From: a virus
Strand: one strand, 5' to 3'
Virus record (IMG/VR): IMGVR_UViG_3300045996_001685
Coordinates: 1-56,111 of that record
Length of the DNA stretch: 56,111 bases
Part shown: piece by piece, positions 1 through 56,111 of the stretch
Position numbering within the stretch: the stretch's first letter is position 1
Layout of the letters: the number at the start of each line of letters is the position of its first letter
Made by a program: the position numbers and the translations under genes
Notes under the pieces: model-generated
Databases searched by the model: none
Seen by the model: only the letters and a program-made list of their open reading frames with translations
What the model was told of the DNA's origin: nothing

Positions 1-181
1 GACGGACATGCGGCAGCGCCACGTGCCGTGCCCCTACTGCGGGGCGTTGCAGGTCCTTGAGTGGTCGCGGGTCGAGTGGGACAAGGACGAGACGGTATCG
101 CCGCACAAGCATCTCGTGGAGACGGCGCGGTATCGGTGCGCGCACTGCCCTGAGGCTTGGACGGACGCGGACAGGTGGGCG
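1..181. repeat. Left copy of terminal redundancy
   Basis: These 181 bases are repeated at 55931-56111. The copies differ at one base seen by eye (C at 128, A at 56058), which changes a CGG arginine codon to AGG. The repeat marks the join of a circular assembly of about 55,930 bp; it need not be a physical terminal repeat. Confidence 0.95.
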
Positions 182-1312
182 GCCGACCGTCACCCGGATG
201 CGTGCTGGATAGCTCAGCGGCCGTTCGAGGGGCGCGCCGGGTTTCAGATTTCGCAGCTTTACAATCCCTGGAAGCGCCTTAGCGAGCTCGCGACAGAGTT
301 TCTTGCCAGCCGCGGCAATGTCGAGCGCGAGAAGGTCTTCACCAATACCGTTTTGGGCTTGCCGTACCGGGTGACGGGTGAGGCGCAGGACCCCGATCGA
401 CTGTATGAGCGCCGCGAGACTTATCGCATCGGCGAGGTGCCACCGCGCGGGCTCGTGCTGGTCGCTGGGATTGACGTGCACCCGGACCGTATCGAGGGCG
501 AGGTCGTCGCGTACGGCCGCGGCCTTGAGAGCTGGTCCATTGAGCGGGTGCTGATCAAAGGGGACCCACTGGCGCGCGCCACGTGGGACCAATTCGACGT
601 CCAGGTGCGCAACGAAAGCTGGGAGGGGGCTGACGGCTATCCTCACCGACTGTCGCGCATCGCTATCGACACGGGTTATGCCTCGCCGGCAGTCTCTGCC
701 TACTGGCGCCGCGTCCAAGACCACCGCGTGATGCTAGTCAAAGGCGATCGTAATCGCGACCGGCCGCTGAGCCCGCCCAAGTGGATTGACCTTAGCTATG
801 GCGGCAAGGTCATCAAGAAGGGCGTGCAGTTGCAGTCAGTGGGCGTCGATTGGTTCAAGGACGAGCTCGACGGGTTCTTGCGGCTGCCGATGCCTGATGA
901 AGGTCGTCCGGCTCCGGGGTACTGCCACTTTCCTATGTATCCTCGCGAGTTTTTCGATCAGCTCACCGCGGAGGAGCGCGTGCTCGAGAGCACGACTTCG
1001 GGTGCCGGCAAATACAAGTGGGTTAAGGTCCGCGAGCGAAACGAGGCGCTAGACTGCCGGGTGTACGCGCGGGCCGCGGCCATGTCGCTCCGGCTGGATA
1101 TGCGCCGTGACGCCGAGTGGCGGGCAATCGAGGAGCAGGTAGGGGCACAGGTGGTCGAGGACGTCCAACCGTGGTCGCCTCCTCCTCCGCCGGCCGAGCC
1201 CGAGCGGACGGCACCGGCAGCCCGGCCGGCTGCCTACTCGCCGCCGGCGATGCAATCGGGGCAGTCTGTGCAATTTAGGGGCGGTCGCCGTATGCACACG
1301 GCGCGGTTTTAG
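1..1312 (+). CDS. terL: Terminase large subunit, C-terminal part (GpA family)
   Basis: This is the 3' two-thirds of the packaging ATPase/nuclease. Its 5' part lies at 55239-56111 and the frame is continuous across the join, giving about 667 aa, normal for lambda gpA-like terminases. Numbered from the putative start at 55239, a zinc-ribbon-like set of cysteines (C241, C244, C277, C280) is followed by the nuclease domain, whose first acidic motif is GIDV (D389) with a later AIDTGY motif. The C-terminal tail is proline-rich. The gene stops at 1312, 8 bp before gpW. The protein docks on the portal and cuts and pumps concatemeric DNA. The family call rests on the N-terminal motifs and gene order. 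Confidence 0.95.
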   Translation, partial: TDMRQRHVPCPYCGALQVLEWSRVEWDKDETVSPHKHLVETARYRCAHCPEAWTDADRWAADRHPDACWIAQRPFEGRAGFQISQLYNPWKRLSELATEFLASRGNVEREKVFTNTVLGLPYRVTGEAQDPDRLYERRETYRIGEVPPRGLVLVAGIDVHPDRIEGEVVAYGRGLESWSIERVLIKGDPLARATWDQFDVQVRNESWEGADGYPHRLSRIAIDTGYASPAVSAYWRRVQDHRVMLVKGDRNRDRPLSPPKWIDLSYGGKVIKKGVQLQSVGVDWFKDELDGFLRLPMPDEGRPAPGYCHFPMYPREFFDQLTAEERVLESTTSGAGKYKWVKVRERNEALDCRVYARAAAMSLRLDMRRDAEWRAIEEQVGAQVVEDVQPWSPPPPPAEPERTAPAARPAAYSPPAMQSGQSVQFRGGRRMHTARF

Positions 1313-1320
1313 GGGAGAGG

Positions 1321-1530
1321 ATGGTGGCCGCAGTACTGACCGACGCGCAACGACAGGCGTTGATTGAGCGGGCGTTGCTGCCGCTCCGAACCCGGGACAT
1401 CGAGGGCCGGGAGGTCACCGAGCGGAGCGTGGCCGAAATCAAGGCGGCGCTTGAGCTCGCCGACTCGCAAGCGTCTACGACGGTGACGCGCAACCGCATC
1501 GTCAACCTCGTGCCCTACAAGGGGCTGTAA
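1321..1530 (+). CDS. Head-tail joining protein, gpW-like
   Basis: The product is 69 aa, almost exactly the size of lambda gpW (68 aa), and sits in the same place between TerL and the portal. Visible features are an N-terminal helix starting LTDAQRQALIERA, a central REVTERSVAEIKAALE stretch like the second gpW helix, and a short basic C-terminus. In lambda, gpW binds under the portal after DNA packaging and completes the connector. AGGGGAGAGG directly precedes the ATG. The next gene starts 2 bp after the stop. The assignment rests on size, position and helix pattern. Confidence 0.8.
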   Translation: MVAAVLTDAQRQALIERALLPLRTRDIEGREVTERSVAEIKAALELADSQASTTVTRNRIVNLVPYKGL

Positions 1531-1532
1531 GG

Positions 1533-3032
1533 GTGCCGTTTCCCAAGCTCGCCGCCGCGGCCTCGGCCGCATGGACCGTGTTGAGCGGGGCCGGCGGCTT
1601 TGAGGCGACCAAATCGGGCCGGCGGCTGTCGACTATGCCGTCGACTGAGCTGCACGTTAACGCGTTGCTGGCGGCCGAGGGGGCGACGCTCCGCCGCCGG
1701 GCTCGAGAAGCCGTCCGAAACAACCCGTACGCCGCCAGCGCTTGCGAGTCGTTCGTCGGGTGGGCGGTCGGGACTGGTATCAAGCCGACGTGGGGCGTCG
1801 ACGACCCGGGGCTCAAGCGCGAAATCCAAGAGCTGTGGGCGGCTTGGACAGACGAAAGCGACGCTGATAACGCGACTGACTTTTACGGGCAGCAAGCACT
1901 TGCCTGTAGAGCGATGTTCGAGGCCGGCGAGTGCTTCATTCGACTGCGTGACCGGCGGCCAGAGGACGGCTTGCTGGTTCCGCTGCAACTGCAGCTACTT
2001 GAGTCCGAGATGCTGCCTTTTGAGCTCAACCGCGACGAACCCAACGGCAACGTCACGCGGTCGGGCGTCGAGTTTGACCGCATCGGACGGCGGCAAGCGT
2101 ATCACTTCAGGCGCTCGCACCCCGGCGATCAGGTTTGGCGGGTCACGGACGCTGCCGAGACTGTCCGCGTGCCTGCAAGCGAGGTGTTGCACCTCTACCG
2201 GCCGCTGCGGCCCGGCCAAATCCGCGGCGTGCCGACCCTTACCGCGTCGCTGGTGAGGCTGTATCTGCTCGACCTGTTTGACGACGCTACGCTCGCCAAG
2301 ATGCAGAGCACGAATTTGTTTGGCATCGCCATCACGCGGCCGACGCCTGAAGAGGGCGTGCTGCAAGCCGCCACGCCGCCGGTGCACGATCCGAATGCGC
2401 TCCCCGAACTCCGCCTAGAGCCTAATTTCGCCCTCGAGCTCGCCCCCGGCGAGGAGGTTTCGGTCGTAAATCCGGGCGAGGTCGGGTCGAGCTACGAACC
2501 GTTTCAATACAGGCAGCTAACCGCGATCTTCGCCGGCATGGGGGTGCCCTACTCCAGCGGCACCGGCGACGTCAGCCGGGCGAATTACTCCTCGCTGAGG
2601 GCCGAGCAGGTCGATTTCAGGCGGCGGGTCGAGCAGTTTCAGTGGGCGACGCTGGTCTTTCAGCTGTGCCGGCCGACCGCTCACCGCTGGCTCGATGCGG
2701 CCGTGCTGTCCGGGGCGCTGAGTATCCCCGGCTACCGCCGCAACCGACGCCAGTTCCAGCAAATCCGGTGGATTCCGCCCGCGTGGCCGTGGGTCGACCC
2801 GCTCAAGGATCGCCAAGCCGAGCAGCTGGCCGTGTCGGAGCGTTGGAAAGCGCGGTCCGACGTCGTGGAGGCCGAGGGTTTCGACGTCGACGAAACCGAC
2901 GCCAGAATCGCAGCCGACCAGGCCCGAGAGGAGGCGCTTGGCCTTGTGGTGCCACGGCCGGAGCCAGTCAGCGCCGCACCGGCGGCCGAGCCCGAGCCGG
3001 CACCCCCCGCACCGCAGGAGCGCGCCGCATGA
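1533..3032 (+). CDS. Portal protein (lambda gpB family)
   Basis: This 499-aa protein forms the dodecameric vertex through which DNA enters the capsid. It has the typical start of the family (RRAREAVRNNPYAASA followed by AVGTGIKP), the middle motif LLESEMLP, and the LYRPLRPGQIRGVPTL and ANYSSLRAEQ motifs typical of lambda-type portals. The C-terminus is a proline/alanine/glutamate tail. The start is GTG at 1533, with AAGGGG 8 bases upstream. The end overlaps the protease gene by ATGA. In lambda the portal N-terminus is cleaved by the adjacent protease; nothing here confirms that. Confidence 0.95.
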   Translation: MPFPKLAAAASAAWTVLSGAGGFEATKSGRRLSTMPSTELHVNALLAAEGATLRRRAREAVRNNPYAASACESFVGWAVGTGIKPTWGVDDPGLKREIQELWAAWTDESDADNATDFYGQQALACRAMFEAGECFIRLRDRRPEDGLLVPLQLQLLESEMLPFELNRDEPNGNVTRSGVEFDRIGRRQAYHFRRSHPGDQVWRVTDAAETVRVPASEVLHLYRPLRPGQIRGVPTLTASLVRLYLLDLFDDATLAKMQSTNLFGIAITRPTPEEGVLQAATPPVHDPNALPELRLEPNFALELAPGEEVSVVNPGEVGSSYEPFQYRQLTAIFAGMGVPYSSGTGDVSRANYSSLRAEQVDFRRRVEQFQWATLVFQLCRPTAHRWLDAAVLSGALSIPGYRRNRRQFQQIRWIPPAWPWVDPLKDRQAEQLAVSERWKARSDVVEAEGFDVDETDARIAADQAREEALGLVVPRPEPVSAAPAAEPEPAPPAPQERAA

Positions 3033-4330
3033 GACTGCCCCACCTCGCCGCCCGGGTGTTCGACGTCCCCCTAATGATCGAGCGCGGCAAGCTGGACGTG
3101 CTGCTGTCGGTTCTGCTGCCCCGGTTTCGGGGTGAGACGGCCGAGCAACCGACCGTGCGGGCGTTTTTTGACGGGGTCGACGAGCTCGACGAGGCACCGG
3201 CGGCCGCCGGACGGCTGTATGACGTGACCGCGGCCGGCCACGCGGTCGTCCCGGTCACCGGGACGCTGGTCAAGTCCGGGTCGTGGATTGGCAGCCGCTC
3301 CGGGTTGCAGTCGTATGAGGGATTGAGGCGACAGCTTCGTGCGGCGGCCGTCGACCCGAGCGTGCGCGGCGTGTTGATGCGGATGGACTCGCCCGGCGGC
3401 GAGGTCAAAGGGCTGTTCGACCTCGCGTCCGAGGTGCTGGCGCTGCGTGAGCGCAAGCCAATCGTGGCCGCGATCGACGACGCCGCCTATTCGGCCGCCT
3501 ATGCGCTCGCTGCTAGCGCCTCCCGGATTTTCGTTACGCAGGTTGGTGGCGCTGGCTCGATTGGCGTGATTGGGGAGCACCTCGACCGGAGCGGCGCCAA
3601 CGAAAAGGCGGGTTTGCGCTACACGACCGTTTTCGCCGGCGCGCACAAGGATGATTTCAGCCCGAACGCGCCGCTGTCCGACGAGGCGCGCGGCCGTCTC
3701 CAGGCCGAGGTCGACCGGATTTACGGCATGTTTGTCGATCACGTGGCAGCCGCGCGAGGCATCCCGCCCGAGGCAATCCGCGGCCAAGAGGCAGGCTTGT
3801 TCTTCGCCAACGAGGCCGTCGAGCAGCGCCTTGCGGACCAAGTCGGCACGATTGACGACGCTGCGGCATGGCTCGCCCAGCGGACAGCCCCCGCGCGCTC
3901 CGGAGCCACGCGCGGACGGCTCAACTCCACGGCTCAAAGGACTCCCCTGATGACCGAACACTCGTCGCTGCCCGCAGCGTCGCCTGAGGACGGCGACGAG
4001 GCGCTGGCCAACGTCACCAACCTCGACGCGGTGCGCGCTGAGGCCGCCGCGGCCGCCGGCGCTCGCGCGGCCGAGATCGCCGACCTGTGCGCGCTGGCCG
4101 GGCTGCCCAACCTGACGCCCGAGATGCTGGCGTATCAGGAGGACGGCAAGCCGGCCACGCTCGCCGCTATCCGCAAGGAGCTCCAGCGCCGCAAGTCGGA
4201 GCTCTCAGCGGCCCACACGTCCGGGCTGCATAGCAGTCCGAACCCACGGCCGAGCCAGGGCGTTACGCGCCAGCCGGACCCGTCAGCTATCTACGCGGCC
4301 CGCGCCGCGAAGATGCGCAAGCAGTCCTAA
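3029..4330 (+). CDS. S49/SppA-type head maturation protease (gpC-like)
   Basis: The 433-aa product matches lambda gpC in length and order. Residues about 70-290 form a signal-peptide-peptidase-A-like fold: MDSPGGEV is the oxyanion strand motif, S155 in YSAAYALAAS is the likely nucleophile, and K207 in GAHKDDFSP the likely base. Residues about 308-433 are alanine-rich and helical and resemble a scaffold. That part can also be made separately from an internal start at 3950. The start ATG at 3029 overlaps the portal stop (ATGA). A longer open frame begins at 2642 inside the portal gene but has no supporting site. Confidence 0.93.
   Translation: MRLPHLAARVFDVPLMIERGKLDVLLSVLLPRFRGETAEQPTVRAFFDGVDELDEAPAAAGRLYDVTAAGHAVVPVTGTLVKSGSWIGSRSGLQSYEGLRRQLRAAAVDPSVRGVLMRMDSPGGEVKGLFDLASEVLALRERKPIVAAIDDAAYSAAYALAASASRIFVTQVGGAGSIGVIGEHLDRSGANEKAGLRYTTVFAGAHKDDFSPNAPLSDEARGRLQAEVDRIYGMFVDHVAAARGIPPEAIRGQEAGLFFANEAVEQRLADQVGTIDDAAAWLAQRTAPARSGATRGRLNSTAQRTPLMTEHSSLPAASPEDGDEALANVTNLDAVRAEAAAAAGARAAEIADLCALAGLPNLTPEMLAYQEDGKPATLAAIRKELQRRKSELSAAHTSGLHSSPNPRPSQGVTRQPDPSAIYAARAAKMRKQS
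3950..4330 (+). CDS. Nested capsid scaffold protein (Nu3-like internal start)
   Basis: An in-frame ATG at 3950 is preceded by AAAGGA with 8-base spacing, the arrangement lambda uses to make scaffold Nu3 from within gene C. The product would be 126 aa, acidic at the start (MTEHSSLPAASPEDGDEALA), then a long Ala/Arg/Glu helix and a basic C-terminus ending AARAAKMRKQS. A basic C-terminal end is common in scaffolds that bind capsid protein. Production as a separate protein is inferred from this start site and the lambda precedent. Confidence 0.7.
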   Translation: MTEHSSLPAASPEDGDEALANVTNLDAVRAEAAAAAGARAAEIADLCALAGLPNLTPEMLAYQEDGKPATLAAIRKELQRRKSELSAAHTSGLHSSPNPRPSQGVTRQPDPSAIYAARAAKMRKQS

Positions 4331-4351
4331 CCAACCGCCGAGGAGAAACCG

Positions 4352-4672
4352 ATGGCGAAGACACCCCGGCAGGCTGATGAGGCTGCCGACAACCTGTCCC
4401 CCGAGGAGCGCCGCGAGCGCGAGGAGCAGGTCAAGGAGGAGCAGGCGAAAGCCCGCGCCGAGAATCGCGAGGAAATCCAGCGCGGGCTCGACGAGAGCGC
4501 CAAGCTTGCCGCCGAGCACCCGGGCACCCGTAATAACGAGCCCACGGCTGGCCAGCGCTCGGCTGACTCGGACCCGCGTGTGGACGACGGCGCCGAGGGC
4601 GTGAGCGTCGAGCCGCTGCGGCCCGAGGACGAGCCGCGGTTGCCGCCACTGTCGCCCGACCGCATCGTCTAG
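4352..4672 (+). CDS. Hypothetical charged protein between protease and decoration genes
   Basis: The 106-aa product is very hydrophilic. Residues about 16-50 form an uninterrupted Glu/Arg/Lys-rich helix (SPEERREREEQVKEEQAKAR), followed by a disordered acidic, proline-rich tail. The ATG has CGAGGAG upstream. It lies where lambda-like phages sometimes carry an assembly accessory, so it may be an additional scaffold or FI-like packaging aid, but no homology is recognisable. It ends 12 bp before the decoration gene. Confidence 0.65.
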   Translation: MAKTPRQADEAADNLSPEERREREEQVKEEQAKARAENREEIQRGLDESAKLAAEHPGTRNNEPTAGQRSADSDPRVDDGAEGVSVEPLRPEDEPRLPPLSPDRIV

Positions 4673-4684
4673 GAGCAACAGACA

Positions 4685-5317
4685 ATGGTACTGAATGCAG
4701 CAGTTGGCACGGGCGAGCACATTCTGAATGAGCTCCCCGGCCACATGTCCCGTGAGAACATCATCGTTGCGAGTGGTGAAGTCCTCACCTCCGGCACGGT
4801 GATCGGCAAAACGACCGCCCTCCCGGCGGCTATCCCTGGCGCTTCGAACGTCGGCAACGGTGCGGTGACCGTCTCGGCGGCCGCACAGGGCTGGCAGGGC
4901 GGTTCCTACGGCTTGGTGTGCACCGCCGCAGCCGCCAATGCCGGCACGTTTGCCGTCACGGCGCCGGACGGGACTAGCCTTGGCAATCTCACCGTCGCTG
5001 TGGCCTTCAGCAATGGTGGACTCGCGTGCACCGTTGCGGACGGCGCCACCGACTTTGCGGTTGGCGACTCCTTCTCCATCCCGGTTGCGCTGGGCTCGTG
5101 CAAGGCGTGGGACCCGGGCAACGGCGACGGTACGCAGACCGTCTATGGCGTGCTCTATCGCGCAGTGGACGCCACGGCCGGTGCGGTGCGCGCAGTCGCT
5201 CACATTCGCAGCTGCGAATTGAATGGCCGGATGCTCGCCTTCAAAACAGGACTGACCGCGGCGAACAAGGAGACGGCGAAAGCCGCTCTGCGTGCCCTCG
5301 GCATGTTGATTGCGTAG
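4685..5317 (+). CDS. Head decoration protein (gpD/HDPD family)
   Basis: The 210-aa product begins with the family pattern of an N-terminal arm followed by GEHILNELPGHMSREN and ASGEVLTSGTVIGK, and ends with the conserved CELNGRMLAFKTGLTAANK region. Lambda gpD is 110 aa; the extra roughly 80 aa here (about residues 55-135) are a beta-rich insert with GTFAVTAPDG and ADGATDFAVGDSF, seen in larger members of the family. Trimers cement the expanded capsid at three-fold positions. It sits directly before the capsid gene, as in lambda. Confidence 0.9.
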   Translation: MVLNAAVGTGEHILNELPGHMSRENIIVASGEVLTSGTVIGKTTALPAAIPGASNVGNGAVTVSAAAQGWQGGSYGLVCTAAAANAGTFAVTAPDGTSLGNLTVAVAFSNGGLACTVADGATDFAVGDSFSIPVALGSCKAWDPGNGDGTQTVYGVLYRAVDATAGAVRAVAHIRSCELNGRMLAFKTGLTAANKETAKAALRALGMLIA

Positions 5318-5332
5318 AGGGGCGCACAAACA

Positions 5333-6346
5333 ATGCCTATGATCGACATCTTCAACGACTCCGCCTTCAATGTCGTTAGCATGACGGCGGCGGTCAATGA
5401 CTTCGAGTATGTGCCCGGGCGCATCTCGCGTCTTGGGCTCTTTGACGAAGAGGGCGTGACCACGACCAGCGTTGCGGTCGAGCGGATGGGCGACGCCCTA
5501 GCGCTCGTGCCAGTCTCGCCGCGTGGTGGCGTGCCGCCCACGCCGCCCCGGGCGCGCGCCGCGCTGTATCCTGTCTCCGCCGCTCGGCTGGCGCTGCAGG
5601 ACTCAGTGGTTGCCGACGAGGTCCAGAACGTTCGCGCGTTTGGGACCGAGTCCACGCTCATGACGGTGCAGAGCTTGGTCAATCAGCGGCTCCGCAACAT
5701 GGCTCGCGCGTGCGACGTCACGCTCGAGTTTCACCGGCTCGGCGCTCTGAGGGGGCAGCTCCTCGACGCCAACGGCGTGAGCATCCTCGCCGACTATCAC
5801 ACGCTTTGGGGCGTGTCGGCTCAGTCGGTTGTGGATATGGACCTCGACGATGCAACCCCGGCATCGGGCGCGCTGATGGGTTCGTTTACGAGCATTCATC
5901 GGATGATTGAGGACGAGCTCGAGGGTATCCCGTACACCCGCATTCACGGGTTCGCGGGCAGCGCCTTCATGGATGCTCTGTATGCGCATCCCGAGTACCG
6001 GGACACGTTTCAGGCGGTGAATGCGGCGCAGCTTCGTGACCGGCAGATGCGGATTGCAGCATCGTTCGCTGGTTTTGAAATCGAGGAGTATCGCGGCACA
6101 GTCGGCGGCGTGCAGTTCGTCGCGGACGACGAGGCGATCTTCTTCCCGGTTGGCGCGCAGGGTGTCTATCGCACCTATTTCGCTCCGGCCGATTACCTCG
6201 AGACGGTCAACACCCTCGGGCTGCCCCGCTACGCCAAGATGGGCAGGCCGGACTCGTTCGACCGGCTGCAGCCCCTCGAGGTGCAGACTAACCCGATCAC
6301 GATCAACACTCGGCCCCGCGCCACCATCCGCGCCACGCTCACCTAG
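5333..6346 (+). CDS. Major capsid protein (lambda gpE family)
   Basis: The 337-aa product matches lambda gpE (341 aa) in size and in its motifs: IDIFNDSAFNVVSMTAAVN at the N-terminus, LVNQRLRNMARACDVTLEF in the spine helix region, and MGRPDSFDRLQPLEVQTNP near the C-terminus. It forms the HK97-fold icosahedral shell. The ATG at 5333 lies 15 bp after the decoration gene, and it ends 11 bp before the connector gene. Confidence 0.95.
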   Translation: MPMIDIFNDSAFNVVSMTAAVNDFEYVPGRISRLGLFDEEGVTTTSVAVERMGDALALVPVSPRGGVPPTPPRARAALYPVSAARLALQDSVVADEVQNVRAFGTESTLMTVQSLVNQRLRNMARACDVTLEFHRLGALRGQLLDANGVSILADYHTLWGVSAQSVVDMDLDDATPASGALMGSFTSIHRMIEDELEGIPYTRIHGFAGSAFMDALYAHPEYRDTFQAVNAAQLRDRQMRIAASFAGFEIEEYRGTVGGVQFVADDEAIFFPVGAQGVYRTYFAPADYLETVNTLGLPRYAKMGRPDSFDRLQPLEVQTNPITINTRPRATIRATLT

Positions 6347-6357
6347 TCGAGCGTATC

Positions 6358-6675
6358 GTGGGCGCGATTGCTTCGATGCACGACCGGCTCTTCTCCCATC
6401 CTGACTTTGCGGTTTCGGCCGTGGTGTACCGGGTGGGCGAGCCGGCGGGCGTCGAGGTACAGGCGATTTTAACTCGCCGGCGGGCCGAGTATGAAGGCTC
6501 GGGCGGCTTGGCTGTGGGGTGGCAAACCACGGCTGAAGTAAGACGGTCGGAGCTCGACGCGGTCAAACGATATGATCGGCTGACCGCGTCGGGCGCCACC
6601 TACGAAATTCGGGACGTGCCGGAGCTCGACGCCGACGGGGTGTGGCGGCTCGGGCTGGTCGAGCTGACGCAATAG
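6358..6675 (+). CDS. Head-tail attachment protein (FII-like)
   Basis: The 105-aa product has the expected size and pattern of lambda FII: a start with HDRLFSHPDF, a beta-rich middle, QTTAEVRRSELDAVKR before the key loop, and a C-terminal strand region GVWRLGLVEL. It would cap the portal/gpW connector and bind the tail terminator. The start is GTG at 6358; an ATG at 6376 is a possible alternative, but neither has a strong ribosome site. The assignment rests on position after the capsid gene and on pattern. Confidence 0.75.
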   Translation: MGAIASMHDRLFSHPDFAVSAVVYRVGEPAGVEVQAILTRRRAEYEGSGGLAVGWQTTAEVRRSELDAVKRYDRLTASGATYEIRDVPELDADGVWRLGLVELTQ

Positions 6676-6683
6676 GGGCGGCG

Positions 6684-6998
6684 ATGCAATCCATTCACGT
6701 TACCGCGGACGGGGATTATGAGCTTGTCCACAGCAATGGCTCTCTCCTCCGGCTCGACCAAGGCAAGGGCTACCGCCTTGCTGTGGGGGTCCGTGGGACC
6801 ACGCTAGGCACCGGCGACCCGGTCGCTAGTGTCGAGTACACCCCGAACGGCGGCGACGACTGGGCAGCCCTACAGGGCCTCGAGGCACTATCCATCGGTG
6901 ACACGGTGCAAATCGACTGGCCCGCGAGTGGTTTTAGGGTCGTGTTGGACGGTGCCACCTCCCCCGATTTCTATATTGACTATGGGCTCGGCTCGTGA
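6684..6998 (+). CDS. Hypothetical beta-rich protein, surface cassette gene 1
   Basis: The 104-aa product is predicted to be mostly beta strands, with no helix-rich stretch and no membrane segment. The ATG at 6684 has AGGGGCG upstream. It is the first of three genes that separate the head connector from the tail terminator, a place where lambda has none. Its end overlaps the beta-helix gene by GTGA, suggesting translation together with it, perhaps as an attachment domain or chaperone for that protein. No family recognised. Confidence 0.6.
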   Translation: MQSIHVTADGDYELVHSNGSLLRLDQGKGYRLAVGVRGTTLGTGDPVASVEYTPNGGDDWAALQGLEALSIGDTVQIDWPASGFRVVLDGATSPDFYIDYGLGS

Positions 6999-8623
6999 CG
7001 ATGCGCGCTGGCCTCGCCTATCCCGCTGCGGCTGCGGTTGATGCGCTGCTGTCGCTTGGAGTGCCCGTGGAGCGCTACGGCGCCAAGGGCGATGGCACGA
7101 CCGACGAGACACTGGCATTTCGCAGGGCGGCCACCGTTGCCCGCCGCACGGGCGACCCTGTCGTGTTGCGGCGAGGTCGCGCTTACCGCCTAGCGCGGCC
7201 TCTGTTTGACACGTGGGACGTGACGTGGATTAACCAGGGTGCCGCCATCATCGGCTACCCCCTCCCCGCGATGCGCCCCGAAGAGTACACCCGCGAGTAT
7301 GATCTTTACGTTGACTCGGTGTACGGCTCCGACGGGTTCTCGGGCCTAGCGCCCGGCCGCGCCAAACGAACCCTTGCGGCCGCGTTTGCGCTCCTCCCGC
7401 CGGGCGGCCGGCTCGGGCTGGCGCGCGGCTCGCGGTTTCTCGAGGTCGGCACGGTCCTCGGCGTCGATAACGTGCTGGTCGGCGCTTACGGCGCTGGGCC
7501 GCGGCCGATTATCGACGCTGGCTATCATGCTCCCACGAGCGGCTGGTCCAACACGGTCGGTAACGAGTGGGCCGTGGCCGTCACCACCGCCCCGGGCGTG
7601 GTGTACTGGTATCCGGACGGGTCGGACGAGGCGCGCCAGCTTTTCAGCGGCACGGCCGGCTCGCTGACGGAGGGCACCTACGCTTACAGCGGCGGCACGC
7701 TGACCGTCCATATCGGCGGCAACCCAACCGGGTTGTCCATCGTCATCTCCAAAGAGACCTACGGCATTATCGCGACGGGCCGGCATGGTCTTCGGTTTTT
7801 GGACCTCGACATCCGACACCCCGGCAGCAGTTGCCTGCAAACGCCCGGGTGTGACGACGTACAGGCTCAGCGGTGCCGGCTTGCGTACTCGGGCGCAGAC
7901 AACTGGAACTGCTCGACGGCTTCGACAGGGATCTACGCCCGCCACTGCTCGTTTTACCGCCCGTCACGGCCGGCCGGCGCTGACAACTTCTCGGCCCACG
8001 GCGCAAGCTCAGGGGTGCTTGAACAAAACTACTTTGAGTACCCCGGCAAAGACTTTGTCGCTAACTCCGAATTGGGGACGTGGGATTACGTCCAGAATTT
8101 CGGCCGAGAGGGGCAGTTCCAGGTCTACGGCGACGGCGCGGGCGGTGGAGTGCATCGCATCATCGGCAACGTGCTGCTCGGACCCCACGCATTGGCCGGC
8201 TCGGCGGCCTATTACGGGCTGCTGATTAACGCCCCGGCGACGGCTACCACGGTGCATGTCTACAACAACACGGTTGTGACCAAGTCTGCTGCCACGAGCC
8301 TGAGAGGCGTTCTCGTGTCCGGCGGGACCGTCACGATGCGAAACAACCTAATTAAAGGTCCGTGGCAGTACGGTCTTTATCAGGCTGGCTCGCCAACGCT
8401 ATCAAACAACTATAACCTTGTGCATGGAGCGACGGGGAGCAACTTCTTGACTGCAACGCCCGGAGCAAACGACCTCCAAACCGACCCGCTGCTGCGCGAC
8501 ATCCAGAACGATGACTTTCGGCCGGGTGCGGGCAGCCCAGCGCTTGCCGCGGGGCAAGCACAGAGCGGCGTCATTGACGCGGCGTGGGGCGCGCCCCCGT
8601 ACATCGGAGCCTTGGCAGCATGA
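6995..8623 (+). CDS. Right-handed beta-helix protein, pectate-lyase-3-like
   Basis: The 542-aa product begins with the diagnostic pectate-lyase-3 pattern (VERYGAKGDGTTDETLAFRR, residues about 26-45), followed by repeated short-strand coils with Asn/Gly turns such as HVYNNTVV and VTMRNNLI. The C-terminus has the DPLLRDIQNDDFRPGAGSPA pattern of beta-helix polysaccharide-active proteins. It probably binds or cleaves host surface polysaccharide as part of the virion. The start is GTG at 6995 or ATG at 7001. It is unusual to find such a gene between head and tail-terminator genes. Enzymatic activity is not provable by eye. Confidence 0.8.
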   Translation: MTMRAGLAYPAAAAVDALLSLGVPVERYGAKGDGTTDETLAFRRAATVARRTGDPVVLRRGRAYRLARPLFDTWDVTWINQGAAIIGYPLPAMRPEEYTREYDLYVDSVYGSDGFSGLAPGRAKRTLAAAFALLPPGGRLGLARGSRFLEVGTVLGVDNVLVGAYGAGPRPIIDAGYHAPTSGWSNTVGNEWAVAVTTAPGVVYWYPDGSDEARQLFSGTAGSLTEGTYAYSGGTLTVHIGGNPTGLSIVISKETYGIIATGRHGLRFLDLDIRHPGSSCLQTPGCDDVQAQRCRLAYSGADNWNCSTASTGIYARHCSFYRPSRPAGADNFSAHGASSGVLEQNYFEYPGKDFVANSELGTWDYVQNFGREGQFQVYGDGAGGGVHRIIGNVLLGPHALAGSAAYYGLLINAPATATTVHVYNNTVVTKSAATSLRGVLVSGGTVTMRNNLIKGPWQYGLYQAGSPTLSNNYNLVHGATGSNFLTATPGANDLQTDPLLRDIQNDDFRPGAGSPALAAGQAQSGVIDAAWGAPPYIGALAA

Positions 8624-9240
8624 GTCCTCCGGCTGGCGACTTCCCGCGCGTCCCACGCGCCGCTGCCGGGGCGGCTGGCGCAAGGTGGGGCAATCCCGCG
8701 ACGCCCTATGCGGCCGTCTCCGATCATCGCGACTTCCCGGCTAACTACTCGACGCCGCTCGCCGCTACCGGCCACACGCTGGTTGCCCAGCGCGAGTACT
8801 ACATCCCGGTTTGGTTCCCGTACGGTCGAGTCTACACCGAGCTCAGCGTCTACGTTAATACGCTCGCGGCTGCCTCGGCCGGCGTGATGGCGCTGTATGC
8901 CAGGGGCGCAAATCGAGCTATGGGGACACAGCTCGCCCGCGCCACCTTCGACCCGACGGGGACCGGCATCAAGTCGGCCACCATCGCCCCGCTCTCAGTG
9001 CCTGAGGGATGGCTGTGGTTCGGGATTTGGTCCGACGCGGCGCCAGTGATGCGAGCGGCCACGCCCTCCTTTGCCAGCATGGGAGGCGGCCTGTCGGGCA
9101 ACCTATTCGTGGGCAACGTGGGGTTTGTGCGCGTCAGCATCACGCCTATAGGCTCCGCGCTGCCGGCCGTAGCGCCGACCACAAGCCTTTCGGTGCTCGG
9201 CGGGCAGGCACTCACCGTGCCGATGTTGGGGACCCCGTGA
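8620..9240 (+). CDS. Hypothetical beta-rich protein, surface cassette gene 3
   Basis: The 206-aa product has a flexible Ala/Pro/Arg-rich start and then alternating strands (TELSVYVNTLAAASAGVMAL, WLWFGIWSDAAP), suggesting a beta-sandwich of the type found on virion fibres. The ATG overlaps the stop of the beta-helix gene (ATGA) and its own stop overlaps the next start (GTGA), so the three-gene insert is translationally knitted into the structural operon. It could bind carbohydrate or anchor the beta-helix protein. No family recognised. Confidence 0.6.
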   Translation: MSPPAGDFPRVPRAAAGAAGARWGNPATPYAAVSDHRDFPANYSTPLAATGHTLVAQREYYIPVWFPYGRVYTELSVYVNTLAAASAGVMALYARGANRAMGTQLARATFDPTGTGIKSATIAPLSVPEGWLWFGIWSDAAPVMRAATPSFASMGGGLSGNLFVGNVGFVRVSITPIGSALPAVAPTTSLSVLGGQALTVPMLGTP

Positions 9241-9677
9241 CGAGCTCGACAGAGGCGGCGCTGCAAGCGCTCCACACGACCCTCTCGGCTGTCATGCCGC
9301 TGGACGTGGAGCGCAACCGCGAAGACCCTATCGACCTCGACGCTCCGGTCCTCGTGATGCGTGACGGGGACGTCGAGGATGCAGACGACCCCACCCTCGG
9401 CCCGCCCGAGTGCGCGCTACACCCAAAGAGGGTTGAGGTGGAGATGCTCTTTTTTGCCGCGCATCGCGCGGTCGGCGAGCTCGAGCGCCAAATCGACGTC
9501 CTGAAGCAGCTCGCGGTGCAAGCCGTCGAGACTGACACGACCCTCGGCGGAGCGGTCGATTACGCGTATGTGCTGCCGGCTCGCCGTGACCGTCGGCGCG
9601 AGTTTGGCGTGGAGACTCTGGCCGCGGCAGTAATCCCGGTTGTCCTTGAGTATTGCGCCTCTCGCGCAAGTGGGTAA
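9237..9677 (+). CDS. Tail terminator protein (gpU-like)
   Basis: The 146-aa product shows the tail-terminator pattern: an N-terminal helix (TEAALQALHTTLSAVM), VERNREDPIDLD, VLVMRDGD, a strand with RVEVEMLF, then DTTLGGAVDYAYVLPARRD and a C-terminal strand IPVVLEY. It stops tail-tube polymerisation and binds the head connector. The start is GTG at 9237, overlapping the previous stop. It lies directly before the tube gene. Confidence 0.75.
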   Translation: MTSSTEAALQALHTTLSAVMPLDVERNREDPIDLDAPVLVMRDGDVEDADDPTLGPPECALHPKRVEVEMLFFAAHRAVGELERQIDVLKQLAVQAVETDTTLGGAVDYAYVLPARRDRRREFGVETLAAAVIPVVLEYCASRASG

Positions 9678-9689
9678 GGAGCCCCAGAC

Positions 9690-10637
9690 ATGACATGCAG
9701 CGTCACGGGCGCCAATGCCCGCCTAGCAATCAAAGAGCAGGCCGACTTGACGACGATCGCAACCGGCAACTGGAATCAGGTGCCGTTTCTGTCGTTCGAT
9801 ATGGCCGCCGTAGACGAAATCTCCGACGACCCGGTGCTAGGTTTCGGACGCGACGCGCAGCGCCCGACGCGCGATGCGATTACCGTGCGCGGCCGCGTGA
9901 CCGTGCCAGCCGACCTCATCGCCTCCGGCTACTGGCTGAAGGGCGCCTTCGGCGCGGCGACCGTCTCCGGCTCCGGCGACATTACCCACCTGTTCAAGTC
10001 CGGCGCGGTTGAGCTCCCGGCTTTCAGCCTCGAAATCCAGCATATGGACGCCCCCACCCCGATCTATTCGACCTACCGCGGCGTGATGGTGGACTCGATC
10101 GGCGTAACGTGGGGCACTCGCGGCCGGCCGCGGTTCGAAATCGGCCTCGTGGGTATCGAGGAAGTCGAGGATAACACGAGCAACGCAGGCACCCCGGTCG
10201 TCATCTCCCCGACTTGGTTTCACCACAAGACCTCGAGCGTCAAGAAGGACACGGTTCACCTCGGCAAGATCGTCGGCGCGAATATCACCTATAGCAACGA
10301 CCTCCAGGTGGCCGAGTATGTGGGCGATGCTGGTCTGGTCGGCTGTATCGCTGGCGGCATGTTCTCGGCTCGCGGGTCCATGACGGCGCGCTATAACGAG
10401 CTCGACCTTCAGACGATCGCGGCAGCAGGGACCCTCTTCGATTTGGAGATGGGTTGGACCATCGGTGCCACGCAAGCGCTTCTATTCGAGATGGACCAAG
10501 CCGAGTTGGTTCGTCGTGGCCGCTCGATTGCGAACGCAGGGGCCATCGAGCGCGCTTACGATGTGATCGCGAGCAAAGACTTCACCGAGGGCGATTCAGT
10601 CCGCGTCACCCTGAAAAATCAGGTGACCGCATACTGA
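9690..10637 (+). CDS. Major tail tube protein
   Basis: The 315-aa product has features of siphovirus tube proteins that stack as hexamer rings: FLSFDMAAVDEISDDPVLGF near the N-terminus and VRGRVTVPADLIASGYWLKG as the first barrel. Two similar beta-barrel halves follow, and the C-terminus ends in strands (DSVRVTLKNQV). AAGGAG at 9676-9681 lies about 8 bases before the ATG. The assignment rests on position between terminator and tape-measure genes and on these motifs. Confidence 0.85.
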   Translation: MTCSVTGANARLAIKEQADLTTIATGNWNQVPFLSFDMAAVDEISDDPVLGFGRDAQRPTRDAITVRGRVTVPADLIASGYWLKGAFGAATVSGSGDITHLFKSGAVELPAFSLEIQHMDAPTPIYSTYRGVMVDSIGVTWGTRGRPRFEIGLVGIEEVEDNTSNAGTPVVISPTWFHHKTSSVKKDTVHLGKIVGANITYSNDLQVAEYVGDAGLVGCIAGGMFSARGSMTARYNELDLQTIAAAGTLFDLEMGWTIGATQALLFEMDQAELVRRGRSIANAGAIERAYDVIASKDFTEGDSVRVTLKNQVTAY

Positions 10638-10643
10638 CGCGCC

Positions 10644-11336
10644 GTGCGAATCACAGTCGACGGCGGAGTGGACCTAGGCCGCGCCTTAACGGGCGCGGCT
10701 AATGCACTAGAGCCGGGGATGGTGCGAGCCGTCTCCGGCGCATCTCGAGAGCTCAAGGGCCGCCTCCGCGCGCAGACTAACGCGGCCGGTCTCGGCCCCA
10801 AGGTCGCCAACGCGTGGCGCGACCGTGGGTATCCGCAAGACGTGGCCGCGATCGTCTACACCCGCGCCGGGCCCATCATTGAAGGCTTCGATCGCGGCGG
10901 CGTCATTTATCCGAGGGTCGCGCAAGGGCTCGCCATCCCCACGCCCGAGGCTGGCAAAGGACCGGGTGGGCGGAGGATCACCCCCAACGCATTTGTGCGC
11001 CGCACTGGCATCCCGCTTACCTTCGTGCCCGTGCGTGGTCGAGGCCGGCTCGTGGGGCTTCTCGTGGCGCGCGAGCGCAACCGGCGCTTTGGCGTGCGCA
11101 AGTCCGGACAGCTCAAGGGTCGTCAGCGGCGTATCTCCAGCCGCAGCCGGGCGAACTTGACCAACCGGCGGGAGGTGGTCGTGTTTCTGATCCTCAGCGC
11201 CGTTACGTTGCAAAAGCGCCTTGATGTGGCGGGCGCGGCCGAACTCGCGCTAAAAGACTTGGAGACACGAGTGGCAACGGAGGCGCTCGTGGCGTTCTCG
11301 CCGACCGCTGGCCGCTCCGATTTGGTGCCTAAATGA
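10644..11336 (+). CDS. Tail completion protein, DUF6441-like
   Basis: The 230-aa product is basic, with a conserved-looking start (helix with ALTGAANALEPGMVRAV, then AWRDRGYP), an IEGFDRGGVIYP segment and LAIPTPEAG, as in phage proteins grouped as DUF6441 beside tail-tube genes. By position it may correspond to lambda gpZ, which is needed for correct head-tail joining. The start is GTG at 10644, and the stop overlaps the chaperone gene ATG (AAATGA). Confidence 0.65.
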   Translation: MRITVDGGVDLGRALTGAANALEPGMVRAVSGASRELKGRLRAQTNAAGLGPKVANAWRDRGYPQDVAAIVYTRAGPIIEGFDRGGVIYPRVAQGLAIPTPEAGKGPGGRRITPNAFVRRTGIPLTFVPVRGRGRLVGLLVARERNRRFGVRKSGQLKGRQRRISSRSRANLTNRREVVVFLILSAVTLQKRLDVAGAAELALKDLETRVATEALVAFSPTAGRSDLVPK

Positions 11337-11818
11337 CAATCGTTCTCGGCGACCCCCTAAAGCCCGTGTGGCTCGACCTCGGCGACGATGTGCGGTTGCT
11401 GACCAATGTTCACGATCCTGTGTGTGAGATTGCCGAGCATCAGGCTTATACCGCCGAGTTGGCGAGCAATGGCGGCGACCACGCCCGCGCTCGGCTGGCG
11501 GCGCTGATAGCCATGGCTCAGTCCTGCGTGACCGAATGGCAGGGCGTCGAGTGGACCCCCGGCACCGCAGCACCGTTCACCCCCGAGAACCTCGCGCGGC
11601 TTTTCAGCGAGCACCGCGGCATTGCTATCACCTTCGGCGTGCGGCGCGCCGAGGCGCTCGAGGCATGGACGCAGGAAAAAAAAGGCTCTTCGCCCTCCTC
11701 CAATGGCATTTCCACAGCTCCCGCTTCTGCCAAGGATGCGAGCCCGGGTGCCAAACCTGCCCCTACACCCTCCAAGCGCCGCAGTCCCGAGAGGGCGCGG
11801 CCGTCTGGCGTGCATTGA
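11333..11818 (+). CDS. Tail assembly chaperone, short form (gpG-like)
   Basis: The 161-aa zero-frame product sits directly before the tape-measure gene, as the G chaperone does. Residues 1-117 look folded (ENLARLFSEHRGIAITFGVR, then EALEAWTQEKK). Everything after the slippery A8 tract is low-complexity Ser/Pro/Ala, as expected if ribosomes that do not shift simply run on to a stop. G binds the tape measure and recruits tube protein. Confidence 0.75.
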   Translation: MTIVLGDPLKPVWLDLGDDVRLLTNVHDPVCEIAEHQAYTAELASNGGDHARARLAALIAMAQSCVTEWQGVEWTPGTAAPFTPENLARLFSEHRGIAITFGVRRAEALEAWTQEKKGSSPSSNGISTAPASAKDASPGAKPAPTPSKRRSPERARPSGVH

Positions 11819-12009
11819 AGGGGTGCAGCTCGATTGTCCGGCGCTCCGAAATGTCAGGTGCCGTGCTCGGGCTGGATTGGCCAACGGCCATGCTCCTAGG
11901 GCAGGCTCGAGGAGTGCCGCCTTCGGTTCTCGCTGAGTTGCTGCCTGTGTGTGAGCTCGGCGTGCTAGTCGAGCCGCCGGACGCGGACGCTCCGGAGGAG
12001 GTGGACTAG
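11333..12009 (+). CDS. Tail assembly chaperone, frameshift fusion (gpGT-like)
   Basis: A -1 shift at 11677-11683 joins the G frame to the overlapping frame that ends at 12009, giving about 225 aa. After the shift the sequence becomes protein-like again: a four-cysteine segment (CQGCEPGCQTC), then VWRALKGCSSIVRR and GLDWPTAMLLGQARGV, and an acidic end. In lambda the minor GT product links the tape measure to the tube protein. The tape-measure ATG follows at 12010 with no gap. The downstream frame has no good start of its own, which favours the fusion. Confidence 0.8.
11676..11683 (+). promoter_or_regulatory. A8 slippery site for programmed -1 frameshift
   Basis: Eight adenines end a run of in-frame codons GAA AAA AAA GGC, which contains the ideal heptamer A-AAA-AAA in the zero frame at 11677-11683. 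Slipping back one base keeps perfect pairing in both sites and enters the T-like frame. The placement is the same as in lambda-like G/GT genes. An indel error in a homopolymer is the alternative. Confidence 0.8.
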
Positions 12010-14592
12010 ATGCCAGCCGTTATCCAGAAAACCGTCCGGCTGGCCGTTGAAGGCAATCAAGTCGTTCTCCAAGAGCTCCGCACCGTCGGCACGCAGGGAG
12101 AGGCCGCGCTAAGCCGTATCGGCGTCGGAGCCAAAACCGCCAACGACAACCTCGAGACTATGGGGCGCACCGGCGGCCGCTCGGCTGCGCAGGCTCGCGC
12201 CGACTTCGTGAACTTGGGTCAGCAGATACAGGACGTAGCGGTACAGGCTCAGGCCGGCACGTCATGGTTCACAATTATGGCTCAGCAGGGGCCGCAGATT
12301 GCGAGCGCATTCTCGTTCTTAAACCCAATGACTGGGATTTTTGTCGCAATCGGTGCCGCGGTCGCTGGCGTGGTCTACAACATGGGCCTGCTAGGCGAGG
12401 AGACGCTGACTGCCGAGGAGCGGACCAATCGGCTTGATAGGGCGATGGCCAACGCCCGCAGCACCATCGGCGCCACCGCCAACACGGTCGACGAACTGAC
12501 GCGCCGGTACGCCGCGCTGAACGCTCAGCAGTTGCAAGTAGAGCGCAATCTACTCCGGGCACGGATTGATGAAGCCAAACAGATGCAAGAGCTCTCCCGT
12601 CGCAACTTGGGCGACGTGGCGGGTGCCTTGGCAAACCCTGGTGCTGCTGCCGGTCTGGCAAGGCTGTCGCAGCAGGAGCAGCAAGACCCTAGAAACCGCA
12701 TAGAGCGCGACCCGGAGCTAGACCGCCGCATCGCGGCCCTGGCCAAGGTCGAGGAGCTGCAGCGCCGTCTCGCGCAAGGCAAAGGCTCGGTTCAAGACGC
12801 CCTCGACCTCCGGGGCTTGCTCGACCAGTACCCTAAGATTGTCGAGAACCAGCAGCAGGTCGCGAACGAGCTCAGTATCCAGACTCAGGCCGCCCAAGAG
12901 GCGGACGACGCTTACAACCGGCTTAATGCCCAGCTAGCCGTCCTCGAGCAGCGCAGCACGGCGGCGGACGCCGCCACCATCGCCACAACCGGCTCAACGG
13001 CAGCGGCCGGCAAGGCAAACGATGCCTACGGCGACACGGTCAAGCGGCTGACGACGGACATCCTCAAAGCCAAGGATGCACGCAAAGGCTTTATCCAGGA
13101 GCAACTCGACCGCCTGCCCGCGGATGCCACGCCCGAGCAGCGCGCGGAGGTGCAGCGCCTAGCCGAGGCTTACTTCGATGCGTCAAAGAAAACGGATGCC
13201 TATGGCGACTCCGTTAAGAGGCTGGCAACCGATCTCCTTAAGACAAAGGATGCCCGAAAGGGGTTTATCCAGGAGCAGCTAGACCGGCTGCCGGCCGAAG
13301 CTACCGCAGAGCAGCGCGCAGAGGTCGAGCGACTCGCCGGTGCTTACTTTGACTCCCAAGCGGCAAGCCGGGCTGCGCACACGGCGCAAGTCACCGGCGC
13401 CCGCCAAGCTAAGGCGGCCGTCAGAGACCTTGCCGCCGAGCATCAGCGCGACCTCGACCTTCTCGACCGGCTCGCTATCCGTGCCGAGGGCCGCACAAAC
13501 GACCTCGCCGAGAGGGTCCGTGCTAGCGGTCGCCAAGCTGTCGAGCAGTTGTCGGAGTCGGGCGAGAAAGACCCGGGGATGGTCGCCCGGACGCGAGAGG
13601 CCGGCGAGAATGTCGAACTGCGCTCCGCAGCCCGCCGTCGGGAGGCTGACGCCATCCGCGAAGCGACCAGGGCAAACACTGAGGCGGACCGGGTCCTGCA
13701 ACGGGCGCTGCCGCTGCAAGATGCTTACCTTAAGCAGCTCGCCGACATCGAGTCGGCGACCCTGACCAAAATACGGCTCAACCCTCAGCTAGCAGAGACT
13801 TACCGGCAGATAGGTGAGGCCGCCAAGCAGGCTGCCGGCGAGGAGAACCGGGAGGCGCTGCGGGCCGAGGCCGAGCGCAAGCGTCAGGCTCAAATGGACG
13901 AGCTCGAGCTAACCGGCGGTGCCGGCGGTGGCGTTACGCTGTGGCTGGACGACCTACGGCAAGAAACGATGTCAGTTGCCAGCATGACGCGCGAGACGCT
14001 CGGCGGTGCTTGGCAAGCAACCGGGGACATCATTCGCAACACCATCCTCGGCGTCAAAACCGACTTCAAAGCAATGGCCGCGAGCTTTATTGCTGACACG
14101 GCTGCGATGATTGCTCAACAGATGCTCCTTCGTGGAGTAATGGGACTGTTCGGCGGAGGCGCTGGCGCGACAGCCGCCCCGGCCGCTGGCGGCGGTTTCT
14201 TGTCCATGTTCGCGCCTATTCTCGGGGTGTTTGGACGTCACCAGGGCGGACGGATTGAGAGTGGTATCCCTGACCGCAACGTGCCCGCGGCCGCATTCGA
14301 CAATGCCGTCCGGCGCCACGATGGCGGACCCCTCGGGCTTGGCCCCGACGAGGTCCCCTTCATCGGATTGCGTGGCGAGCGGGTGCTAAATCGAAAAGAG
14401 GCGAGAGAGTGGGAGGAGCGGCGCGAGTCGGCCGTGACCGTAAACCAAACGCTGAATGTGGACGCTCGCGGGTCGCAGGACCCGGGGATGGTCGGGGCGG
14501 TCGTGCGGCTCAGCGCTAATCAGGCGCGCCGCGAGATGCGCCAAGAGCTTTCATCCGCGCGGCGTGGCCGGATGCGGCCCGGTAGGGGGTAG
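12010..14592 (+). CDS. Tail length tape measure protein
   Basis: The 860-aa product is largely helical, with a hydrophobic region about residues 93-130 (SWFTIMAQQGPQIASAFSF and FVAIGAAVAGVVY) and a second, glycine/alanine-rich one about 690-745 (MLLRGVMGLFGGGAG). The C-terminal part has GGRIESG and GERVLNRKEA motifs typical of phage tape measures. At roughly 1.5 angstrom per residue it would set a tail near 130 nm. Residues about 338-453 are two tandem 58-aa repeats. The ATG abuts the chaperone stop. Confidence 0.93.
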   Translation: MPAVIQKTVRLAVEGNQVVLQELRTVGTQGEAALSRIGVGAKTANDNLETMGRTGGRSAAQARADFVNLGQQIQDVAVQAQAGTSWFTIMAQQGPQIASAFSFLNPMTGIFVAIGAAVAGVVYNMGLLGEETLTAEERTNRLDRAMANARSTIGATANTVDELTRRYAALNAQQLQVERNLLRARIDEAKQMQELSRRNLGDVAGALANPGAAAGLARLSQQEQQDPRNRIERDPELDRRIAALAKVEELQRRLAQGKGSVQDALDLRGLLDQYPKIVENQQQVANELSIQTQAAQEADDAYNRLNAQLAVLEQRSTAADAATIATTGSTAAAGKANDAYGDTVKRLTTDILKAKDARKGFIQEQLDRLPADATPEQRAEVQRLAEAYFDASKKTDAYGDSVKRLATDLLKTKDARKGFIQEQLDRLPAEATAEQRAEVERLAGAYFDSQAASRAAHTAQVTGARQAKAAVRDLAAEHQRDLDLLDRLAIRAEGRTNDLAERVRASGRQAVEQLSESGEKDPGMVARTREAGENVELRSAARRREADAIREATRANTEADRVLQRALPLQDAYLKQLADIESATLTKIRLNPQLAETYRQIGEAAKQAAGEENREALRAEAERKRQAQMDELELTGGAGGGVTLWLDDLRQETMSVASMTRETLGGAWQATGDIIRNTILGVKTDFKAMAASFIADTAAMIAQQMLLRGVMGLFGGGAGATAAPAAGGGFLSMFAPILGVFGRHQGGRIESGIPDRNVPAAAFDNAVRRHDGGPLGLGPDEVPFIGLRGERVLNRKEAREWEERRESAVTVNQTLNVDARGSQDPGMVGAVVRLSANQARREMRQELSSARRGRMRPGRG
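13021..13368 (+). repeat. Two tandem 174-bp units inside the tape measure gene
   Basis: Units at 13021-13194 and 13195-13368 encode near-identical 58-aa segments sharing KDARKGFIQEQLDRLPA and EQRAEV. The DNA has diverged mostly at third codon positions, so the duplication is not recent and the protein sequence has been kept. Confidence 0.9.
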
Positions 14593-14594
14593 AG

Positions 14595-15212
14595 ATGGCG
14601 GAGCCTTGGCCGACCACCATCCGCCCGACTGCGATGGACGTGCAACTAGGCACGACGAGTATTATCATCGAGTCGCAGCGCAACCCCCTCCTCGCCTTCG
14701 TGTGGGAGCTCCCAATCCAACTGTGGAGCGCCACGCTGACGTTCGGCATGCTGACCGAACCACAGCGCCGGCTGCTGCAAGGGTTTCTGGCCGGGCTCGA
14801 CGGGCCGGCCGGCCGGGTCGAGCTCCCCGATTGGGATTACGATGGCGTCAACGCAGGAGCTATCCGCGGCGGCGCCACAGGGAGCATGACGGCCACCGGG
14901 GACAAGGACGCTAAGATAATCGACGTGTCAGGTGTGGGCGGCAGCGCCCCTCACTTCCGAGCCGGCGACCGTCTTGGCATCGGTGGTTATGTCTACATCG
15001 TGACCGCGGACGCCACCGCTTCAGGCGGCACGGCCGAGCTGTCCATCCGCCCGCGGTTGCGAGCTCAGGCTGCGGCCGCTGCCGTGTCAGTCTCGGGGCT
15101 GACGTTTGTCATGAGGCTGGCCGACGACGCCCAAAACCGTATCCAAGCCCGCGGCGGTATTCGCGGAGAGGCCGCTGTGTCGCTAGTTGAGGCGATAGAC
15201 ATCAGTGCGTGA
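14595..15212 (+). CDS. Distal tail / minor tail protein
   Basis: The 205-aa product starts WPTTIRPTAMDVQLGTTSII and is beta-rich, with RLLQGFLAGLDGPAGRVELPD in the middle and AGDRLGIGGYVYIVTADAT, a pattern found in minor tail proteins right after the tape measure. It is expected to form the ring joining tube and tip. It begins 2 bp after the tape-measure stop with GGTAGGGGGTAGAG upstream, and overlaps the next gene by 8 bp. Confidence 0.65.
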   Translation: MAEPWPTTIRPTAMDVQLGTTSIIIESQRNPLLAFVWELPIQLWSATLTFGMLTEPQRRLLQGFLAGLDGPAGRVELPDWDYDGVNAGAIRGGATGSMTATGDKDAKIIDVSGVGGSAPHFRAGDRLGIGGYVYIVTADATASGGTAELSIRPRLRAQAAAAAVSVSGLTFVMRLADDAQNRIQARGGIRGEAAVSLVEAIDISA

Positions 15213-15822
15213 TGATTTCCCAACCGCCTTTAACGACGCCCTCGAGGACCCGACGGGCGTTTGCGTTATCTGGCTCCTCGAGGCTGACTTCGGCCCCACC
15301 ACTGGCTACCTCCGACTGTGGACAGGTATCGGCGTGCTCGCCGTCGACGGGTTTGATTGGTTTGGCGGCGCGCAACTCGTCGAGATTGAGGACGGGCCGG
15401 AGAGCGTCGAGGGCTCAGTTGGCAACTTTGTGTTTAGCCTACCGTGGCGCGACCCGGTGACCATGCGCGACTATATCGAAGACGCCAAGAATGCGACGTC
15501 GGGAGGGTTGGCTTACTGGCGCGAAGCTCACATGGCGCCAGACGGGTCGCTGACGTCGGACCCGGTGCCCATGTGGCGCGGGCGCATCTCCTCGATACGC
15601 ATCGCCGAACAGTCTGTCTCGAGCACCGGCGGTCGTGGCATCGTGGTATCAGTTACCTGCGGCGACGATGCGGCACCGGCCGATCGGGCGGAGGTCTACC
15701 GAGTAACCGACTCGACCCAACGCAAAATCGACCCGACCGACAAAGGGCTGGAGTACCTCTCCACGCTCGGCAACATCGAAATTAAGTGGGGCGGGCTCTG
15801 GTACTCCCGCGAGCAGGACTGA
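15205..15822 (+). CDS. Tail hub/minor tail protein (gpL-like position)
   Basis: The 205-aa product has the pattern of DUF2163-like tip proteins: ATMRDYIEDAKN-like helix, a beta-rich core, and the terminal YRVTDSTQRKIDPTDKGLEY signature common to phage hub proteins before the NlpC/P60-like gene. It probably sits between the distal ring and the tip. The start is GTG at 15205. Lambda gpL binds an iron-sulphur cluster; only a single cysteine pair (CVIW and TCGDD) is visible here, so that is not supported. Confidence 0.65.
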   Translation: MRDDFPTAFNDALEDPTGVCVIWLLEADFGPTTGYLRLWTGIGVLAVDGFDWFGGAQLVEIEDGPESVEGSVGNFVFSLPWRDPVTMRDYIEDAKNATSGGLAYWREAHMAPDGSLTSDPVPMWRGRISSIRIAEQSVSSTGGRGIVVSVTCGDDAAPADRAEVYRVTDSTQRKIDPTDKGLEYLSTLGNIEIKWGGLWYSREQD

Positions 15823-16265
15823 TGCCGGCCGCTCGTGCCAAGCGGCGACCCGATTGGGTCCGACGGTGGTATGACTGGATTCGCGCGGCCGACCTCGAGC
15901 CGATGGTGTGGGGCCAGACCGATTGCGTGCTGACGGTTGCGAGCGCGGTTGAGGCGCTCACCGGCGAGCACCCTGCCCCGGCGATGATAGGCTCATACAA
16001 GACCGAGAAGGGGGCGCTAGGCCGCGTCAAGCGCCTCGGCGGCCTAGATGCGCTGGCGACCCGATACCTCGGCGAGCCGCTCCTTACACCCCGTCTAGCG
16101 CAGCGTGGTGACGTGGTGTTGTTCGCGCTCGAAGATCAGCCCGGCAAGCCCTCGGTCGAGCGGCTCGGACTGTGTGAGGGGGCGACTATCCTGGCACGCG
16201 GCGACCGCGGTCTGGCGCGCCGGCCGATGCGCCTTGCAATCAAAGCGTGGCCGGTGGGGCGCTAA
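15822..16265 (+). CDS. DUF6950-like tail protein in the gpK position
   Basis: The 147-aa product contains WGQTDCVLTVASAVEALTG, the core of a phage family that occupies the place of the lambda NlpC/P60 peptidase gpK. The Asp-Cys pair resembles the start of a papain-like catalytic site, and RGDVVLFALE follows, but a clear catalytic His is not evident. It may therefore be structural or a divergent peptidoglycan-active protein. ATG at 15822 overlaps the previous stop (TGATG). A longer frame begins at 15786 and is not needed. Confidence 0.65.
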   Translation: MPAARAKRRPDWVRRWYDWIRAADLEPMVWGQTDCVLTVASAVEALTGEHPAPAMIGSYKTEKGALGRVKRLGGLDALATRYLGEPLLTPRLAQRGDVVLFALEDQPGKPSVERLGLCEGATILARGDRGLARRPMRLAIKAWPVGR

Positions 16266-19200
16266 TGGCAAAAACAGCTACTCTCATCGGCGTGGCGGTT
16301 GGGCTCGGTGTGGCCGCTGTGGCTACGGGCGGCACCGCCCTAGCGTTCGTCTCCCCCTTCCTCGCGAGCGCCGCGGTCGCGGCCGGCGGGATGGCAGCCA
16401 CCTCCCTGTTTGCACCGTCCATGCCGGCGGGAGGAGGCGGCAGCCGCGGCCCGGAGCTCTCCGAAGAGCCCACCATACCTCCCGAGCGCATCATCTATGG
16501 TGAGGTGTTAGTCCCCGGTGACGTCATCTTTGCGTGCCGGCACATTGAGCGCATCGAAGACGATGATGATCGCGACTTCGTCCACTTGCTGTTTCATATC
16601 ACCCGGCGCCGCGCGCTGACGGGGTTGGTCGGCGTCCGGATCAACAACGACCTGTGTTTTCTGGAGGCGAATAACGGCCGTGTCGAGTACTGGCCGGACG
16701 ACGCTCTGATACCGGCTTTCACCAAATACGAGCGGTATTTCTGCGCGTTCTTCAAGCCGGGCACCGCTGACCCGGAGCCGCTCGATTATTTGATGGAGCA
16801 TAGCACCGGCGAGTGGACAGAGGACCACAAGCTAACGTCTGTCGCTGCGGTGCACGCGGTTTACCGTTTCAACGAAGACCTTTGGCCGTCCGGTCGCCCG
16901 CCGACGATGTTTTTGGTCCGGGGCTTTGCCGTCGAGGACATCCGCACCTCGACCACGGCATACAGCGCCAACCCGGCGCTCGTGTGGCGCGACAGTCGAA
17001 TCAGCGTGCACGGACCCGAGGGCGGCGACGACCCGGCGCTAATCGACGACGCGACCACCATCGCTGCGGCGAATGTGTGCGACGAGACGCTGGTCAAAAA
17101 GGACGGGACGGAGGTCAAGCGCTACGAAATCCATTATTGGCGCGAAGCCACCGCTCCCTATCCGCAAATCGAGGAGGAGATTCTCGCGACGATGCTGGGC
17201 ACAACCGCCCGCGTCGGCATCGCTCTGCAAGTTCACGCAGGAGCACCTCGCGCGACGGTAATGTCTTTGGACGCCGACCTGCACCTCTCGGGGCCGATAG
17301 AGCTCGAGCGCCGCCGCGACCAGGAGGCAATGGCAAACGAAGCGCACGCGTTGTTCCCGGACGTGCGTGCGGTGTACGAGGACAACGACACCCCTAGCTG
17401 GCCGCCGGCCGACCCGAACCCACTGCGCGTCGAGGACGGCGGGCGCATCCGCGTGGCCGAGCTCCGCTATCCGGGTGTCCCGTTTACCGAGCAGGCTCAG
17501 CGCCTCACTAAAGCGTGGTTGCTTACCCACCGCCGGCAAATCGCCCTCAGCGGCCGCTTCAAGCCGATTGCCCGTCGCCTCACCCCGATGGACGTGTTTG
17601 CCTACACGGACTCGTTGATGGGGTTTGACGCGGCCTTGTTTCAGGTCCGCACCACACACCGTCAGGCCGACGGCTCGGTATTGGTCACGGCGCGCGAGTA
17701 CTCCGACGACGACTATGTGTGGGACCCGGATGACGAGCAGGACCACGGGGGCGGCGGAGGAGGAGCGGGCGGGCCGTGGCAACCGACGGGGTACGCGGTA
17801 TGGGGACGGTTTACGGTCTTGGCCGTCATCCTGCCGGAGGGGACCCTACGAGGTATCAAGGTCCCTCTGAATATCACTCACCCCGAGCTGCGGTCGGTCG
17901 CCAATGGCGGCGTCGTCGAGCACGGGTCAGGCTTTGACATCACCTTTGCTTCTCCTGAAGGCACCGGCGGAGGCGGGGTGCTGTGGTTTAAGCGCAACTC
18001 GTGGGACGCGGCCACGGGCGAGCTAGACGTGGTGGTGGACTGCTGGACGAGCCCGGAGACGGGTTCGCACTTTTATGTCTTCGCCGGCAACCCGGACGTC
18101 GACGAAGACCCGGCGAACCCGGATGCGGTCGACGATAGCGAGTCGGTGCTCCTTGATGATGACCTAGACTTCGGGGTGGCGCATTCGCTGCTAGCTCCGA
18201 CCACGGGTCCGATTTTGGTCGACGCCCCGCACCTGCGTCGCCGCGTCGAGGTCGAGGCAGAAACCCGGTTTCGGGTCGCAGGCGCCGCCGGGGCGTCCAT
18301 CACTGACGCAGGCTCGCCCTCGGCTGGTAGCGTGACAATCGACGGCGACGAAATCGTCTTTGATGCGCCAGCCACTGAGGGGGCGATAACGTGGCAATAC
18401 GAGCTCACCGTGGGCGGCGATGCAGACATAGGGTGGCTGCGCGCGCTGGTAGGTGAGGGCGGCTCAGCGCCCGATAACGCCTATGTGTTCGGGAGCGACT
18501 GGACGGACAACTGGGTGCCGATGTTTGCGGACGCCGCCAGCAGCGTCACGCAGGTGTCTAATGGCACCATTGCAATGACGTCCCCGGACATCACCGGCAA
18601 CGGCGGTACGGCGATAGTCTGTAAGACGGCATGGACGGGCAATTTTGACTTTGAGGTGCCTATCCGCTGGACAGCCGCTCAGGGCACACAGCGCTTTATT
18701 CAGTTTGGTTTTGACATGGTGGGCGACGGCACGGGGGTTTACGTCGCCAACTTCTCGGCGTGGCCGTCTAATGAGCCGCCGAGTGACTCGCTATTTGCCG
18801 ACCACGCCTCGGGCGTGCGGTTGTCGACGTTTACCGAGAACACCGGCGACTCGAGCCTTAACGACCGGGTGTCGCCTAAGCAGTACGACGAATCAGGCTC
18901 GACGGTCGACCTCGGCGCGGATGCCACCGGCATAACCCACGCGCAGAATGTGTGGCACACTATCTCGTTTACTCGTGTCGGGACCAAGCTCACCTACGCC
19001 GACCGCACGGCCGGCGGCACGACCCGGACCGCGAGCTGGACAAACGCAGCAATCGACGGCGGGCCGGGCCGGTTTTTCATCTTGTGCTGGGGGCGTGATA
19101 TCCAGGTCATGAATCCGACCGTCACCATCCCCAACGACGGGGGCGGAGGCGGAGGTGGCGGCGTCCCGGCTGACGGCTGGATTGGCGGCAACCCCGGCAC

Positions 19201-19921
19201 TGGCGGGCGACGCCTTATCCAGGGACAAACCTTTAACAATAAAGTTGACACCTCTGGCCAGAGAAACGTGGATTACTACCAGTGCACGTTTTCGGCGGGC
19301 GGCTCTACGCGGCCAATTCACGAACGCGTCGGACAGAACATCCGGTTCTTGGACTGCACGTTCGAGGATTACAATAGCGTAGAAGGCTACATGTATATTA
19401 ACATGGGCCACGAGCCGAAGCGGCTTGGACTAATCGTGCAGGGGTGCACGTACCAAAACATTACCGGCCGGTTTATATGGGAGAGCAAGGGTTTTGACGG
19501 GCTGATCTTCGCAGACAATACCATTGCGGGCAGCGTCAGCGTCCGGCAAGGCTTTCGTATTCGTCACGGTATACGCAACTCTATCGTCCGAAACACTGGG
19601 CTAAGGCAAATCAACGTGCGCGGCGCCGAGCACGTCTTGGCCGAGAACTCCGGCGCTCGCGTTATTCTGTATGCTGGTTCTCTGCCGGCGCGTTACGAGG
19701 ACTGGAAGCCGTTGCACGTCCCTGGCCTAGAACGCAATTGGCAGTGCGCTGATGACTGCTATGTTGAAGCCTGCGGCAGCGTCGACGTCGGGACATGGAC
19801 GGACGGTGAGCATAAATATCTAGCCACCGGCAACAAAATCCATCCCGATCAGGACAACGTGCGGCTGATTTCTGGCGGCCAGAGAAACACAATAAGGGTT
19901 GCAGTGGATTGGGAGGACTAG
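16265..19921 (+). CDS. Tail tip/host specificity protein (gpJ-like) with extra adhesion domains
   Basis: The 1218-aa product has several parts. Residues 1-50 are hydrophobic, as in J-type tip proteins; about 60-490 are the tip core (ERIIYGEVLVPGDV, VSVRV-type strands, TEQAQRLTKAWLLTHRRQI). A Gly-rich linker follows near residue 495. Residues about 505-610 resemble a DUF2341-like binding module (VPLNITHPELRSV, LWFKRNSWD, FYVFAGNPD), then an acidic spacer, an Ig-like domain and a jelly-roll-like domain. A second Gly9 linker near 958 leads to a beta-helix (about 965-1218) that begins DGWIGGNPGTGG and is homologous to two separate proteins in this genome. ATG at 16265 overlaps the previous TAA. 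Confidence 0.88.
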   Translation: MAKTATLIGVAVGLGVAAVATGGTALAFVSPFLASAAVAAGGMAATSLFAPSMPAGGGGSRGPELSEEPTIPPERIIYGEVLVPGDVIFACRHIERIEDDDDRDFVHLLFHITRRRALTGLVGVRINNDLCFLEANNGRVEYWPDDALIPAFTKYERYFCAFFKPGTADPEPLDYLMEHSTGEWTEDHKLTSVAAVHAVYRFNEDLWPSGRPPTMFLVRGFAVEDIRTSTTAYSANPALVWRDSRISVHGPEGGDDPALIDDATTIAAANVCDETLVKKDGTEVKRYEIHYWREATAPYPQIEEEILATMLGTTARVGIALQVHAGAPRATVMSLDADLHLSGPIELERRRDQEAMANEAHALFPDVRAVYEDNDTPSWPPADPNPLRVEDGGRIRVAELRYPGVPFTEQAQRLTKAWLLTHRRQIALSGRFKPIARRLTPMDVFAYTDSLMGFDAALFQVRTTHRQADGSVLVTAREYSDDDYVWDPDDEQDHGGGGGGAGGPWQPTGYAVWGRFTVLAVILPEGTLRGIKVPLNITHPELRSVANGGVVEHGSGFDITFASPEGTGGGGVLWFKRNSWDAATGELDVVVDCWTSPETGSHFYVFAGNPDVDEDPANPDAVDDSESVLLDDDLDFGVAHSLLAPTTGPILVDAPHLRRRVEVEAETRFRVAGAAGASITDAGSPSAGSVTIDGDEIVFDAPATEGAITWQYELTVGGDADIGWLRALVGEGGSAPDNAYVFGSDWTDNWVPMFADAASSVTQVSNGTIAMTSPDITGNGGTAIVCKTAWTGNFDFEVPIRWTAAQGTQRFIQFGFDMVGDGTGVYVANFSAWPSNEPPSDSLFADHASGVRLSTFTENTGDSSLNDRVSPKQYDESGSTVDLGADATGITHAQNVWHTISFTRVGTKLTYADRTAGGTTRTASWTNAAIDGGPGRFFILCWGRDIQVMNPTVTIPNDGGGGGGGGVPADGWIGGNPGTGGRRLIQGQTFNNKVDTSGQRNVDYYQCTFSAGGSTRPIHERVGQNIRFLDCTFEDYNSVEGYMYINMGHEPKRLGLIVQGCTYQNITGRFIWESKGFDGLIFADNTIAGSVSVRQGFRIRHGIRNSIVRNTGLRQINVRGAEHVLAENSGARVILYAGSLPARYEDWKPLHVPGLERNWQCADDCYVEACGSVDVGTWTDGEHKYLATGNKIHPDQDNVRLISGGQRNTIRVAVDWED

Positions 19922-19975
19922 CGCATGCGAATGGATTATGATGCGGGTGACAGCCTACAAACCTAGGAGAGCAAA

Positions 19976-21055
19976 GTGTCTAAGTTTCACGAGCTTGCTA
20001 GCCTCGACGTTAGGGCGGGAGACATCCTGCAGGTCGGCAAGAAACGCATCGTCAAAATCCCAAAGAGCGACGAAGAGCTCGCTTATTTGCTCAAGCTGCG
20101 CGTGGTCGAGGGGCAGGTGGTCGATCCCGTCGACCCAACAGACCCCGTCGATCCCACGGACCCGACCGACCCCGCCGAGCCCACTGATCCGCCTCCGATC
20201 GGCGAAGGCAAATGGATAGGCGGCGAAATCGGCGGCAAGGTCGAGGTCGACGGCAAGTCGATTGAGCGCAAGGTCGTCGAGGTTAAGGTCCAGACCAAGA
20301 CGCTGGAGAACCTAAAGCCTTGGACAGACTACGTTATCCGCCAGTTCGAGACTAAGACGAAACCCATTTGGTGGGATAACTCGCAAGCTATCCCCGAGGG
20401 GGCTCGGATACTCGGCGGCGAGGTGCTCGGCGTAAAGGTCGCCAAGGTCAGCGGCCACGCGGGTCACAACTCCATCCTCATCTACGTCAACGGCGGCAAA
20501 GGCGTTCGCCGCAACCGCCTCGTGGTGCAAGGGCTGAAATTTTCCCCCGAGTGTGAGGCGACGCTACTCGCCGAGTTCAAAGGCGGTTTCTTGGACCTCC
20601 ACGGATGGGAGATCGAGAAGGGCGCCAAGATCGGCAAATCGCGCCAGCGGCACGGCAGCTTTGTGCGTGTCAGCGGGATGCGTGGCGTCAAGGACTGGTC
20701 GTTCAGGGGCTCGGACCACCTGATCGTCGATTGCCCGGGGATGTCTGTCAAAACCTACTCCGGCAACCTCGCGCCAATCTACAAGCTCTGGAAAGAGGAG
20801 CACGTAGCGGGCAACGAGTCGAACATGCAGGCATCGCTCCGCATCTACGTCCTCGGCCCGTGCGGCGGCGTCGTGGTGGGACAGACAACTCGCCCGGACC
20901 TGCCAATCAAGTACAAGGCAGAGGACATCTACATTGAGCAGGGGATCGTGGTGCAGACCGATCCGAAGGGGACAGGTAGCATCAAGCGCGATGGCCTGCC
21001 CACCCTGAAAGAGTGGCTCGAGCGTCGCGAGTCTGCCAACCTCGCCGCACTGTAG
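19976..21055 (+). CDS. WIGG-type beta-helix fibre protein A
   Basis: The 359-aa product has a small N-terminal domain (1-45, LDVRAGDILQVGKKRIVKIP), a Pro/Asp linker of repeated DPTDP/DPVDP units, and a beta-helix from GKWIGGEIGG onward. The motif TYSGNLAPIYKLWKEEHVAG (Y261 onward) matches YAGSLPA...W in the tip protein C-terminus and YAGNLPA...W in the protein at 32753. It is probably a side fibre or receptor-binding subunit; the N-terminal domain may dock to the virion. GTG start with AGGAGA 6 bases upstream. Confidence 0.75.
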   Translation: MSKFHELASLDVRAGDILQVGKKRIVKIPKSDEELAYLLKLRVVEGQVVDPVDPTDPVDPTDPTDPAEPTDPPPIGEGKWIGGEIGGKVEVDGKSIERKVVEVKVQTKTLENLKPWTDYVIRQFETKTKPIWWDNSQAIPEGARILGGEVLGVKVAKVSGHAGHNSILIYVNGGKGVRRNRLVVQGLKFSPECEATLLAEFKGGFLDLHGWEIEKGAKIGKSRQRHGSFVRVSGMRGVKDWSFRGSDHLIVDCPGMSVKTYSGNLAPIYKLWKEEHVAGNESNMQASLRIYVLGPCGGVVVGQTTRPDLPIKYKAEDIYIEQGIVVQTDPKGTGSIKRDGLPTLKEWLERRESANLAAL

Positions 21056-21066
21056 GAGCGCCCGCA

Positions 21067-22515
21067 ATGCCCGACTCCGTCCTCGACTTGGCCGCAGCGT
21101 TCCCGGGCTCCGGGGTAGCCACTATCGACAGCACCCCGGCCGTCCGGGAGGCGGAGCGGGCGTTTGCCGCCGGCCGCAGCGTGGCTTTCAACGGACCTGC
21201 GTGGGTGTTTGGCAACCCGTTGGTGCTCTCCGCCGAACGGTTCTCGGCCGAGAATGCCCCCCACGTCTCCGGCAACGGCGGAGGGGGGTCGTTCTTGATC
21301 CCTCTCCGCCCGGACCTGCCTACGGTCGTTATCGAGGGCGGGCAGAAGCTCAAAGGCAAGCGAGAGTGGTATGGCCATATCCACGACTTGGGCATCCTCC
21401 ACGCCATGCCGCCGCGCACGGACAAGGGTGAGAACCTGATAGACGCGTGGCTGAAGTCTAAGGACATTGGCGAGTATGCGACCGGGCTGCGCGGGCACCG
21501 GACCGCGCCCGGCATCGGAATCTACGTGCCGCCGGACGTGAGTCTGAATGCCGGCTCTTTTCGCAACCTCTGGCTTCTCACCAAAGGACCAGGGCTGTGG
21601 TTTAGGCACCATTCGTTTAGCTTCGTGATGGAGGGGATACAGGCTTGGTCGCACTGGGGGCCAAGCATGGCGTTCGGTGGCGGTATCGGAGCGCAAGCCG
21701 AGAACTGCTACGCCCGCGCGTGCGGTCCGGGCTGCGCCGGGTGGGAGGTGGTCGACTGGGCCGCGCTCAATGCCTGCAACGGGGTCGACGGGTTGAGCGG
21801 CTCGGATGCGTGGCTGATGGTCGGCGCTATCCAGCCTTTTCGCGCCAAGGTGCTTTCGGCCACTGAAACGACGGTGACCATTGACGGGACCCACGCGGAT
21901 ACGTGGCGCAAGTATCTGGCCGTCACCGTCGAGACTGGCGCGGCTGCTGACATCACCCGCCGGATTACAGCCAACAAAGGCGGCGCCTTGACCGTCCAAC
22001 GCCCGTGGCCGGGAGCAGTGCCTAAGGCGGGCGACTCCGTGTGGATACACTCCGAGCTCTCCGCCTATCACCCCGACGGCGGTTATCCCGACGGCTGGTG
22101 GTATAAGTCGGGACAGGTCGCGGTCGAGGACTCGAACATCGAGGACTGCGGAGACATTGGCGTCGTGACGCGCCGGCCGTCGTCGCTCGAGCTCCACAAC
22201 ATGCGCTGGTTCCCGAACGGCCGGCCGATGACGAGGTTTATGCAGCTCGCCGGCGGCGCTGGCGCGGAGTTGTGGCTGACGGGCAAGCACCACCTCGGCG
22301 GCCGCAAGCCGACCTCCCGGCGCTATATCGAGGTGCAGGGGACGATGGGCGTGCTCGGGCAGATGCTCCCGCCGGAGTTTCAGAAGTACCGGGACACTGT
22401 GGCGAACGTCGACGTCGCCATTGCAAACCAGACCGGCCGGGCGCTTGGCCTTATGAGCGCGGTTGCTCCCGAGCTCGTGGGTCCCGTCCGCCGCCACCTC
22501 CGCCGAGCGAGCTAG
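21067..22515 (+). CDS. Beta-helix tail fibre/adhesin candidate
   Basis: The 482-aa product is rich in short strands with Asn/Gly turns (VAVEDSNIEDCGDIGVVTRR, LELHNMRWFPNG) and has a possible carbohydrate-binding insert about residues 255-330. The N-terminal pattern DSTPAVREAERAFAAGRSV resembles the start of pectate-lyase-superfamily proteins that read a surface glycan. The ATG at 21067 has AGGAG upstream; an in-frame ATG at 21013 lies inside the previous gene and is rejected. Its place beside a WIGG fibre and before the lysin suggests a virion adhesin or depolymerase. Confidence 0.65.
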   Translation: MPDSVLDLAAAFPGSGVATIDSTPAVREAERAFAAGRSVAFNGPAWVFGNPLVLSAERFSAENAPHVSGNGGGGSFLIPLRPDLPTVVIEGGQKLKGKREWYGHIHDLGILHAMPPRTDKGENLIDAWLKSKDIGEYATGLRGHRTAPGIGIYVPPDVSLNAGSFRNLWLLTKGPGLWFRHHSFSFVMEGIQAWSHWGPSMAFGGGIGAQAENCYARACGPGCAGWEVVDWAALNACNGVDGLSGSDAWLMVGAIQPFRAKVLSATETTVTIDGTHADTWRKYLAVTVETGAAADITRRITANKGGALTVQRPWPGAVPKAGDSVWIHSELSAYHPDGGYPDGWWYKSGQVAVEDSNIEDCGDIGVVTRRPSSLELHNMRWFPNGRPMTRFMQLAGGAGAELWLTGKHHLGGRKPTSRRYIEVQGTMGVLGQMLPPEFQKYRDTVANVDVAIANQTGRALGLMSAVAPELVGPVRRHLRRAS

Positions 22516-22529
22516 CGGGAGAGCTCGGC

Positions 22530-22937
22530 ATGTTCACCGAGCGCTCCTTCGATCATCACGTCCTCGCCCGGACTCTGTGGGGAGAGGCGCGCGGCGAGCC
22601 ACACGCGGGGCAGGTCGCGGTCGCCAAGGTAATCCTCAACCGGGCCACGGACCCGAAACGGCGGTGGCCTAGGTCGGTGGCCGCCGTGTGTCTCCAGCCC
22701 TACCAATTCAGTTGTTGGACGGCTGGCGACCCGAACCGCGCGAAACTGCTTCAGACGTCGGAGGCGAGGATGGCAGAGGTCTATCTCGTCGCCCTCGAGG
22801 CGCTCGGACTGCCGGACCTGACCCTCGGCGCAAACCACTACCTCACCCGAGCGCTCGCACTCGACGCTCCGCCGAGGTGGTATCAAGCGCACAAGGTCAC
22901 CGTGCTAATCGGTGCCCACGCATTCTTGAGGTTGTGA
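22530..22937 (+). CDS. Cell wall hydrolase, SleB-like endolysin
   Basis: The 135-aa product matches the SleB/hydrolase-2 domain: LARTLWGEARGEP with the catalytic glutamate at E19, QVAVAKVILNRA, then VCLQPYQFSCW and GANHYLT. It degrades peptidoglycan and is the likely endolysin. No signal peptide is visible, so it would need a holin to reach the wall. The ATG at 22530 has GGGAGAG upstream. It is followed at once by the lipase-like gene. Confidence 0.88.
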   Translation: MFTERSFDHHVLARTLWGEARGEPHAGQVAVAKVILNRATDPKRRWPRSVAAVCLQPYQFSCWTAGDPNRAKLLQTSEARMAEVYLVALEALGLPDLTLGANHYLTRALALDAPPRWYQAHKVTVLIGAHAFLRL

Positions 22938-22939
22938 CC

Positions 22940-23653
22940 ATGGCCCCCATTACCGCCCAAGAAGTCGCCGCCATCACGCGAGGTGGCGTGACCGTTCAAG
23001 AGGCCGCCTACCTAAGCCAAGCCTATTATGCGCCGGGCAGCCTCAGCGCGATTGTGGACGTGGAGATAACGCTCCCCGCGACCATGATTTACGCGGCGAT
23101 CGTGACCCACGTCGGCAAGCGAGTGCTGATAATCCGCGGCACAAGCCGGCGCGGTCAGTGGCGCCGCTACAACCTCGCGCTCAACCCGATAACGGCAGAG
23201 GGCGACACCCGGCGCTGGCACGGCGGCTTTCTCAGCGTCGCGGAGGTCGTCTATGCGTGGGTCCGGGACAAAGCGCCCCTCGACCTCATCACAGGGCACA
23301 GTCTTGCGGCCGGGGTGGGGCAAATCATCGGCCCGTCGCTCGGGGTCCCCACGATTGGCTTTGCGGCACCCAACGCGCTCTATCGAGACGACCCGCCGGC
23401 CAGGAGCGACCTTGTGCTAAATGTCTGTGCCAACGACGACCTGATTTGCGCACTGCCGTTCTCGCTCCTTGGCTATCGCAAGGCGGGGCTTCTCCTCGCG
23501 TTCGACCCGGCCGGCCGGCACCGCGGGCTTGACCACGGCATGGCGCTTTACCGCCGGCGGGTCGAGGGCCACGAGGCCGGGACGTGGGAGTGGGTTGTGC
23601 CTCCATCGACCGGACTCGGTGAAACCCTCGCCGAAAAGGTGGGGGCGGCATGA
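22940..23653 (+). CDS. Class-3-lipase-like alpha/beta hydrolase
   Basis: The 237-aa product shows the lipase-3 pattern in order: RGTSRRGQWRRYNLAL (about 66-81), HGGF (94-97), ITGHSLAAGVGQ with nucleophile S121, NDDLICALP with likely Asp167, and LDHGMALY with likely His199. It should cleave an ester bond in a lipid or related substrate. There is no signal peptide. Lying directly after the endolysin, it may act on the outer membrane at lysis, by analogy with LysB esterases of mycobacteriophages, although that family is different. ATG at 22940 has TTGAGG 8 bases upstream; GTG at 22934 is the alternative. Confidence 0.78.
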   Translation: MAPITAQEVAAITRGGVTVQEAAYLSQAYYAPGSLSAIVDVEITLPATMIYAAIVTHVGKRVLIIRGTSRRGQWRRYNLALNPITAEGDTRRWHGGFLSVAEVVYAWVRDKAPLDLITGHSLAAGVGQIIGPSLGVPTIGFAAPNALYRDDPPARSDLVLNVCANDDLICALPFSLLGYRKAGLLLAFDPAGRHRGLDHGMALYRRRVEGHEAGTWEWVVPPSTGLGETLAEKVGAA

Positions 23654-23665
23654 TGCCTGCCCTAG

Positions 23666-23680
23666 GTTACAGACTGTAAC
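23666..23680. promoter_or_regulatory. Perfect 15-base dyad, candidate operator
   Basis: GTTACAG-A-CTGTAAC has 7-base arms around a single centre base, in the 47-bp gap between the lipase and the next gene. A one-base loop cannot form an RNA hairpin, so a protein-binding site is likelier. No second exact copy was seen. Confidence 0.45.
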
Positions 23681-23700
23681 ACCAGCAAGGAGTGTCTACC

Positions 23701-24201
23701 GTGAAACTTAGAGATTTCGTGCGACTCGCCAAAGACTTCCATGCGCAGCCGGCGCCCGGGATTACCGAAGCTCTTTTGGATGCGGTGAACGATCTAGGCG
23801 AGGATGCTTTTGGAGATCGTTGGCGGCCGGTTGTCGTGGCGGCGTATGCAGCGCCAAACCGTCCGGCAAAGAAGTTCGGCGAGGCCGCGGTCGAGTGGCA
23901 CAACGATCCCGACGAGGATAACACCGCTCGCCTTATGGACTTGATGAACGAGCGCGGCGAGCAGTGGGCCGGGCCGGACGGATTTAGGCGGGTCACTTTC
24001 GAGGCGGACGGACCGCCGGCGCCCCCGGAGCTTAGCGGCTTCGTGGAGTATGTCGCTGGGTGGGAGCAGAAGCCGAGCGTCGAGGGCGCGGCCAAGATCG
24101 TCGGGGGGATGAACGAGATCGGCAACAAGACGCTGGCCGATGCGTGGCCCGGCATTTCGGTAAATGTCCCGGGCACGACTGAAGGACCAAAGGCGCCGTG
24201 A
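23701..24201 (+). CDS. Hypothetical soluble protein in lysis region
   Basis: The 166-aa product is acidic and mixed helix/strand, with no signal peptide or membrane segment. It contains FGEAAVEWHNDPDEDNTARL and EGAAKIVGGMNEIGNKTLA. AAGGAG lies 8 bases before GTG 23701; GTG 23692 in the same frame overlaps that site and is less likely. It follows a 47-bp gap with a perfect dyad, so it may be regulated separately from the lysin. No family recognised. Confidence 0.65.
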   Translation: MKLRDFVRLAKDFHAQPAPGITEALLDAVNDLGEDAFGDRWRPVVVAAYAAPNRPAKKFGEAAVEWHNDPDEDNTARLMDLMNERGEQWAGPDGFRRVTFEADGPPAPPELSGFVEYVAGWEQKPSVEGAAKIVGGMNEIGNKTLADAWPGISVNVPGTTEGPKAP

Positions 24202-24223
24202 AGAGAAATAACGAGGTGGCGGC

Positions 24224-24511
24224 ATGGCTGACAGCTCCTCTAAGGGTTGGCCTACAGTGTTCGGCCTTGTGGTGGGCTACGTGGCGGGCAAGCGCTGGCC
24301 TGAGTTCCCTGATGTGGACTTACTCGCCGCTGTGGCAGGTGTCACCTTGGGCCAAATTGCCGGCTATGTGTGGGGCGCGCTTGGCCGGACCGCGCAGCAT
24401 GCCACGAAGGCCGTCACGATGAGACGAGAAATCAAGCTCGAGAGGTTGAGGCGCGAGCTCGCGGCCGCCAAGCGCGAGCCGCAGTTGCCGTCGGGAGGCC
24501 CCACGCCATGA
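24224..24511 (+). CDS. Small membrane protein, holin candidate
   Basis: The 95-aa product has two likely membrane segments (about 11-24, VFGLVVGYVAGKRW, and 32-52, DLLAAVAGVTLGQIAGYVWGA) followed by a strongly charged C-terminal tail (RREIKLERLRRELAAAKREP). Size, topology and basic tail fit a class II holin. It follows the endolysin region and overlaps a lipoprotein gene by 4 bp (ATGA). Several other small membrane proteins follow, so which one is the holin is not certain. Confidence 0.6.
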   Translation: MADSSSKGWPTVFGLVVGYVAGKRWPEFPDVDLLAAVAGVTLGQIAGYVWGALGRTAQHATKAVTMRREIKLERLRRELAAAKREPQLPSGGPTP

Positions 24512-25113
24512 GGAGCGTTGTCGCGTGCATGGTGCTGGCGGTTGGTGGGTGCGCCTCGACGGTCGACCCGAACACCCTCCTCGAAACCACGACCTCGTCG
24601 ACGCCCGACGGCAACAAACAGTGCGCAGTCACCTATCGCTCCGGAGCCGAGCGCCAAATTGCCGGCCTCGTGGGCAACTTCTGCGGCAACCGTCTCGCCA
24701 TGAAGAGCTCTGCCTCCGAGAACTCCGAAGCAATCGCTGCGGCCGACGCTGCCGACGTGCGAAGGCTTCAGCTCCTCTCGACTAGCCTCGGCAGGTTATC
24801 GGCGATGGCGGGCGCGGCGTTGCTGGGTGGTGCCAATCCGGCGCTTATCGCCAAAGAACTCGCGGAGGCCGGAGCGGCAATCGAGGGCTCGGTGCCCGCT
24901 CCGGCGGTTGAGCCGGAGCCGGAGACACCCGACGAGGACGAAACCCCCGAGCTCCCTGAACTGCCGGCGATGCTGTCGGCGCGCGATCGGCCCGCCCCGA
25001 GGGTGTTGGACGTGCTCGATAGGGCGCCCGCTCCACCCCGAATGCGTCTATATCAGCAGCAGGCAGAGCCGTTCGACCCCGGCGGCTTTCTGGTAGAAGG
25101 GATAGGATGGTGA
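24508..25113 (+). CDS. Lipoprotein in lysis cassette
   Basis: The 201-aa product begins with a short signal sequence and lipobox (VVACMVLAVGGC, Cys15), so it should be lipidated and exported. The mature part has two more cysteines, an Ala-rich helical region (LLGGANPALIAKELAEAGAA) and a Pro/Glu-rich spacer. It could be an outer-membrane spanin partner for the following gene, or a superinfection-exclusion lipoprotein. It is longer than typical Rz1 proteins. ATG at 24508 overlaps the previous stop. Confidence 0.65.
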   Translation: MRSVVACMVLAVGGCASTVDPNTLLETTTSSTPDGNKQCAVTYRSGAERQIAGLVGNFCGNRLAMKSSASENSEAIAAADAADVRRLQLLSTSLGRLSAMAGAALLGGANPALIAKELAEAGAAIEGSVPAPAVEPEPETPDEDETPELPELPAMLSARDRPAPRVLDVLDRAPAPPRMRLYQQQAEPFDPGGFLVEGIGW

Positions 25114-25520
25114 GCAATGGCCCCGAGAGGCGCTTCGATTGGGTAATGGCCGGCCTCGTGATTGCCGCCATGGGCGCAACCGGGGCCATATCCTCGCTAG
25201 TCAACTCGCGCGAGCTTCAACGAACGCGCATCGAGTTTTTCGACGAGGTGCACGGCGCTCGGGTGGACTCGGACCTTCGGACCTCGACCAACTCCGACAA
25301 AATCTCGGCGCTGCAAGGTGAGGTGCTGGCGCTGGAGGCGGCCATTCAGCGGCTGTCGCTGAGGGTGTCGGATGCGTTCGCAGCACGGGACCTAGCGCTG
25401 CGCGTGGGTTTTCTGGAGGGGTCGCTTGGTGTTCGGGCAACAGGCCCAACACTTCTCCCTCCGCCAGGGACTCCAGCGACCCCGGCACCCCCTAGCGCGC
25501 CGAGCACTCCGGCAGAATGA
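25107..25520 (+). CDS. Membrane-anchored coiled-coil protein, spanin candidate
   Basis: The 137-aa product has one N-terminal membrane segment (about 11-31, DWVMAGLVIAAMGATGAISS) followed by a helical region with heptad spacing (SDKISALQGEVLALEAAIQR) and a proline-rich end. That topology fits an inner-membrane spanin. The gene overlaps the lipoprotein gene by 7 bp, giving an i-spanin/lipoprotein pair, although in the order lipoprotein first. Alternatives are a structural protein or an unrelated membrane protein. Confidence 0.55.
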   Translation: MVSNGPERRFDWVMAGLVIAAMGATGAISSLVNSRELQRTRIEFFDEVHGARVDSDLRTSTNSDKISALQGEVLALEAAIQRLSLRVSDAFAARDLALRVGFLEGSLGVRATGPTLLPPPGTPATPAPPSAPSTPAE

Positions 25521-25765
25521 TGGCGGTAGACCCTGATGCCGACCTCTTGGCAGATGTCGAGGCTGAGCAGCCCGCTTATACGTGGCGGGCGAGGATTGAG
25601 TTGCTAGAGAAACGTGTGGGCGTGCTGTGGGCAAAGCATCGGGACACGGTTCGGTTGGAGGAGTACCAGGAGAAACGAGTCGAGCGCGTCAGAAGGCTGA
25701 TTGCTTTGGTGGCCGCGTGTCTGGGCGTGCTTACGACTTTGTGGACCGTTTGGAACTCGCTTTGA
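25517..25765 (+). CDS. Small tail-anchored membrane protein
   Basis: The 82-aa product has a charged helical body (IELLEKRVGVLWAKHRDTVR) and a single C-terminal membrane segment (LIALVAACLGVLTTLWTVW). It starts at ATG 25517, overlapping the previous stop; ATG 25520 is equally possible. This topology occurs in hemolysin XhlA-like phage lysis proteins, which have an N-terminal amphipathic helix and a C-terminal membrane helix. An XhlA-like role is the best guess. Confidence 0.55.
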   Translation: MMAVDPDADLLADVEAEQPAYTWRARIELLEKRVGVLWAKHRDTVRLEEYQEKRVERVRRLIALVAACLGVLTTLWTVWNSL

Positions 25766-25776
25766 GGTCGGCACAT

Positions 25777-26325
25777 ATGCCCGATATGCGACAGGTTACT
25801 CTGCGCGAGGTGGGCGTGGGGATGGTGATTGCCTCGGCGATATTTGGCGGGTTTGCGCTGACCTGGAATCAGGTTTCGCCATGGCTGGTTAGTCCATTGC
25901 CTCCGGTCGAGGTCACCAGCATGACGCAAAGGCTCGTGTTGATGCCTGACGGTCGTATCGTGGAGCGCCTCGGGTTTCACGTTACCATCCGCGAAGAGTG
26001 CGGCTCTCAGCAATTCGTGCGAGAGTTTTACGATACCATCTCAGACGATCTAGTTGCGCCAGTAGTAATTAGCGGGCCAGGGGGCACAAATCAGTATTTC
26101 AAGAGGTGGCTGCCGCTTGGTAGCTACGGGCCGGTCTACACCGACTATGAAACGCAGCCCGGTCGGTCGGGGACGATTACGCTAACAGGCAAGTTCGACC
26201 AGTGCCGCAGCGGCTTTACGGGCGATTGGCAGGTCTATCAAATCAACGTCCACTGGACGGCCGACGCGCTCGAGGCGTTCGTGCGGCAAGCTACTGCCGG
26301 CGCGCGCCCGGATGCGCTACAATAG
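25777..26325 (+). CDS. Membrane-anchored protein of unknown function
   Basis: The 182-aa product has one N-terminal membrane segment (about 14-31, VGMVIASAIFGGFALTW) and a larger extracytoplasmic part of mixed strands with two cysteines (EECGSQ and DQCRSG) that could pair in the periplasm. The ATG at 25777 has GAGG about 9 bases upstream; the same frame extends upstream to 25627 without a better site. No family recognised. Its location suggests a role in lysis or in changing the infected cell envelope. Confidence 0.6.
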   Translation: MPDMRQVTLREVGVGMVIASAIFGGFALTWNQVSPWLVSPLPPVEVTSMTQRLVLMPDGRIVERLGFHVTIREECGSQQFVREFYDTISDDLVAPVVISGPGGTNQYFKRWLPLGSYGPVYTDYETQPGRSGTITLTGKFDQCRSGFTGDWQVYQINVHWTADALEAFVRQATAGARPDALQ

Positions 26326-26353
26326 CGCCGTGCACAACATGGAGAGCACAAGC

Positions 26354-26545
26354 ATGACGACCGAAAAGACCAACCCAGCACCCGAGCCCGAGACGACGCC
26401 GACCGCTCCGGTGGGTGACGACAACCTGCCTGACACGTCCGGCGAGGAGCTCGACGAGGACGGCGAGCCGCGCGGCAATCGTCCGGCCAATCCCCCCGGC
26501 AAGCCCGAAAAAGTGGACCCCAAGTGGGGCGGGGGCGGCCGTTAA
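26354..26545 (+). CDS. Small disordered acidic protein
   Basis: The 63-aa product is almost entirely Pro, Glu, Asp, Thr and Gly, ending VDPKWGGGGR, with no hydrophobic core. ATG 26354 has GGAGAG 7 bases upstream, which favours it over ATG 26339. It stops 3 bp before a polytopic membrane protein gene. No function can be suggested. Confidence 0.5.
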   Translation: MTTEKTNPAPEPETTPTAPVGDDNLPDTSGEELDEDGEPRGNRPANPPGKPEKVDPKWGGGGR

Positions 26546-26548
26546 AGC

Positions 26549-27085
26549 ATGACCAGGATTTGGGCTGCGTGGGTACTGCTCGTCGCAGCCCAAATCACGC
26601 CCGGTTTGGTGGGGCAGTGGGATGCCCCCAACCCCTACGGCCACGGTGCGCCGTTCTTCGCTGAGCGTATCCCGGCGGTGGCTGTGTTTGGGGTGCTCAT
26701 CCTCTACACGCTGTATGGCTTTCGTCGCGCGTGGGCGCCGTCTATCACGGCCGCGGCTGCAGGCTCGGCGCTGGTCGCCGCGTTGCTGGCCACGCCTGAG
26801 CCATCTCGATTTGCCTACCCCGCGGTTATGGCGTGGGCACAAGTGACCGTGTTTCTGCACCTAGTCGCGTGGGCCGCGAGCTTTGACGTCCGGCGGTATC
26901 AGACGATGGCGGCCACGGTCGCGGGGATGCAGTTGCTCGGCGTGGGTCTGTATGTGTACGCGCAGACGGCTATCGGGGTCGTGCCCGTGCCGAACGCTGC
27001 GCTCTACCATCTCCACGGTCCGTGGGTTGCTTCGTTCCCAACGTTTCTAGGCACAGCGTTGCTGGTATGGGCGTCCCGTGTCTAG
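26549..27085 (+). CDS. Polytopic membrane protein
   Basis: The 178-aa product has about five membrane segments (near residues 3-22, 43-60, 66-83, 94-110 and 119-137) and a C-terminal hydrophobic stretch ending LGTALLVWASRV. It is larger than most holins. It may be a lysis or envelope-modifying protein. No family recognised. Confidence 0.55.
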   Translation: MTRIWAAWVLLVAAQITPGLVGQWDAPNPYGHGAPFFAERIPAVAVFGVLILYTLYGFRRAWAPSITAAAAGSALVAALLATPEPSRFAYPAVMAWAQVTVFLHLVAWAASFDVRRYQTMAATVAGMQLLGVGLYVYAQTAIGVVPVPNAALYHLHGPWVASFPTFLGTALLVWASRV

Positions 27086-27138
27086 CTTGTTCTCCCTCAT
27101 GGCTATAGGCTGGCCGCACAGTCGCTTAGAGGGCGAAC

Positions 27139-27402
27139 ATGGACGCGCTGGCCGCCCTACTCGACACCCTCCGCGTCGGCCTCCGCAAGGAGGTAGGCAT
27201 TGCGCTAGCGTCGTTACTGTTCGCGATTGCGGCCGGTGTAGCTGTCCTCCCGACCGCCCGGTTGCGGCGGCGAGCCCGCCAAACCCGCAAGCGGTTGAGG
27301 CGGGAGCGCGACGAACTGCGGGACCTATTGCGCGAGTTGCAAGGAACGCCTACCGAACGCCTAGACCAGCTAGAGCGCGATCTGCACCGCGACCGGAGGT
27401 AA
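27139..27402 (+). CDS. Small membrane protein with basic coiled-coil tail
   Basis: The 87-aa product has one N-terminal membrane segment (about 20-38, GIALASLLFAIAAGVAVLP) and a very basic helical tail (RRRARQTRKRLRRERDELRD). It resembles short inner-membrane spanins or class III holins and is a second candidate in this region. ATG 27139 follows GAGGG by 6 bases. Confidence 0.55.
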   Translation: MDALAALLDTLRVGLRKEVGIALASLLFAIAAGVAVLPTARLRRRARQTRKRLRRERDELRDLLRELQGTPTERLDQLERDLHRDRR

Positions 27403-27406
27403 GTTT

Positions 27407-27565
27407 ATGAGCGCCACGACCGTAATCCTCGTCGTGTTGATCGTCCTCCTTGTGGCCGCGCTGCCCACGTGGCCGCACTCGGCGTCGTGGGGATACTGGC
27501 CGGGCGGGTTGCTCGGGCTGGTGCTAGTCGTGCTGCTCGTGTTGCTGTTGCTTGGTCGGCTCTAG
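27407..27565 (+). CDS. DUF3309 family small membrane protein
   Basis: The 52-aa product closely follows the DUF3309 pattern: a hydrophobic first half (TVILVVLIVLLVAALPTWPH), a Ser-Trp-Gly-Tyr-like turn (SASWGYWPGG) and a Leu/Val second helix ending LLLLGRL. Such proteins are common in alphaproteobacterial chromosomes and are of unknown function. GGAGG lies 7 bases before the ATG. In a phage lysis region it could serve as a pinholin-like or envelope protein; that is conjecture. Confidence 0.8.
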   Translation: MSATTVILVVLIVLLVAALPTWPHSASWGYWPGGLLGLVLVVLLVLLLLGRL

Positions 27566-27581
27566 AAGCGGCCGCACTGCA

Positions 27582-27857
27582 GTGTTTGAAGCAATCGCCC
27601 AATGGTGCGCCACGGTCACGGGCAGCGCATGGTATTTTGCGCTGTTTGTGGTGGGGACGGTCGCGTGTCTGTGCGTGGGATGGTGGCGCAAGCAACTGAG
27701 TTTCTGGATGCTGGTTTGGACCACCGCCTTAACGGTGACGACTCAGCTGCAGACCGTGCTTATCCAGAATACGCAAAATCGCGACACCGAAGAAATGAAG
27801 TCTCAGCTTGAAGAGCTGGGGCGGGCGACGCCCGGGGCCAAGGACGTGATACGATGA
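27582..27857 (+). CDS. Low-affinity iron permease-like (PF04120-type) membrane protein
   Basis: The 91-aa product matches the core of the low-affinity iron permease family: VFEAIAQW at the start, GSAWYFALFVVGTVACLCVG as helix one, WMLVWTTALTVTTQLQTVLIQNTQNRD as helix two with the family hallmark LIQNTQNRD, and a charged helix at the end. It is shorter than bacterial members. The start is GTG 27582. Family membership is fairly clear; true iron transport is unlikely to be shown by sequence alone. ATGA overlap links it to the next structural gene. Confidence 0.75.
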   Translation: MFEAIAQWCATVTGSAWYFALFVVGTVACLCVGWWRKQLSFWMLVWTTALTVTTQLQTVLIQNTQNRDTEEMKSQLEELGRATPGAKDVIR

Positions 27858-29053
27858 CACTCTCGCAACTGGTCTACGACCTGGACGCGTCCAAGGGGCC
27901 GCAGTACCTCCCGAACGGGATGCGTACGACTCGCACCACGCCCGCGATGATGGACAAGGGCGGCAGGTGGGTCGAGGTGGCCGCACAGGTCCCTCGGCTC
28001 GAGGCGTGGGGGCTGAGGGCGGAGGGTGCTCGTGTCAACGCGTTGCCCTACTCCACGCAGGATGCGTTCTCCGATTGGTCGGGCGCGGACAGGTGGTCTT
28101 TCTTGGGCCGTCAAGGGGTCGTGGAGAACGGGCTGTCCGGGTGGGAGCACCGGAGCTTGATGCTCGAGCTTGCCCCTGTGCGCCGGCTGGCGGCTCCGGG
28201 CGAGGGTGTGTCGGAGTATGCGCTGTCTGCCATCGTCGAGCGGCTCGACGCTGAGGCTGCGGAGCTCGCGGTGCTCACCGGCTCGACCGTGCGCCGTCGG
28301 GTCAGTACGGCCGGGACGGGCGAGAGCGGCAGCGGGTGGGCTCGGCGACAGGGACGCGGCACGGGACCCAATGGCGGGGCGCTAATGGAGCTCGGCCTAG
28401 TGGTGCCGCGGGCGTCCACTGACACGCTAGCGCTCTATCCTACCGGCCGGTATCCCAACACCCACGGGACGGTCGTGCATCACCTGCAATATGAGCGCGG
28501 CGCGTTCTCGAGCTCGCCTATCGTCACCAATGGTGAGGAGTGGGCGAGGACCGAAGAGCAGCACTATGCCGTTCTGGAGTCGTCGTCCGGGCATGCCGCT
28601 ACCGTGCAGGTCCTCGTGCGGGCCGCTCCGGGCGTCGAGAACGATCAGGTGGCCTGGCAGCTCGACAACGGCACCGAGTCGGAGCGCATCTCGGTTATAA
28701 GGTTCGCGGACGGGACGTGGCGCGTGGAGCTGGTTCGGGCTGGCACACCCGCGGCGTTGGTCGAGCTCGGGACGCTGAATGATGGTGCGACGGCGGGATT
28801 GGGCATTAGGGTGACGAGTTCAGAGCTTGCCGTGTCATTGGACGGGGGCGAGGTCGAGACGGCCGCTCACTCTGGCGCCCCCGTGTGCAACCGCGAGAGG
28901 TGGGGCGGCAGCGCTCTAATCGGCAGCGCGTGGTTCGGGTGGCTCTGTCGGGTCCGGCGCTGGTATGCGGCTGGCACTGACGAGGACCTTGTCGCGTTGT
29001 CCTCTTGGCAATCTACCCTCCCTGAGGCGGCAGGCACCGCCCCGGCCGTCTAG
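27854..29053 (+). CDS. Virion surface/tail fibre protein, beta-rich
   Basis: The 399-aa product is beta-rich with two likely jelly-roll-type halves. The second half includes VQVLVRAAPGVENDQVAWQL and WFGWLCRVRRWYAAGTDEDL, as in phage proteins with concanavalin-like folds that bind surface glycans. Its position at the head of a run of fibre genes supports a structural role. No membrane segment or signal peptide is visible. Confidence 0.6.
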   Translation: MTLSQLVYDLDASKGPQYLPNGMRTTRTTPAMMDKGGRWVEVAAQVPRLEAWGLRAEGARVNALPYSTQDAFSDWSGADRWSFLGRQGVVENGLSGWEHRSLMLELAPVRRLAAPGEGVSEYALSAIVERLDAEAAELAVLTGSTVRRRVSTAGTGESGSGWARRQGRGTGPNGGALMELGLVVPRASTDTLALYPTGRYPNTHGTVVHHLQYERGAFSSSPIVTNGEEWARTEEQHYAVLESSSGHAATVQVLVRAAPGVENDQVAWQLDNGTESERISVIRFADGTWRVELVRAGTPAALVELGTLNDGATAGLGIRVTSSELAVSLDGGEVETAAHSGAPVCNRERWGGSALIGSAWFGWLCRVRRWYAAGTDEDLVALSSWQSTLPEAAGTAPAV

Positions 29054-29066
29054 GAGCACCTGACAC

Positions 29067-31556
29067 ATGTCCCTGCACAACCTCCCCCTCCCGCCCGCCT
29101 CTCGCATCCACGTCGACAGCCGGGCAGGCACCTCGGCCGACCAAGCGTTTATCGACGACGCGAGGCGGATGGCGGAACTGACCGACGAAATCGAGGTGGT
29201 GCGCGCGGTCAGCGAGCAAGCCGATGCCAACTCTAAGGGGGCGGTTGCGGTTGCTGCTGGCGTTAACCAAGCGGTCGCCACTGCCAACCTTGCGCTTGCT
29301 CTCACGCAGGCAATCATTCGGCCCGCGTATGACGCGGTCGAGGATGCCATTGCGGACGGCGACCTTGCCACCGGCGAGTATTTCGTTGTAAGCGACGTCG
29401 AGCTGGGCACGTTTCTTTTCTACAAGAAGACCTCTGTCAGCGCGGCGGTGCTTCAGTTCCCGTTTCCGTCGTTCGCGACTATTCTCGCTATCAAGTCGAC
29501 CGTGGACGCTATTAACGAGGTCCAAACCAGCACGGCTTTCGCGGTCACGCCGCCCGCGCCGAGTGACGACTACGACGAGGTGTGGACAGACATAACCTCG
29601 CCGGGGACGCGGTGGACGACGGCGATTGTTTCCGGTCAGCTCCAAATCACGCAAAACCACGGGTCCCTTCTAAGCCGAGGTATTCGCAAGCGCGCCGTCC
29701 CGCTGGCCGCCAATCTTGTGGTTTACGGTGAGGCGGTCTTTGACAACGTGTATGCGGGCGCCGCAATTCAGATACTCATCTCCCCGAACGCTGGTCCCTT
29801 CAACAACACAACCGGCCTTACGCTGAATTGGCGCCAAGACAAGTCGGTGGTGGCTTACCGCTCCGACGGTAACACCAGCGTAGCAGGCGTTATTCCTGCG
29901 GGCGTCTCGACGATTGGCTACAGCGCCGGAGACGTCGTGGGGCTGATGCTGATTACTGGCCTCGACGCCACGACCGGCACGCTGGTTCAGATACTCAACG
30001 GCGAGCCCGTCCAAGCCATGACGGTGACTAACCTCGTGGCTGGCAACGTCGGTATAATGCTGCGTAACTTGGGTCCGGCCGCGGTCGGTCGCATCCGCAG
30101 CTTTGTCACCAACCCCTACACCCGCAAGACCCGTGTCGTGCACCTAGACGCAGGGGCGTCTAGCGACGGAGACGGCTCGCGCGAGTTTCCTATCAAACTC
30201 AGCCCGACGCTTGCGAGGTTTCTCTACTCCAAGCCTTCCGACGAGCTCACCGTGGTGCTGCGGCCGGGCGACTATCGCGGTGGTCTTGGTATCCCGCTTG
30301 TGTCGGGCGTGCGGCACTTGCGCATCACGTCGGAGGGTGCGAGGTTCCCGCGGTTGATGGGCTCGACCCTGCTAACCGGAGGGTGGACTAAGACATCGGG
30401 CTATACAAACATCTACCAGCGGGCGCATTACTACAACGGCGTGACCAACTCGGTATCGACTGAGGGCGGTTTCATTCAGCCCGGACGGTCGTTTACCTTG
30501 TCCGACATTGACGCAAACCCACTCCCGCGCGCTGGCATCGAAGCGCCGCTAACCATCCTGACACGGATGTCTCCGGCCGGCACCAACCCGACCGGCGACC
30601 ATATCATCACTCTCGAGGAGCAGCTCGCCACGCTGGACGACAACCCCGGCGGGTCCGTGGTCGACGTGAATACCGGCATCGTCTATATTCACACGCCCGA
30701 TGGCGTTGACCCGAACACAATCGAGCTAGAACGCCTCGACCGCGCGAGCGTGCTCAAGATACAGTGGCGCTCGGCCGCTGAAATGAACGCCCTTCGCGTC
30801 AGCGTCGAAGGTGTCGAGATGGCCTACAGCTACACCCATGTATTTTGGGCTCAGCGCTGCGCCGTCGAGTTGTATGATTGTCTTGCGTATGGCTCGCTTG
30901 TCGGCAATGCCTACAATTTCGACGAGTGCATGGGGCTGCTCAAATCGTGCACCGGCCAGGACACCTTTAACGACGTCTACCATATGGACCCGGTCGACAA
31001 CCTCGCGACCAACCGGCACCGTCCGACCATGACGCTGGTTGGGTGCACGGCTCAGCGTGCCAAACTCGGCGACGGCATTTCGAACCATGCAGGGACCAAG
31101 TGTGACGTCGACGGCTACCGAGGGCTTTACAATGGCAAGTCGGGCTTGTCGCAAATCGACACCACGACGCTACGTAACTCTGAGCTAATCGGCAATGCTC
31201 AGTTTGGCTATAACTCTGGCGTAAGCTATGCCGGCCAGAATATCGAGCACGTTCTCGACAACGTGACCATTCACAACTCGCCGGGCGGCGTCGACATCGG
31301 CAACGGCGCGACCGGGGTCGCGGCGGGGACGATCGTGCGCGGCGTGATGCGAGGTGGACGAATCAGCAACACGTCCGGGCACGTGCAGGTCAACCGGGCG
31401 CTGGGTATTTCGCGGCTGTCTAATGCCCAGATCGGGGATACCTCGCTCGAGGTCTACAACGTCCGCGACGGCGGGAGCAATGGCGCCATTGCGGGCAGCC
31501 CGTTGCCGGTGATTTACAACGACGGAGACCTCGCTGGCTTCTTCCCGGCGAGCTGA
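29067..31556 (+). CDS. Large tail fibre/tailspike with beta-helix domain
   Basis: The 829-aa product begins with a helical part (about 1-120; ANSKGAVAVAAGVNQAVATA suggests a trimeric coiled coil), then a fibre-like beta sandwich (about 150-350), and a long right-handed beta-helix from about 360 on (VVLRPGDYRGG, HVLDNVTIHNSPGGVDIGN, VRGVMRGGRISN). This layout (trimerising stalk then beta-helix) fits a glycan-degrading tailspike. AGGAG precedes the ATG at 29067. Catalytic residues cannot be assigned. Confidence 0.75.
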   Translation: MSLHNLPLPPASRIHVDSRAGTSADQAFIDDARRMAELTDEIEVVRAVSEQADANSKGAVAVAAGVNQAVATANLALALTQAIIRPAYDAVEDAIADGDLATGEYFVVSDVELGTFLFYKKTSVSAAVLQFPFPSFATILAIKSTVDAINEVQTSTAFAVTPPAPSDDYDEVWTDITSPGTRWTTAIVSGQLQITQNHGSLLSRGIRKRAVPLAANLVVYGEAVFDNVYAGAAIQILISPNAGPFNNTTGLTLNWRQDKSVVAYRSDGNTSVAGVIPAGVSTIGYSAGDVVGLMLITGLDATTGTLVQILNGEPVQAMTVTNLVAGNVGIMLRNLGPAAVGRIRSFVTNPYTRKTRVVHLDAGASSDGDGSREFPIKLSPTLARFLYSKPSDELTVVLRPGDYRGGLGIPLVSGVRHLRITSEGARFPRLMGSTLLTGGWTKTSGYTNIYQRAHYYNGVTNSVSTEGGFIQPGRSFTLSDIDANPLPRAGIEAPLTILTRMSPAGTNPTGDHIITLEEQLATLDDNPGGSVVDVNTGIVYIHTPDGVDPNTIELERLDRASVLKIQWRSAAEMNALRVSVEGVEMAYSYTHVFWAQRCAVELYDCLAYGSLVGNAYNFDECMGLLKSCTGQDTFNDVYHMDPVDNLATNRHRPTMTLVGCTAQRAKLGDGISNHAGTKCDVDGYRGLYNGKSGLSQIDTTTLRNSELIGNAQFGYNSGVSYAGQNIEHVLDNVTIHNSPGGVDIGNGATGVAAGTIVRGVMRGGRISNTSGHVQVNRALGISRLSNAQIGDTSLEVYNVRDGGSNGAIAGSPLPVIYNDGDLAGFFPAS

Positions 31557-31558
31557 CG

Positions 31559-32731
31559 ATGGACCGTCTCACGCCGCGGATGTTTGGCGCCAAGGGCGAC
31601 GGGATATCCGACGACACAGTGCCGCTGGCGCAATGGTGGCGTCGAGCGTTTGACCTAGACGTGGCCCCGGTCCTCGAGCGGGGCCGCTACGTTATTCAGC
31701 CCGGTCGGGTTGTGTACGAGGCTCCGACCGGCAGTAGGGTCCATTTTCACGGGCCGGACCTGCATGTCGAGCCGGGGGCGGTGCTGGTCGTCGACCGGAG
31801 GCTGCCGGACATCCCCGCGCACAATGCGCCGCTGCTGACGCTCCACGGACCGCCGGAGGGAGGTCGGATCATCAAGGACGGGACGCTCAACCGCCTTACC
31901 TTCGAAGACCAAACAACCCACGTTGCGGCCGAGCGGCACGGGTTGAGCCTGCGGGGTATCCAGGAGTGGCAGTTTGGTGCCATCCGCGGCGAGGGGTTGC
32001 GCGGCAGCCTCGTCCATATCCCACGTGCGGTGCACGATGGGTTCAACCCGGACCCGTTTCACGTGGGTTTGTGTCACTTTCGAACCCTCGAGCACAATCG
32101 CGGGAGCGGCCCGGCGATAGGCAACGACAACAATGTCGGCCTAAACGGTTGTGGGTTCGGTAGCGTTCGCTCGGGCGGCGGACGGCTGGCCGGCGGGATA
32201 CTCCGCACGGCGGGCGCGGGAAACAATTACGGCATTGTGACCACCTCGACGACCAGGGGGTGGGCGGCCGACTTCTACAACTCGGGCGGCTCGGTTTCGC
32301 GGGATACTTGGCTAGGGGCGGAGCTAGACAACCCTGAATACGGCATTCGGATTCAGGCGCAGCTCGACATGAAGCTCGAGAACGCCCGCATTGTCTGTGG
32401 CTATCAAGACGGAATCGGTTACTGGCCACGCATCCCACTGCAGATTGGAGGCGGTCGCCTCATCCGAAACGTGCTTGTCCGGCTCCGCATTCGCATCGAC
32501 CCGCCCAAACCCGGGGTTAAGGGGCCCACCGGCGAGCCGCCGAGCGCCGCAGACTTCGCGCCGGCATTGGTCGACCTGTGCGGCGATCCTAATCTAGTGG
32601 ACGTGCACGTTGACCTGCAGGTCACGGACAACTCCGGCCTCGGCATCGGCACGACCGTCTCCAACTATGTCCGAAACGCCAAGAACGCCCGTGTCACCAT
32701 TGACCGGGATGGCAAGCGGGTGCTCGGCTAA
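31559..32731 (+). CDS. Beta-helix protein, pectate-lyase-3-like
   Basis: The 390-aa product opens with the pectate-lyase-3 start motif (MFGAKGDGISDDTVPLAQWW, residues 8-27), like the protein at 6995, and continues with beta-helix coils (AIGNDNNVGLNGCGF, GIVTTSTTRGWAADFYNSGG). It starts 2 bp after the tailspike gene and 21 bp before the next WIGG fibre gene. It may be a second, separate depolymerase or adhesin. Enzymatic function is not certain. Confidence 0.72.
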   Translation: MDRLTPRMFGAKGDGISDDTVPLAQWWRRAFDLDVAPVLERGRYVIQPGRVVYEAPTGSRVHFHGPDLHVEPGAVLVVDRRLPDIPAHNAPLLTLHGPPEGGRIIKDGTLNRLTFEDQTTHVAAERHGLSLRGIQEWQFGAIRGEGLRGSLVHIPRAVHDGFNPDPFHVGLCHFRTLEHNRGSGPAIGNDNNVGLNGCGFGSVRSGGGRLAGGILRTAGAGNNYGIVTTSTTRGWAADFYNSGGSVSRDTWLGAELDNPEYGIRIQAQLDMKLENARIVCGYQDGIGYWPRIPLQIGGGRLIRNVLVRLRIRIDPPKPGVKGPTGEPPSAADFAPALVDLCGDPNLVDVHVDLQVTDNSGLGIGTTVSNYVRNAKNARVTIDRDGKRVLG

Positions 32732-32752
32732 CCCAAGAGGCTGTGATCAGTC

Positions 32753-33607
32753 ATGACAACGCGCCTTGACCAGCTTCCCCCCGGCCGCCGGTGGATTGGT
32801 GGCGACCCGGGCAGCACCGGCAATGAGGTGCTCTACCGGCAGACGATTAAGACTAAGATACCGTCGGGCACACAGCGTAGGGACTACGTCGAGTGTGTGT
32901 TTAACTGGGAGGGCAATCAAGATTTTGTGATGCTTGGCGGTGGCTACAAAAATCTGCGCTTCTTGGGGTGCAAGCTTGTAGGGTGCCGTCCGATCCCGGC
33001 GCAGAACAACGCACCCAAGTTCTTCTACATTCATGTCCCGGACGAGGACGAGGACGTTGGCAGTAACCTTGTGTGGGATGGCACAGAAGTCGTCAACAGC
33101 CGCTCAGAAGGTTTCGCCGAGTTCAAGTGTGCTGGCTGGACAGTCGCCAACACCAAATACACAAACACCAACGTAACCCGACAAGACATCTGGTGTAGGT
33201 GGGGCAAGGGTGGACTGGTCTACAACAATCCCGACTTTGACCACGCCACCGTCCGCGGGCACGGACACGCCTTCGTCGACTGCCCGAAAATGAAGGTGAC
33301 GCTGTATGCGGGTAACCTCCCGGCCGTCAAACGCGAGTGGCAGCCGCTTGCCGTGCCGGGCGGCATGAATAATCAGCACTCGAGCGCTGAGTGTTACGTC
33401 AGGGGCTGCCGAAGTGTCACGGTCGGGACCCTGAACAAGCTCCCCCTGATGTCTCCCGACGGCAAAACCCGCGGGCAGGTCTATCCAAGCCGGGATCATG
33501 CAATCGAGGACGGTATCCCCGTCGAGTTTGAACGCGACGCCTATACCAACATCCGCAGGTTCCCCGGGCCGCCGGAGGTAATGCAGCGACTGCCCGGCGT
33601 GGTCTAG
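32753..33607 (+). CDS. WIGG-type beta-helix fibre protein B
   Basis: The 284-aa product begins RRWIGGDPGSTG and contains RRDYVECVF, LRFLGCKL and LYAGNLPAVKREWQPLAVPG (Y185 onward), then CYVRGCRSVTVG. Each of these aligns with the tip protein C-terminus (WIGGNPGTGG, RNVDYYQCTF, IRFLDCTF, LYAGSLPA...WKPLHVPG, CYVEACGSVDVG), so the two are clear paralogs. Unlike protein A at 19976 it has no linker or N-terminal docking domain. It may be a free or chaperone-attached adhesin. Confidence 0.78.
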   Translation: MTTRLDQLPPGRRWIGGDPGSTGNEVLYRQTIKTKIPSGTQRRDYVECVFNWEGNQDFVMLGGGYKNLRFLGCKLVGCRPIPAQNNAPKFFYIHVPDEDEDVGSNLVWDGTEVVNSRSEGFAEFKCAGWTVANTKYTNTNVTRQDIWCRWGKGGLVYNNPDFDHATVRGHGHAFVDCPKMKVTLYAGNLPAVKREWQPLAVPGGMNNQHSSAECYVRGCRSVTVGTLNKLPLMSPDGKTRGQVYPSRDHAIEDGIPVEFERDAYTNIRRFPGPPEVMQRLPGVV

Positions 33608-33657
33608 GCGTGCTATCGCTCTAGCGCGGCACTCCCGCCGCGTCAGGAGTTATCAGA

Positions 33658-34839
33658 ATGAAGAGGTTTGTAGGGGCGGCGCTGCTAGCGGCGTGCTTTG
33701 CGGGGGGAGCTCATGCCCTCCCGATTACCGACGGGACCCCGGTCGGCCACGCGGTGTGGGGCAACTTCGTCGGCAATCACACTATGGGCGGGCCGAACCT
33801 CTCCCGGGTCGCGCTGACCGGGAAGAACATGTTCGGCTCGCAAGTGTGCTTTGATCGGATCGAAACGCACTTCATTGCTGAGGCTGGCGGGACGGGTTAC
33901 TCGGCGGGCAATGGTGGTAGCGTCCGGGTCGGGGTCCACTCTCTGAACGCCGACGGCAGCCCGAACGCGCTCGTCGGCGGCTGGACGCCCCTCTACAGCC
34001 CGAACCTCGTCAATGGTTGGATCACAGCCCAGCAGACGGTGCCAGGGACCTTGTGGCCGGAGCTGTATTTCAGCTCGCCCGCATGCCTATCCGCCGGCCA
34101 GAAATTCGCGCTGGTCTACGAGAACGGCGCGGGATCGCCAGCAACTAACTATATGGGCGTGAATACACGAGGCGTCTCACTGCCGGCCAACTCCCCGGCG
34201 GTCGATCCCGTGTGGACCGTGTGGCAGAAGCACGGGGCTAATGCATGGTTCGAACGTACGTGGCCAACGGAGAGTCACGTCCCGACGTTTCGTCTTTGCG
34301 ATGGTCCTCCTCCAAACGGCCAGTGCATCGGACAGCCGTATATGGAGAGGGCGGACCCGAAGTCAGTCGGCGGCAGCGTCCAGGTTTGGCAGGAGGTGCG
34401 GAGCTCTACGACCCGGACGTGTCAGACGCTGCGGCTGACGCTGTCCCGTCGGTTGTCGACGGGGACGGTCGTTCGGCTGGGAGTCCGGAGCCTGACCGGC
34501 GGGTTCTTGGCCGGCCAGTATGTGGACGTCAGCCTCTCGGGGTTGCCCGTGGTCGGCACGGACCCGAACCTCGGCCCGTTCACTGTGAGCGAGGTCGTCG
34601 GCACCCTCCCGTCTGCAGTCACGCTGACGGCCAACACGACCTATAGGTTGTGGGCGGGCAATGGTGCGGCCGGGAGCTTGTGGTTCTCGCCGATGCAGTC
34701 GGGGTATCCGGACTATTTTGAGACGGATGAGAGCTACGGGGGCACGACCCTAAAGGCGCGCTACTCGCCCGACAACGACGCGACCCGGTTGGATTGGGAC
34801 GCCGAGACCATTCACGACCTGCAATTCTACTGCGAGTAA
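33658..34839 (+). CDS. Sec-exported beta-rich protein of unknown function
   Basis: The 393-aa product has a typical signal peptide (MKRFVGAALLAACFAGGAHA, likely cut after Ala20), followed by two beta-sandwich-like halves with cysteines spaced as for disulphides (QVCFDRIET, PACLSAG, RLCDGP, GQCIGQ, TCQTL, FYCE). The last gene of the rightward late operon, it is exported rather than virion-assembled, or acts as a periplasmic protein. A bacterial-type secreted protein here is unusual. AGGAG lies 9 bases before the ATG. Confidence 0.7.
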   Translation: MKRFVGAALLAACFAGGAHALPITDGTPVGHAVWGNFVGNHTMGGPNLSRVALTGKNMFGSQVCFDRIETHFIAEAGGTGYSAGNGGSVRVGVHSLNADGSPNALVGGWTPLYSPNLVNGWITAQQTVPGTLWPELYFSSPACLSAGQKFALVYENGAGSPATNYMGVNTRGVSLPANSPAVDPVWTVWQKHGANAWFERTWPTESHVPTFRLCDGPPPNGQCIGQPYMERADPKSVGGSVQVWQEVRSSTTRTCQTLRLTLSRRLSTGTVVRLGVRSLTGGFLAGQYVDVSLSGLPVVGTDPNLGPFTVSEVVGTLPSAVTLTANTTYRLWAGNGAAGSLWFSPMQSGYPDYFETDESYGGTTLKARYSPDNDATRLDWDAETIHDLQFYCE

Positions 34840-34842
34840 GTG

Positions 34843-34878
34843 ATCGCGGCCGCCCGGGGGTGCCTAGGCGGCCGCGAT
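34843..34878. terminator. Long hairpin between converging operons
   Basis: ATCGCGGCCGCC at 34843-34854 pairs perfectly with GGCGGCCGCGAT at 34867-34878 (12-bp stem, 12-base loop). It lies between the end of the rightward late operon (34839) and the end of the leftward early operon (34884), where a bidirectional terminator is expected. Neither side has a T-run, so it may need Rho or simply stabilise the 3' ends. Confidence 0.65.
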
Positions 34879-34883
34879 TGCGT

Positions 34884-35063
34884 CTAGCGGTTGGTTAGAT
34901 CGCGGAGTGCCGCTAGCAGTTCTTTGTGCCGCTTGTCTCGATAAAACGATGCGGTGGCGGCGGCAAAGCCCCCGGCGGTCGAGAATACGACGGCGCCAAT
35001 GTAGGCGTCACTAGCTTGTGCCAGGATAGCCACTCCGAACAGATACAGAGCAAACTCACCCAT
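34884..35063 (-). CDS. Small two-helix membrane protein
   Basis: The 59-aa product (MGEFALYLFGVAILAQASD at the start) has two membrane segments (about 4-16 and 22-38) and a charged C-terminal helix (RDKRHKELLAALRDLTNR). It is the last gene of the leftward operon. GAGGGAG on the minus strand lies about 8 bases before its ATG, which overlaps the preceding gene by 8 bp (ATGGGTGA). It resembles small holin-like or exclusion proteins. No family recognised. Confidence 0.65.
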   Translation of the reverse strand: MGEFALYLFGVAILAQASDAYIGAVVFSTAGGFAAATASFYRDKRHKELLAALRDLTNR

Positions 35064-35226
35064 CCCGCGACTCCCTCTCCGGCTCTTGAGCTCGGGCCGC
35101 CCGTATCCGTGTCGCGGTCAGCCGCGACCGGATGATGGTCAGCCGGCGAATAGCCTCCTCCCGCGTGAGCTCGGCAAGGTCGCATGAGAGGTCGGCCAAG
35201 ATGCGCTTTACAACCTCCTCAGTCAT
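35056..35226 (-). CDS. Small helical protein
   Basis: The 56-aa product begins MTEEVVKRILADLSCDLAEL and is almost wholly helical and charged (EEAIRRLTIIRSRLTATRIR). The ATG at 35226 overlaps the upstream gene stop (ATGA). A longer frame in the same register has no supporting start. Function unknown. Confidence 0.55.
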   Translation of the reverse strand: MTEEVVKRILADLSCDLAELTREEAIRRLTIIRSRLTATRIRAARAQEPERESRDG

Positions 35227-35588
35227 TCCTTGCACCTCGGACCGGGGACCAGCGTGAAGCCGGCGGCCTGCAACAGGTCGAGCTCCGACTCGCTCGCCCG
35301 GCCAACATCGAGAGGGCCTCGGTGCTGAGCCCGCTCTATCAGAGTCTCCCACGCGCGGAGGTGGCGCAACAGTTCGGGATCGGCGGGTGTAATCCGTGCG
35401 CCACCATCCTCTACGCTGTGCCACGTCTCGCCTTTGTCCAGACTGATGAGCCTGTAGTTGCCGTAGGGCTGACAGTAACCTCGGCGGGTCGCGTGGAGAC
35501 CTAGACCGCCCTCATTGCCGATGCGGTCGCGGTGGTCGTCAGCATACACCGGCTGCCGTAACCAACGCCTGAGTAGGGCTCTAAACAT
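35223..35588 (-). CDS. Hypothetical protein
   Basis: The 121-aa product begins MFRALLRRWLRQPVYADDHR and includes YRLISLDKGETWHSVEDGG, a segment that looks like a bacterial neuraminidase-type Asp-box turn but occurs only once. It ends with two cysteine-poor helices. Position inside the leftward operon, with ATGA coupling to the next gene, is its only context. Function unknown. Confidence 0.6.
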   Translation of the reverse strand: MFRALLRRWLRQPVYADDHRDRIGNEGGLGLHATRRGYCQPYGNYRLISLDKGETWHSVEDGGARITPADPELLRHLRAWETLIERAQHRGPLDVGRASESELDLLQAAGFTLVPGPRCKE

Positions 35589-36009
35589 TCGGCTGATCCT
35601 TTAGTGATGCCCATCCCTCGTCGACCGCTTGCAGCATTTGCTTGCCGTGCTCAGTCTCGGCAAACTCAACCCACGACACCACTCCGGCCGGGGTGACGAT
35701 GCCAGATGTGCACGAGCCGAGGTCGCGAAGGTCGAGGAGCAGCGAGGTCAGCGCGGCCCGCACGCGTTGCTCGCGGTGCCCGGGAGTGACTTGCTCCCGG
35801 AGCTGAAGTGGGGAGTTGGCGAAGTTCTGGAGCGTGCGAAGCACAGCCTCCATGGCCGCTATCTCCTCGTCGGCCTTGGCCTCCGTCATTTTGCTGTCAG
35901 CCACGAGCCGTGCGTAAACCCGATGCCGCTGGCGGAGCTCCCGCTCGACTGCTGCGATCTGGCGAGTCAGGGACACGTAAACGGGCGAGTCGGGGGAAAG
36001 GTCAGTCAC
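35581..36009 (-). CDS. Hypothetical helical protein
   Basis: The 142-aa product has a long N-terminal coiled-coil-like region (SLTRQIAAVERELRQRHRVY, then EAKADEEIAAMEAVLRTL) and a more folded C-terminal half. It overlaps both neighbours by 8 bp. No family recognised; it lies two genes downstream of RecT, so a role in recombination is possible but unsupported. Confidence 0.6.
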   Translation of the reverse strand: MTDLSPDSPVYVSLTRQIAAVERELRQRHRVYARLVADSKMTEAKADEEIAAMEAVLRTLQNFANSPLQLREQVTPGHREQRVRAALTSLLLDLRDLGSCTSGIVTPAGVVSWVEFAETEHGKQMLQAVDEGWASLKDQPNV

Positions 36010-36208
36010 GTGACAGCACTCCTCGGCCGAGCCGGGACACGCGCATGCGGAGCTTCTCTAGGTTCGTAGGTGGCACGAACTCCACGACCGGCTCGACCAG
36101 CCGGATCGTAACGGGTCGTGGCTTAGGCTCGATGCGATCGGGCAGCAACCCGGCCGCCTCCGCATCCCGCAAGAGCTCCTCGACGCGTGGATTTGCGCTG
36201 GTGGTCAT
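36002..36208 (-). CDS. Small hypothetical protein after RecT
   Basis: The 68-aa product begins MTTSANPRVEELLRDAEAAG and has a basic end (KLRMRVSRLGRGVLSRD). ATG at 36208 overlaps the recT stop (ATGA). A longer frame running back to 36403 lies inside recT and is not supported. Function unknown. Confidence 0.55.
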   Translation of the reverse strand: MTTSANPRVEELLRDAEAAGLLPDRIEPKPRPVTIRLVEPVVEFVPPTNLEKLRMRVSRLGRGVLSRD

Positions 36209-37218
36209 TGTCCAGGGGTCCCGTTGATGAGGTGGTCGAGCATGTTCTCTACCCACACGGCCGGCTGGCCGATGCGCGCGAACTGGTCCCGGTTGTGGTC
36301 GAGGTACTGCTGCAGGACGGCCGGGCTTTGCTCGTATCTGGCGAATAGCGTCCGCCACATACCTCCCCACTCGTCGAGTGAGGCGCACAACCGTGCTTGC
36401 CACTGTTTGTTACTCCAGATGACAATGGGGTATCCGCCCGGGTCGTCGAGACCGTCGAGCGGGTCGGCTTTGCCGTCGAGCGTCCGTGAGTCGTCGGTGT
36501 GGTCCTCGACGAGCAACGCCCCATCCTGGCGGAGGTAGGAGTGGCGGCCGATCTCCTCGAATGTGGTGTCAACGGCTGCGGCCCGCTGAAAGTCGACCAC
36601 GAGGGGCAGGTGGCGGGCGAGCCGGCGCTTTGCGGTCTTGGCGCACATGGCCGGAAACCCGATCGTGGGATCGTTCCACGGACTATCGGATTTGCGAGCG
36701 CCGGGGCTCTTGTTCTTCACAGCCAGAAGTTCGTCGCGGTCTAGCACGACCACGATCGGCGAGCGGCCGGGAGCGATGGCAGACGCCCACGCCGCGAATA
36801 TCGCACGGTCAGCGCCCGCGCCGAGCGCCTTCTTGTGCTCCACGAAAGGCTGCGTCCCGTCGCTGAAGTCGAAGCGGTCGCCCTCCCGCACGACATCGCC
36901 GGTCAGGGTCAACCCCGCACGATGCGCGAGGGTGTTAAACCCTCGAGCTCCGATAAGTGGCTGCGCCTTGCCACCGAATGGCAGAAGGTATGCCTGCCCG
37001 GTAGCGCCGTCGACCTCTAGTCCGAGAACGGCGAACGTGTTTGCGGCCATGACAATGCTAGTCATGGTGCATTCACGCAGCTTGGGCGTGCGCTCGATAC
37101 TAATTAGTATCGTCTGCAACAGCCTCTCCGGGGTTAGCTTGGTATTGGCCAGCATATCCCGCCAGCCGGGCAGCATCGGCTCGAAAGCACGCTCGTATGC
37201 AACTAGGTCAGTGCTCAA
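36205..37218 (-). CDS. recT: RecT-type single-strand annealing protein
   Basis: The 337-aa product shows the RecT pattern: KLRECTMTSIVMAANTFAVL, then GLEVDGATGQAYLLPFGGK, QPLIGARGFNTLAHRAGLT, and a C-terminal PAMCAKTAKRRLARHLPL. These are hallmarks of phage RecT proteins, which anneal complementary single strands made by a partner exonuclease. The start is TTG at 37218, overlapping the exonuclease stop (TTGA), so the pair is translationally coupled. The final residues, with basic side chains, are usual for DNA binding. Confidence 0.92.
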   Translation of the reverse strand: MSTDLVAYERAFEPMLPGWRDMLANTKLTPERLLQTILISIERTPKLRECTMTSIVMAANTFAVLGLEVDGATGQAYLLPFGGKAQPLIGARGFNTLAHRAGLTLTGDVVREGDRFDFSDGTQPFVEHKKALGAGADRAIFAAWASAIAPGRSPIVVVLDRDELLAVKNKSPGARKSDSPWNDPTIGFPAMCAKTAKRRLARHLPLVVDFQRAAAVDTTFEEIGRHSYLRQDGALLVEDHTDDSRTLDGKADPLDGLDDPGGYPIVIWSNKQWQARLCASLDEWGGMWRTLFARYEQSPAVLQQYLDHNRDQFARIGQPAVWVENMLDHLINGTPGQ

Positions 37219-38147
37219 ACTCGGTACTCCGGCACCGGCGGTGCGTCGTAGATGACGCCCTCAGGGTGCGGTTTGAGGGTGATTTTCTTGCGGAGGTGCG
37301 CCTTGCGCGTGGTTTGCTGCTCGTCCATCGGGGTTTTTGTGACCCTGACGCGGTGCGACGCTGTGATGATCTCCGGGGCGCGGGCGGCGAGAATGACAGC
37401 CTCCGCGGCCTCCGCGACCGCCTTGGCTTGCCGCAGCATCGTCCTCGCCGTCTCCAGGTCCGCACACGCTTGAGCGAGGACGTGGTCGCCGGTGGCGTCG
37501 AGCGGAGGCGCTCCAGGCTCCGGTACGGGCAGCAACTCGAGTAACACGGGGTTGTCTCGCCCGCCCTCGTGAGGAGGTGGCCGGCGCTCCTCGACCTCGG
37601 CCCAGAACGTCCGGAGCTCGCGCTCGAAAGCAGAGTGGACACGAGGGTTGGGGTCACGGAGGAGGACGGGAGCGAGCTCGTTACCGCCGACCAGCGTGGC
37701 AATCCCGCCCCACGTGGCCCCTGTTACCCATAGCTGGTGCTGAACCTGCAGCTCGACGTCCAGCGGTGGCTTGCCGCCCGCCCACGCACCCCATTGCCAC
37801 TCCGCGCGATCTACGCACTTGGTTTCGAGTACGCCGAGCCCGCGCTCGTGGCGGAGGATGAGTGCGTCGACCGTGGCGCCGGTCCGGAGCGTCGAGTCAG
37901 GGTGCTCTAGCCAGTTGTCGGCCTCATTCGACTCGATCTCCCACCCCTCCCGCCGGGCAACCTCGGCGGTAATGAGGGGCTGGAGAAGCCGCCCCCACCT
38001 CATCCGGTCGTCCTCGTGGTGGTCGAGGGAGGCGCCGGTGACGAAGTGGTGCCAGAGCTGGAGACGGGTGTGGTAGCGCGACTTGCCGAACAACCCCGCG
38101 ATCATGCTCGAGCCTATTTTGCCTTTGCGGGCGGGCGATAGGGTCAC
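37215..38147 (-). CDS. YqaJ-type recombination exonuclease
   Basis: The 310-aa product has the YqaJ nuclease pattern: GSSMIAGLFGKSRYHTRLQLW near the N-terminus, D94 in RTGATVDALIL, E108 and K110 in GVLETKCVDRAEW, and VELQVQHQLWVTG. These acidic residues and lysine form the two-metal 5'-3' exonuclease site. It makes single-stranded tails for RecT. The position where a glutamate often occurs in GRLLQP is Gln. The start is GTG at 38147. The C-terminal half (about 200-310) is helical and may contact RecT. Confidence 0.9.
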   Translation of the reverse strand: MTLSPARKGKIGSSMIAGLFGKSRYHTRLQLWHHFVTGASLDHHEDDRMRWGRLLQPLITAEVARREGWEIESNEADNWLEHPDSTLRTGATVDALILRHERGLGVLETKCVDRAEWQWGAWAGGKPPLDVELQVQHQLWVTGATWGGIATLVGGNELAPVLLRDPNPRVHSAFERELRTFWAEVEERRPPPHEGGRDNPVLLELLPVPEPGAPPLDATGDHVLAQACADLETARTMLRQAKAVAEAAEAVILAARAPEIITASHRVRVTKTPMDEQQTTRKAHLRKKITLKPHPEGVIYDAPPVPEYRV

Positions 38148-38452
38148 TCGGCGGCCTCACTCGCCGGCGCCGGCCACTCGCGGACGAAGTTGGCCTCCAT
38201 CCTGACCCGCACGACTTGGTCGGCGAGGAGCATCAGCTCGTGGTCGCCCGCCGTTGGGTTCGACTCGGCCAGCCGGCGCCACAAGCCGTCATACGCGGAT
38301 ATCACTAGGTCCGCATATTCGTCCTTGGTCAGCGGCTCAGCGTGATTGGTCCCGGGCGTCGGCCATGGCAGCCGGGTTTCAAAGGTGGCGCGCGACCACC
38401 TAATGTGCTCGGCGCGGGTCGCAATGTGTCGTTCGCTGAGATCGTAGGTCAC
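38144..38452 (-). CDS. Hypothetical protein upstream of the exonuclease
   Basis: The 102-aa product is helical (ATRAEHIRWSRATFETRLPW, TKDEYADLVISAYDGLWRRL). GTG at 38452 has AAGGAA 8 bases upstream and the end overlaps the exonuclease start by 4 bp. In many phages a small gene here encodes an inhibitor of host RecBCD, but no similarity is visible. Function unknown. Confidence 0.6.
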   Translation of the reverse strand: MTYDLSERHIATRAEHIRWSRATFETRLPWPTPGTNHAEPLTKDEYADLVISAYDGLWRRLAESNPTAGDHELMLLADQVVRVRMEANFVREWPAPASEAAE

Positions 38453-38498
38453 GGGCTGATTCCTTAGTTGGTGGTGGTGGTTGAGGGGTGACGGGCGG

Positions 38499-38693
38499 TT
38501 AGCTGACCAACCCCCACCACAGAGGCGCGAGCAGGGGACCCCACGCGCGCCACAGTATCCACAGCAGCAGCACCCACAGAGGCAGAAACCCCACGGCCAG
38601 CACTAGGGTGCGGAGCCAAGCCGGGGTGCGAGCGTCCGGTCGCACTGGCTCGCGGTATCGAGGAGGGGGTGGGACGTGGGGGTAGCCCGTCAC
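38499..38693 (-). CDS. Small single-helix membrane protein
   Basis: The 64-aa product has a Pro-rich N-terminal part (VTGYPHVPPPPRYREPVRP) and one strong, Trp-rich membrane segment (TLVLAVGFLPLWVLLLWILW). GTG at 38693 overlaps the upstream stop (GTGA). Function unknown; two further membrane proteins lie directly upstream. Confidence 0.6.
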   Translation of the reverse strand: MTGYPHVPPPPRYREPVRPDARTPAWLRTLVLAVGFLPLWVLLLWILWRAWGPLLAPLWWGLVS

Positions 38694-38920
38694 GGACCCA
38701 CCCCGGCGCCAAAGCACGCAAACCGGGCGTGCTCGAATAGGTCGAACCAGTAGGCGACGCCCATCCCGGCGGCGAACGCGGCGCACATGGGCGAGAACAG
38801 CTCACGAAACGCCCGGGACTGCGCGAAATGGAGCTGGCGCTGCAGGGTTGCAATCTCGGCCTCGGCCTCGGCCAGCGGGTCGCGGGGATGCACGACCGGA
38901 CTCCAGAGTCGGACGGTCAT
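38690..38920 (-). CDS. Small protein with coiled coil and membrane-like segment
   Basis: The 76-aa product begins MTVRLWSPVVHPRDPLAEAE and continues with a charged helix and a C-terminal hydrophobic part (MCAAFAAGMGVAYWFDLF). GGAGGG lies about 7 bases before ATG 38920, which favours it over ATG 38944. Function unknown. Confidence 0.55.
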   Translation of the reverse strand: MTVRLWSPVVHPRDPLAEAEAEIATLQRQLHFAQSRAFRELFSPMCAAFAAGMGVAYWFDLFEHARFACFGAGVGP

Positions 38921-39069
38921 CCGATCGCCCTCCACACGCCCCACCCGATCAGCGCATACAGGAGCGCTGAGGCTGCTAGGCCGCGGACCAAGCCGTGAAA
39001 GAACCGTACCTCGTCCTCGACCGGACGTGGCGGCAGTACTACGTCACCAAGCAAGCGTGTGATGATCAC
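38917..39069 (-). CDS. Small 50-aa membrane protein
   Basis: The frame reads MIITRLLGDVVLPPRPVEDE then a membrane segment (GLAASALLYALIGWGVWRAI). GTG at 39069 has AGGAGGG on the minus strand just upstream, and both ends overlap neighbours by 4 bp (GTGA and ATGA). With the two genes after it, it forms a cluster of three tiny membrane proteins. Function unknown. Confidence 0.65.
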   Translation of the reverse strand: MIITRLLGDVVLPPRPVEDEVRFFHGLVRGLAASALLYALIGWGVWRAIG

Positions 39070-39416
39070 CGGACGCCCTCCTGAAAATAGGCGTTGGCCT
39101 CTCTGAGGTTGCCTGCGATGAGCTCGAGCAGCGCCCGAAATGCCTCGTCGGACTCCGAGCTCGCCGGCAACCCCCTCATAATGGCTTGGTAGCGCACAAG
39201 GTCGGCTTGTAACTCCCCCAACCTAGCGCTGCGGTCGGCGGCAGGCGGATGCGGTGCGGGCGCTTCGTCCATCGCCGCGGCCCCTTCAAACGCGAGTTGC
39301 CGTATTATGTTTAGCCGGCTGTGTAGCGTAAGGAGGTTTTCGGAGCTGGAGTTGCTAGGAGGGAGGGCTCGGGTTGCGTTGTCGTGGATTCGCCTGAAGG
39401 CTTCTCTCGCGTTCAT
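39066..39416 (-). CDS. Hypothetical helical protein
   Basis: The 116-aa product begins MNAREAFRRIHDNATRALPP and is predicted mostly helical (LLTLHSRLNIIRQLAFEGAA, LIAGNLREANAYFQEGVR). ATG at 39416 has AAAGGA 8 bases upstream; GTG at 39431, which overlaps the preceding stop, is the alternative start. Function unknown. Confidence 0.6.
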   Translation of the reverse strand: MNAREAFRRIHDNATRALPPSNSSSENLLTLHSRLNIIRQLAFEGAAAMDEAPAPHPPAADRSARLGELQADLVRYQAIMRGLPASSESDEAFRALLELIAGNLREANAYFQEGVR

Positions 39417-39427
39417 CCTTAGTCCTT

Positions 39428-40087
39428 TCACGCAGCTGGCAGCGTCGAGGCGAGCGCCTGGAGACGGCGGTCGAGATTGGTTTGCGAGGTGGTGCGGCCG
39501 TCCTTGCGCTGGACGTCTTCAAGCCGGGCAGCGTGGCGGAGCTCGGGCAGCCCGGCAGCGATGGCGGCCTCAACCTCCTCCCGCGAGCTCGCGCGGCCGG
39601 CCGTGAACCACATAACGTCGGTGGCCGTCGCGACCTGGAGCAGCGCTTGCCCGCCAGCGTTAAGCACTCGGTAACCCCTCGTCACCCACACACACGCCAC
39701 GTTTGGCGCTCGCACAGGATCGCCGTTCGGCGCGCCCGAGAACGTCCGGCTCTGGCGGTCGCGGAGGTGGGGGCATTGCGTGGCCGCGTATTCGGCGCAC
39801 TCCCGATGGGACGGGGGCGAGACGGTCACGCGTGTGAGCGGCAGTAGCGGCCCGGACACGAACGCCAGAAAGCCGCCGAGTGCCTCGCCGCAAGTCCAGC
39901 ACTTGTGACCGCGGACCGCGCGGTGCCACCTCTCCGAGGTGACCGACCGATAGTCGGCGACCCCGGCCTCGATGGCAAACCACGGCACCGGCCGGCCTTG
40001 GTCGTCGCGGGGCAACCGCTTGATGCGGAGCGGGGCGTCGAGGTTGCCTGCTCGGTGGGTCGTCCACCCGCTGCAGTCATGAATCAT
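39428..40087 (-). CDS. Hypothetical zinc-binding-like protein
   Basis: The 219-aa product has a CWTCGEALGGFLAFVSGPLL core with a Cys-X2-Cys pair, and SPPSHRECAEYAATQCPHLR with another pair and a His, giving a likely zinc site. This combination (CxxCG, then PPSH..CA.YA...CP.L) recurs in phage early-region proteins of unknown function. The C-terminal half is helical with a DVMWFTAG segment. ATG at 40087 overlaps the upstream gene by 11 bp. Confidence 0.65.
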   Translation of the reverse strand: MIHDCSGWTTHRAGNLDAPLRIKRLPRDDQGRPVPWFAIEAGVADYRSVTSERWHRAVRGHKCWTCGEALGGFLAFVSGPLLPLTRVTVSPPSHRECAEYAATQCPHLRDRQSRTFSGAPNGDPVRAPNVACVWVTRGYRVLNAGGQALLQVATATDVMWFTAGRASSREEVEAAIAAGLPELRHAARLEDVQRKDGRTTSQTNLDRRLQALASTLPAA

Positions 40088-40457
40088 CGGAGGCCGCCTT
40101 GAGGAGGTGGTCGACGGGGACCTCGCCGGGGAAGAGATGGGCGGCGAGTTGGTCGCGGAGCTCGCGGTGCCCCTGTGCGTCTTGCTGAAGCCACTTCGCC
40201 GAGTTCGTCTGCGGCGGATCTTGTTTCAAAGCCTCCTTGGCGAGACGGTCGAGCCACACGAAGTCGTAATTAGCTCCAGCCCAAAGCCGAAGCGCGAGGT
40301 GGCGCGGTATGACGACCTCGCACGGGTCGTGGGGCCGGCCGGGCGGGCGCTTGTCGTGCATCGCCCGGTAGACCTCGACGACCACGCCGCTGAGATCGGG
40401 AGCGCTCGACGCCTCGTGCGCCGCTACGCCAGCGTCAATCATGGCCTTGGTTATCAT
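40077..40457 (-). CDS. Hypothetical protein
   Basis: The 126-aa product begins MITKAMIDAGVAAHEASSAP, a pattern shared by many phage early proteins (short amphipathic helix at the start). It then has DPCEVVIPRHLALRLWAGAN and a helical end. AGGA lies 7 bases before the ATG on the minus strand. Function unknown. Confidence 0.6.
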   Translation of the reverse strand: MITKAMIDAGVAAHEASSAPDLSGVVVEVYRAMHDKRPPGRPHDPCEVVIPRHLALRLWAGANYDFVWLDRLAKEALKQDPPQTNSAKWLQQDAQGHRELRDQLAAHLFPGEVPVDHLLKAASDDS

Positions 40458-40692
40458 CTTCGGTCCTAAGCTGGAGTTCGGGTGCCCACGCCTCTTGCGC
40501 TAGCTGGGTTGTCGCCTCTTGCAGCGCATCCCGCAGCCGCATCATCGCGAGTTCGGCGGGGGCGGAGAGCATGTGCCAGCCGCACGCTTGCTCGGCGATC
40601 ATCGAGTCTATCATGGCGACCCGGTGGGCGGCCTCCTTGACCGACCGTGTTGCCTGCGCGTGAAAGTGCGGGCACGAGTTCTGCCGCGGCAT
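40435..40692 (-). CDS. Hypothetical helical protein
   Basis: The 85-aa product is helical, with MLSAPAELAMMRLRDALQEA in the middle and an acidic end. AGGAGGAC lies 2 bases before its ATG. It overlaps the next gene by 23 bp, unusually much for this operon, so its last residues are doubly coding. Function unknown. Confidence 0.55.
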   Translation of the reverse strand: MPRQNSCPHFHAQATRSVKEAAHRVAMIDSMIAEQACGWHMLSAPAELAMMRLRDALQEATTQLAQEAWAPELQLRTEDDNQGHD

Positions 40693-40904
40693 TAGTCCTC
40701 CTCGTCGGGCAGGGGTTCATCCCAAAGCGTCTTCCAGGCGAGCAGTATTACCTTCCCGCCGTGCCTGTGCTGGAGCTCCAGCTCGAGCTCCCGGACGTTG
40801 GCCATCGTCATTATGGGCGGGAAATCGGTGCTGCAGTTCAGAAGCCGGTCGACACCTCCGACCTTGTGCGCGAAGGACACAAACATCTTGTGACGCGGCC
40901 TCAT
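40692..40904 (-). CDS. Small hypothetical protein
   Basis: The 70-aa product begins MRPRHKMFVSFAHKVGG and ends with an acidic tail (WDEPLPDEED). The stop overlaps the next start by one base (TAATG). Function unknown; beta-strand-like ELELELQHRHGGKVILLAW suggests a small fold. Confidence 0.55.
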   Translation of the reverse strand: MRPRHKMFVSFAHKVGGVDRLLNCSTDFPPIMTMANVRELELELQHRHGGKVILLAWKTLWDEPLPDEED

Positions 40905-41200
40905 TCGCCGCGCGCCTTGGCGATGGCAGCACGGGCGGCTTCTAGAGCCTTCGCAAGGTTAGGCGTGCAGTCATCGGGGTGCTTGTTCGCCGCTTTGGTA
41001 AGCAGTTTTAGCGCCGCCAGTAGATCAGGCGCTGCCGCCATCAAGCGGGCGTTGGCCTCGGCGCTTTGTCCGTCCGCGTCCGGCTTGTAGGCGCGGCCCA
41101 GCACCTCTCCATGTGCGAACAGGCAGAGAAAGGGGGCATCGTGGGGGCCGCTACGCAAAACGCGCTCGTGCGACCACGGACCGGGAGTGTGCGAGATCAT
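40901..41200 (-). CDS. Phage early protein of the ANARLIAAAPDLL family
   Basis: The 99-aa product begins MISHTPGPW and carries SAEANARLMAAAPDLLAALK, a signature found in countless phage early proteins of unknown function. ATG at 41200 overlaps the upstream stop (ATGA); GTG at 41206 is possible but fits the ribosome site GGAG less well. The role is unknown throughout the family. Confidence 0.75.
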   Translation of the reverse strand: MISHTPGPWSHERVLRSGPHDAPFLCLFAHGEVLGRAYKPDADGQSAEANARLMAAAPDLLAALKLLTKAANKHPDDCTPNLAKALEAARAAIAKARGE

Positions 41201-41454
41201 ATCCACATTTCTCCGCGCATCTCGGCCTGCCGACGGGCAGCCGCGGCGCTCAGAGGGAAGTCGGCCGGGGGGTTGAAGTCGTCGAGAACGTGGGCCGCGA
41301 TGGCCTCGAGGACGGCGGCGTCAAACGACTCGCGGGGGTCGAGCGGTCCGAAGTGGGTATCCTCATATTCGGCGACCCGGGTCGCGAAATCCTGATTCAT
41401 CAGCCGCAGCGCGTGCGCGCTAAAGCCGGGGGCGTTCTTCGGGGTAAAGCGCAT
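41197..41454 (-). CDS. Hypothetical protein
   Basis: The 85-aa product is mixed, with YEDTHFGPLDPRESFDAAVL and an Ala-rich helical end (AAAARRQAEMRGEMWI). AAGGAGG lies 6 bases before the ATG on the minus strand. The stop overlaps the next start (ATGA). Function unknown. Confidence 0.6.
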   Translation of the reverse strand: MRFTPKNAPGFSAHALRLMNQDFATRVAEYEDTHFGPLDPRESFDAAVLEAIAAHVLDDFNPPADFPLSAAAARRQAEMRGEMWI

Positions 41455-41512
41455 CTAAGCCTCCTTGCTGGTCGTCAGGTTGCCGCCCCCAGTAGGGGAC
41501 GGCGCGAGACGG

Positions 41513-41686
41513 TCAGCGGCAGGTAAAGCCGTGCTCAGCGTAGAAGTGGTTAAGGCTCAGCGTTATGAAGTACACCCAGCCCGTCATGACGTTAGTATGG
41601 ACAGAGTTGAATTGCCCCTGACGGGGAGTCTGCTTCAGCCAATCGTTGGTAAAGTTCAGCCATGCAACCGCGTTGGAATTCTGCAC
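41513..41686 (-). CDS. Small hypothetical protein
   Basis: The 57-aa frame begins MQNSNAVAWLNFTNDWLKQT and ends YAEHGFTCR. GTG at 41686 is preceded by CTAGGAGAG on the minus strand with 6-base spacing, better than any alternative. It is separated from the next gene by 58 bp. No family recognised. A rightward frame covering the same DNA has no ribosome site and is rejected. Confidence 0.6.
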   Translation of the reverse strand: MQNSNAVAWLNFTNDWLKQTPRQGQFNSVHTNVMTGWVYFITLSLNHFYAEHGFTCR

Positions 41687-41710
41687 GTTGTCTCTCCTAG
41701 CGTGAGGGTG

Positions 41711-42112
41711 TCAGGCGGCGCGGGTCGAGAGGAGGCGCTTCCCCTCTAGTGCGTCTATCGCGGCGCCGAGCTCGGGGGCTGCGGTCGCCAGCTTGCGGGC
41801 GAGGTCCTTGCGGACCTCCGTGCGGACAACGCCCTTGCCGGCGCGCCTCAGCAGAAAGTACCTCTTCGTGGGATGCATCCCGTATTTGTCGCCGAGGGTT
41901 AGGCGAGCCTGCACGAGCACGGTCGAGCCGCGCAGGTCGTACGCGTCATAGTTGAGGCAGCTACCGCGGCCCTTCTTGTCGAACGCGATATAGGGGGCGT
42001 CCAGCTTGCCGGTTTTGACGGCGAGGGCGACGATCGCGCTCGCGGCGTCGAGGACCTCGCGAGGTCCGGTGAGCTCGCCGAAGCGTCCGCGGGTCGGATA
42101 GGTGGTGGTCAT
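41711..42112 (-). CDS. Hypothetical protein
   Basis: The 133-aa product begins MTTTYPTRGRFGELTGPREV and contains SCLNYDAYDLRGSTVLVQAR, a beta-rich middle, and a helical end (KDLARKLATAAPELGAAIDA). AAGGAA lies 8 bases before ATG 42112. The frame runs on upstream to 42655, across the control region, but that part is not protein-like. Function unknown. Confidence 0.65.
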   Translation of the reverse strand: MTTTYPTRGRFGELTGPREVLDAASAIVALAVKTGKLDAPYIAFDKKGRGSCLNYDAYDLRGSTVLVQARLTLGDKYGMHPTKRYFLLRRAGKGVVRTEVRKDLARKLATAAPELGAAIDALEGKRLLSTRAA

Positions 42113-42137
42113 CTCGGGATTCCTTGTCGGAGGTGGT

Positions 42138-42157
42138 GCCCCGGCCGAAGCCGGGGC
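42138..42157 (-). promoter_or_regulatory. UUCG-tetraloop hairpin between early genes
   Basis: Read on the minus strand, GCCCCGGC-TTCG-GCCGGGGC forms an 8-bp GC stem closed by a C(UUCG)G loop, among the most stable RNA tetraloops. It lies between the first and second genes of the leftward operon. There is no T-run, so pausing, partial attenuation or RNA end protection are more likely than full termination. Confidence 0.6.
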
Positions 42158-42164
42158 GGGAGGG

Positions 42165-42422
42165 TCAAGGGTACTGGTAACTGTAATGCCGCTCCGAGAA
42201 CTGCTGAGCCTTGCGGGCCTTCTCGAAAGCCGCTTCCAAGCGGGCCATTTTCTCGAACGCGGCGGCCGTCTCTTCTGGGTTGCTGGGGTTGAACTGCCGC
42301 CACTCGGTATGCATGAAGGTTGTGAATGCTGCGGCGGCCGCGCGCCGTGCCTTGAAAGCTTCCTGCGGAGTCGGCGTCGCCTTCGCCTCTGCCATCCGCC
42401 TCTCTGCTGCCATCGTTGCCAT
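42165..42422 (-). CDS. First gene of leftward early operon, hypothetical
   Basis: The 85-aa product is helical and Ala/Glu-rich (MATMAAERRMAEAKATPTPQ, then QEAFKARRAAAAAFTTFMHT). GAGGGAGAC lies 8 bases before ATG 42422, which favours it over ATG 42491, itself upstream of the predicted promoter -10. It is the first product of the leftward transcript and may be regulatory, but no motif shows this. Confidence 0.55.
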   Translation of the reverse strand: MATMAAERRMAEAKATPTPQEAFKARRAAAAAFTTFMHTEWRQFNPSNPEETAAAFEKMARLEAAFEKARKAQQFSERHYSYQYP

Positions 42423-42449
42423 CTCGTCGTCTCCCTCGCTGGAGACCAG

Positions 42450-42478
42450 ACCATAGGGAAAGCGTTTCCGCTTAGCAA
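42450..42478 (-). promoter_or_regulatory. Candidate leftward early promoter with dyad in spacer
   Basis: On the minus strand a -35 TTGCTA (plus-strand 42473-42478) and a -10 TATGGT (42450-42455) are separated by exactly 17 bases. Each matches four of six consensus bases. The spacer contains nested inverted repeats (AAGCG-TTTC-CGCTT at 42460-42473; GGAAA-GCG-TTTCC at 42457-42469), an ideal place for a repressor to block polymerase. Confidence 0.55.
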
Positions 42479-42511
42479 GCCTAAATCGCACTTCCCCGCA
42501 AAAAAAATTGC

Positions 42512-42521
42512 CTGTATACAG
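42512..42521. promoter_or_regulatory. CTGTATACAG palindrome over the regulator promoter
   Basis: A perfect 10-base palindrome ends 5 bases before the XRE regulator ATG and contains TATACA, a possible -10 that would start RNA at or very near the ATG (a leaderless message). It is probably an operator for the regulator itself; a -35 match is poor (TTCCCC). Confidence 0.5.
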
Positions 42522-42526
42522 AGCGG

Positions 42527-42766
42527 ATGGAACACGATGGCTTTCAACGGTGGCGGACCTGGATGGGCTGGACGCAAGACAGGGCCGCGAAGGCGCTTGG
42601 GGTCACCCCGCGCACTGTCCGCAACTATGAACAGGGGAAGCAAGACGTTCCCCAAGCGGTTGCGCTGGCGTGCTGGGCATTGATGCGAGGAGTAAGAGAG
42701 TTTGACGGACCAGCTCTAGAAGAGATTGGGGCCGCCACACCTCCCGATTTGCAAGCATCGTCGTGA
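42527..42766 (+). CDS. XRE/Cro-like helix-turn-helix regulator
   Basis: The 79-aa product contains a clear helix-turn-helix: WMGWTQDRAAKALGVTPRTV (about 12-31), followed by RNYEQGKQDVPQAV. It lacks a C-terminal oligomerisation or RecA-sensitive cleavage domain, so it is Cro-like rather than a full CI repressor. It is transcribed away from the leftward operon, with two dyads in the 104-bp gap between them. No second, divergent repressor gene was found. Only weak ribosome-site similarity precedes the ATG. Confidence 0.82.
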   Translation: MEHDGFQRWRTWMGWTQDRAAKALGVTPRTVRNYEQGKQDVPQAVALACWALMRGVREFDGPALEEIGAATPPDLQASS

Positions 42767-42908
42767 CGGCTTACGACTCGATGCGTGCGCCGAGTTCCCG
42801 CGCGTAGCGGGATGTATCAACCAGCCATGAAAGGCTTGCGCCATGCTCTAGCATTCGTGCTACCACACTCACGCACCCTAGGTGCCTGTAGTACCTCCCT
42901 GACACTTG

Positions 42909-42939
42909 CGCGGCGGCTTACACCCGTCGCGTTTTTTTT
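42909..42939 (+). terminator. Intrinsic terminator in front of the rightward operon
   Basis: CGCGGCG (42909-42915) and CGTCGCG (42925-42931) form a 7-bp stem with one G-U pair and a 9-base loop, followed by eight T residues (42932-42939). It ends RNA from the regulator gene. It lies only 20 bp before the next start codon. The 193-bp gap upstream (42767-42959) holds no gene; its short frames look random. Confidence 0.82.
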
Positions 42940-42959
42940 CGTCCACAGAAAGGTCAAGC

Positions 42960-43211
42960 ATGACTGACTCCTTCACCAGAAAGCCGCGTGAGCGCGACGA
43001 AGCCAAGAAGGCGGCCGCTGAGCACTGGCGCGACGCTTACACGTTCCCGACGCCCTCCAAGATCGCCGTCGTGATCGCTGACTTGCACGCCCGCGGTCGC
43101 GACAAGTTCGGCGCCGAGGATTGGGCCAAGCTAACGGCCGAGCCTGCCACGCCGCCGGCCACGGCTCCGGTCGCGCGCCGTGCCCCAAAGGGCGAGCCTG
43201 AGGCCGCCTAG
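42960..43211 (+). CDS. Small hypothetical protein, first gene after terminator
   Basis: The 83-aa product begins MTDSFTRKPRERDEAKKAAA and has one folded-looking segment (SKIAVVIADLHARGRDKFGA), then a Pro/Ala-rich end. AAAGG precedes the ATG. Because a terminator lies just upstream, its expression would require read-through, antitermination or a promoter within the terminator region. Confidence 0.6.
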   Translation: MTDSFTRKPRERDEAKKAAAEHWRDAYTFPTPSKIAVVIADLHARGRDKFGAEDWAKLTAEPATPPATAPVARRAPKGEPEAA

Positions 43212-43229
43212 AGCATCGAGGAGGTTGCC

Positions 43230-43718
43230 GTGTCCGATACTGTGATAGGGTCGCCCGCCTACCTAAGGGCACTCCAGCGGGCACGGCGGCACCTCGACGC
43301 CACCGCACCACCGAAGAAGGGAAACCCGATGAACGGCCACGACAAGCTTTTGCTCGTGGGGATGGTCCAAGAGCTGCAGGAACTCGACGAGCGCCGGCGG
43401 GAGCTGAGCCAACAGAAGTCGGAGATTATGCGCAACGCGGTCGACCGCGGCTTTAGTCGCGCGGCACTGCGTGAGGTGCTCCGGCGCATGAAGATGGACG
43501 CAGCCGACCGCGAAGACCACGAGCACCTCGTCGACGAGTACATGCTCGCGCTGGGCATGACTCCCCTCGAGCTCGAAATCGAGCGCGACCGGCAGGCTGC
43601 GGAGGCTACGGTTAGAGTTGAGGCAGCGGTCGAGGAGCACGCCCCTAAGCCGCCAGTGGCGAGCCGGAGCCGGCGCAAGCCGGACACGGAGCCGGTCGCC
43701 GCCTCCTCCCTCAACTGA
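43230..43718 (+). CDS. GapR/DUF2312-like nucleoid-associated protein
   Basis: The 162-aa product has a GapR core at about residues 34-110: ELQELDERRRELSQQKSEIM, RGFSRAALREVLRRMKMD and HLVDEYMLALGM, closely following the family pattern of a paired helical DNA-binding protein. It is flanked by an N-terminal extension of about 33 aa and a C-terminal extension rich in Ala/Pro/Glu. GAGGAGG lies 6 bases before GTG 43230, and AAGGGA precedes an internal ATG at 43329 that would make the core alone. GapR binds overtwisted DNA ahead of polymerases in Alphaproteobacteria. Confidence 0.78.
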   Translation: MSDTVIGSPAYLRALQRARRHLDATAPPKKGNPMNGHDKLLLVGMVQELQELDERRRELSQQKSEIMRNAVDRGFSRAALREVLRRMKMDAADREDHEHLVDEYMLALGMTPLELEIERDRQAAEATVRVEAAVEEHAPKPPVASRSRRKPDTEPVAASSLN

Positions 43719-43743
43719 TCATCCGCAGCTAGGGAGATAGCAA

Positions 43744-44244
43744 ATGCCGGAGCGGGCGATGGCGCTAGACCTCGGCTCTCGCGGGGTGGGTTGGGCATGG
43801 GAGAATCAATCGGGGCAAATCAGGCTCGACAGGTTCGACCGCCTTCCCGTGCCCGCCCGGCATTTCGCTATGTGCGACCTGCTCAGCGTGCGGTTGACGG
43901 ATTGGGTGTGCCAGTGCCGCCCGGACGTCGTCGTGGTCGAAAAACCCTTCTTCTCGCGGGCGACCCCGACCGCTGGCGTCGTGCTCTATCAACTCCTCGG
44001 CGCTGCCGGGGTCGTTCTGATCCGTCACCAAGTCCGCGCCGAACTCGCTTCGATATTCGACTGGCAAGCGTGGGCCAAGGAACGCGGCTGGACAAAGACC
44101 AAGGGCGACGACGCGAACGACGCTCAGTGGATACTCAAGTGGTGGGAGGACGGCGCACCTAGGCGTCCGAAGTCCCCTATGAAACGCAAAGCGAAGAAGC
44201 CGGCCGCATCCCGCGCGCCGGTCCTGCCTCTAATGGGAGTGTAG
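43744..44244 (+). CDS. RuvC-like Holliday junction resolvase
   Basis: The 166-aa product has an RNase-H-fold pattern: D9 in AMALDLGSRGVGWAW, E66 in PDVVVVEKPFF, and D122/D123/D126 in KGDDANDAQWILKWW, the usual acidic set of RuvC-like nucleases. It should cut four-way junctions during replication or before packaging. Early-region location fits. AGGGAGA lies 6 bases before the ATG. The C-terminus is a basic tail. Confidence 0.85.
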   Translation: MPERAMALDLGSRGVGWAWENQSGQIRLDRFDRLPVPARHFAMCDLLSVRLTDWVCQCRPDVVVVEKPFFSRATPTAGVVLYQLLGAAGVVLIRHQVRAELASIFDWQAWAKERGWTKTKGDDANDAQWILKWWEDGAPRRPKSPMKRKAKKPAASRAPVLPLMGV

Positions 44245-44245
44245 T

Positions 44246-45079
44246 GTGTCGATCATCAACCGTATCGAGAAGGCAGTTACCGAGCTCGTCAGCCTCAGGA
44301 GTGCGGAGTGGCTGGCCGAGCACCTCAGCGACACGGCATGCCGCCAGCGCAAGGCGCTAGGTCGCCCGGCTCAACGTACGCGCATCAGCAAGGCCGGCCA
44401 AACCAAGCCGTGCGAGCTCGAGGGGTGCGAGAACCTGCTCACGCGCACGCCGCGGATGAGCGAAAAGCAGTGGGCCGGAAAGCACTACTGCAGCAACCTG
44501 TGCTCGGGGCTGGCGACCGCGGCCAAGCGGCGGGCGGATGCAGCCGCCACCGTCGCAACTCGACGTGAGGCCGCCGGCGCCGTTCCTTGCAAGCGGTGTG
44601 CTCGGCCGGGGTGCGTCCAGAAATTTGCCAAGCCCGCCAAGTCGACCCTGCGCCAGTGGCAGTTACAAAAATACTGCTCGGCCGCGTGCTACCACCTCCG
44701 CAACCATCCGGTCGGCGTCGAGGTGGCTAAGCCGGAGGTCCGCGAGGAGGTCCGGCCGGAGCCGGTGGTCGAGATGGTGGTCGAGGAGGCCCGGCCCGAG
44801 CCCGTCGAGGCGGAGCGGCTCGTGCCACGGGAGGTGCCAGTAGAGCCGGCGAGCTCTCCCACTGAGCCGGCAGCGGGCGACCCCTACGACGAGGCACTTC
44901 AGGACCGCATCCCCGACCTGCTCGCCCGTGGCGCCACTGACGCGATCCTGCGCCGGACCCTGCGACTCGATGCGGAGGGGCTGGCCGTCGCCCGGCGCAT
45001 CAAGCAAGAGCGCATGCTCGCCGCACGTCGGCAGCGCGACGCCAAGATGGCCGATATGTTCGTGCACAAGGGGTTCTGA
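44246..45079 (+). CDS. Two-zinc-finger protein with HTH-like C-terminus
   Basis: The 277-aa product has two similar treble-Cys modules, about 57-87 (CELEGCENLLTR ... HYCSNLC) and about 116-149 (CKRCARPGCVQKF ... KYCSAACY), each with the pattern of MYM-type zinc fingers. A Glu/Pro-rich spacer follows, then a helical C-terminus with a resolvase-like turn (LLARGATDAILRRTLRLD) and RRIKQERMLAARRQRD. The last 29 residues recur in a short ORF at 45395. It probably binds DNA or RNA; the role is unknown. Start GTG 44246. Confidence 0.65.
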   Translation: MSIINRIEKAVTELVSLRSAEWLAEHLSDTACRQRKALGRPAQRTRISKAGQTKPCELEGCENLLTRTPRMSEKQWAGKHYCSNLCSGLATAAKRRADAAATVATRREAAGAVPCKRCARPGCVQKFAKPAKSTLRQWQLQKYCSAACYHLRNHPVGVEVAKPEVREEVRPEPVVEMVVEEARPEPVEAERLVPREVPVEPASSPTEPAAGDPYDEALQDRIPDLLARGATDAILRRTLRLDAEGLAVARRIKQERMLAARRQRDAKMADMFVHKGF

Positions 45080-45080
45080 G

Positions 45081-45398
45081 ATGCGTTACGCGTTCGTATG
45101 GTCATTCCTGCTCGTGGCGCCGGCCGCAGCCCAGGAGCACCCGCTGAACCACGACCCCTATACGGGCTGGCGGCAGCCGGGTGGTTTCGGCGAGTGCTGC
45201 CACCGCCAGCACTGCAGGCGGAGCAGCTACTGCCCACTGCCGGACGGCGGCGTCGGGCTGATGCTCGACGGCTCGTGCATTCCGATCCCGGAAGAACTCA
45301 TCGTGCCGCATCCCTCGCCCGACGGCTGGCCGCACATATGCGCCGAGAACGATGGCACGGTGCTGTGCGTGGTTGTGCCCGAACCGAAATCGGCATGA
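45081..45398 (+). CDS. Periplasmic seven-cysteine protein, copy 1
   Basis: The 105-aa product has a signal peptide (MRYAFVWSFLLVAPAAAQ, likely cut after Ala17 or Gln18). The mature part begins EHPLNHDPYTGWR and has seven cysteines in the order CC-X4-C, C, C (in DGSCIPIP), C (in HIC) and C (in VLC). It matches a small secreted family known to me from rhizobial genomes, with YTGW, CIP and SPDG...HIC motifs, but no function is known. It is exported early in infection, so envelope modification or exclusion of other phages is a reasonable guess. A paralog follows at 45508. Confidence 0.7.
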   Translation: MRYAFVWSFLLVAPAAAQEHPLNHDPYTGWRQPGGFGECCHRQHCRRSSYCPLPDGGVGLMLDGSCIPIPEELIVPHPSPDGWPHICAENDGTVLCVVVPEPKSA

Positions 45399-45508
45399 GC
45401 ATGAAACTGCCTTGCGAGTTCCGGCGCATCAAACAGGAGCGGATGCTTGCCGCACGTCGGCAGCGCGACACCCGCACGGCCGAGACATTCATTCACCGGG
45501 GGTTTTGA
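45395..45508 (+). CDS. 37-aa mosaic ORF at duplication joint
   Basis: The reading frame MSMKLPCEFRRIKQERMLAA onward joins a MKLP-type start (as at 45818) to the last 29 residues of the zinc-finger protein (44246). It ATGA-overlaps copy 1 and TGATG-overlaps copy 2 but has no good ribosome site. It is probably a by-product of the duplication, possibly translated by coupling to keep the second copy expressed. Confidence 0.45.
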   Translation: MSMKLPCEFRRIKQERMLAARRQRDTRTAETFIHRGF

Positions 45509-45816
45509 TGCGCGCACGGATTGCTTTGACGTTGCTTCTGGCGTCGCCGGCTGCTGCCGACGGTTACTATACCGGCTGGACGGCACTAGACGGGACGTCC
45601 TGCTGTGATGAGAGCGACTGCGCCCCGGCCGTGTGGTCGATCGGCGAGGATGGGGTCGCATGCGTGCGGATGCCCGACGGACAGTGCATCCCCGAGCCCT
45701 ACGACCGGGAAATCCCGGTGAACCATCCAGACGGCCGGGCGCACATTTGCGCCCGCCAAGCCTATCCGCACGGTCCGTGGTTTGTCCTGTGCTGGACACC
45801 CGGCAGGGGGACCTAG
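45508..45816 (+). CDS. Periplasmic seven-cysteine protein, copy 2
   Basis: The 102-aa product has a signal peptide (MRARIALTLLLASPAAAD, likely cut near Ala17), then YYTGWTALDGTSCCDESDC, DGQCIPEP, NHPDGRAHIC and VLCW. All seven cysteines of copy 1 are kept although other residues differ widely, which indicates selection on the fold. The odd number of cysteines leaves one free for an intermolecular bond. Role as for copy 1. Confidence 0.7.
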   Translation: MRARIALTLLLASPAAADGYYTGWTALDGTSCCDESDCAPAVWSIGEDGVACVRMPDGQCIPEPYDREIPVNHPDGRAHICARQAYPHGPWFVLCWTPGRGT

Positions 45817-45817
45817 C

Positions 45818-46030
45818 ATGAAACTACCCACTGAGTTTCGGTTGCTGCGGCCAGACGAGTACGCAGAGAGCACCCTGCAAGTCTATCTAACCGTGCCCGT
45901 CCGGGACGACGAGGGGTGCTGGAGTGCCTATCCGGTCGCCGCGGCAGACATGCCGCTCGGGACCCGCGACGAGCTCGTGCGGCTGGCCACGGAGCGCGCC
46001 CGGGCGGCCGGCAGGAAGGTGAGCGGATGA
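45818..46030 (+). CDS. Small hypothetical protein
   Basis: The 70-aa product begins MKLPTEFRLLRPDEYAESTL and has a beta-rich centre (LQVYLTVPVRDDEGCWSAYP) then a basic helix. Its first eight residues match the start of the mosaic ORF at 45401. ATGA coupling links it to the methyltransferase gene. Function unknown. Confidence 0.6.
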   Translation: MKLPTEFRLLRPDEYAESTLQVYLTVPVRDDEGCWSAYPVAAADMPLGTRDELVRLATERARAAGRKVSG

Positions 46031-46584
46031 GGTACAGGGTCGTCTATGCTGACCCACCATGGACGTTCGCTACCTACTCGGCCAAGGGCAAAGGCAAGAG
46101 CCCGGAGCGGCACTACCAGTGCCTCACCCTCCCCGAAATCAAGGCGCTGCCCGTCGCCGAGCTCGCGGCCGACGATTGCGCCTTGTTTCTGTGGGTGACC
46201 ATGCCGACGCTGCCGCAAGGGCTCGAGGTTATCCGGTCGTGGGGGTTTACCTACAAATCCCGGGCGTTCTGCTGGGCCAAGCTCACCAGAACCGGCAAGC
46301 AATGGCATTTTGGGTGCGGTTACTCGACCCGCAAGAACCCCGAGGATTGCCTGCTAGCCACGCGTGGCCGACCGCGCGTGCTCGACCGGGGGGTGCCCGA
46401 GCTCATCGTGGCGCCCGTGCGGGAGCACAGCCGCAAGCCCGACGAAGCGCGCCAGCGTATCGAGCGGCTCTTCGCCGGGCCGCGCGTGGAGCTCTTCGCC
46501 CGCCAGCGCTGGCCGGGTTGGGAGGTGAGGATGTCCGATCAGCCCGAGCACTTCGCAGAAGTAACGAACCAAGCAACCCTTTAA
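46027..46584 (+). CDS. MT-A70-family adenine methyltransferase
   Basis: The 185-aa product has the catalytic DPPW motif at residues 9-12 (VVYADPPWTFATYS), FLWVTMPTLPQGLEVIRSWG, FGCGYSTRKNPEDCLLATRG and a final PRVELFARQRWPGWE, all hallmarks of MT-A70/Ime4-type N6-adenine methyltransferases. No restriction enzyme gene is adjacent, so it is an orphan; protection of phage DNA against host restriction is the usual explanation. Start ATG 46027 overlaps the preceding stop. Confidence 0.88.
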   Translation: MRYRVVYADPPWTFATYSAKGKGKSPERHYQCLTLPEIKALPVAELAADDCALFLWVTMPTLPQGLEVIRSWGFTYKSRAFCWAKLTRTGKQWHFGCGYSTRKNPEDCLLATRGRPRVLDRGVPELIVAPVREHSRKPDEARQRIERLFAGPRVELFARQRWPGWEVRMSDQPEHFAEVTNQATL

Positions 46585-46605
46585 CACACCACGGGAGAGC
46601 AAAAG

Positions 46606-47157
46606 TTGAACGTACAACCATCCGAGAAAACAAAATCCACGCTTAAGTGCATCCTCGCGTCCACCGATTGGCGCGTGATTGCGGCGTCGATCCCTGACCG
46701 ACTGCCCGTGGAGCCGGAGCCGGAGCCGGTCGTGAGGACCGCGCCGGCCTTTCGCATCCGGACGCGCAAGAAGCCGGGCGAGGTGCAAAACGCGTTCATC
46801 GCGGCGCTGAAGCACGGGCCACTAACCCGGGTGGAGCTCGCCGCAGCGACCGGGCACGACGCCTCACGTATCGGCTCGACCATCCGCTGGTCGCTCCGCA
46901 ACGGCACCATTCATATCCTCCGGGACGGGCGCTTCGCGCTGAGCGGGCTTGAAGCTCCGCCGCGCAAGCTGCTGCCACTCGGGCGAGTCATGGAGCTGAT
47001 CCTCGAGGCGGTCGGCGACCGTCCTGTGCTGTGGCGCGAGCTGCGCGACCAAATTGACGCCGCCGAGGGGACGCTTAACCGCGCGCTGGCTAGTCTGTGC
47101 CGACGTCAGCTTATCCAGCGCATCGCGCTCGGCACCTATCAGAGGGTAGGGGCGTGA
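46606..47157 (+). CDS. Double winged-helix DNA-binding protein
   Basis: The 183-aa product has two similar winged-helix regions after a Pro/Glu-rich start: about 64-107 (ALKHGPLTRVELAAATGHDA, then IGSTIRWSLRNGTIHILRDG) and about 130-178 (WRELRDQIDAAEGTLNRALA, then LIQRIALGTYQRVG). The second helix of each is the likely DNA reader. A TTG start at 46606 has GGGAGAG 6 bases upstream. It could be a second regulator of the rightward operon. Confidence 0.7.
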   Translation: MNVQPSEKTKSTLKCILASTDWRVIAASIPDRLPVEPEPEPVVRTAPAFRIRTRKKPGEVQNAFIAALKHGPLTRVELAAATGHDASRIGSTIRWSLRNGTIHILRDGRFALSGLEAPPRKLLPLGRVMELILEAVGDRPVLWRELRDQIDAAEGTLNRALASLCRRQLIQRIALGTYQRVGA

Positions 47158-47531
47158 CCGAGGCCGAGTTCGAGTTGTTTGACCTCACCCGACGGGAGGC
47201 GTGTCGCTTTAAGGAGAACCACGTCCGAGTCCGCGACGGGATGATTGTCGTCTATCTGTACGATCGCGGTCGGATGGCAGAGGCGTGGTTCGACGTGGCT
47301 CAGCTCAGGTCCTATCGGGGGTGCGTTCGATGCGCTGTCCGTGACCGCCTAGACAAGGCACACTACGAGCTCCGGCAGCAACGGGTGCCCCTTCCAGAGC
47401 CGCTCGACGCATCTACGCTAGACGGCGACTTGCACGGCTACCGCTTCGGCACCGCCCCCACGACCCGGACCGCCCTCGACCAAGACGCCCTGACCGCCAA
47501 AGCAACCGACCAGAAAGGGAGAAAAGAATGA
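47154..47531 (+). CDS. Hypothetical protein
   Basis: The 125-aa product begins VTEAEFELFDLTRREACRFK, has a beta-rich segment (MIVVYLYDRGRMAEAWFDVA) and a disordered, Thr/Ala-rich end. GTG at 47154 overlaps the previous stop. Function unknown. Confidence 0.6.
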   Translation: MTEAEFELFDLTRREACRFKENHVRVRDGMIVVYLYDRGRMAEAWFDVAQLRSYRGCVRCAVRDRLDKAHYELRQQRVPLPEPLDASTLDGDLHGYRFGTAPTTRTALDQDALTAKATDQKGRKE

Positions 47532-47746
47532 AATTGCCGGCATGGCTTGCTGTAGTTGTAGCGGCATGCGCAGTTCTGTCGACTGCTGCCCTAGTTTGGC
47601 CTTACGTCGAGGGGGCAATGTCGCGCAAGAAGCACGCAAACGTATACAGGATGTCGGAGCTTATGTGCGGCCTTCCAGGCGTTGACCCTGGATACTGTAT
47701 GGAGAAACGGCGGCTTGAAGACCTGTACGGCTTTCGGCCTCGCTAG
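47528..47746 (+). CDS. Small membrane-anchored protein
   Basis: The 72-aa product has one N-terminal hydrophobic segment (LAVVVAACAVLSTAALVWPY) that could be a membrane anchor, and an exposed part with two cysteines (ELMCGLPGVDPGYCMEKRR) that may pair outside the cytoplasm. ATG at 47528 overlaps the preceding stop. With the adjacent genes it may belong to an envelope-modifying set. Function unknown. Confidence 0.6.
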   Translation: MKLPAWLAVVVAACAVLSTAALVWPYVEGAMSRKKHANVYRMSELMCGLPGVDPGYCMEKRRLEDLYGFRPR

Positions 47747-47762
47747 ACACAAGGGAACACCG

Positions 47763-48752
47763 ATGAGCACTCCCGCACTGATTTTCTTTCAGGCTGACAC
47801 CCTGGCACGACCGCCGCGCCTCCTCCAAAATCGCGCGCACGTTGAGACGCTGCCGTTTGACGGGCTCGTGATCAACATCCCGGCTTCCTATACCGTGTCG
47901 CGAGCGTCAACGCGGCTCGACTATGCCGACACTCGGCGTTGGCTGACGCTCGACGGGATGTACTCAAAGCTTAATCAAAGCTACCTTCTAGCCTACACCG
48001 CCCACGAGGAGTCGCCCCCGGATGTGTTCGACTCCCAAGAGCGGTTAATCACCAACTGGCGGTTGCTGGCGCGAGCAGCTCGAGAAGCCGGGATGCGTGG
48101 GCTGTTTGTCGATAACGAACCATACGACACCCGCGCCCTCGAGTTCCCCGACGGCGCGCGGTGGCCGGAGTTCGGTCTGGCTCGGTATCAGCGGCAAGCC
48201 CGGTCGGTCGGGAGGTGGGTAATGGACGGCATACTCAAGGAGTGGCCTGAGGCACATGTTATCGTCGCCCATGGGCCGTATGTGAGCGAGCCAAAGACAC
48301 CCCGCGAGGTCTCGCTCCTGCAAGTCGAGACAACCCCGTATGACCTTCGCGGGCACTGGTTCTCGGGGATGGCGCAAGCATCGGGTAACGGTCAGCTGGT
48401 CGACGGAGGCGAGGTCTACCAGTACCGGACACGCGAGGACTTTGTGCGCTCGAGGCAGTGGCGGGAGACCGGGTTGCCTCAAGTCCCGTCTAGCACGGTC
48501 GTGCCTTCCCCGCTGCGTCGGACGTGGCGGGACCGGGTGTCGATCGGGTTTGGCGTCTACGATCGGCCGTGGAAGGCCGGCTACGAGATGAACCCGGAGG
48601 TGCTCGAAACCACGCTCACCAACGCGCTGGCCGTCGCTGAGGACGTGGTGTGGCTGTACACTGACGGCTCCGGAGGCGGGCGTTACCTCGACCCGCTGAC
48701 GGTCGACTCGGCGTATGTTGATGTCGTGCGTCGAGCGCGCGGCGCTGGCTGA
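47763..48752 (+). CDS. TIM-barrel glycosidase-like protein in early region
   Basis: The 329-aa product shows strand-helix alternation typical of glycoside hydrolase barrels: ALIFFQAD, DGLVINIP, MRGLFVDNEPYD (with a possible acid at the end of strand four), AHVIVAHGP, GEVYQYR, VSIGFGVYDRP and DVVWLYTDGSGG. The catalytic pair is not certain. It has no signal peptide. Coding such a protein among replication genes is unusual; it might degrade an internal polymer or be a virion protein expressed early. ATG 47763 is preferred to an upstream in-frame ATG at 47682, which lies inside the previous gene. Confidence 0.6.
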   Translation: MSTPALIFFQADTLARPPRLLQNRAHVETLPFDGLVINIPASYTVSRASTRLDYADTRRWLTLDGMYSKLNQSYLLAYTAHEESPPDVFDSQERLITNWRLLARAAREAGMRGLFVDNEPYDTRALEFPDGARWPEFGLARYQRQARSVGRWVMDGILKEWPEAHVIVAHGPYVSEPKTPREVSLLQVETTPYDLRGHWFSGMAQASGNGQLVDGGEVYQYRTREDFVRSRQWRETGLPQVPSSTVVPSPLRRTWRDRVSIGFGVYDRPWKAGYEMNPEVLETTLTNALAVAEDVVWLYTDGSGGGRYLDPLTVDSAYVDVVRRARGAG

Positions 48753-48763
48753 AAGGAACAAGG

Positions 48764-49462
48764 ATGAACGAAGTCACCAACCTGCCCCTATTCGACTATG
48801 CCCAGCTTGAACCGAAGGCTCGAGCGGTCGCCCAAGAGGCCGCCGGCATTATCCGGCTTCACGGCAAGCGGGCGGCTGAAAGCATCTTTGAGATAGGCCG
48901 GCAGCTGCTGCGCGTTAGAAAGGCTTTTGAGGAGCGAGGCGAGGAGGTTTTCTTGGCATGGCTTGACCATGAATTTAGGTGGAAGAAGTCGAGCGCATAT
49001 AACTTCATGAATGTAGCGGATAGGCTGCCAGATGACTTCCAACGGTTGGAAGTCGATGCGGGCGCTCTTTACCTCCTTTCGACTAAGGCGGCCGAGCCGG
49101 CTCGGGACGCTGCCCTGGCGATGGCGCGGGAGGGCAAACGCGTCACGCACGCGACCGTCAAGGACATCATCGAGGGAGTCAGGAAGCAAGCCGCCGAGAC
49201 GTTCAAGCCGCCGGCCGACGCTTCCCCTCCCGCCGAACGGCCCGGACCGGACCCGGTTAGGGTCGCCAACTTCGAGACCTCGGCGGCCTTGAACGGAAGG
49301 TTCCGCGATTTTCGGGGGTTGGTGTCCAGACCGCCCGCAGAGGTGGCGCTGACCATCGACCCCATTCTCAGGCGAGGGCAATCCGAACTCGCCTACACCC
49401 TGGCGCGCTGGCTCGACGAGCTCGTGGCCGAACTGGAGAAGCTTGATGACCAAGCAGCCTAA
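48764..49462 (+). CDS. DUF3102-like protein
   Basis: The 232-aa product has ESIFEIGRQLLRVRKAFEER, FLAWLDHEFRWKKSSAYNFM and NVADRLP, the pattern of DUF3102 proteins that occur on phages and plasmids near replication genes. The C-terminal part is Pro-rich and then helical. GGAACAAGG precedes the ATG. Members are thought to bind DNA, but a defined activity is not known. Confidence 0.72.
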   Translation: MNEVTNLPLFDYAQLEPKARAVAQEAAGIIRLHGKRAAESIFEIGRQLLRVRKAFEERGEEVFLAWLDHEFRWKKSSAYNFMNVADRLPDDFQRLEVDAGALYLLSTKAAEPARDAALAMAREGKRVTHATVKDIIEGVRKQAAETFKPPADASPPAERPGPDPVRVANFETSAALNGRFRDFRGLVSRPPAEVALTIDPILRRGQSELAYTLARWLDELVAELEKLDDQAA

Positions 49463-49916
49463 CCTCTCGACCCTGGTCCGGGAGCTTATCGAGAAGATGC
49501 TCGCAAAGGGTCCGGTCAACACTGACGACTTTGCGCACACGTTCACCCAAGAGTACCCCCAGTTTGTCGAGGAGCATTCGTTCCAGCTAGGGCTGAACGC
49601 AATCAAGAAGGCGTTTCGCGACCTGATTAAGCAGACCTTGCCTCAGGAGCAGGGCAATCTATACGAGTACTTCGGAGAGTCTCTCCCGCGGGCGTTGGCA
49701 GTGCCTCGTCGTGGCACTGACGAACCCTATTATGTGGCCACGGAGAACGCCACGGGTGCGGAGGCCGACGCGGCGCTGATGCTGTTAGACCTGAACGTCA
49801 CGGCCGTAATCGCCCGCCGAGACGCGGTCGCGAAGCTTATCGAGGTTTTCCGGCAGCGTGGCGGAAGGGACCACGACCGGCTTGCGGACGTGCTTCGCCC
49901 CAAGGTCGATGCCTGA
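49446..49916 (+). CDS. Hypothetical protein
   Basis: The 156-aa product begins MTKQPNLSTLVRELIEKMLA and includes TFTQEYPQFVEEHSFQLGLN, helical throughout its first half, and a basic end. ATG at 49446 overlaps the previous gene by 17 bp; the TTG three bases upstream is possible. It is the last gene before the hairpin-rich leader. Function unknown. Confidence 0.6.
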   Translation: MTKQPNLSTLVRELIEKMLAKGPVNTDDFAHTFTQEYPQFVEEHSFQLGLNAIKKAFRDLIKQTLPQEQGNLYEYFGESLPRALAVPRRGTDEPYYVATENATGAEADAALMLLDLNVTAVIARRDAVAKLIEVFRQRGGRDHDRLADVLRPKVDA

Positions 49917-49956
49917 ACTGGACAGCCCTTGGCGGATGGCGTAAGCCTTGAGTCCG

Positions 49957-50163
49957 CTCCGAAACGGAGTGCGGCCCGGAGCTGGCAACCCCGGGCCGCG
50001 GCCGAACCTGTGTAGAGCAGGAGAGGCACACAAGGCGCTTGGATTGGCCAAGCGCGGACAACCGCCTAAGGAGAGTTAGGCGCGACAACAGCCTAAGGAG
50101 AGTTAGGCCAATGACCTTGTACGGCTTTCGTTCTGTTCTGGCAACCCACCCCGTCGCGGGGTG
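49957..50163 (+). promoter_or_regulatory. Hairpin-rich leader of the replication gene
   Basis: This 253-bp gap (49917-50169) holds six perfect inverted repeats in a row: CTCCG-AAA-CGGAG (49957-49969); a 9-bp stem at 49971-49999; an 8-bp stem GCGCTTGG/CCAAGCGC (50035-50055); two stems with GGAGAG in the loop (50063-50082 and 50091-50108); and CACCCC-GTCGC-GGGGTG (50147-50163). The density is far above that of other gaps, and the last hairpin ends 6 bases before the replication-gene ATG. A cis-acting RNA regulator or an origin structure is likely. Confidence 0.75.
50064..50108 (+). repeat. Twin 18-base repeats with Shine-Dalgarno loop
   Basis: GCCTAAGGAGAGTTAGGC occurs identically at 50064-50081 and 50091-50108, 27 bases apart. 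Each copy folds to a 6- or 7-bp stem presenting GGAGAG, a ribosome-binding core, in the loop. Only the second has a start codon (ATG 50111) at the right distance (8 bases). Confidence 0.9.
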
Positions 50164-50170
50164 CGCGTGA
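50111..50170 (+). CDS. 19-codon leader ORF before the replication gene
   Basis: ATG at 50111 starts the frame MTLYGFRSVLATHPVAGCA and stops at 50168-50170, where TGATG makes the stop overlap the ATG of the DUF1376 gene. Its ribosome site is the loop of the second repeat hairpin. Ribosomes crossing it would open the CACCCC/GGGGTG hairpin and could pass on to the next start (translational coupling). No protein role is implied. Confidence 0.6.
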   Translation: MTLYGFRSVLATHPVAGCA

Positions 50171-51060
50171 TGGCGCGCCTTGCTTGGTACAAGCGGTATC
50201 CTAAAGATTTTCGCGAAGGGACCCGGAGGCTGTCCTTCGAGGAGCGCGGATTTTACTCCGACGTGCTCGACTTGATTTACGAGCACGGTAACGAACTCCC
50301 GGACGACGACTCCGCCAACGCCCACATGCTCCACGCCGACGTCCGCACCTACCGGCGGCTCAAAGCTCGCCTGATGGACGTCCACAAGAAGCTCTACGTG
50401 GCCCACGGGATGCTCCGAAACAGCCGGGCTGACGCCGAAGCTGCGGCTGTATCTTCCCGGAGATCGGGCGGGAAACCCCCCGGAGCTCCGGCAACATACT
50501 CCCCGGAGCTCCGGCAACAATGTTTGCCGAAGTCGGGTCCGGAATCGGGGAAATTCAACGGCATACCCGTTTCGTCCGCGCAACTCGACTCACGCGCGCG
50601 CGCGCGTCAGAATCCAGATAAGACAGATAAGACAGAGATAGAGTCTCTATTACCCCCCCCTGAGTCTCGTGACTCACGCGCTGGCGCGCGCGAGGAGGTG
50701 GGGGGGGATGAAAACGCAAGAGCGGCTGTTGCCGAACTCGTCGCTCACCTCGCACCCCGAGGCTACTACGACCACCAAGTGGCCAAGGCCGTTGAAGGCT
50801 GGCTTGCGTTGGCACCCTCGTGGTGGGTGCTGCACAAGGTTCGAACCGCCGCCGCCGAAAAGACGATACAATGGCCGCTGCAATGGCTCGCTAAACAGGT
50901 CGAGCTCCGCGTCGACGAGGAAGCCCGCCGAGCGGCCGGACACGGCCCTAACGAACTCCCCGAATCCACCATCGCCGAAATCGAAGCTCGAATGGCCTAC
51001 GTGGCTGAAGCTATCCGACAAGAGCAACTCGCAACAATGGAGGCTAAAGGAAATGCCTAG
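50170..51060 (+). CDS. DUF1376-type phage replication protein
   Basis: The 296-aa product begins MARLAWYKRYPKDFREGTRR and follows the DUF1376 pattern RLSFEERGFYSDVLDLIYEH, LPDDDSANAHMLHADVRTYR. These proteins are phage replication initiators comparable in role to lambda O. The centre (about 100-180) is a flexible, low-complexity linker coded by an unusual, repeat-rich DNA. The C-terminal part is helical (WLALAPSWWVLHKVRTAAAE). GTG 50161 and GTG 50167 are alternative starts; ATG 50170 is coupled to the leader ORF. Confidence 0.8.
   Translation: MARLAWYKRYPKDFREGTRRLSFEERGFYSDVLDLIYEHGNELPDDDSANAHMLHADVRTYRRLKARLMDVHKKLYVAHGMLRNSRADAEAAAVSSRRSGGKPPGAPATYSPELRQQCLPKSGPESGKFNGIPVSSAQLDSRARARQNPDKTDKTEIESLLPPPESRDSRAGAREEVGGDENARAAVAELVAHLAPRGYYDHQVAKAVEGWLALAPSWWVLHKVRTAAAEKTIQWPLQWLAKQVELRVDEEARRAAGHGPNELPESTIAEIEARMAYVAEAIRQEQLATMEAKGNA
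50591..50707 (+). other. Candidate replication origin inside the initiator gene
   Basis: This stretch holds a CG-dinucleotide run (50593-50606), then two direct copies of CAGATAAGA (50615-50623 and 50624-50632) and a partial third, the dyad ATAGAG-T-CTCTAT (50638-50650), a C8 run (50653-50660), TGAGTC-TCGT-GACTCA (50661-50676) and a GC-alternating run. It is less GC-rich at 50611-50651 than its surroundings. In lambda the origin also lies inside the initiator gene O as iterons beside AT-rich DNA. The resemblance is structural only. Confidence 0.5.
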
Positions 51061-51646
51061 CTCACTCGACCACACGACACAGTTTCTCAAGATGCTGCGC
51101 GTCAACACCCGACGGAATAAGGACACCACCGACGCGCAGCAGCAAGAGCAACTCACGGCGTGGGCTGCGGAACTCTGCAAATACGACGCAAACGACGTTA
51201 CACGAGCTATCACCGTGTGGAAGGATACCCAAGAATGGTGGCCGTCGTCTTGGAAGCAGCTTAAAGAGGCCGTTGAAGCCGCCCGCGACGGACGCAGAGC
51301 CCAAAACGCTACCGAACGCCCGCCCGCCGAACTCACCCTCTCCGACGCCGCAAACATCGCGTTCGGCTTCTTGGGCAACCCCCACCTCCGCGAGTTCGAT
51401 CGCCGCCACAACCGCGCAGCGCTGGTCCGGGCGCTGGCCGAGTGGACCCTCCCGCAAGCCCGCCTGTTCGCCCAAGCCACCGGCACCGACGCTCGAACGG
51501 CCGCCATGCAAGCCGTTACAGCCGAGGCGGAGCGCCTGCTCGGCAAAACCGCTGGCCAAATCTGCCGAGAAGAAACCGAGGCGCGCGGCGAACCACTCGC
51601 ACCTGTGCCAGGGTTTAACCGCATCCCGGATGAGGTGCGGCTGTGA
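51053..51646 (+). CDS. Possible replicative helicase loader
   Basis: The 197-aa product directly follows the replication initiator, as lambda P follows O. It has LDHTTQFLKMLRVNTRR, CKYDANDVTRAITVWKDTQE and WPSSWKQLKEAVEAARDGRR, a helical pattern seen in phage proteins next to DUF1376 genes that recruit helicase. It lacks an AAA+ ATPase motif, so it would be a P-like, not DnaC-like, loader. ATG 51053 overlaps the previous stop and has GGAGG 9 bases upstream. A longer frame upstream to 50669 is spurious. Confidence 0.5.
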   Translation: MPSSLDHTTQFLKMLRVNTRRNKDTTDAQQQEQLTAWAAELCKYDANDVTRAITVWKDTQEWWPSSWKQLKEAVEAARDGRRAQNATERPPAELTLSDAANIAFGFLGNPHLREFDRRHNRAALVRALAEWTLPQARLFAQATGTDARTAAMQAVTAEAERLLGKTAGQICREETEARGEPLAPVPGFNRIPDEVRL

Positions 51647-52167
51647 TTGCCACCGAAACCTATCGGTGCGAATGCGGAGCCCAGATTACTATCTCGGGCG
51701 ACCTGCAAAACTCAGGCGGTATAGCTCGCGGTATGGCGCTGGGCGGCTGGTCGCTTGTGAACGGTAGGTGGACCTGCCCGCAAGGAGCTGGAGGACACCA
51801 GCCCACCCCAGTCGAGCAGATCGGACCCAACACCCTCGCCGACCGCCTCGAGGTCGCAACCTCCTATCGGGAACTGCTGCAACTCGGTTGGGACGCCGCC
51901 CGGGTGCTGCGGGACGAACCCGACTCGACGGACGATGAGATCGAGTTTACGCTCGACGGCAATCCCGCGATGGATCTTAACGCATGCAAACTGCTGTATG
52001 AATCCAGCCTGCCGGGGTTGTGCGCCGAGCTGATGCTGTCCGTACCAGGACCGCCCCACTCGCAGTTTGTTCGCGTCTGTCGGCCGGGAGGCTGGTGTGC
52101 AACGGGGCAGCACAAAGACGAGATTTGCGCCGCGTGGCTCGCCGCTATGCTGAGGGCGAAAGCATGA
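51643..52167 (+). CDS. Hypothetical protein with N-terminal Cys motif
   Basis: The 174-aa product has an N-terminal CECGAQITISG and a later CPQGAGG, suggestive of a zinc ribbon, then a helical middle (RLEVATSYRELLQLGWDAAR) and a C-terminus with WCATGQHKDEICAAWLAAML. GTG at 51643 overlaps the previous stop. Function unknown; rightward early operon. Confidence 0.6.
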   Translation: MIATETYRCECGAQITISGDLQNSGGIARGMALGGWSLVNGRWTCPQGAGGHQPTPVEQIGPNTLADRLEVATSYRELLQLGWDAARVLRDEPDSTDDEIEFTLDGNPAMDLNACKLLYESSLPGLCAELMLSVPGPPHSQFVRVCRPGGWCATGQHKDEICAAWLAAMLRAKA

Positions 52168-52394
52168 CCAGCCTCGCGCAACACCTCCGCCCCGATACCC
52201 CTACCCTGGCCGCTTGGCTGCGGTGCCGACACGGCTGCCGAACGCCCGCTACCCTGCTCGTGGAGTTCGATGACACCGGGTGCCTTTGCTGGCCGGACCC
52301 ACTGCAAGCACTCTGCCACCAACACGCCCTGAAAGGGCTTGAAGCGGCTTGGCCAAACGGCCGCGTCGTCGCCCGCTTGGAGTGGCCACGATGA
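52164..52394 (+). CDS. Small Cys-rich hypothetical protein
   Basis: The 76-aa product has four to five cysteines (LRCRHGCRTPATL, GCLCWPDPLQALCHQH) that could form one zinc site. ATG 52164 overlaps the previous stop (ATGA). Function unknown. Confidence 0.6.
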   Translation: MTSLAQHLRPDTPTLAAWLRCRHGCRTPATLLVEFDDTGCLCWPDPLQALCHQHALKGLEAAWPNGRVVARLEWPR

Positions 52395-52618
52395 CCGAAT
52401 GCTGCGGTAACTGCCGGTTTCAATTCACCGACCCAAACCCGACCTTCGAGGAACTCACCGTCTACTGCGCCGAGGGGCCGCTTGTCCAAGTCGTCATCGA
52501 CTCCGAGCCCAGTCGGTGGCGCTTCGCGTTTGTGCGACCACCTGCCCCTAATGGATACTGGTGCGGGCGATACCAGCCACGAGCCGGCGACGACTGGCTC
52601 GAGAAGGTCACGCCATGA
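52391..52618 (+). CDS. Small zinc-finger-like protein
   Basis: The 75-aa product begins MTECCGNCRFQF and has later cysteines in LTVYCAEG and GYWCGRYQP, together forming a plausible Cys4 zinc ribbon common in phage early proteins. ATG 52391 overlaps the previous stop (ATGA). Function unknown. Confidence 0.65.
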   Translation: MTECCGNCRFQFTDPNPTFEELTVYCAEGPLVQVVIDSEPSRWRFAFVRPPAPNGYWCGRYQPRAGDDWLEKVTP

Positions 52619-52797
52619 ACCCTGACCTGCAAGCCAAAACCGAAGAACTGCGGGACGTCCTCGACTATCTGCAAGCCATGCGTATCCCCAATCACCCCGA
52701 GGGTGAAGAACGGACTTGGGCGTGGAACTCAGTGCTCGACGTCGTCGCCAGCCGACTGCGCGCCGGTATGCATCGTCGTGGAAAACCTACGTCGTGA
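52615..52797 (+). CDS. Small hypothetical protein
   Basis: The 60-aa product begins MNPDLQAKTEELRDVLDYLQ and is mostly helical, ending basic. ATG 52615 overlaps the previous stop (ATGA). Function unknown. Confidence 0.55.
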   Translation: MNPDLQAKTEELRDVLDYLQAMRIPNHPEGEERTWAWNSVLDVVASRLRAGMHRRGKPTS

Positions 52798-52875
52798 GCG
52801 TTCGTCGCTGCTAATCGGCATTGCGACGTGCACCGTAGTTGGCCTATCAGGACACAGGACCGAGGAGACCAGACC

Positions 52876-53271
52876 GTGACCGCAGCCGTAAGCATCGCCG
52901 CACGTGAGTCGCAGCCGCTTGAGCTCCCCAAGCGCAAGGGAGCAGGCAAGCCGGTGTCCCCACCTCGCTGGACCACCTCGCCCCACGGCGTCGTCTCGCT
53001 GGTCCTCCACGGCGATCACACATTCGCGGTCGTCACCGCCGGACCCCGACCCGGCAAAACTACGGTCACCGCCGAGTGGCTCGAGGACCACGACGGCAAG
53101 CTCGAAACCGTCCGACACGAGCAGGACGTGACCGTCAAACCCCGCGGCAAGAACGATCCCGCACCCCCGCCCGTCTTCGCCGAGGACGACGTCGAGGCTA
53201 GGGGGCAGAAGGTCGTCGAGGCACCCGAGCCGGGCGAGCAGCAAGAGGTCCAGCCCGAGGGCGCTGCGTGA
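52876..53271 (+). CDS. Hypothetical protein with beta core and acidic tail
   Basis: The 131-aa product starts VTAAVSIAARESQPLELPKR; a beta-rich core (VVSLVLHGDHTFAVVTAGPR) is followed by a Glu/Pro-rich tail. GAGGAGA lies about 9 bases before GTG 52876; GTG 52828 is the alternative. The 78 bases before it hold no recognisable site. Function unknown. Confidence 0.55.
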   Translation: MTAAVSIAARESQPLELPKRKGAGKPVSPPRWTTSPHGVVSLVLHGDHTFAVVTAGPRPGKTTVTAEWLEDHDGKLETVRHEQDVTVKPRGKNDPAPPPVFAEDDVEARGQKVVEAPEPGEQQEVQPEGAA

Positions 53272-53651
53272 GCTACTACGTCGCCGAACCGCTGATAGCC
53301 CTACTCGCCAAGGGGCAGCTCGATCCCCCACAAGCCCGCGTGCTCACCGCATACGCCAGCGACGTCCAGGCGGTCGTGAACGTGGAGCGCATGCCAGAGC
53401 GCCGAAGAGAGGCGCAGGAGCGCTCGACCACGTTTCGCCAAGATGCCCAGCATGCCCGCCAACGGGTCGAGCAAGCCGACGCGGCAATGGGCGATAGCGC
53501 ACGCCGAATAGTCCGGCGTATCGTGTGCAACGGCGAGTCGCCCCTGTACGCAGCAACCGCCCTCAAAACGACTGTGATCCAGGCTATCGCTGCGCTGGCG
53601 TGGGCTGGCCAAGCCATTACCCCGATCTACAGGGAAGCGGCCGATGCCTGA
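53268..53651 (+). CDS. Hypothetical helical protein with HTH-like end
   Basis: The 127-aa product has a long coiled-coil-like middle (RRREAQERSTTFRQDAQHAR) and a C-terminal part with SPLYAATALKTTVIQAIAAL, which looks like a helix-turn-helix. It could bind DNA. GTG 53268 overlaps the previous stop (GTGA). No family recognised. Confidence 0.55.
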   Translation: MSYYVAEPLIALLAKGQLDPPQARVLTAYASDVQAVVNVERMPERRREAQERSTTFRQDAQHARQRVEQADAAMGDSARRIVRRIVCNGESPLYAATALKTTVIQAIAALAWAGQAITPIYREAADA

Positions 53652-53832
53652 CCCCGAGCTGTTTGTCGACGACGTCGACCCATACGCTCGGGACGAGGCC
53701 ATGGTTATGGGCTTGCTCGTGTGCGCTCTGATGGACGCTCACGAAACTATCGTGGAGCTTAATGATCTGCTGGTAGAGGTCGAAATCGACGACGCGTGCT
53801 CGGGCGCTGACGCGTCGGATATGATCCACTAG
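53644..53832 (+). CDS. Small acidic protein
   Basis: The 62-aa product begins MPDPELFVDDVDPYARDEAM and is strongly acidic, with one hydrophobic helix (MVMGLLVCALMDAHETIVEL). Acidic proteins of this size are often DNA mimics in anti-host systems, but there is no specific similarity here. It overlaps the previous gene by 8 bp. Confidence 0.5.
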   Translation: MPDPELFVDDVDPYARDEAMVMGLLVCALMDAHETIVELNDLLVEVEIDDACSGADASDMIH

Positions 53833-53894
53833 CAGGCTATCCTTGACACGCGTAAGCGATTGCACTAGCTGGCGGGGTATGACACCCACCCCGG

Positions 53895-54152
53895 ATGCAC
53901 GTGCCTAACCGCACAACGCATCGGACTGCAGTGCGAGAACCAGCCGACCGCACAAGTCGTCGGCTCACCACCGCAGGTAAAGCAGCCTGCCACACCCCCT
54001 CCGCTGACGAAATTATCCTTAGCACGCTTCGGCAGGTCGAAGCCGACGACGAGCAACACGCCTCCCGAGAACAGGTCGAGGCATACCTCGTGCGGCTGCG
54101 AAACCTCGTGCGTGCAACCCTCCGCGAGCCCAACCCCGAGGGCGAAGCATGA
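53895..54152 (+). CDS. Small hypothetical protein
   Basis: The 85-aa product begins MHVPNRTTHRTAVREPADRT (basic and Thr-rich) and ends with a helical part (ADEIILSTLRQVEADDEQHA, YLVRLRNLVRATLR). ATG 53895 is 62 bp after the previous stop. Function unknown. Confidence 0.5.
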   Translation: MHVPNRTTHRTAVREPADRTSRRLTTAGKAACHTPSADEIILSTLRQVEADDEQHASREQVEAYLVRLRNLVRATLREPNPEGEA

Positions 54153-54361
54153 CGCCTAAGCTACGCTGGACGCCTCAGCAGCAAATCGCCGAGGCTGTCG
54201 CCCGAGTTATCACTGCCTACGTGAGCGGCGGACCTGAGCCCGGGGCGGTCAACGTCCTGCGTGCCATCCGTGCCAGCGCTCCTGTAATCCGCGAGCCCAT
54301 CACCTCCCCGCAACCGGCTCCCCCAAGGGGCTCGCGGACCCCTGCCAAGGAGACCGAGTAG
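54149..54361 (+). CDS. Small hypothetical protein
   Basis: The 70-aa product begins MTPKLRWTPQQQIAEAVARV and has a helical start and a Pro-rich end. ATG 54149 overlaps the previous stop (ATGA). Function unknown. Confidence 0.55.
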   Translation: MTPKLRWTPQQQIAEAVARVITAYVSGGPEPGAVNVLRAIRASAPVIREPITSPQPAPPRGSRTPAKETE

Positions 54362-54363
54362 CC

Positions 54364-54606
54364 GTGCGCCTCGAACTCCGAACCCTCCGCTCCCCCTACA
54401 CACCGGGCGGACAAACCATCGTGCTGTGTGACGCCGAGACCGGCCAGCAACTGCCCGGCATCTTGGCCGTCCGCCTCGAGCAGCACGCCAAAGAACGGGA
54501 CCGACTGTCCGTCGAGTTCCTCGTCGACGGTAAGCGCATCGCCCTCGCACTGCACCTCGAGCCCGAGGCACCTGACCTCGACGAGGACGGCGGTCGTGCT
54601 GTCTAG
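54364..54606 (+). CDS. Small beta-rich hypothetical protein
   Basis: The 80-aa product is beta-rich (QTIVLCDAETGQQLPGILAV, LSVEFLVDGKRIALALHLEP) and ends acidic. GTG 54364 follows the preceding stop by 2 bp. It is the last rightward early gene; its stop codon is the loop of a stem-loop. Function unknown. Confidence 0.55.
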   Translation: MRLELRTLRSPYTPGGQTIVLCDAETGQQLPGILAVRLEQHAKERDRLSVEFLVDGKRIALALHLEPEAPDLDEDGGRAV

Positions 54607-54613
54607 GACAGCA
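54597..54613 (+). terminator. Stem-loop at the end of the early operon
   Basis: TGCTGTC-TAG-GACAGCA is a perfect 7-bp dyad whose 3-base loop is the stop codon of the preceding gene. No T-run follows, so it would be a weak or Rho-aided terminator, or a protein site. Confidence 0.45.
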
Positions 54614-54753
54614 GTACCATGCACGCCGCGCATCAATCGCGGGTCCTTCTTGCGTGCTACAAATCGTAAGCGGGCGGCTGCGCGAGATTTTCGTAGCGTG
54701 GATGCCACACCGGCTAACTCTCCGTTGTTTTGCGGTCACACCTAAAAACAGCC
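54607..54753. other. Gap before TerS, expected cos region
   Basis: In phages with Nu1/GpA-type terminases the cos cleavage and binding sites lie just before the small-subunit gene. This 147-base gap has no gene and is less GC-rich toward its right end. I could not recognise a cosN dyad, R sites or an IHF site, so the label is positional only. Confidence 0.35.
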
Positions 54754-55242
54754 ATGATTATCTCTCAGAAAAACTGGTTAGAAATAACAGGTTGGACGCA
54801 CACGGAGTTTGCAAAGCGGCTCAAGGCGGGCTTCCCTGTGCTTTCTCGGCCCTCCACTCGAGGCGAGGATTATCGAATTGACTCGGTTGAGGCGGTTCGG
54901 TGGGTTGAATTGCAGGCCGCAGGACCTGAAAAAGCCTCGAAAATGGTCCTAGACCTATCGACGGAGCGCGCTCGTCTGGCGAAAGAGCAGGCGGACAAGG
55001 AAGAATTCGAGAACAAGCGGCGCCGCGGCGATCTAGTGACCAAAGACGAGCATCTCGCTGTGTTGCAGGCCGCGATTGGCAGCATCCCCGGCAAGTTCTG
55101 GGGATTACCGGCAAGATTGGCTCCGATTGTAGCGCCCGACGACCCGAAGCGGGCTCGTGAGGTGCTGCAGCAGGGTGTCGAGGAGGTTGCGGCCGACATC
55201 CGCGAGACTTTGGCTCGTCTCCAGCCGCCGAGGGCCGCATAG
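54754..55242 (+). CDS. terS: Terminase small subunit (Nu1-like)
   Basis: The 162-aa product begins MIISQKNWLEITGWTHTEFA and continues RPSTRGEDYRIDSVEAVRWV, an N-terminal winged-helix pattern as in Nu1. The basic LDLSTERARLAKEQADKEEF coiled region and GDLVTKDEHLAVLQAAIGSI follow. It binds the cos site and recruits the large subunit. An in-frame TTG at 54730 is possible; neither start has a strong ribosome site. The end overlaps the putative TerL start (ATAG). Confidence 0.85.
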   Translation: MIISQKNWLEITGWTHTEFAKRLKAGFPVLSRPSTRGEDYRIDSVEAVRWVELQAAGPEKASKMVLDLSTERARLAKEQADKEEFENKRRRGDLVTKDEHLAVLQAAIGSIPGKFWGLPARLAPIVAPDDPKRAREVLQQGVEEVAADIRETLARLQPPRAA

Positions 55243-56111
55243 TTACGCAGTCTGCGGCGGTCCCCGAGTTTCATCGGGCGACCGTCGAGGCGCTGACAAA
55301 GGTTTTCACGTCTCCGCCCAAGGTGAGGCTGTCTGAGTGGGCGGACCAGCACCGTCGGCTTAGTCCGGAGGCGAGTGCGGAGCCGGGCGCGTGGCGTACC
55401 GATCGGGTGCCGTACCTCCGCGAGCCGATGGACTGCGTTACGGATGACGCTTGCGAGCAAATCGTGTTGTGCGCGAGCTCGCAGAGTGCAAAAACCGAGC
55501 TGCTGTTGAATGCTGAGGCGTATTTTATCGCCAGAGAGCCGTGCCCAATCCTGCACGTAACGCCTCGTGTAGAGGACTGTAAGGGGTATTCTAAGGACCG
55601 TTTGGCGCCGATGCTGCGTGATACGCCCGTGTTGCGGGGTCTTGTGCACGAGGCGAGGGCTCGGGATAGCGGCAATACTGTGCTCCACAAGCTCTTCCCG
55701 AACGGTCATTTGACGCTTGCGGGCGCTAATTCGCCGGCTGGCTTGGCGATGCGGCCGATCCGGGTGCTGCTCCTCGACGAGGTGTCGCGGTATCCGGCCA
55801 GTGCGGGCACGGAGGGCGACCCGGTCGAGCTCGCGACCAAGCGGACGACGACGTTTCTCAGCCGCAAGATCATCATGGCATCGTCGCCGGGGCTCGAGGG
55901 GCAGTGCCGGATCACCGCGGCGTATCTCCAGACGGACATGCGGCAGCGCCACGTGCCGTGCCCCTACTGCGGGGCGTTGCAGGTCCTTGAGTGGTCGCGG
56001 GTCGAGTGGGACAAGGACGAGACGGTATCGCCGCACAAGCATCTCGTGGAGACGGCGAGGTATCGGTGCGCGCACTGCCCTGAGGCTTGGACGGACGCGG
56101 ACAGGTGGGCG
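55239..56111 (+). CDS. terL: Terminase large subunit, N-terminal part (GpA family)
   Basis: The frame is open from 55161 with no ATG, GTG or TTG before the conserved region. The likely start is ATA 55239, with GAGGG 4-5 bases upstream and a 4-bp overlap with terS. Motifs then follow the GpA order: LSEWADQHRRLSPEASAEPG, the Walker-A-like loop SSQSAKTE with K85, and Walker-B LLLDEVSRYP with D180-E181. It continues at position 1 after the join. It translocates DNA into the procapsid at the expense of ATP. Confidence 0.92.
   Translation, partial: MVTQSAAVPEFHRATVEALTKVFTSPPKVRLSEWADQHRRLSPEASAEPGAWRTDRVPYLREPMDCVTDDACEQIVLCASSQSAKTELLLNAEAYFIAREPCPILHVTPRVEDCKGYSKDRLAPMLRDTPVLRGLVHEARARDSGNTVLHKLFPNGHLTLAGANSPAGLAMRPIRVLLLDEVSRYPASAGTEGDPVELATKRTTTFLSRKIIMASSPGLEGQCRITAAYLQTDMRQRHVPCPYCGALQVLEWSRVEWDKDETVSPHKHLVETARYRCAHCPEAWTDADRWA
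55931..56111. repeat. Right copy of terminal redundancy
   Basis: Repeat of positions 1-181 with a single substitution at 56058 (A for C), which is silent in terL. It shows that the contig ends overlap. Confidence 0.95.

What the first reader, a model, noticed from the sequence alone, without database searches (positions are those of the whole stretch)
44992..45841. Recent-looking tandem duplication of a periplasmic seven-cysteine protein gene
A unit of about 430 bp is duplicated within the early operon. Each copy codes for a Sec-exported protein of about 85 mature residues that keeps all seven cysteines and the YTGW, CIP and PDG..HIC motifs, while the rest has diverged strongly. Early expression of an exported, disulphide-rich protein is typical of superinfection exclusion or envelope-defence factors, but none is described with this pattern. 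Two diverged copies suggest diversifying targets.
Basis: partly seen in the sequence, partly recalled or inferred. Interest (0 to 1): 0.75.

Follow-up and report, generated by a model that had tools for sequence, protein, structure and literature searches.

The report
Paired exported-protein genes in a phage
A phage thought to infect alphaproteobacteria carries two side-by-side, strongly diverged genes for a small disulphide-rich protein that is probably exported to the cell envelope; it belongs to a widespread family with no name in the databases searched, found in phages, often beside their cell-lysis genes, and on bacterial chromosomes.

Summary
The repeat is real. A 429-bp unit (44992-45420, 45421-45841) is repeated head to tail. 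Each copy carries the tail of the upstream zinc-finger-like gene, one exported-protein gene and the first codons of the next gene, fused at the junction into a 35-aa hybrid ORF. The two exported proteins (mature 88 and 85 aa) are 39% identical. Each has seven cysteines, of which six align; the fourth has moved.

They belong to a large family (signal peptide, CC-x3-[D/H]C ... DGxxHxC ... C) with no Pfam, PHROG, NCBIfam, PADLOC or fold match. I recovered about 200 relatives in uncultivated phages and alphaproteobacterial chromosomes, plus one isolated phage (Pam5). Mature cysteine number is almost always odd (5 or 7). Phage copies recur beside endolysin genes (6 of 13 testable records within 1 kb; p about 3e-5, threshold chosen after seeing the data) or in early operons near RuvC, CII or a zinc-finger gene, as here.

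Flanks are about 80% identical while the genes' synonymous sites look saturated. This suggests two divergent alleles stacked by unequal recombination rather than a recent copy, but the contrast is not significant.

Best guess: a periplasmic protein acting on murein hydrolases or phage entry (confidence 0.35). Function is untested.

The parts
44992..45420 (+). Repeat unit, copy 1: tail of upstream gene, exported gene 1, first codons of next gene
45421..45841 (+). Repeat unit, copy 2 (as far as homology extends)
44246..45079 (+). 277-aa gene with two Cys-rich treble-clef-like (zinc-finger-like) motifs; its last 28 codons are the start of the repeat unit
   Evidence: weak zf-CGNR match (E 0.03, below cut-off); homologue in the same place in L176 (E 3e-10)
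45081..45398 (+). Exported protein gene 1 (105 aa; mature about 88 aa, 7 Cys; has the family's conserved His before CC, has H instead of the near-invariant D before the third Cys)
45401..45508 (+). Hybrid 35-aa ORF across the junction (MKLPCEFR + RIKQERMLAARRQRDTRTAETFIHRGF); its TGA overlaps the ATG of gene 2
   Evidence: sequence read directly
45508..45816 (+). Exported protein gene 2 (102 aa; mature about 85 aa, 7 Cys; lacks the near-invariant His, keeps the Asp)
   Evidence: structure model
45818..46030 (+). 70-aa gene MKLPTEFRLL..., whose first codons are the right end of the unit
42527..42766 (+). Cro/CI-like HTH gene at the start of the rightward operon
   Evidence: HTH_3
43230..43718 (+). 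GapR-like DNA-binding protein
   Evidence: PF10073
43744..44244 (+). RuvC-like resolvase
   Evidence: phrog_159
46027..46584 (+). MT-A70 DNA methyltransferase, downstream end of the neighbourhood

Best explanation
The two genes are divergent members of an unnamed family of small Sec-exported, disulphide-stabilised beta proteins. Phages carry them as periplasmic accessory factors, either in the lysis cassette or, as here, in an early operon. Most likely mechanism (inferred): after export the protein folds oxidatively in the periplasm and binds a murein hydrolase or another envelope component, either curbing the cell-wall-cutting step of a superinfecting phage (working like T4 Spackle) or tuning the phage's own lysis. 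The tandem pair most likely arose when two divergent alleles were joined by unequal recombination at the flanks, so that the phage carries two versions with different partners. Shown: repeat, family, predicted fold, genomic contexts. Inferred: periplasmic location, partner, phenotype, recombination route.
For: Family membership: 65- and 116-sequence alignments and profile hits in genomes. Confident beta-rich models of both copies (pLDDT 87 and 84, cores 90-95). The Spackle paper describes bacterial lysozyme inhibitors as mainly beta-sheet, and Spackle itself as a disulphide-bonded periplasmic early protein that inhibits the gp5 tail lysozyme (PMC7677548). Endolysin neighbours verified in 15 phage loci plus L269 and the isolated phage Pam5. 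In whole records 6 of 13 family genes lie within 1 kb of a GH24 endolysin, 0.67 expected, p 3e-5. Early-operon homologues with a CII-like gene (L125) or RuvC (L096, L009) nearby. Same zinc-finger-plus-exported-gene order in the L176 contig. Allele stacking: flank dN 0.17 and dS 0.48 against gene dN 0.70 and saturated dS; each copy scores higher against other phages' proteins than against its sibling.
Against: No biochemical or genetic evidence exists here. Foldseek finds no similarity to lysozyme inhibitors or any PDB entry. The window copies lie about 20 kb from the presumed lysis region. Chromosomal homologues in bacteria could mean a general periplasmic role. The flank-versus-gene synonymous difference is not significant (Fisher p 0.15), and a W1+W2 clade is not rejected (AU p 0.08 and 0.23), so in-place duplication stays possible. 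The 1-kb endolysin threshold was chosen after seeing the distances.
Confidence: 0.35

Rival explanations
1. Superinfection exclusion at the receptor or DNA-entry step rather than at murein: the exported protein binds an outer-membrane receptor plug or an inner-membrane entry protein, working like Cor/Llp.
For: Early-operon position, export, rapid divergence and two versions in one phage fit receptor or entry-protein coevolution; the small periplasmic phage lipoprotein Llp jams FhuA this way (PMC9586334).
Against: No lipobox in either copy (signal ends PAAA followed by Q or D); recurrence next to endolysins and on host chromosomes is not expected of a receptor blocker.
Confidence: 0.25
2. A host-derived periplasmic housekeeping protein (metal or redox handling) captured by phages as cargo. 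The odd cysteine with conserved His and Asp would form a thiol or metal site.
For: Chromosomal members occur in 5-10% of sampled alphaproteobacterial/Hyphomicrobiales genomes (lower bounds); one lineage places the gene next to prfB (PCRF/RF-1); mature Cys is 5 or 7 in 191 of 199; near-invariant H, D and H in A3.
Against: Phage copies sit in lysis or early modules; each window copy lacks one of the conserved ligand-type residues (copy 1 has H for D, copy 2 has D for H), so a fixed site is doubtful. The search patterns themselves imposed several of the conserved residues.
Confidence: 0.25
3. Component of the lysis machinery itself: a periplasmic regulator of endolysin or spanin, in the manner of an antiholin or accessory spanin.
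For: In several records (L062, L082, L095, L085) it closely follows an endolysin and an Rz-like gene (Rz read by eye; endolysins verified).
Against: In this window and in L125, L096, L009 and L176 it is in an early or replication operon, away from lysis genes.
Confidence: 0.15

Closest known systems
T4 Spackle (Sp), superinfection-exclusion inhibitor of the gp5 tail lysozyme
   Same: Small, early, Sec-exported, periplasmic, disulphide-containing phage protein
   Different: Spackle is an alpha-helical bundle with one disulphide (PMC7677548); this family is predicted beta-rich with 5 or 7 cysteines; no sequence relation found
Cor / T5 Llp superinfection-exclusion lipoproteins
   Same: Small phage-encoded envelope protein of comparable size
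   Different: Those are lipoproteins; neither window copy has a lipobox; no sequence relation found
Bacterial lysozyme inhibitors (Ivy, MliC, PliC, PliG, PliI)
   Same: Small, exported, mainly beta-sheet; occur in proteobacteria
   Different: No credible Pfam match for any relative and no Foldseek match for the two models
Unnamed alphaproteobacterial/phage family CC-x3-DC ... DGxxHxC ... C (this work)
   Same: Both window proteins are clear members (phmmer 1.6e-15 and 1.8e-19 to L110)
   Different: Window pair: tandem copies, long branches, displaced fourth cysteine in copy 2, reciprocal loss of near-invariant His (copy 2) and Asp (copy 1)

Membership tests
Unnamed CC/DC/DGxxHxC exported-protein family | Sec signal peptide followed by CC-x3-[D/H]C, DGxxHxC and a C-terminal Cys | tested here: met
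Unnamed CC/DC/DGxxHxC exported-protein family | Odd number of mature cysteines (5 or 7) | tested here: met
   (191 of 199); both window copies have 7
Unnamed CC/DC/DGxxHxC exported-protein family | Significant sequence similarity to members outside the window | tested here: met
   E down to 1.6e-15 and 1.8e-19 (against an 82-sequence set)
T4 Spackle | Alpha-helical bundle fold | tested here: not met
   Models of both copies are beta-rich
T4 Spackle | Inhibits a phage tail lysozyme in the periplasm | not testable with these tools
   needs protein and enzyme assays
Cor / Llp lipoproteins | Lipobox and N-terminal lipidated cysteine | tested here: not met
   Signal peptides end PAAA|Q and PAAA|D; the first Cys is residue 22 or 15 of the mature protein (sequence read directly)
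Bacterial lysozyme inhibitors | Sequence match to an inhibitor family in Pfam or NCBIfam | tested here: not met
Bacterial lysozyme inhibitors | Fold match | tested here: not met
   Foldseek PDB, none at E <= 0.001
Bacterial lysozyme inhibitors | Inhibits a lysozyme | not testable with these tools
   enzyme assay needed

The most novel reading that the evidence does not exclude
A large, unnamed protein family is a modular periplasmic murein-hydrolase or phage-entry inhibitor shared between alphaproteobacteria and their phages, and phages broaden its range by stacking divergent alleles in tandem through recombination at conserved flanks.
Probability: 0.2. Interest if true: 0.75.

Novelty: new variant of a known kind. 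Interest (0 to 1): 0.5.

Why it matters
The family has roughly 200 relatives from a few capped searches, two recurring phage contexts and chromosomal homologues, yet no Pfam, PHROG, NCBIfam or PADLOC entry and no solved fold. If it acts on murein hydrolases or phage entry it would be an unrecognised layer of phage-phage or phage-host competition in Hyphomicrobiales, and a tandem pair of alleles in one phage would make its specificity directly testable.

Tried and rejected
Single-protein and two-sequence scans of viral and genome collections found nothing, nor did a DNA pattern for PDGRAH[IV]C; they were too strict for so divergent a family, and the spaced CC...DC...DG..H.C pattern worked. tblastn of six members against GenBank phages gave only Pam5 at E <= 0.01. 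I considered a mature N-terminal histidine (histidine brace as in LPMO/CopC) and dropped it: the conserved His is internal in the Bradyrhizobium type and in copy 1, and absent in copy 2. I considered simple positive selection after duplication; synonymous sites between the genes look saturated too, which amino-acid selection alone would not explain. RuvC and zinc-finger genes gave no closer phage with a single copy; four phages with a 38-43% identical capsid protein lack the family. A first endolysin test on partial loci was only borderline (p 0.053) and was replaced by the whole-record test. The tree could not settle whether copies 1 and 2 are sisters.

Full report
Observation. The window is a 56-kb virus record. 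At 44992 a unit of 429 bp begins and is repeated once, head to tail. Its left end is the last 28 codons of a 277-aa gene with two Cys-rich zinc-finger-like motifs, its body is one exported-protein gene, and its right end is the first codons (MKLPxEFR) of the next gene. At the junction these ends are fused in frame into a 35-aa hybrid ORF (45401-45508) whose stop codon overlaps the start of gene 2, so gene 2 may keep a translational-coupling context like that of gene 1 (inference). The alignment of the units is far beyond shuffled controls.

The proteins. Both copies have a signal peptide ending in PAAA, no lipobox, and mature parts of about 88 and 85 residues; they are 39% identical. Both have seven cysteines but only six align; the fourth is SSYC in copy 1 and GVAC in copy 2. 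AlphaFold2 gives confident beta-rich models for copy 2 (pLDDT 87) and copy 1 (84). Foldseek finds nothing at E <= 0.001 in the PDB for either model, or in viral models for copy 2.

The family. Pfam, PHROGs and NCBIfam hold no credible match for the copies or for 65 family members, and PADLOC none for 116 members. A spaced DNA pattern built from CC, xC, DG, H and C recovered about 80 relatives in IMG/VR and 120 matches in genome contigs whose titles point to alphaproteobacteria, mainly Mesorhizobium, Bradyrhizobium and Sinorhizobium; profile search found a member in each of 120 loci. Profile searches of sampled genomes give at least 15 of 289 in the class and 15 of 150 in the order; these are lower bounds because only some candidates were scored. 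One isolated phage, Pseudanabaena phage Pam5, carries an unannotated member two genes before its endolysin. That phage was found by sequencing in a mixed plaque of a cyanobacterial culture (PMC9382816), so its host could be questioned.

Conserved features. In the 116-sequence alignment five cysteines are invariant, and an upstream His, Asp before the third Cys, and the DG and H of DGxxHxC are at least 90% conserved. Caution: CC, the third Cys, DG, H and the Cys of HxC were required or favoured by the search patterns; the upstream His, the last Cys and the number of extra cysteines were not. The mature cysteine number is 5 or 7 in 191 of 199 distinct members, and most exceptions are truncated or miscut. 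Extra cysteines thus come in pairs and one cysteine is left over, which suggests a free thiol, metal site or intermolecular bond (inference). Copy 1 has His for the near-invariant Asp; copy 2 has Asp for the near-invariant His.

Genomic contexts. (a) Lysis cassette: verified endolysins lie within three genes in 15 phage loci, in some in the order endolysin, Rz-like, family gene, then a packaging-type gene (by eye). In whole records that hold a GH24 endolysin, 6 of 13 family genes lie within 1 kb of it, 0.67 expected, p 3e-5; the 1-kb limit was set after seeing the distances. (b) Early operon: a CII-like activator next to L125, RuvC within two genes in L096 and L009. The window belongs here: Cro-like HTH, GapR, RuvC, zinc-finger gene, copies 1 and 2, MT-A70. 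L176, a Microvirga MAG contig with a weak repressor-like HTH gene upstream, has the same zinc-finger gene directly before a seven-Cys member. (c) Chromosome: in one lineage the gene follows prfB. A single Microvirga MAG holds all three contexts: L267 after prfB, L269 next to a GH24 lysozyme, and L176. 'Early' is inferred from gene content, not measured.

How the pair arose. 47 of 48 phage records have one copy; one has a second, weak match. Between genes 1 and 2, codons for identical residues agree at the level codon usage alone would give (17 of 33, expected 15.3), while the tail keeps 15 of 20 (expected 8.6), with dN 0.17 and dS 0.48 against 0.70 and about 1.4 for the genes (the tail values were in the wrong frame and are replaced). 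Each copy scores higher against other phages' proteins than against its sibling. This fits two divergent alleles joined by unequal recombination better than a recent in-place duplication. The evidence is suggestive only: Fisher p 0.15, AU p 0.08 and 0.23, both branches long. A tandem pair also exists on a bacterial chromosome (G116, L258), so in-place duplication may occur in the family.

Function. Export, disulphides, early or lysis position and rapid divergence fit a periplasmic factor that meets phage or host envelope enzymes. T4 Spackle is the closest functional analogue, but Spackle is helical (PMC7677548); Llp and Cor are lipoproteins (PMC9586334). I therefore file it in neither family. 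I favour a murein-hydrolase or phage-entry modulator at 0.35, with receptor-level exclusion, a captured periplasmic housekeeping protein, and lysis control as rivals.

Verdict. What is new is the size, contexts and odd-cysteine rule of an unnamed family; what is missing is any functional test.

Noticed in passing
window 55323-56111 (+) and 8-1312 (+): The two ends of the window hold the N-terminal (GpA ATPase) and C-terminal parts of the large terminase gene, so the record is probably a near-complete, circularly permuted genome cut inside terL.
   Followed up: partly
window 45401-45508: The hybrid ORF at the junction keeps all of the first 16 tail residues (RRIKQERMLAARRQRD) with only synonymous changes, so it may itself be translated or its DNA constrained.
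   Followed up: partly
L146, L140, L143, L165 and other Bradyrhizobium loci: A small single-zinc-finger gene lies directly upstream of the chromosomal family member in at least 11 loci, recalling the zinc-finger gene upstream of the window pair.
   Followed up: no
L258 (G116:C1:3288575-3289423): A second tandem pair of the family, on a bacterial chromosome.
   Followed up: partly
window 33658-34839 and 47682-48752: Two larger proteins of 393 aa (signal-peptide-like start; no Pfam match) and 356 aa (no PHROG or Pfam match).
   Followed up: no
L261:5001-5330 (Pseudanabaena phage Pam5, UQS95236.1): An isolated phage carries an unannotated family member two genes upstream of its endolysin; a possible experimental model.
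   Followed up: partly
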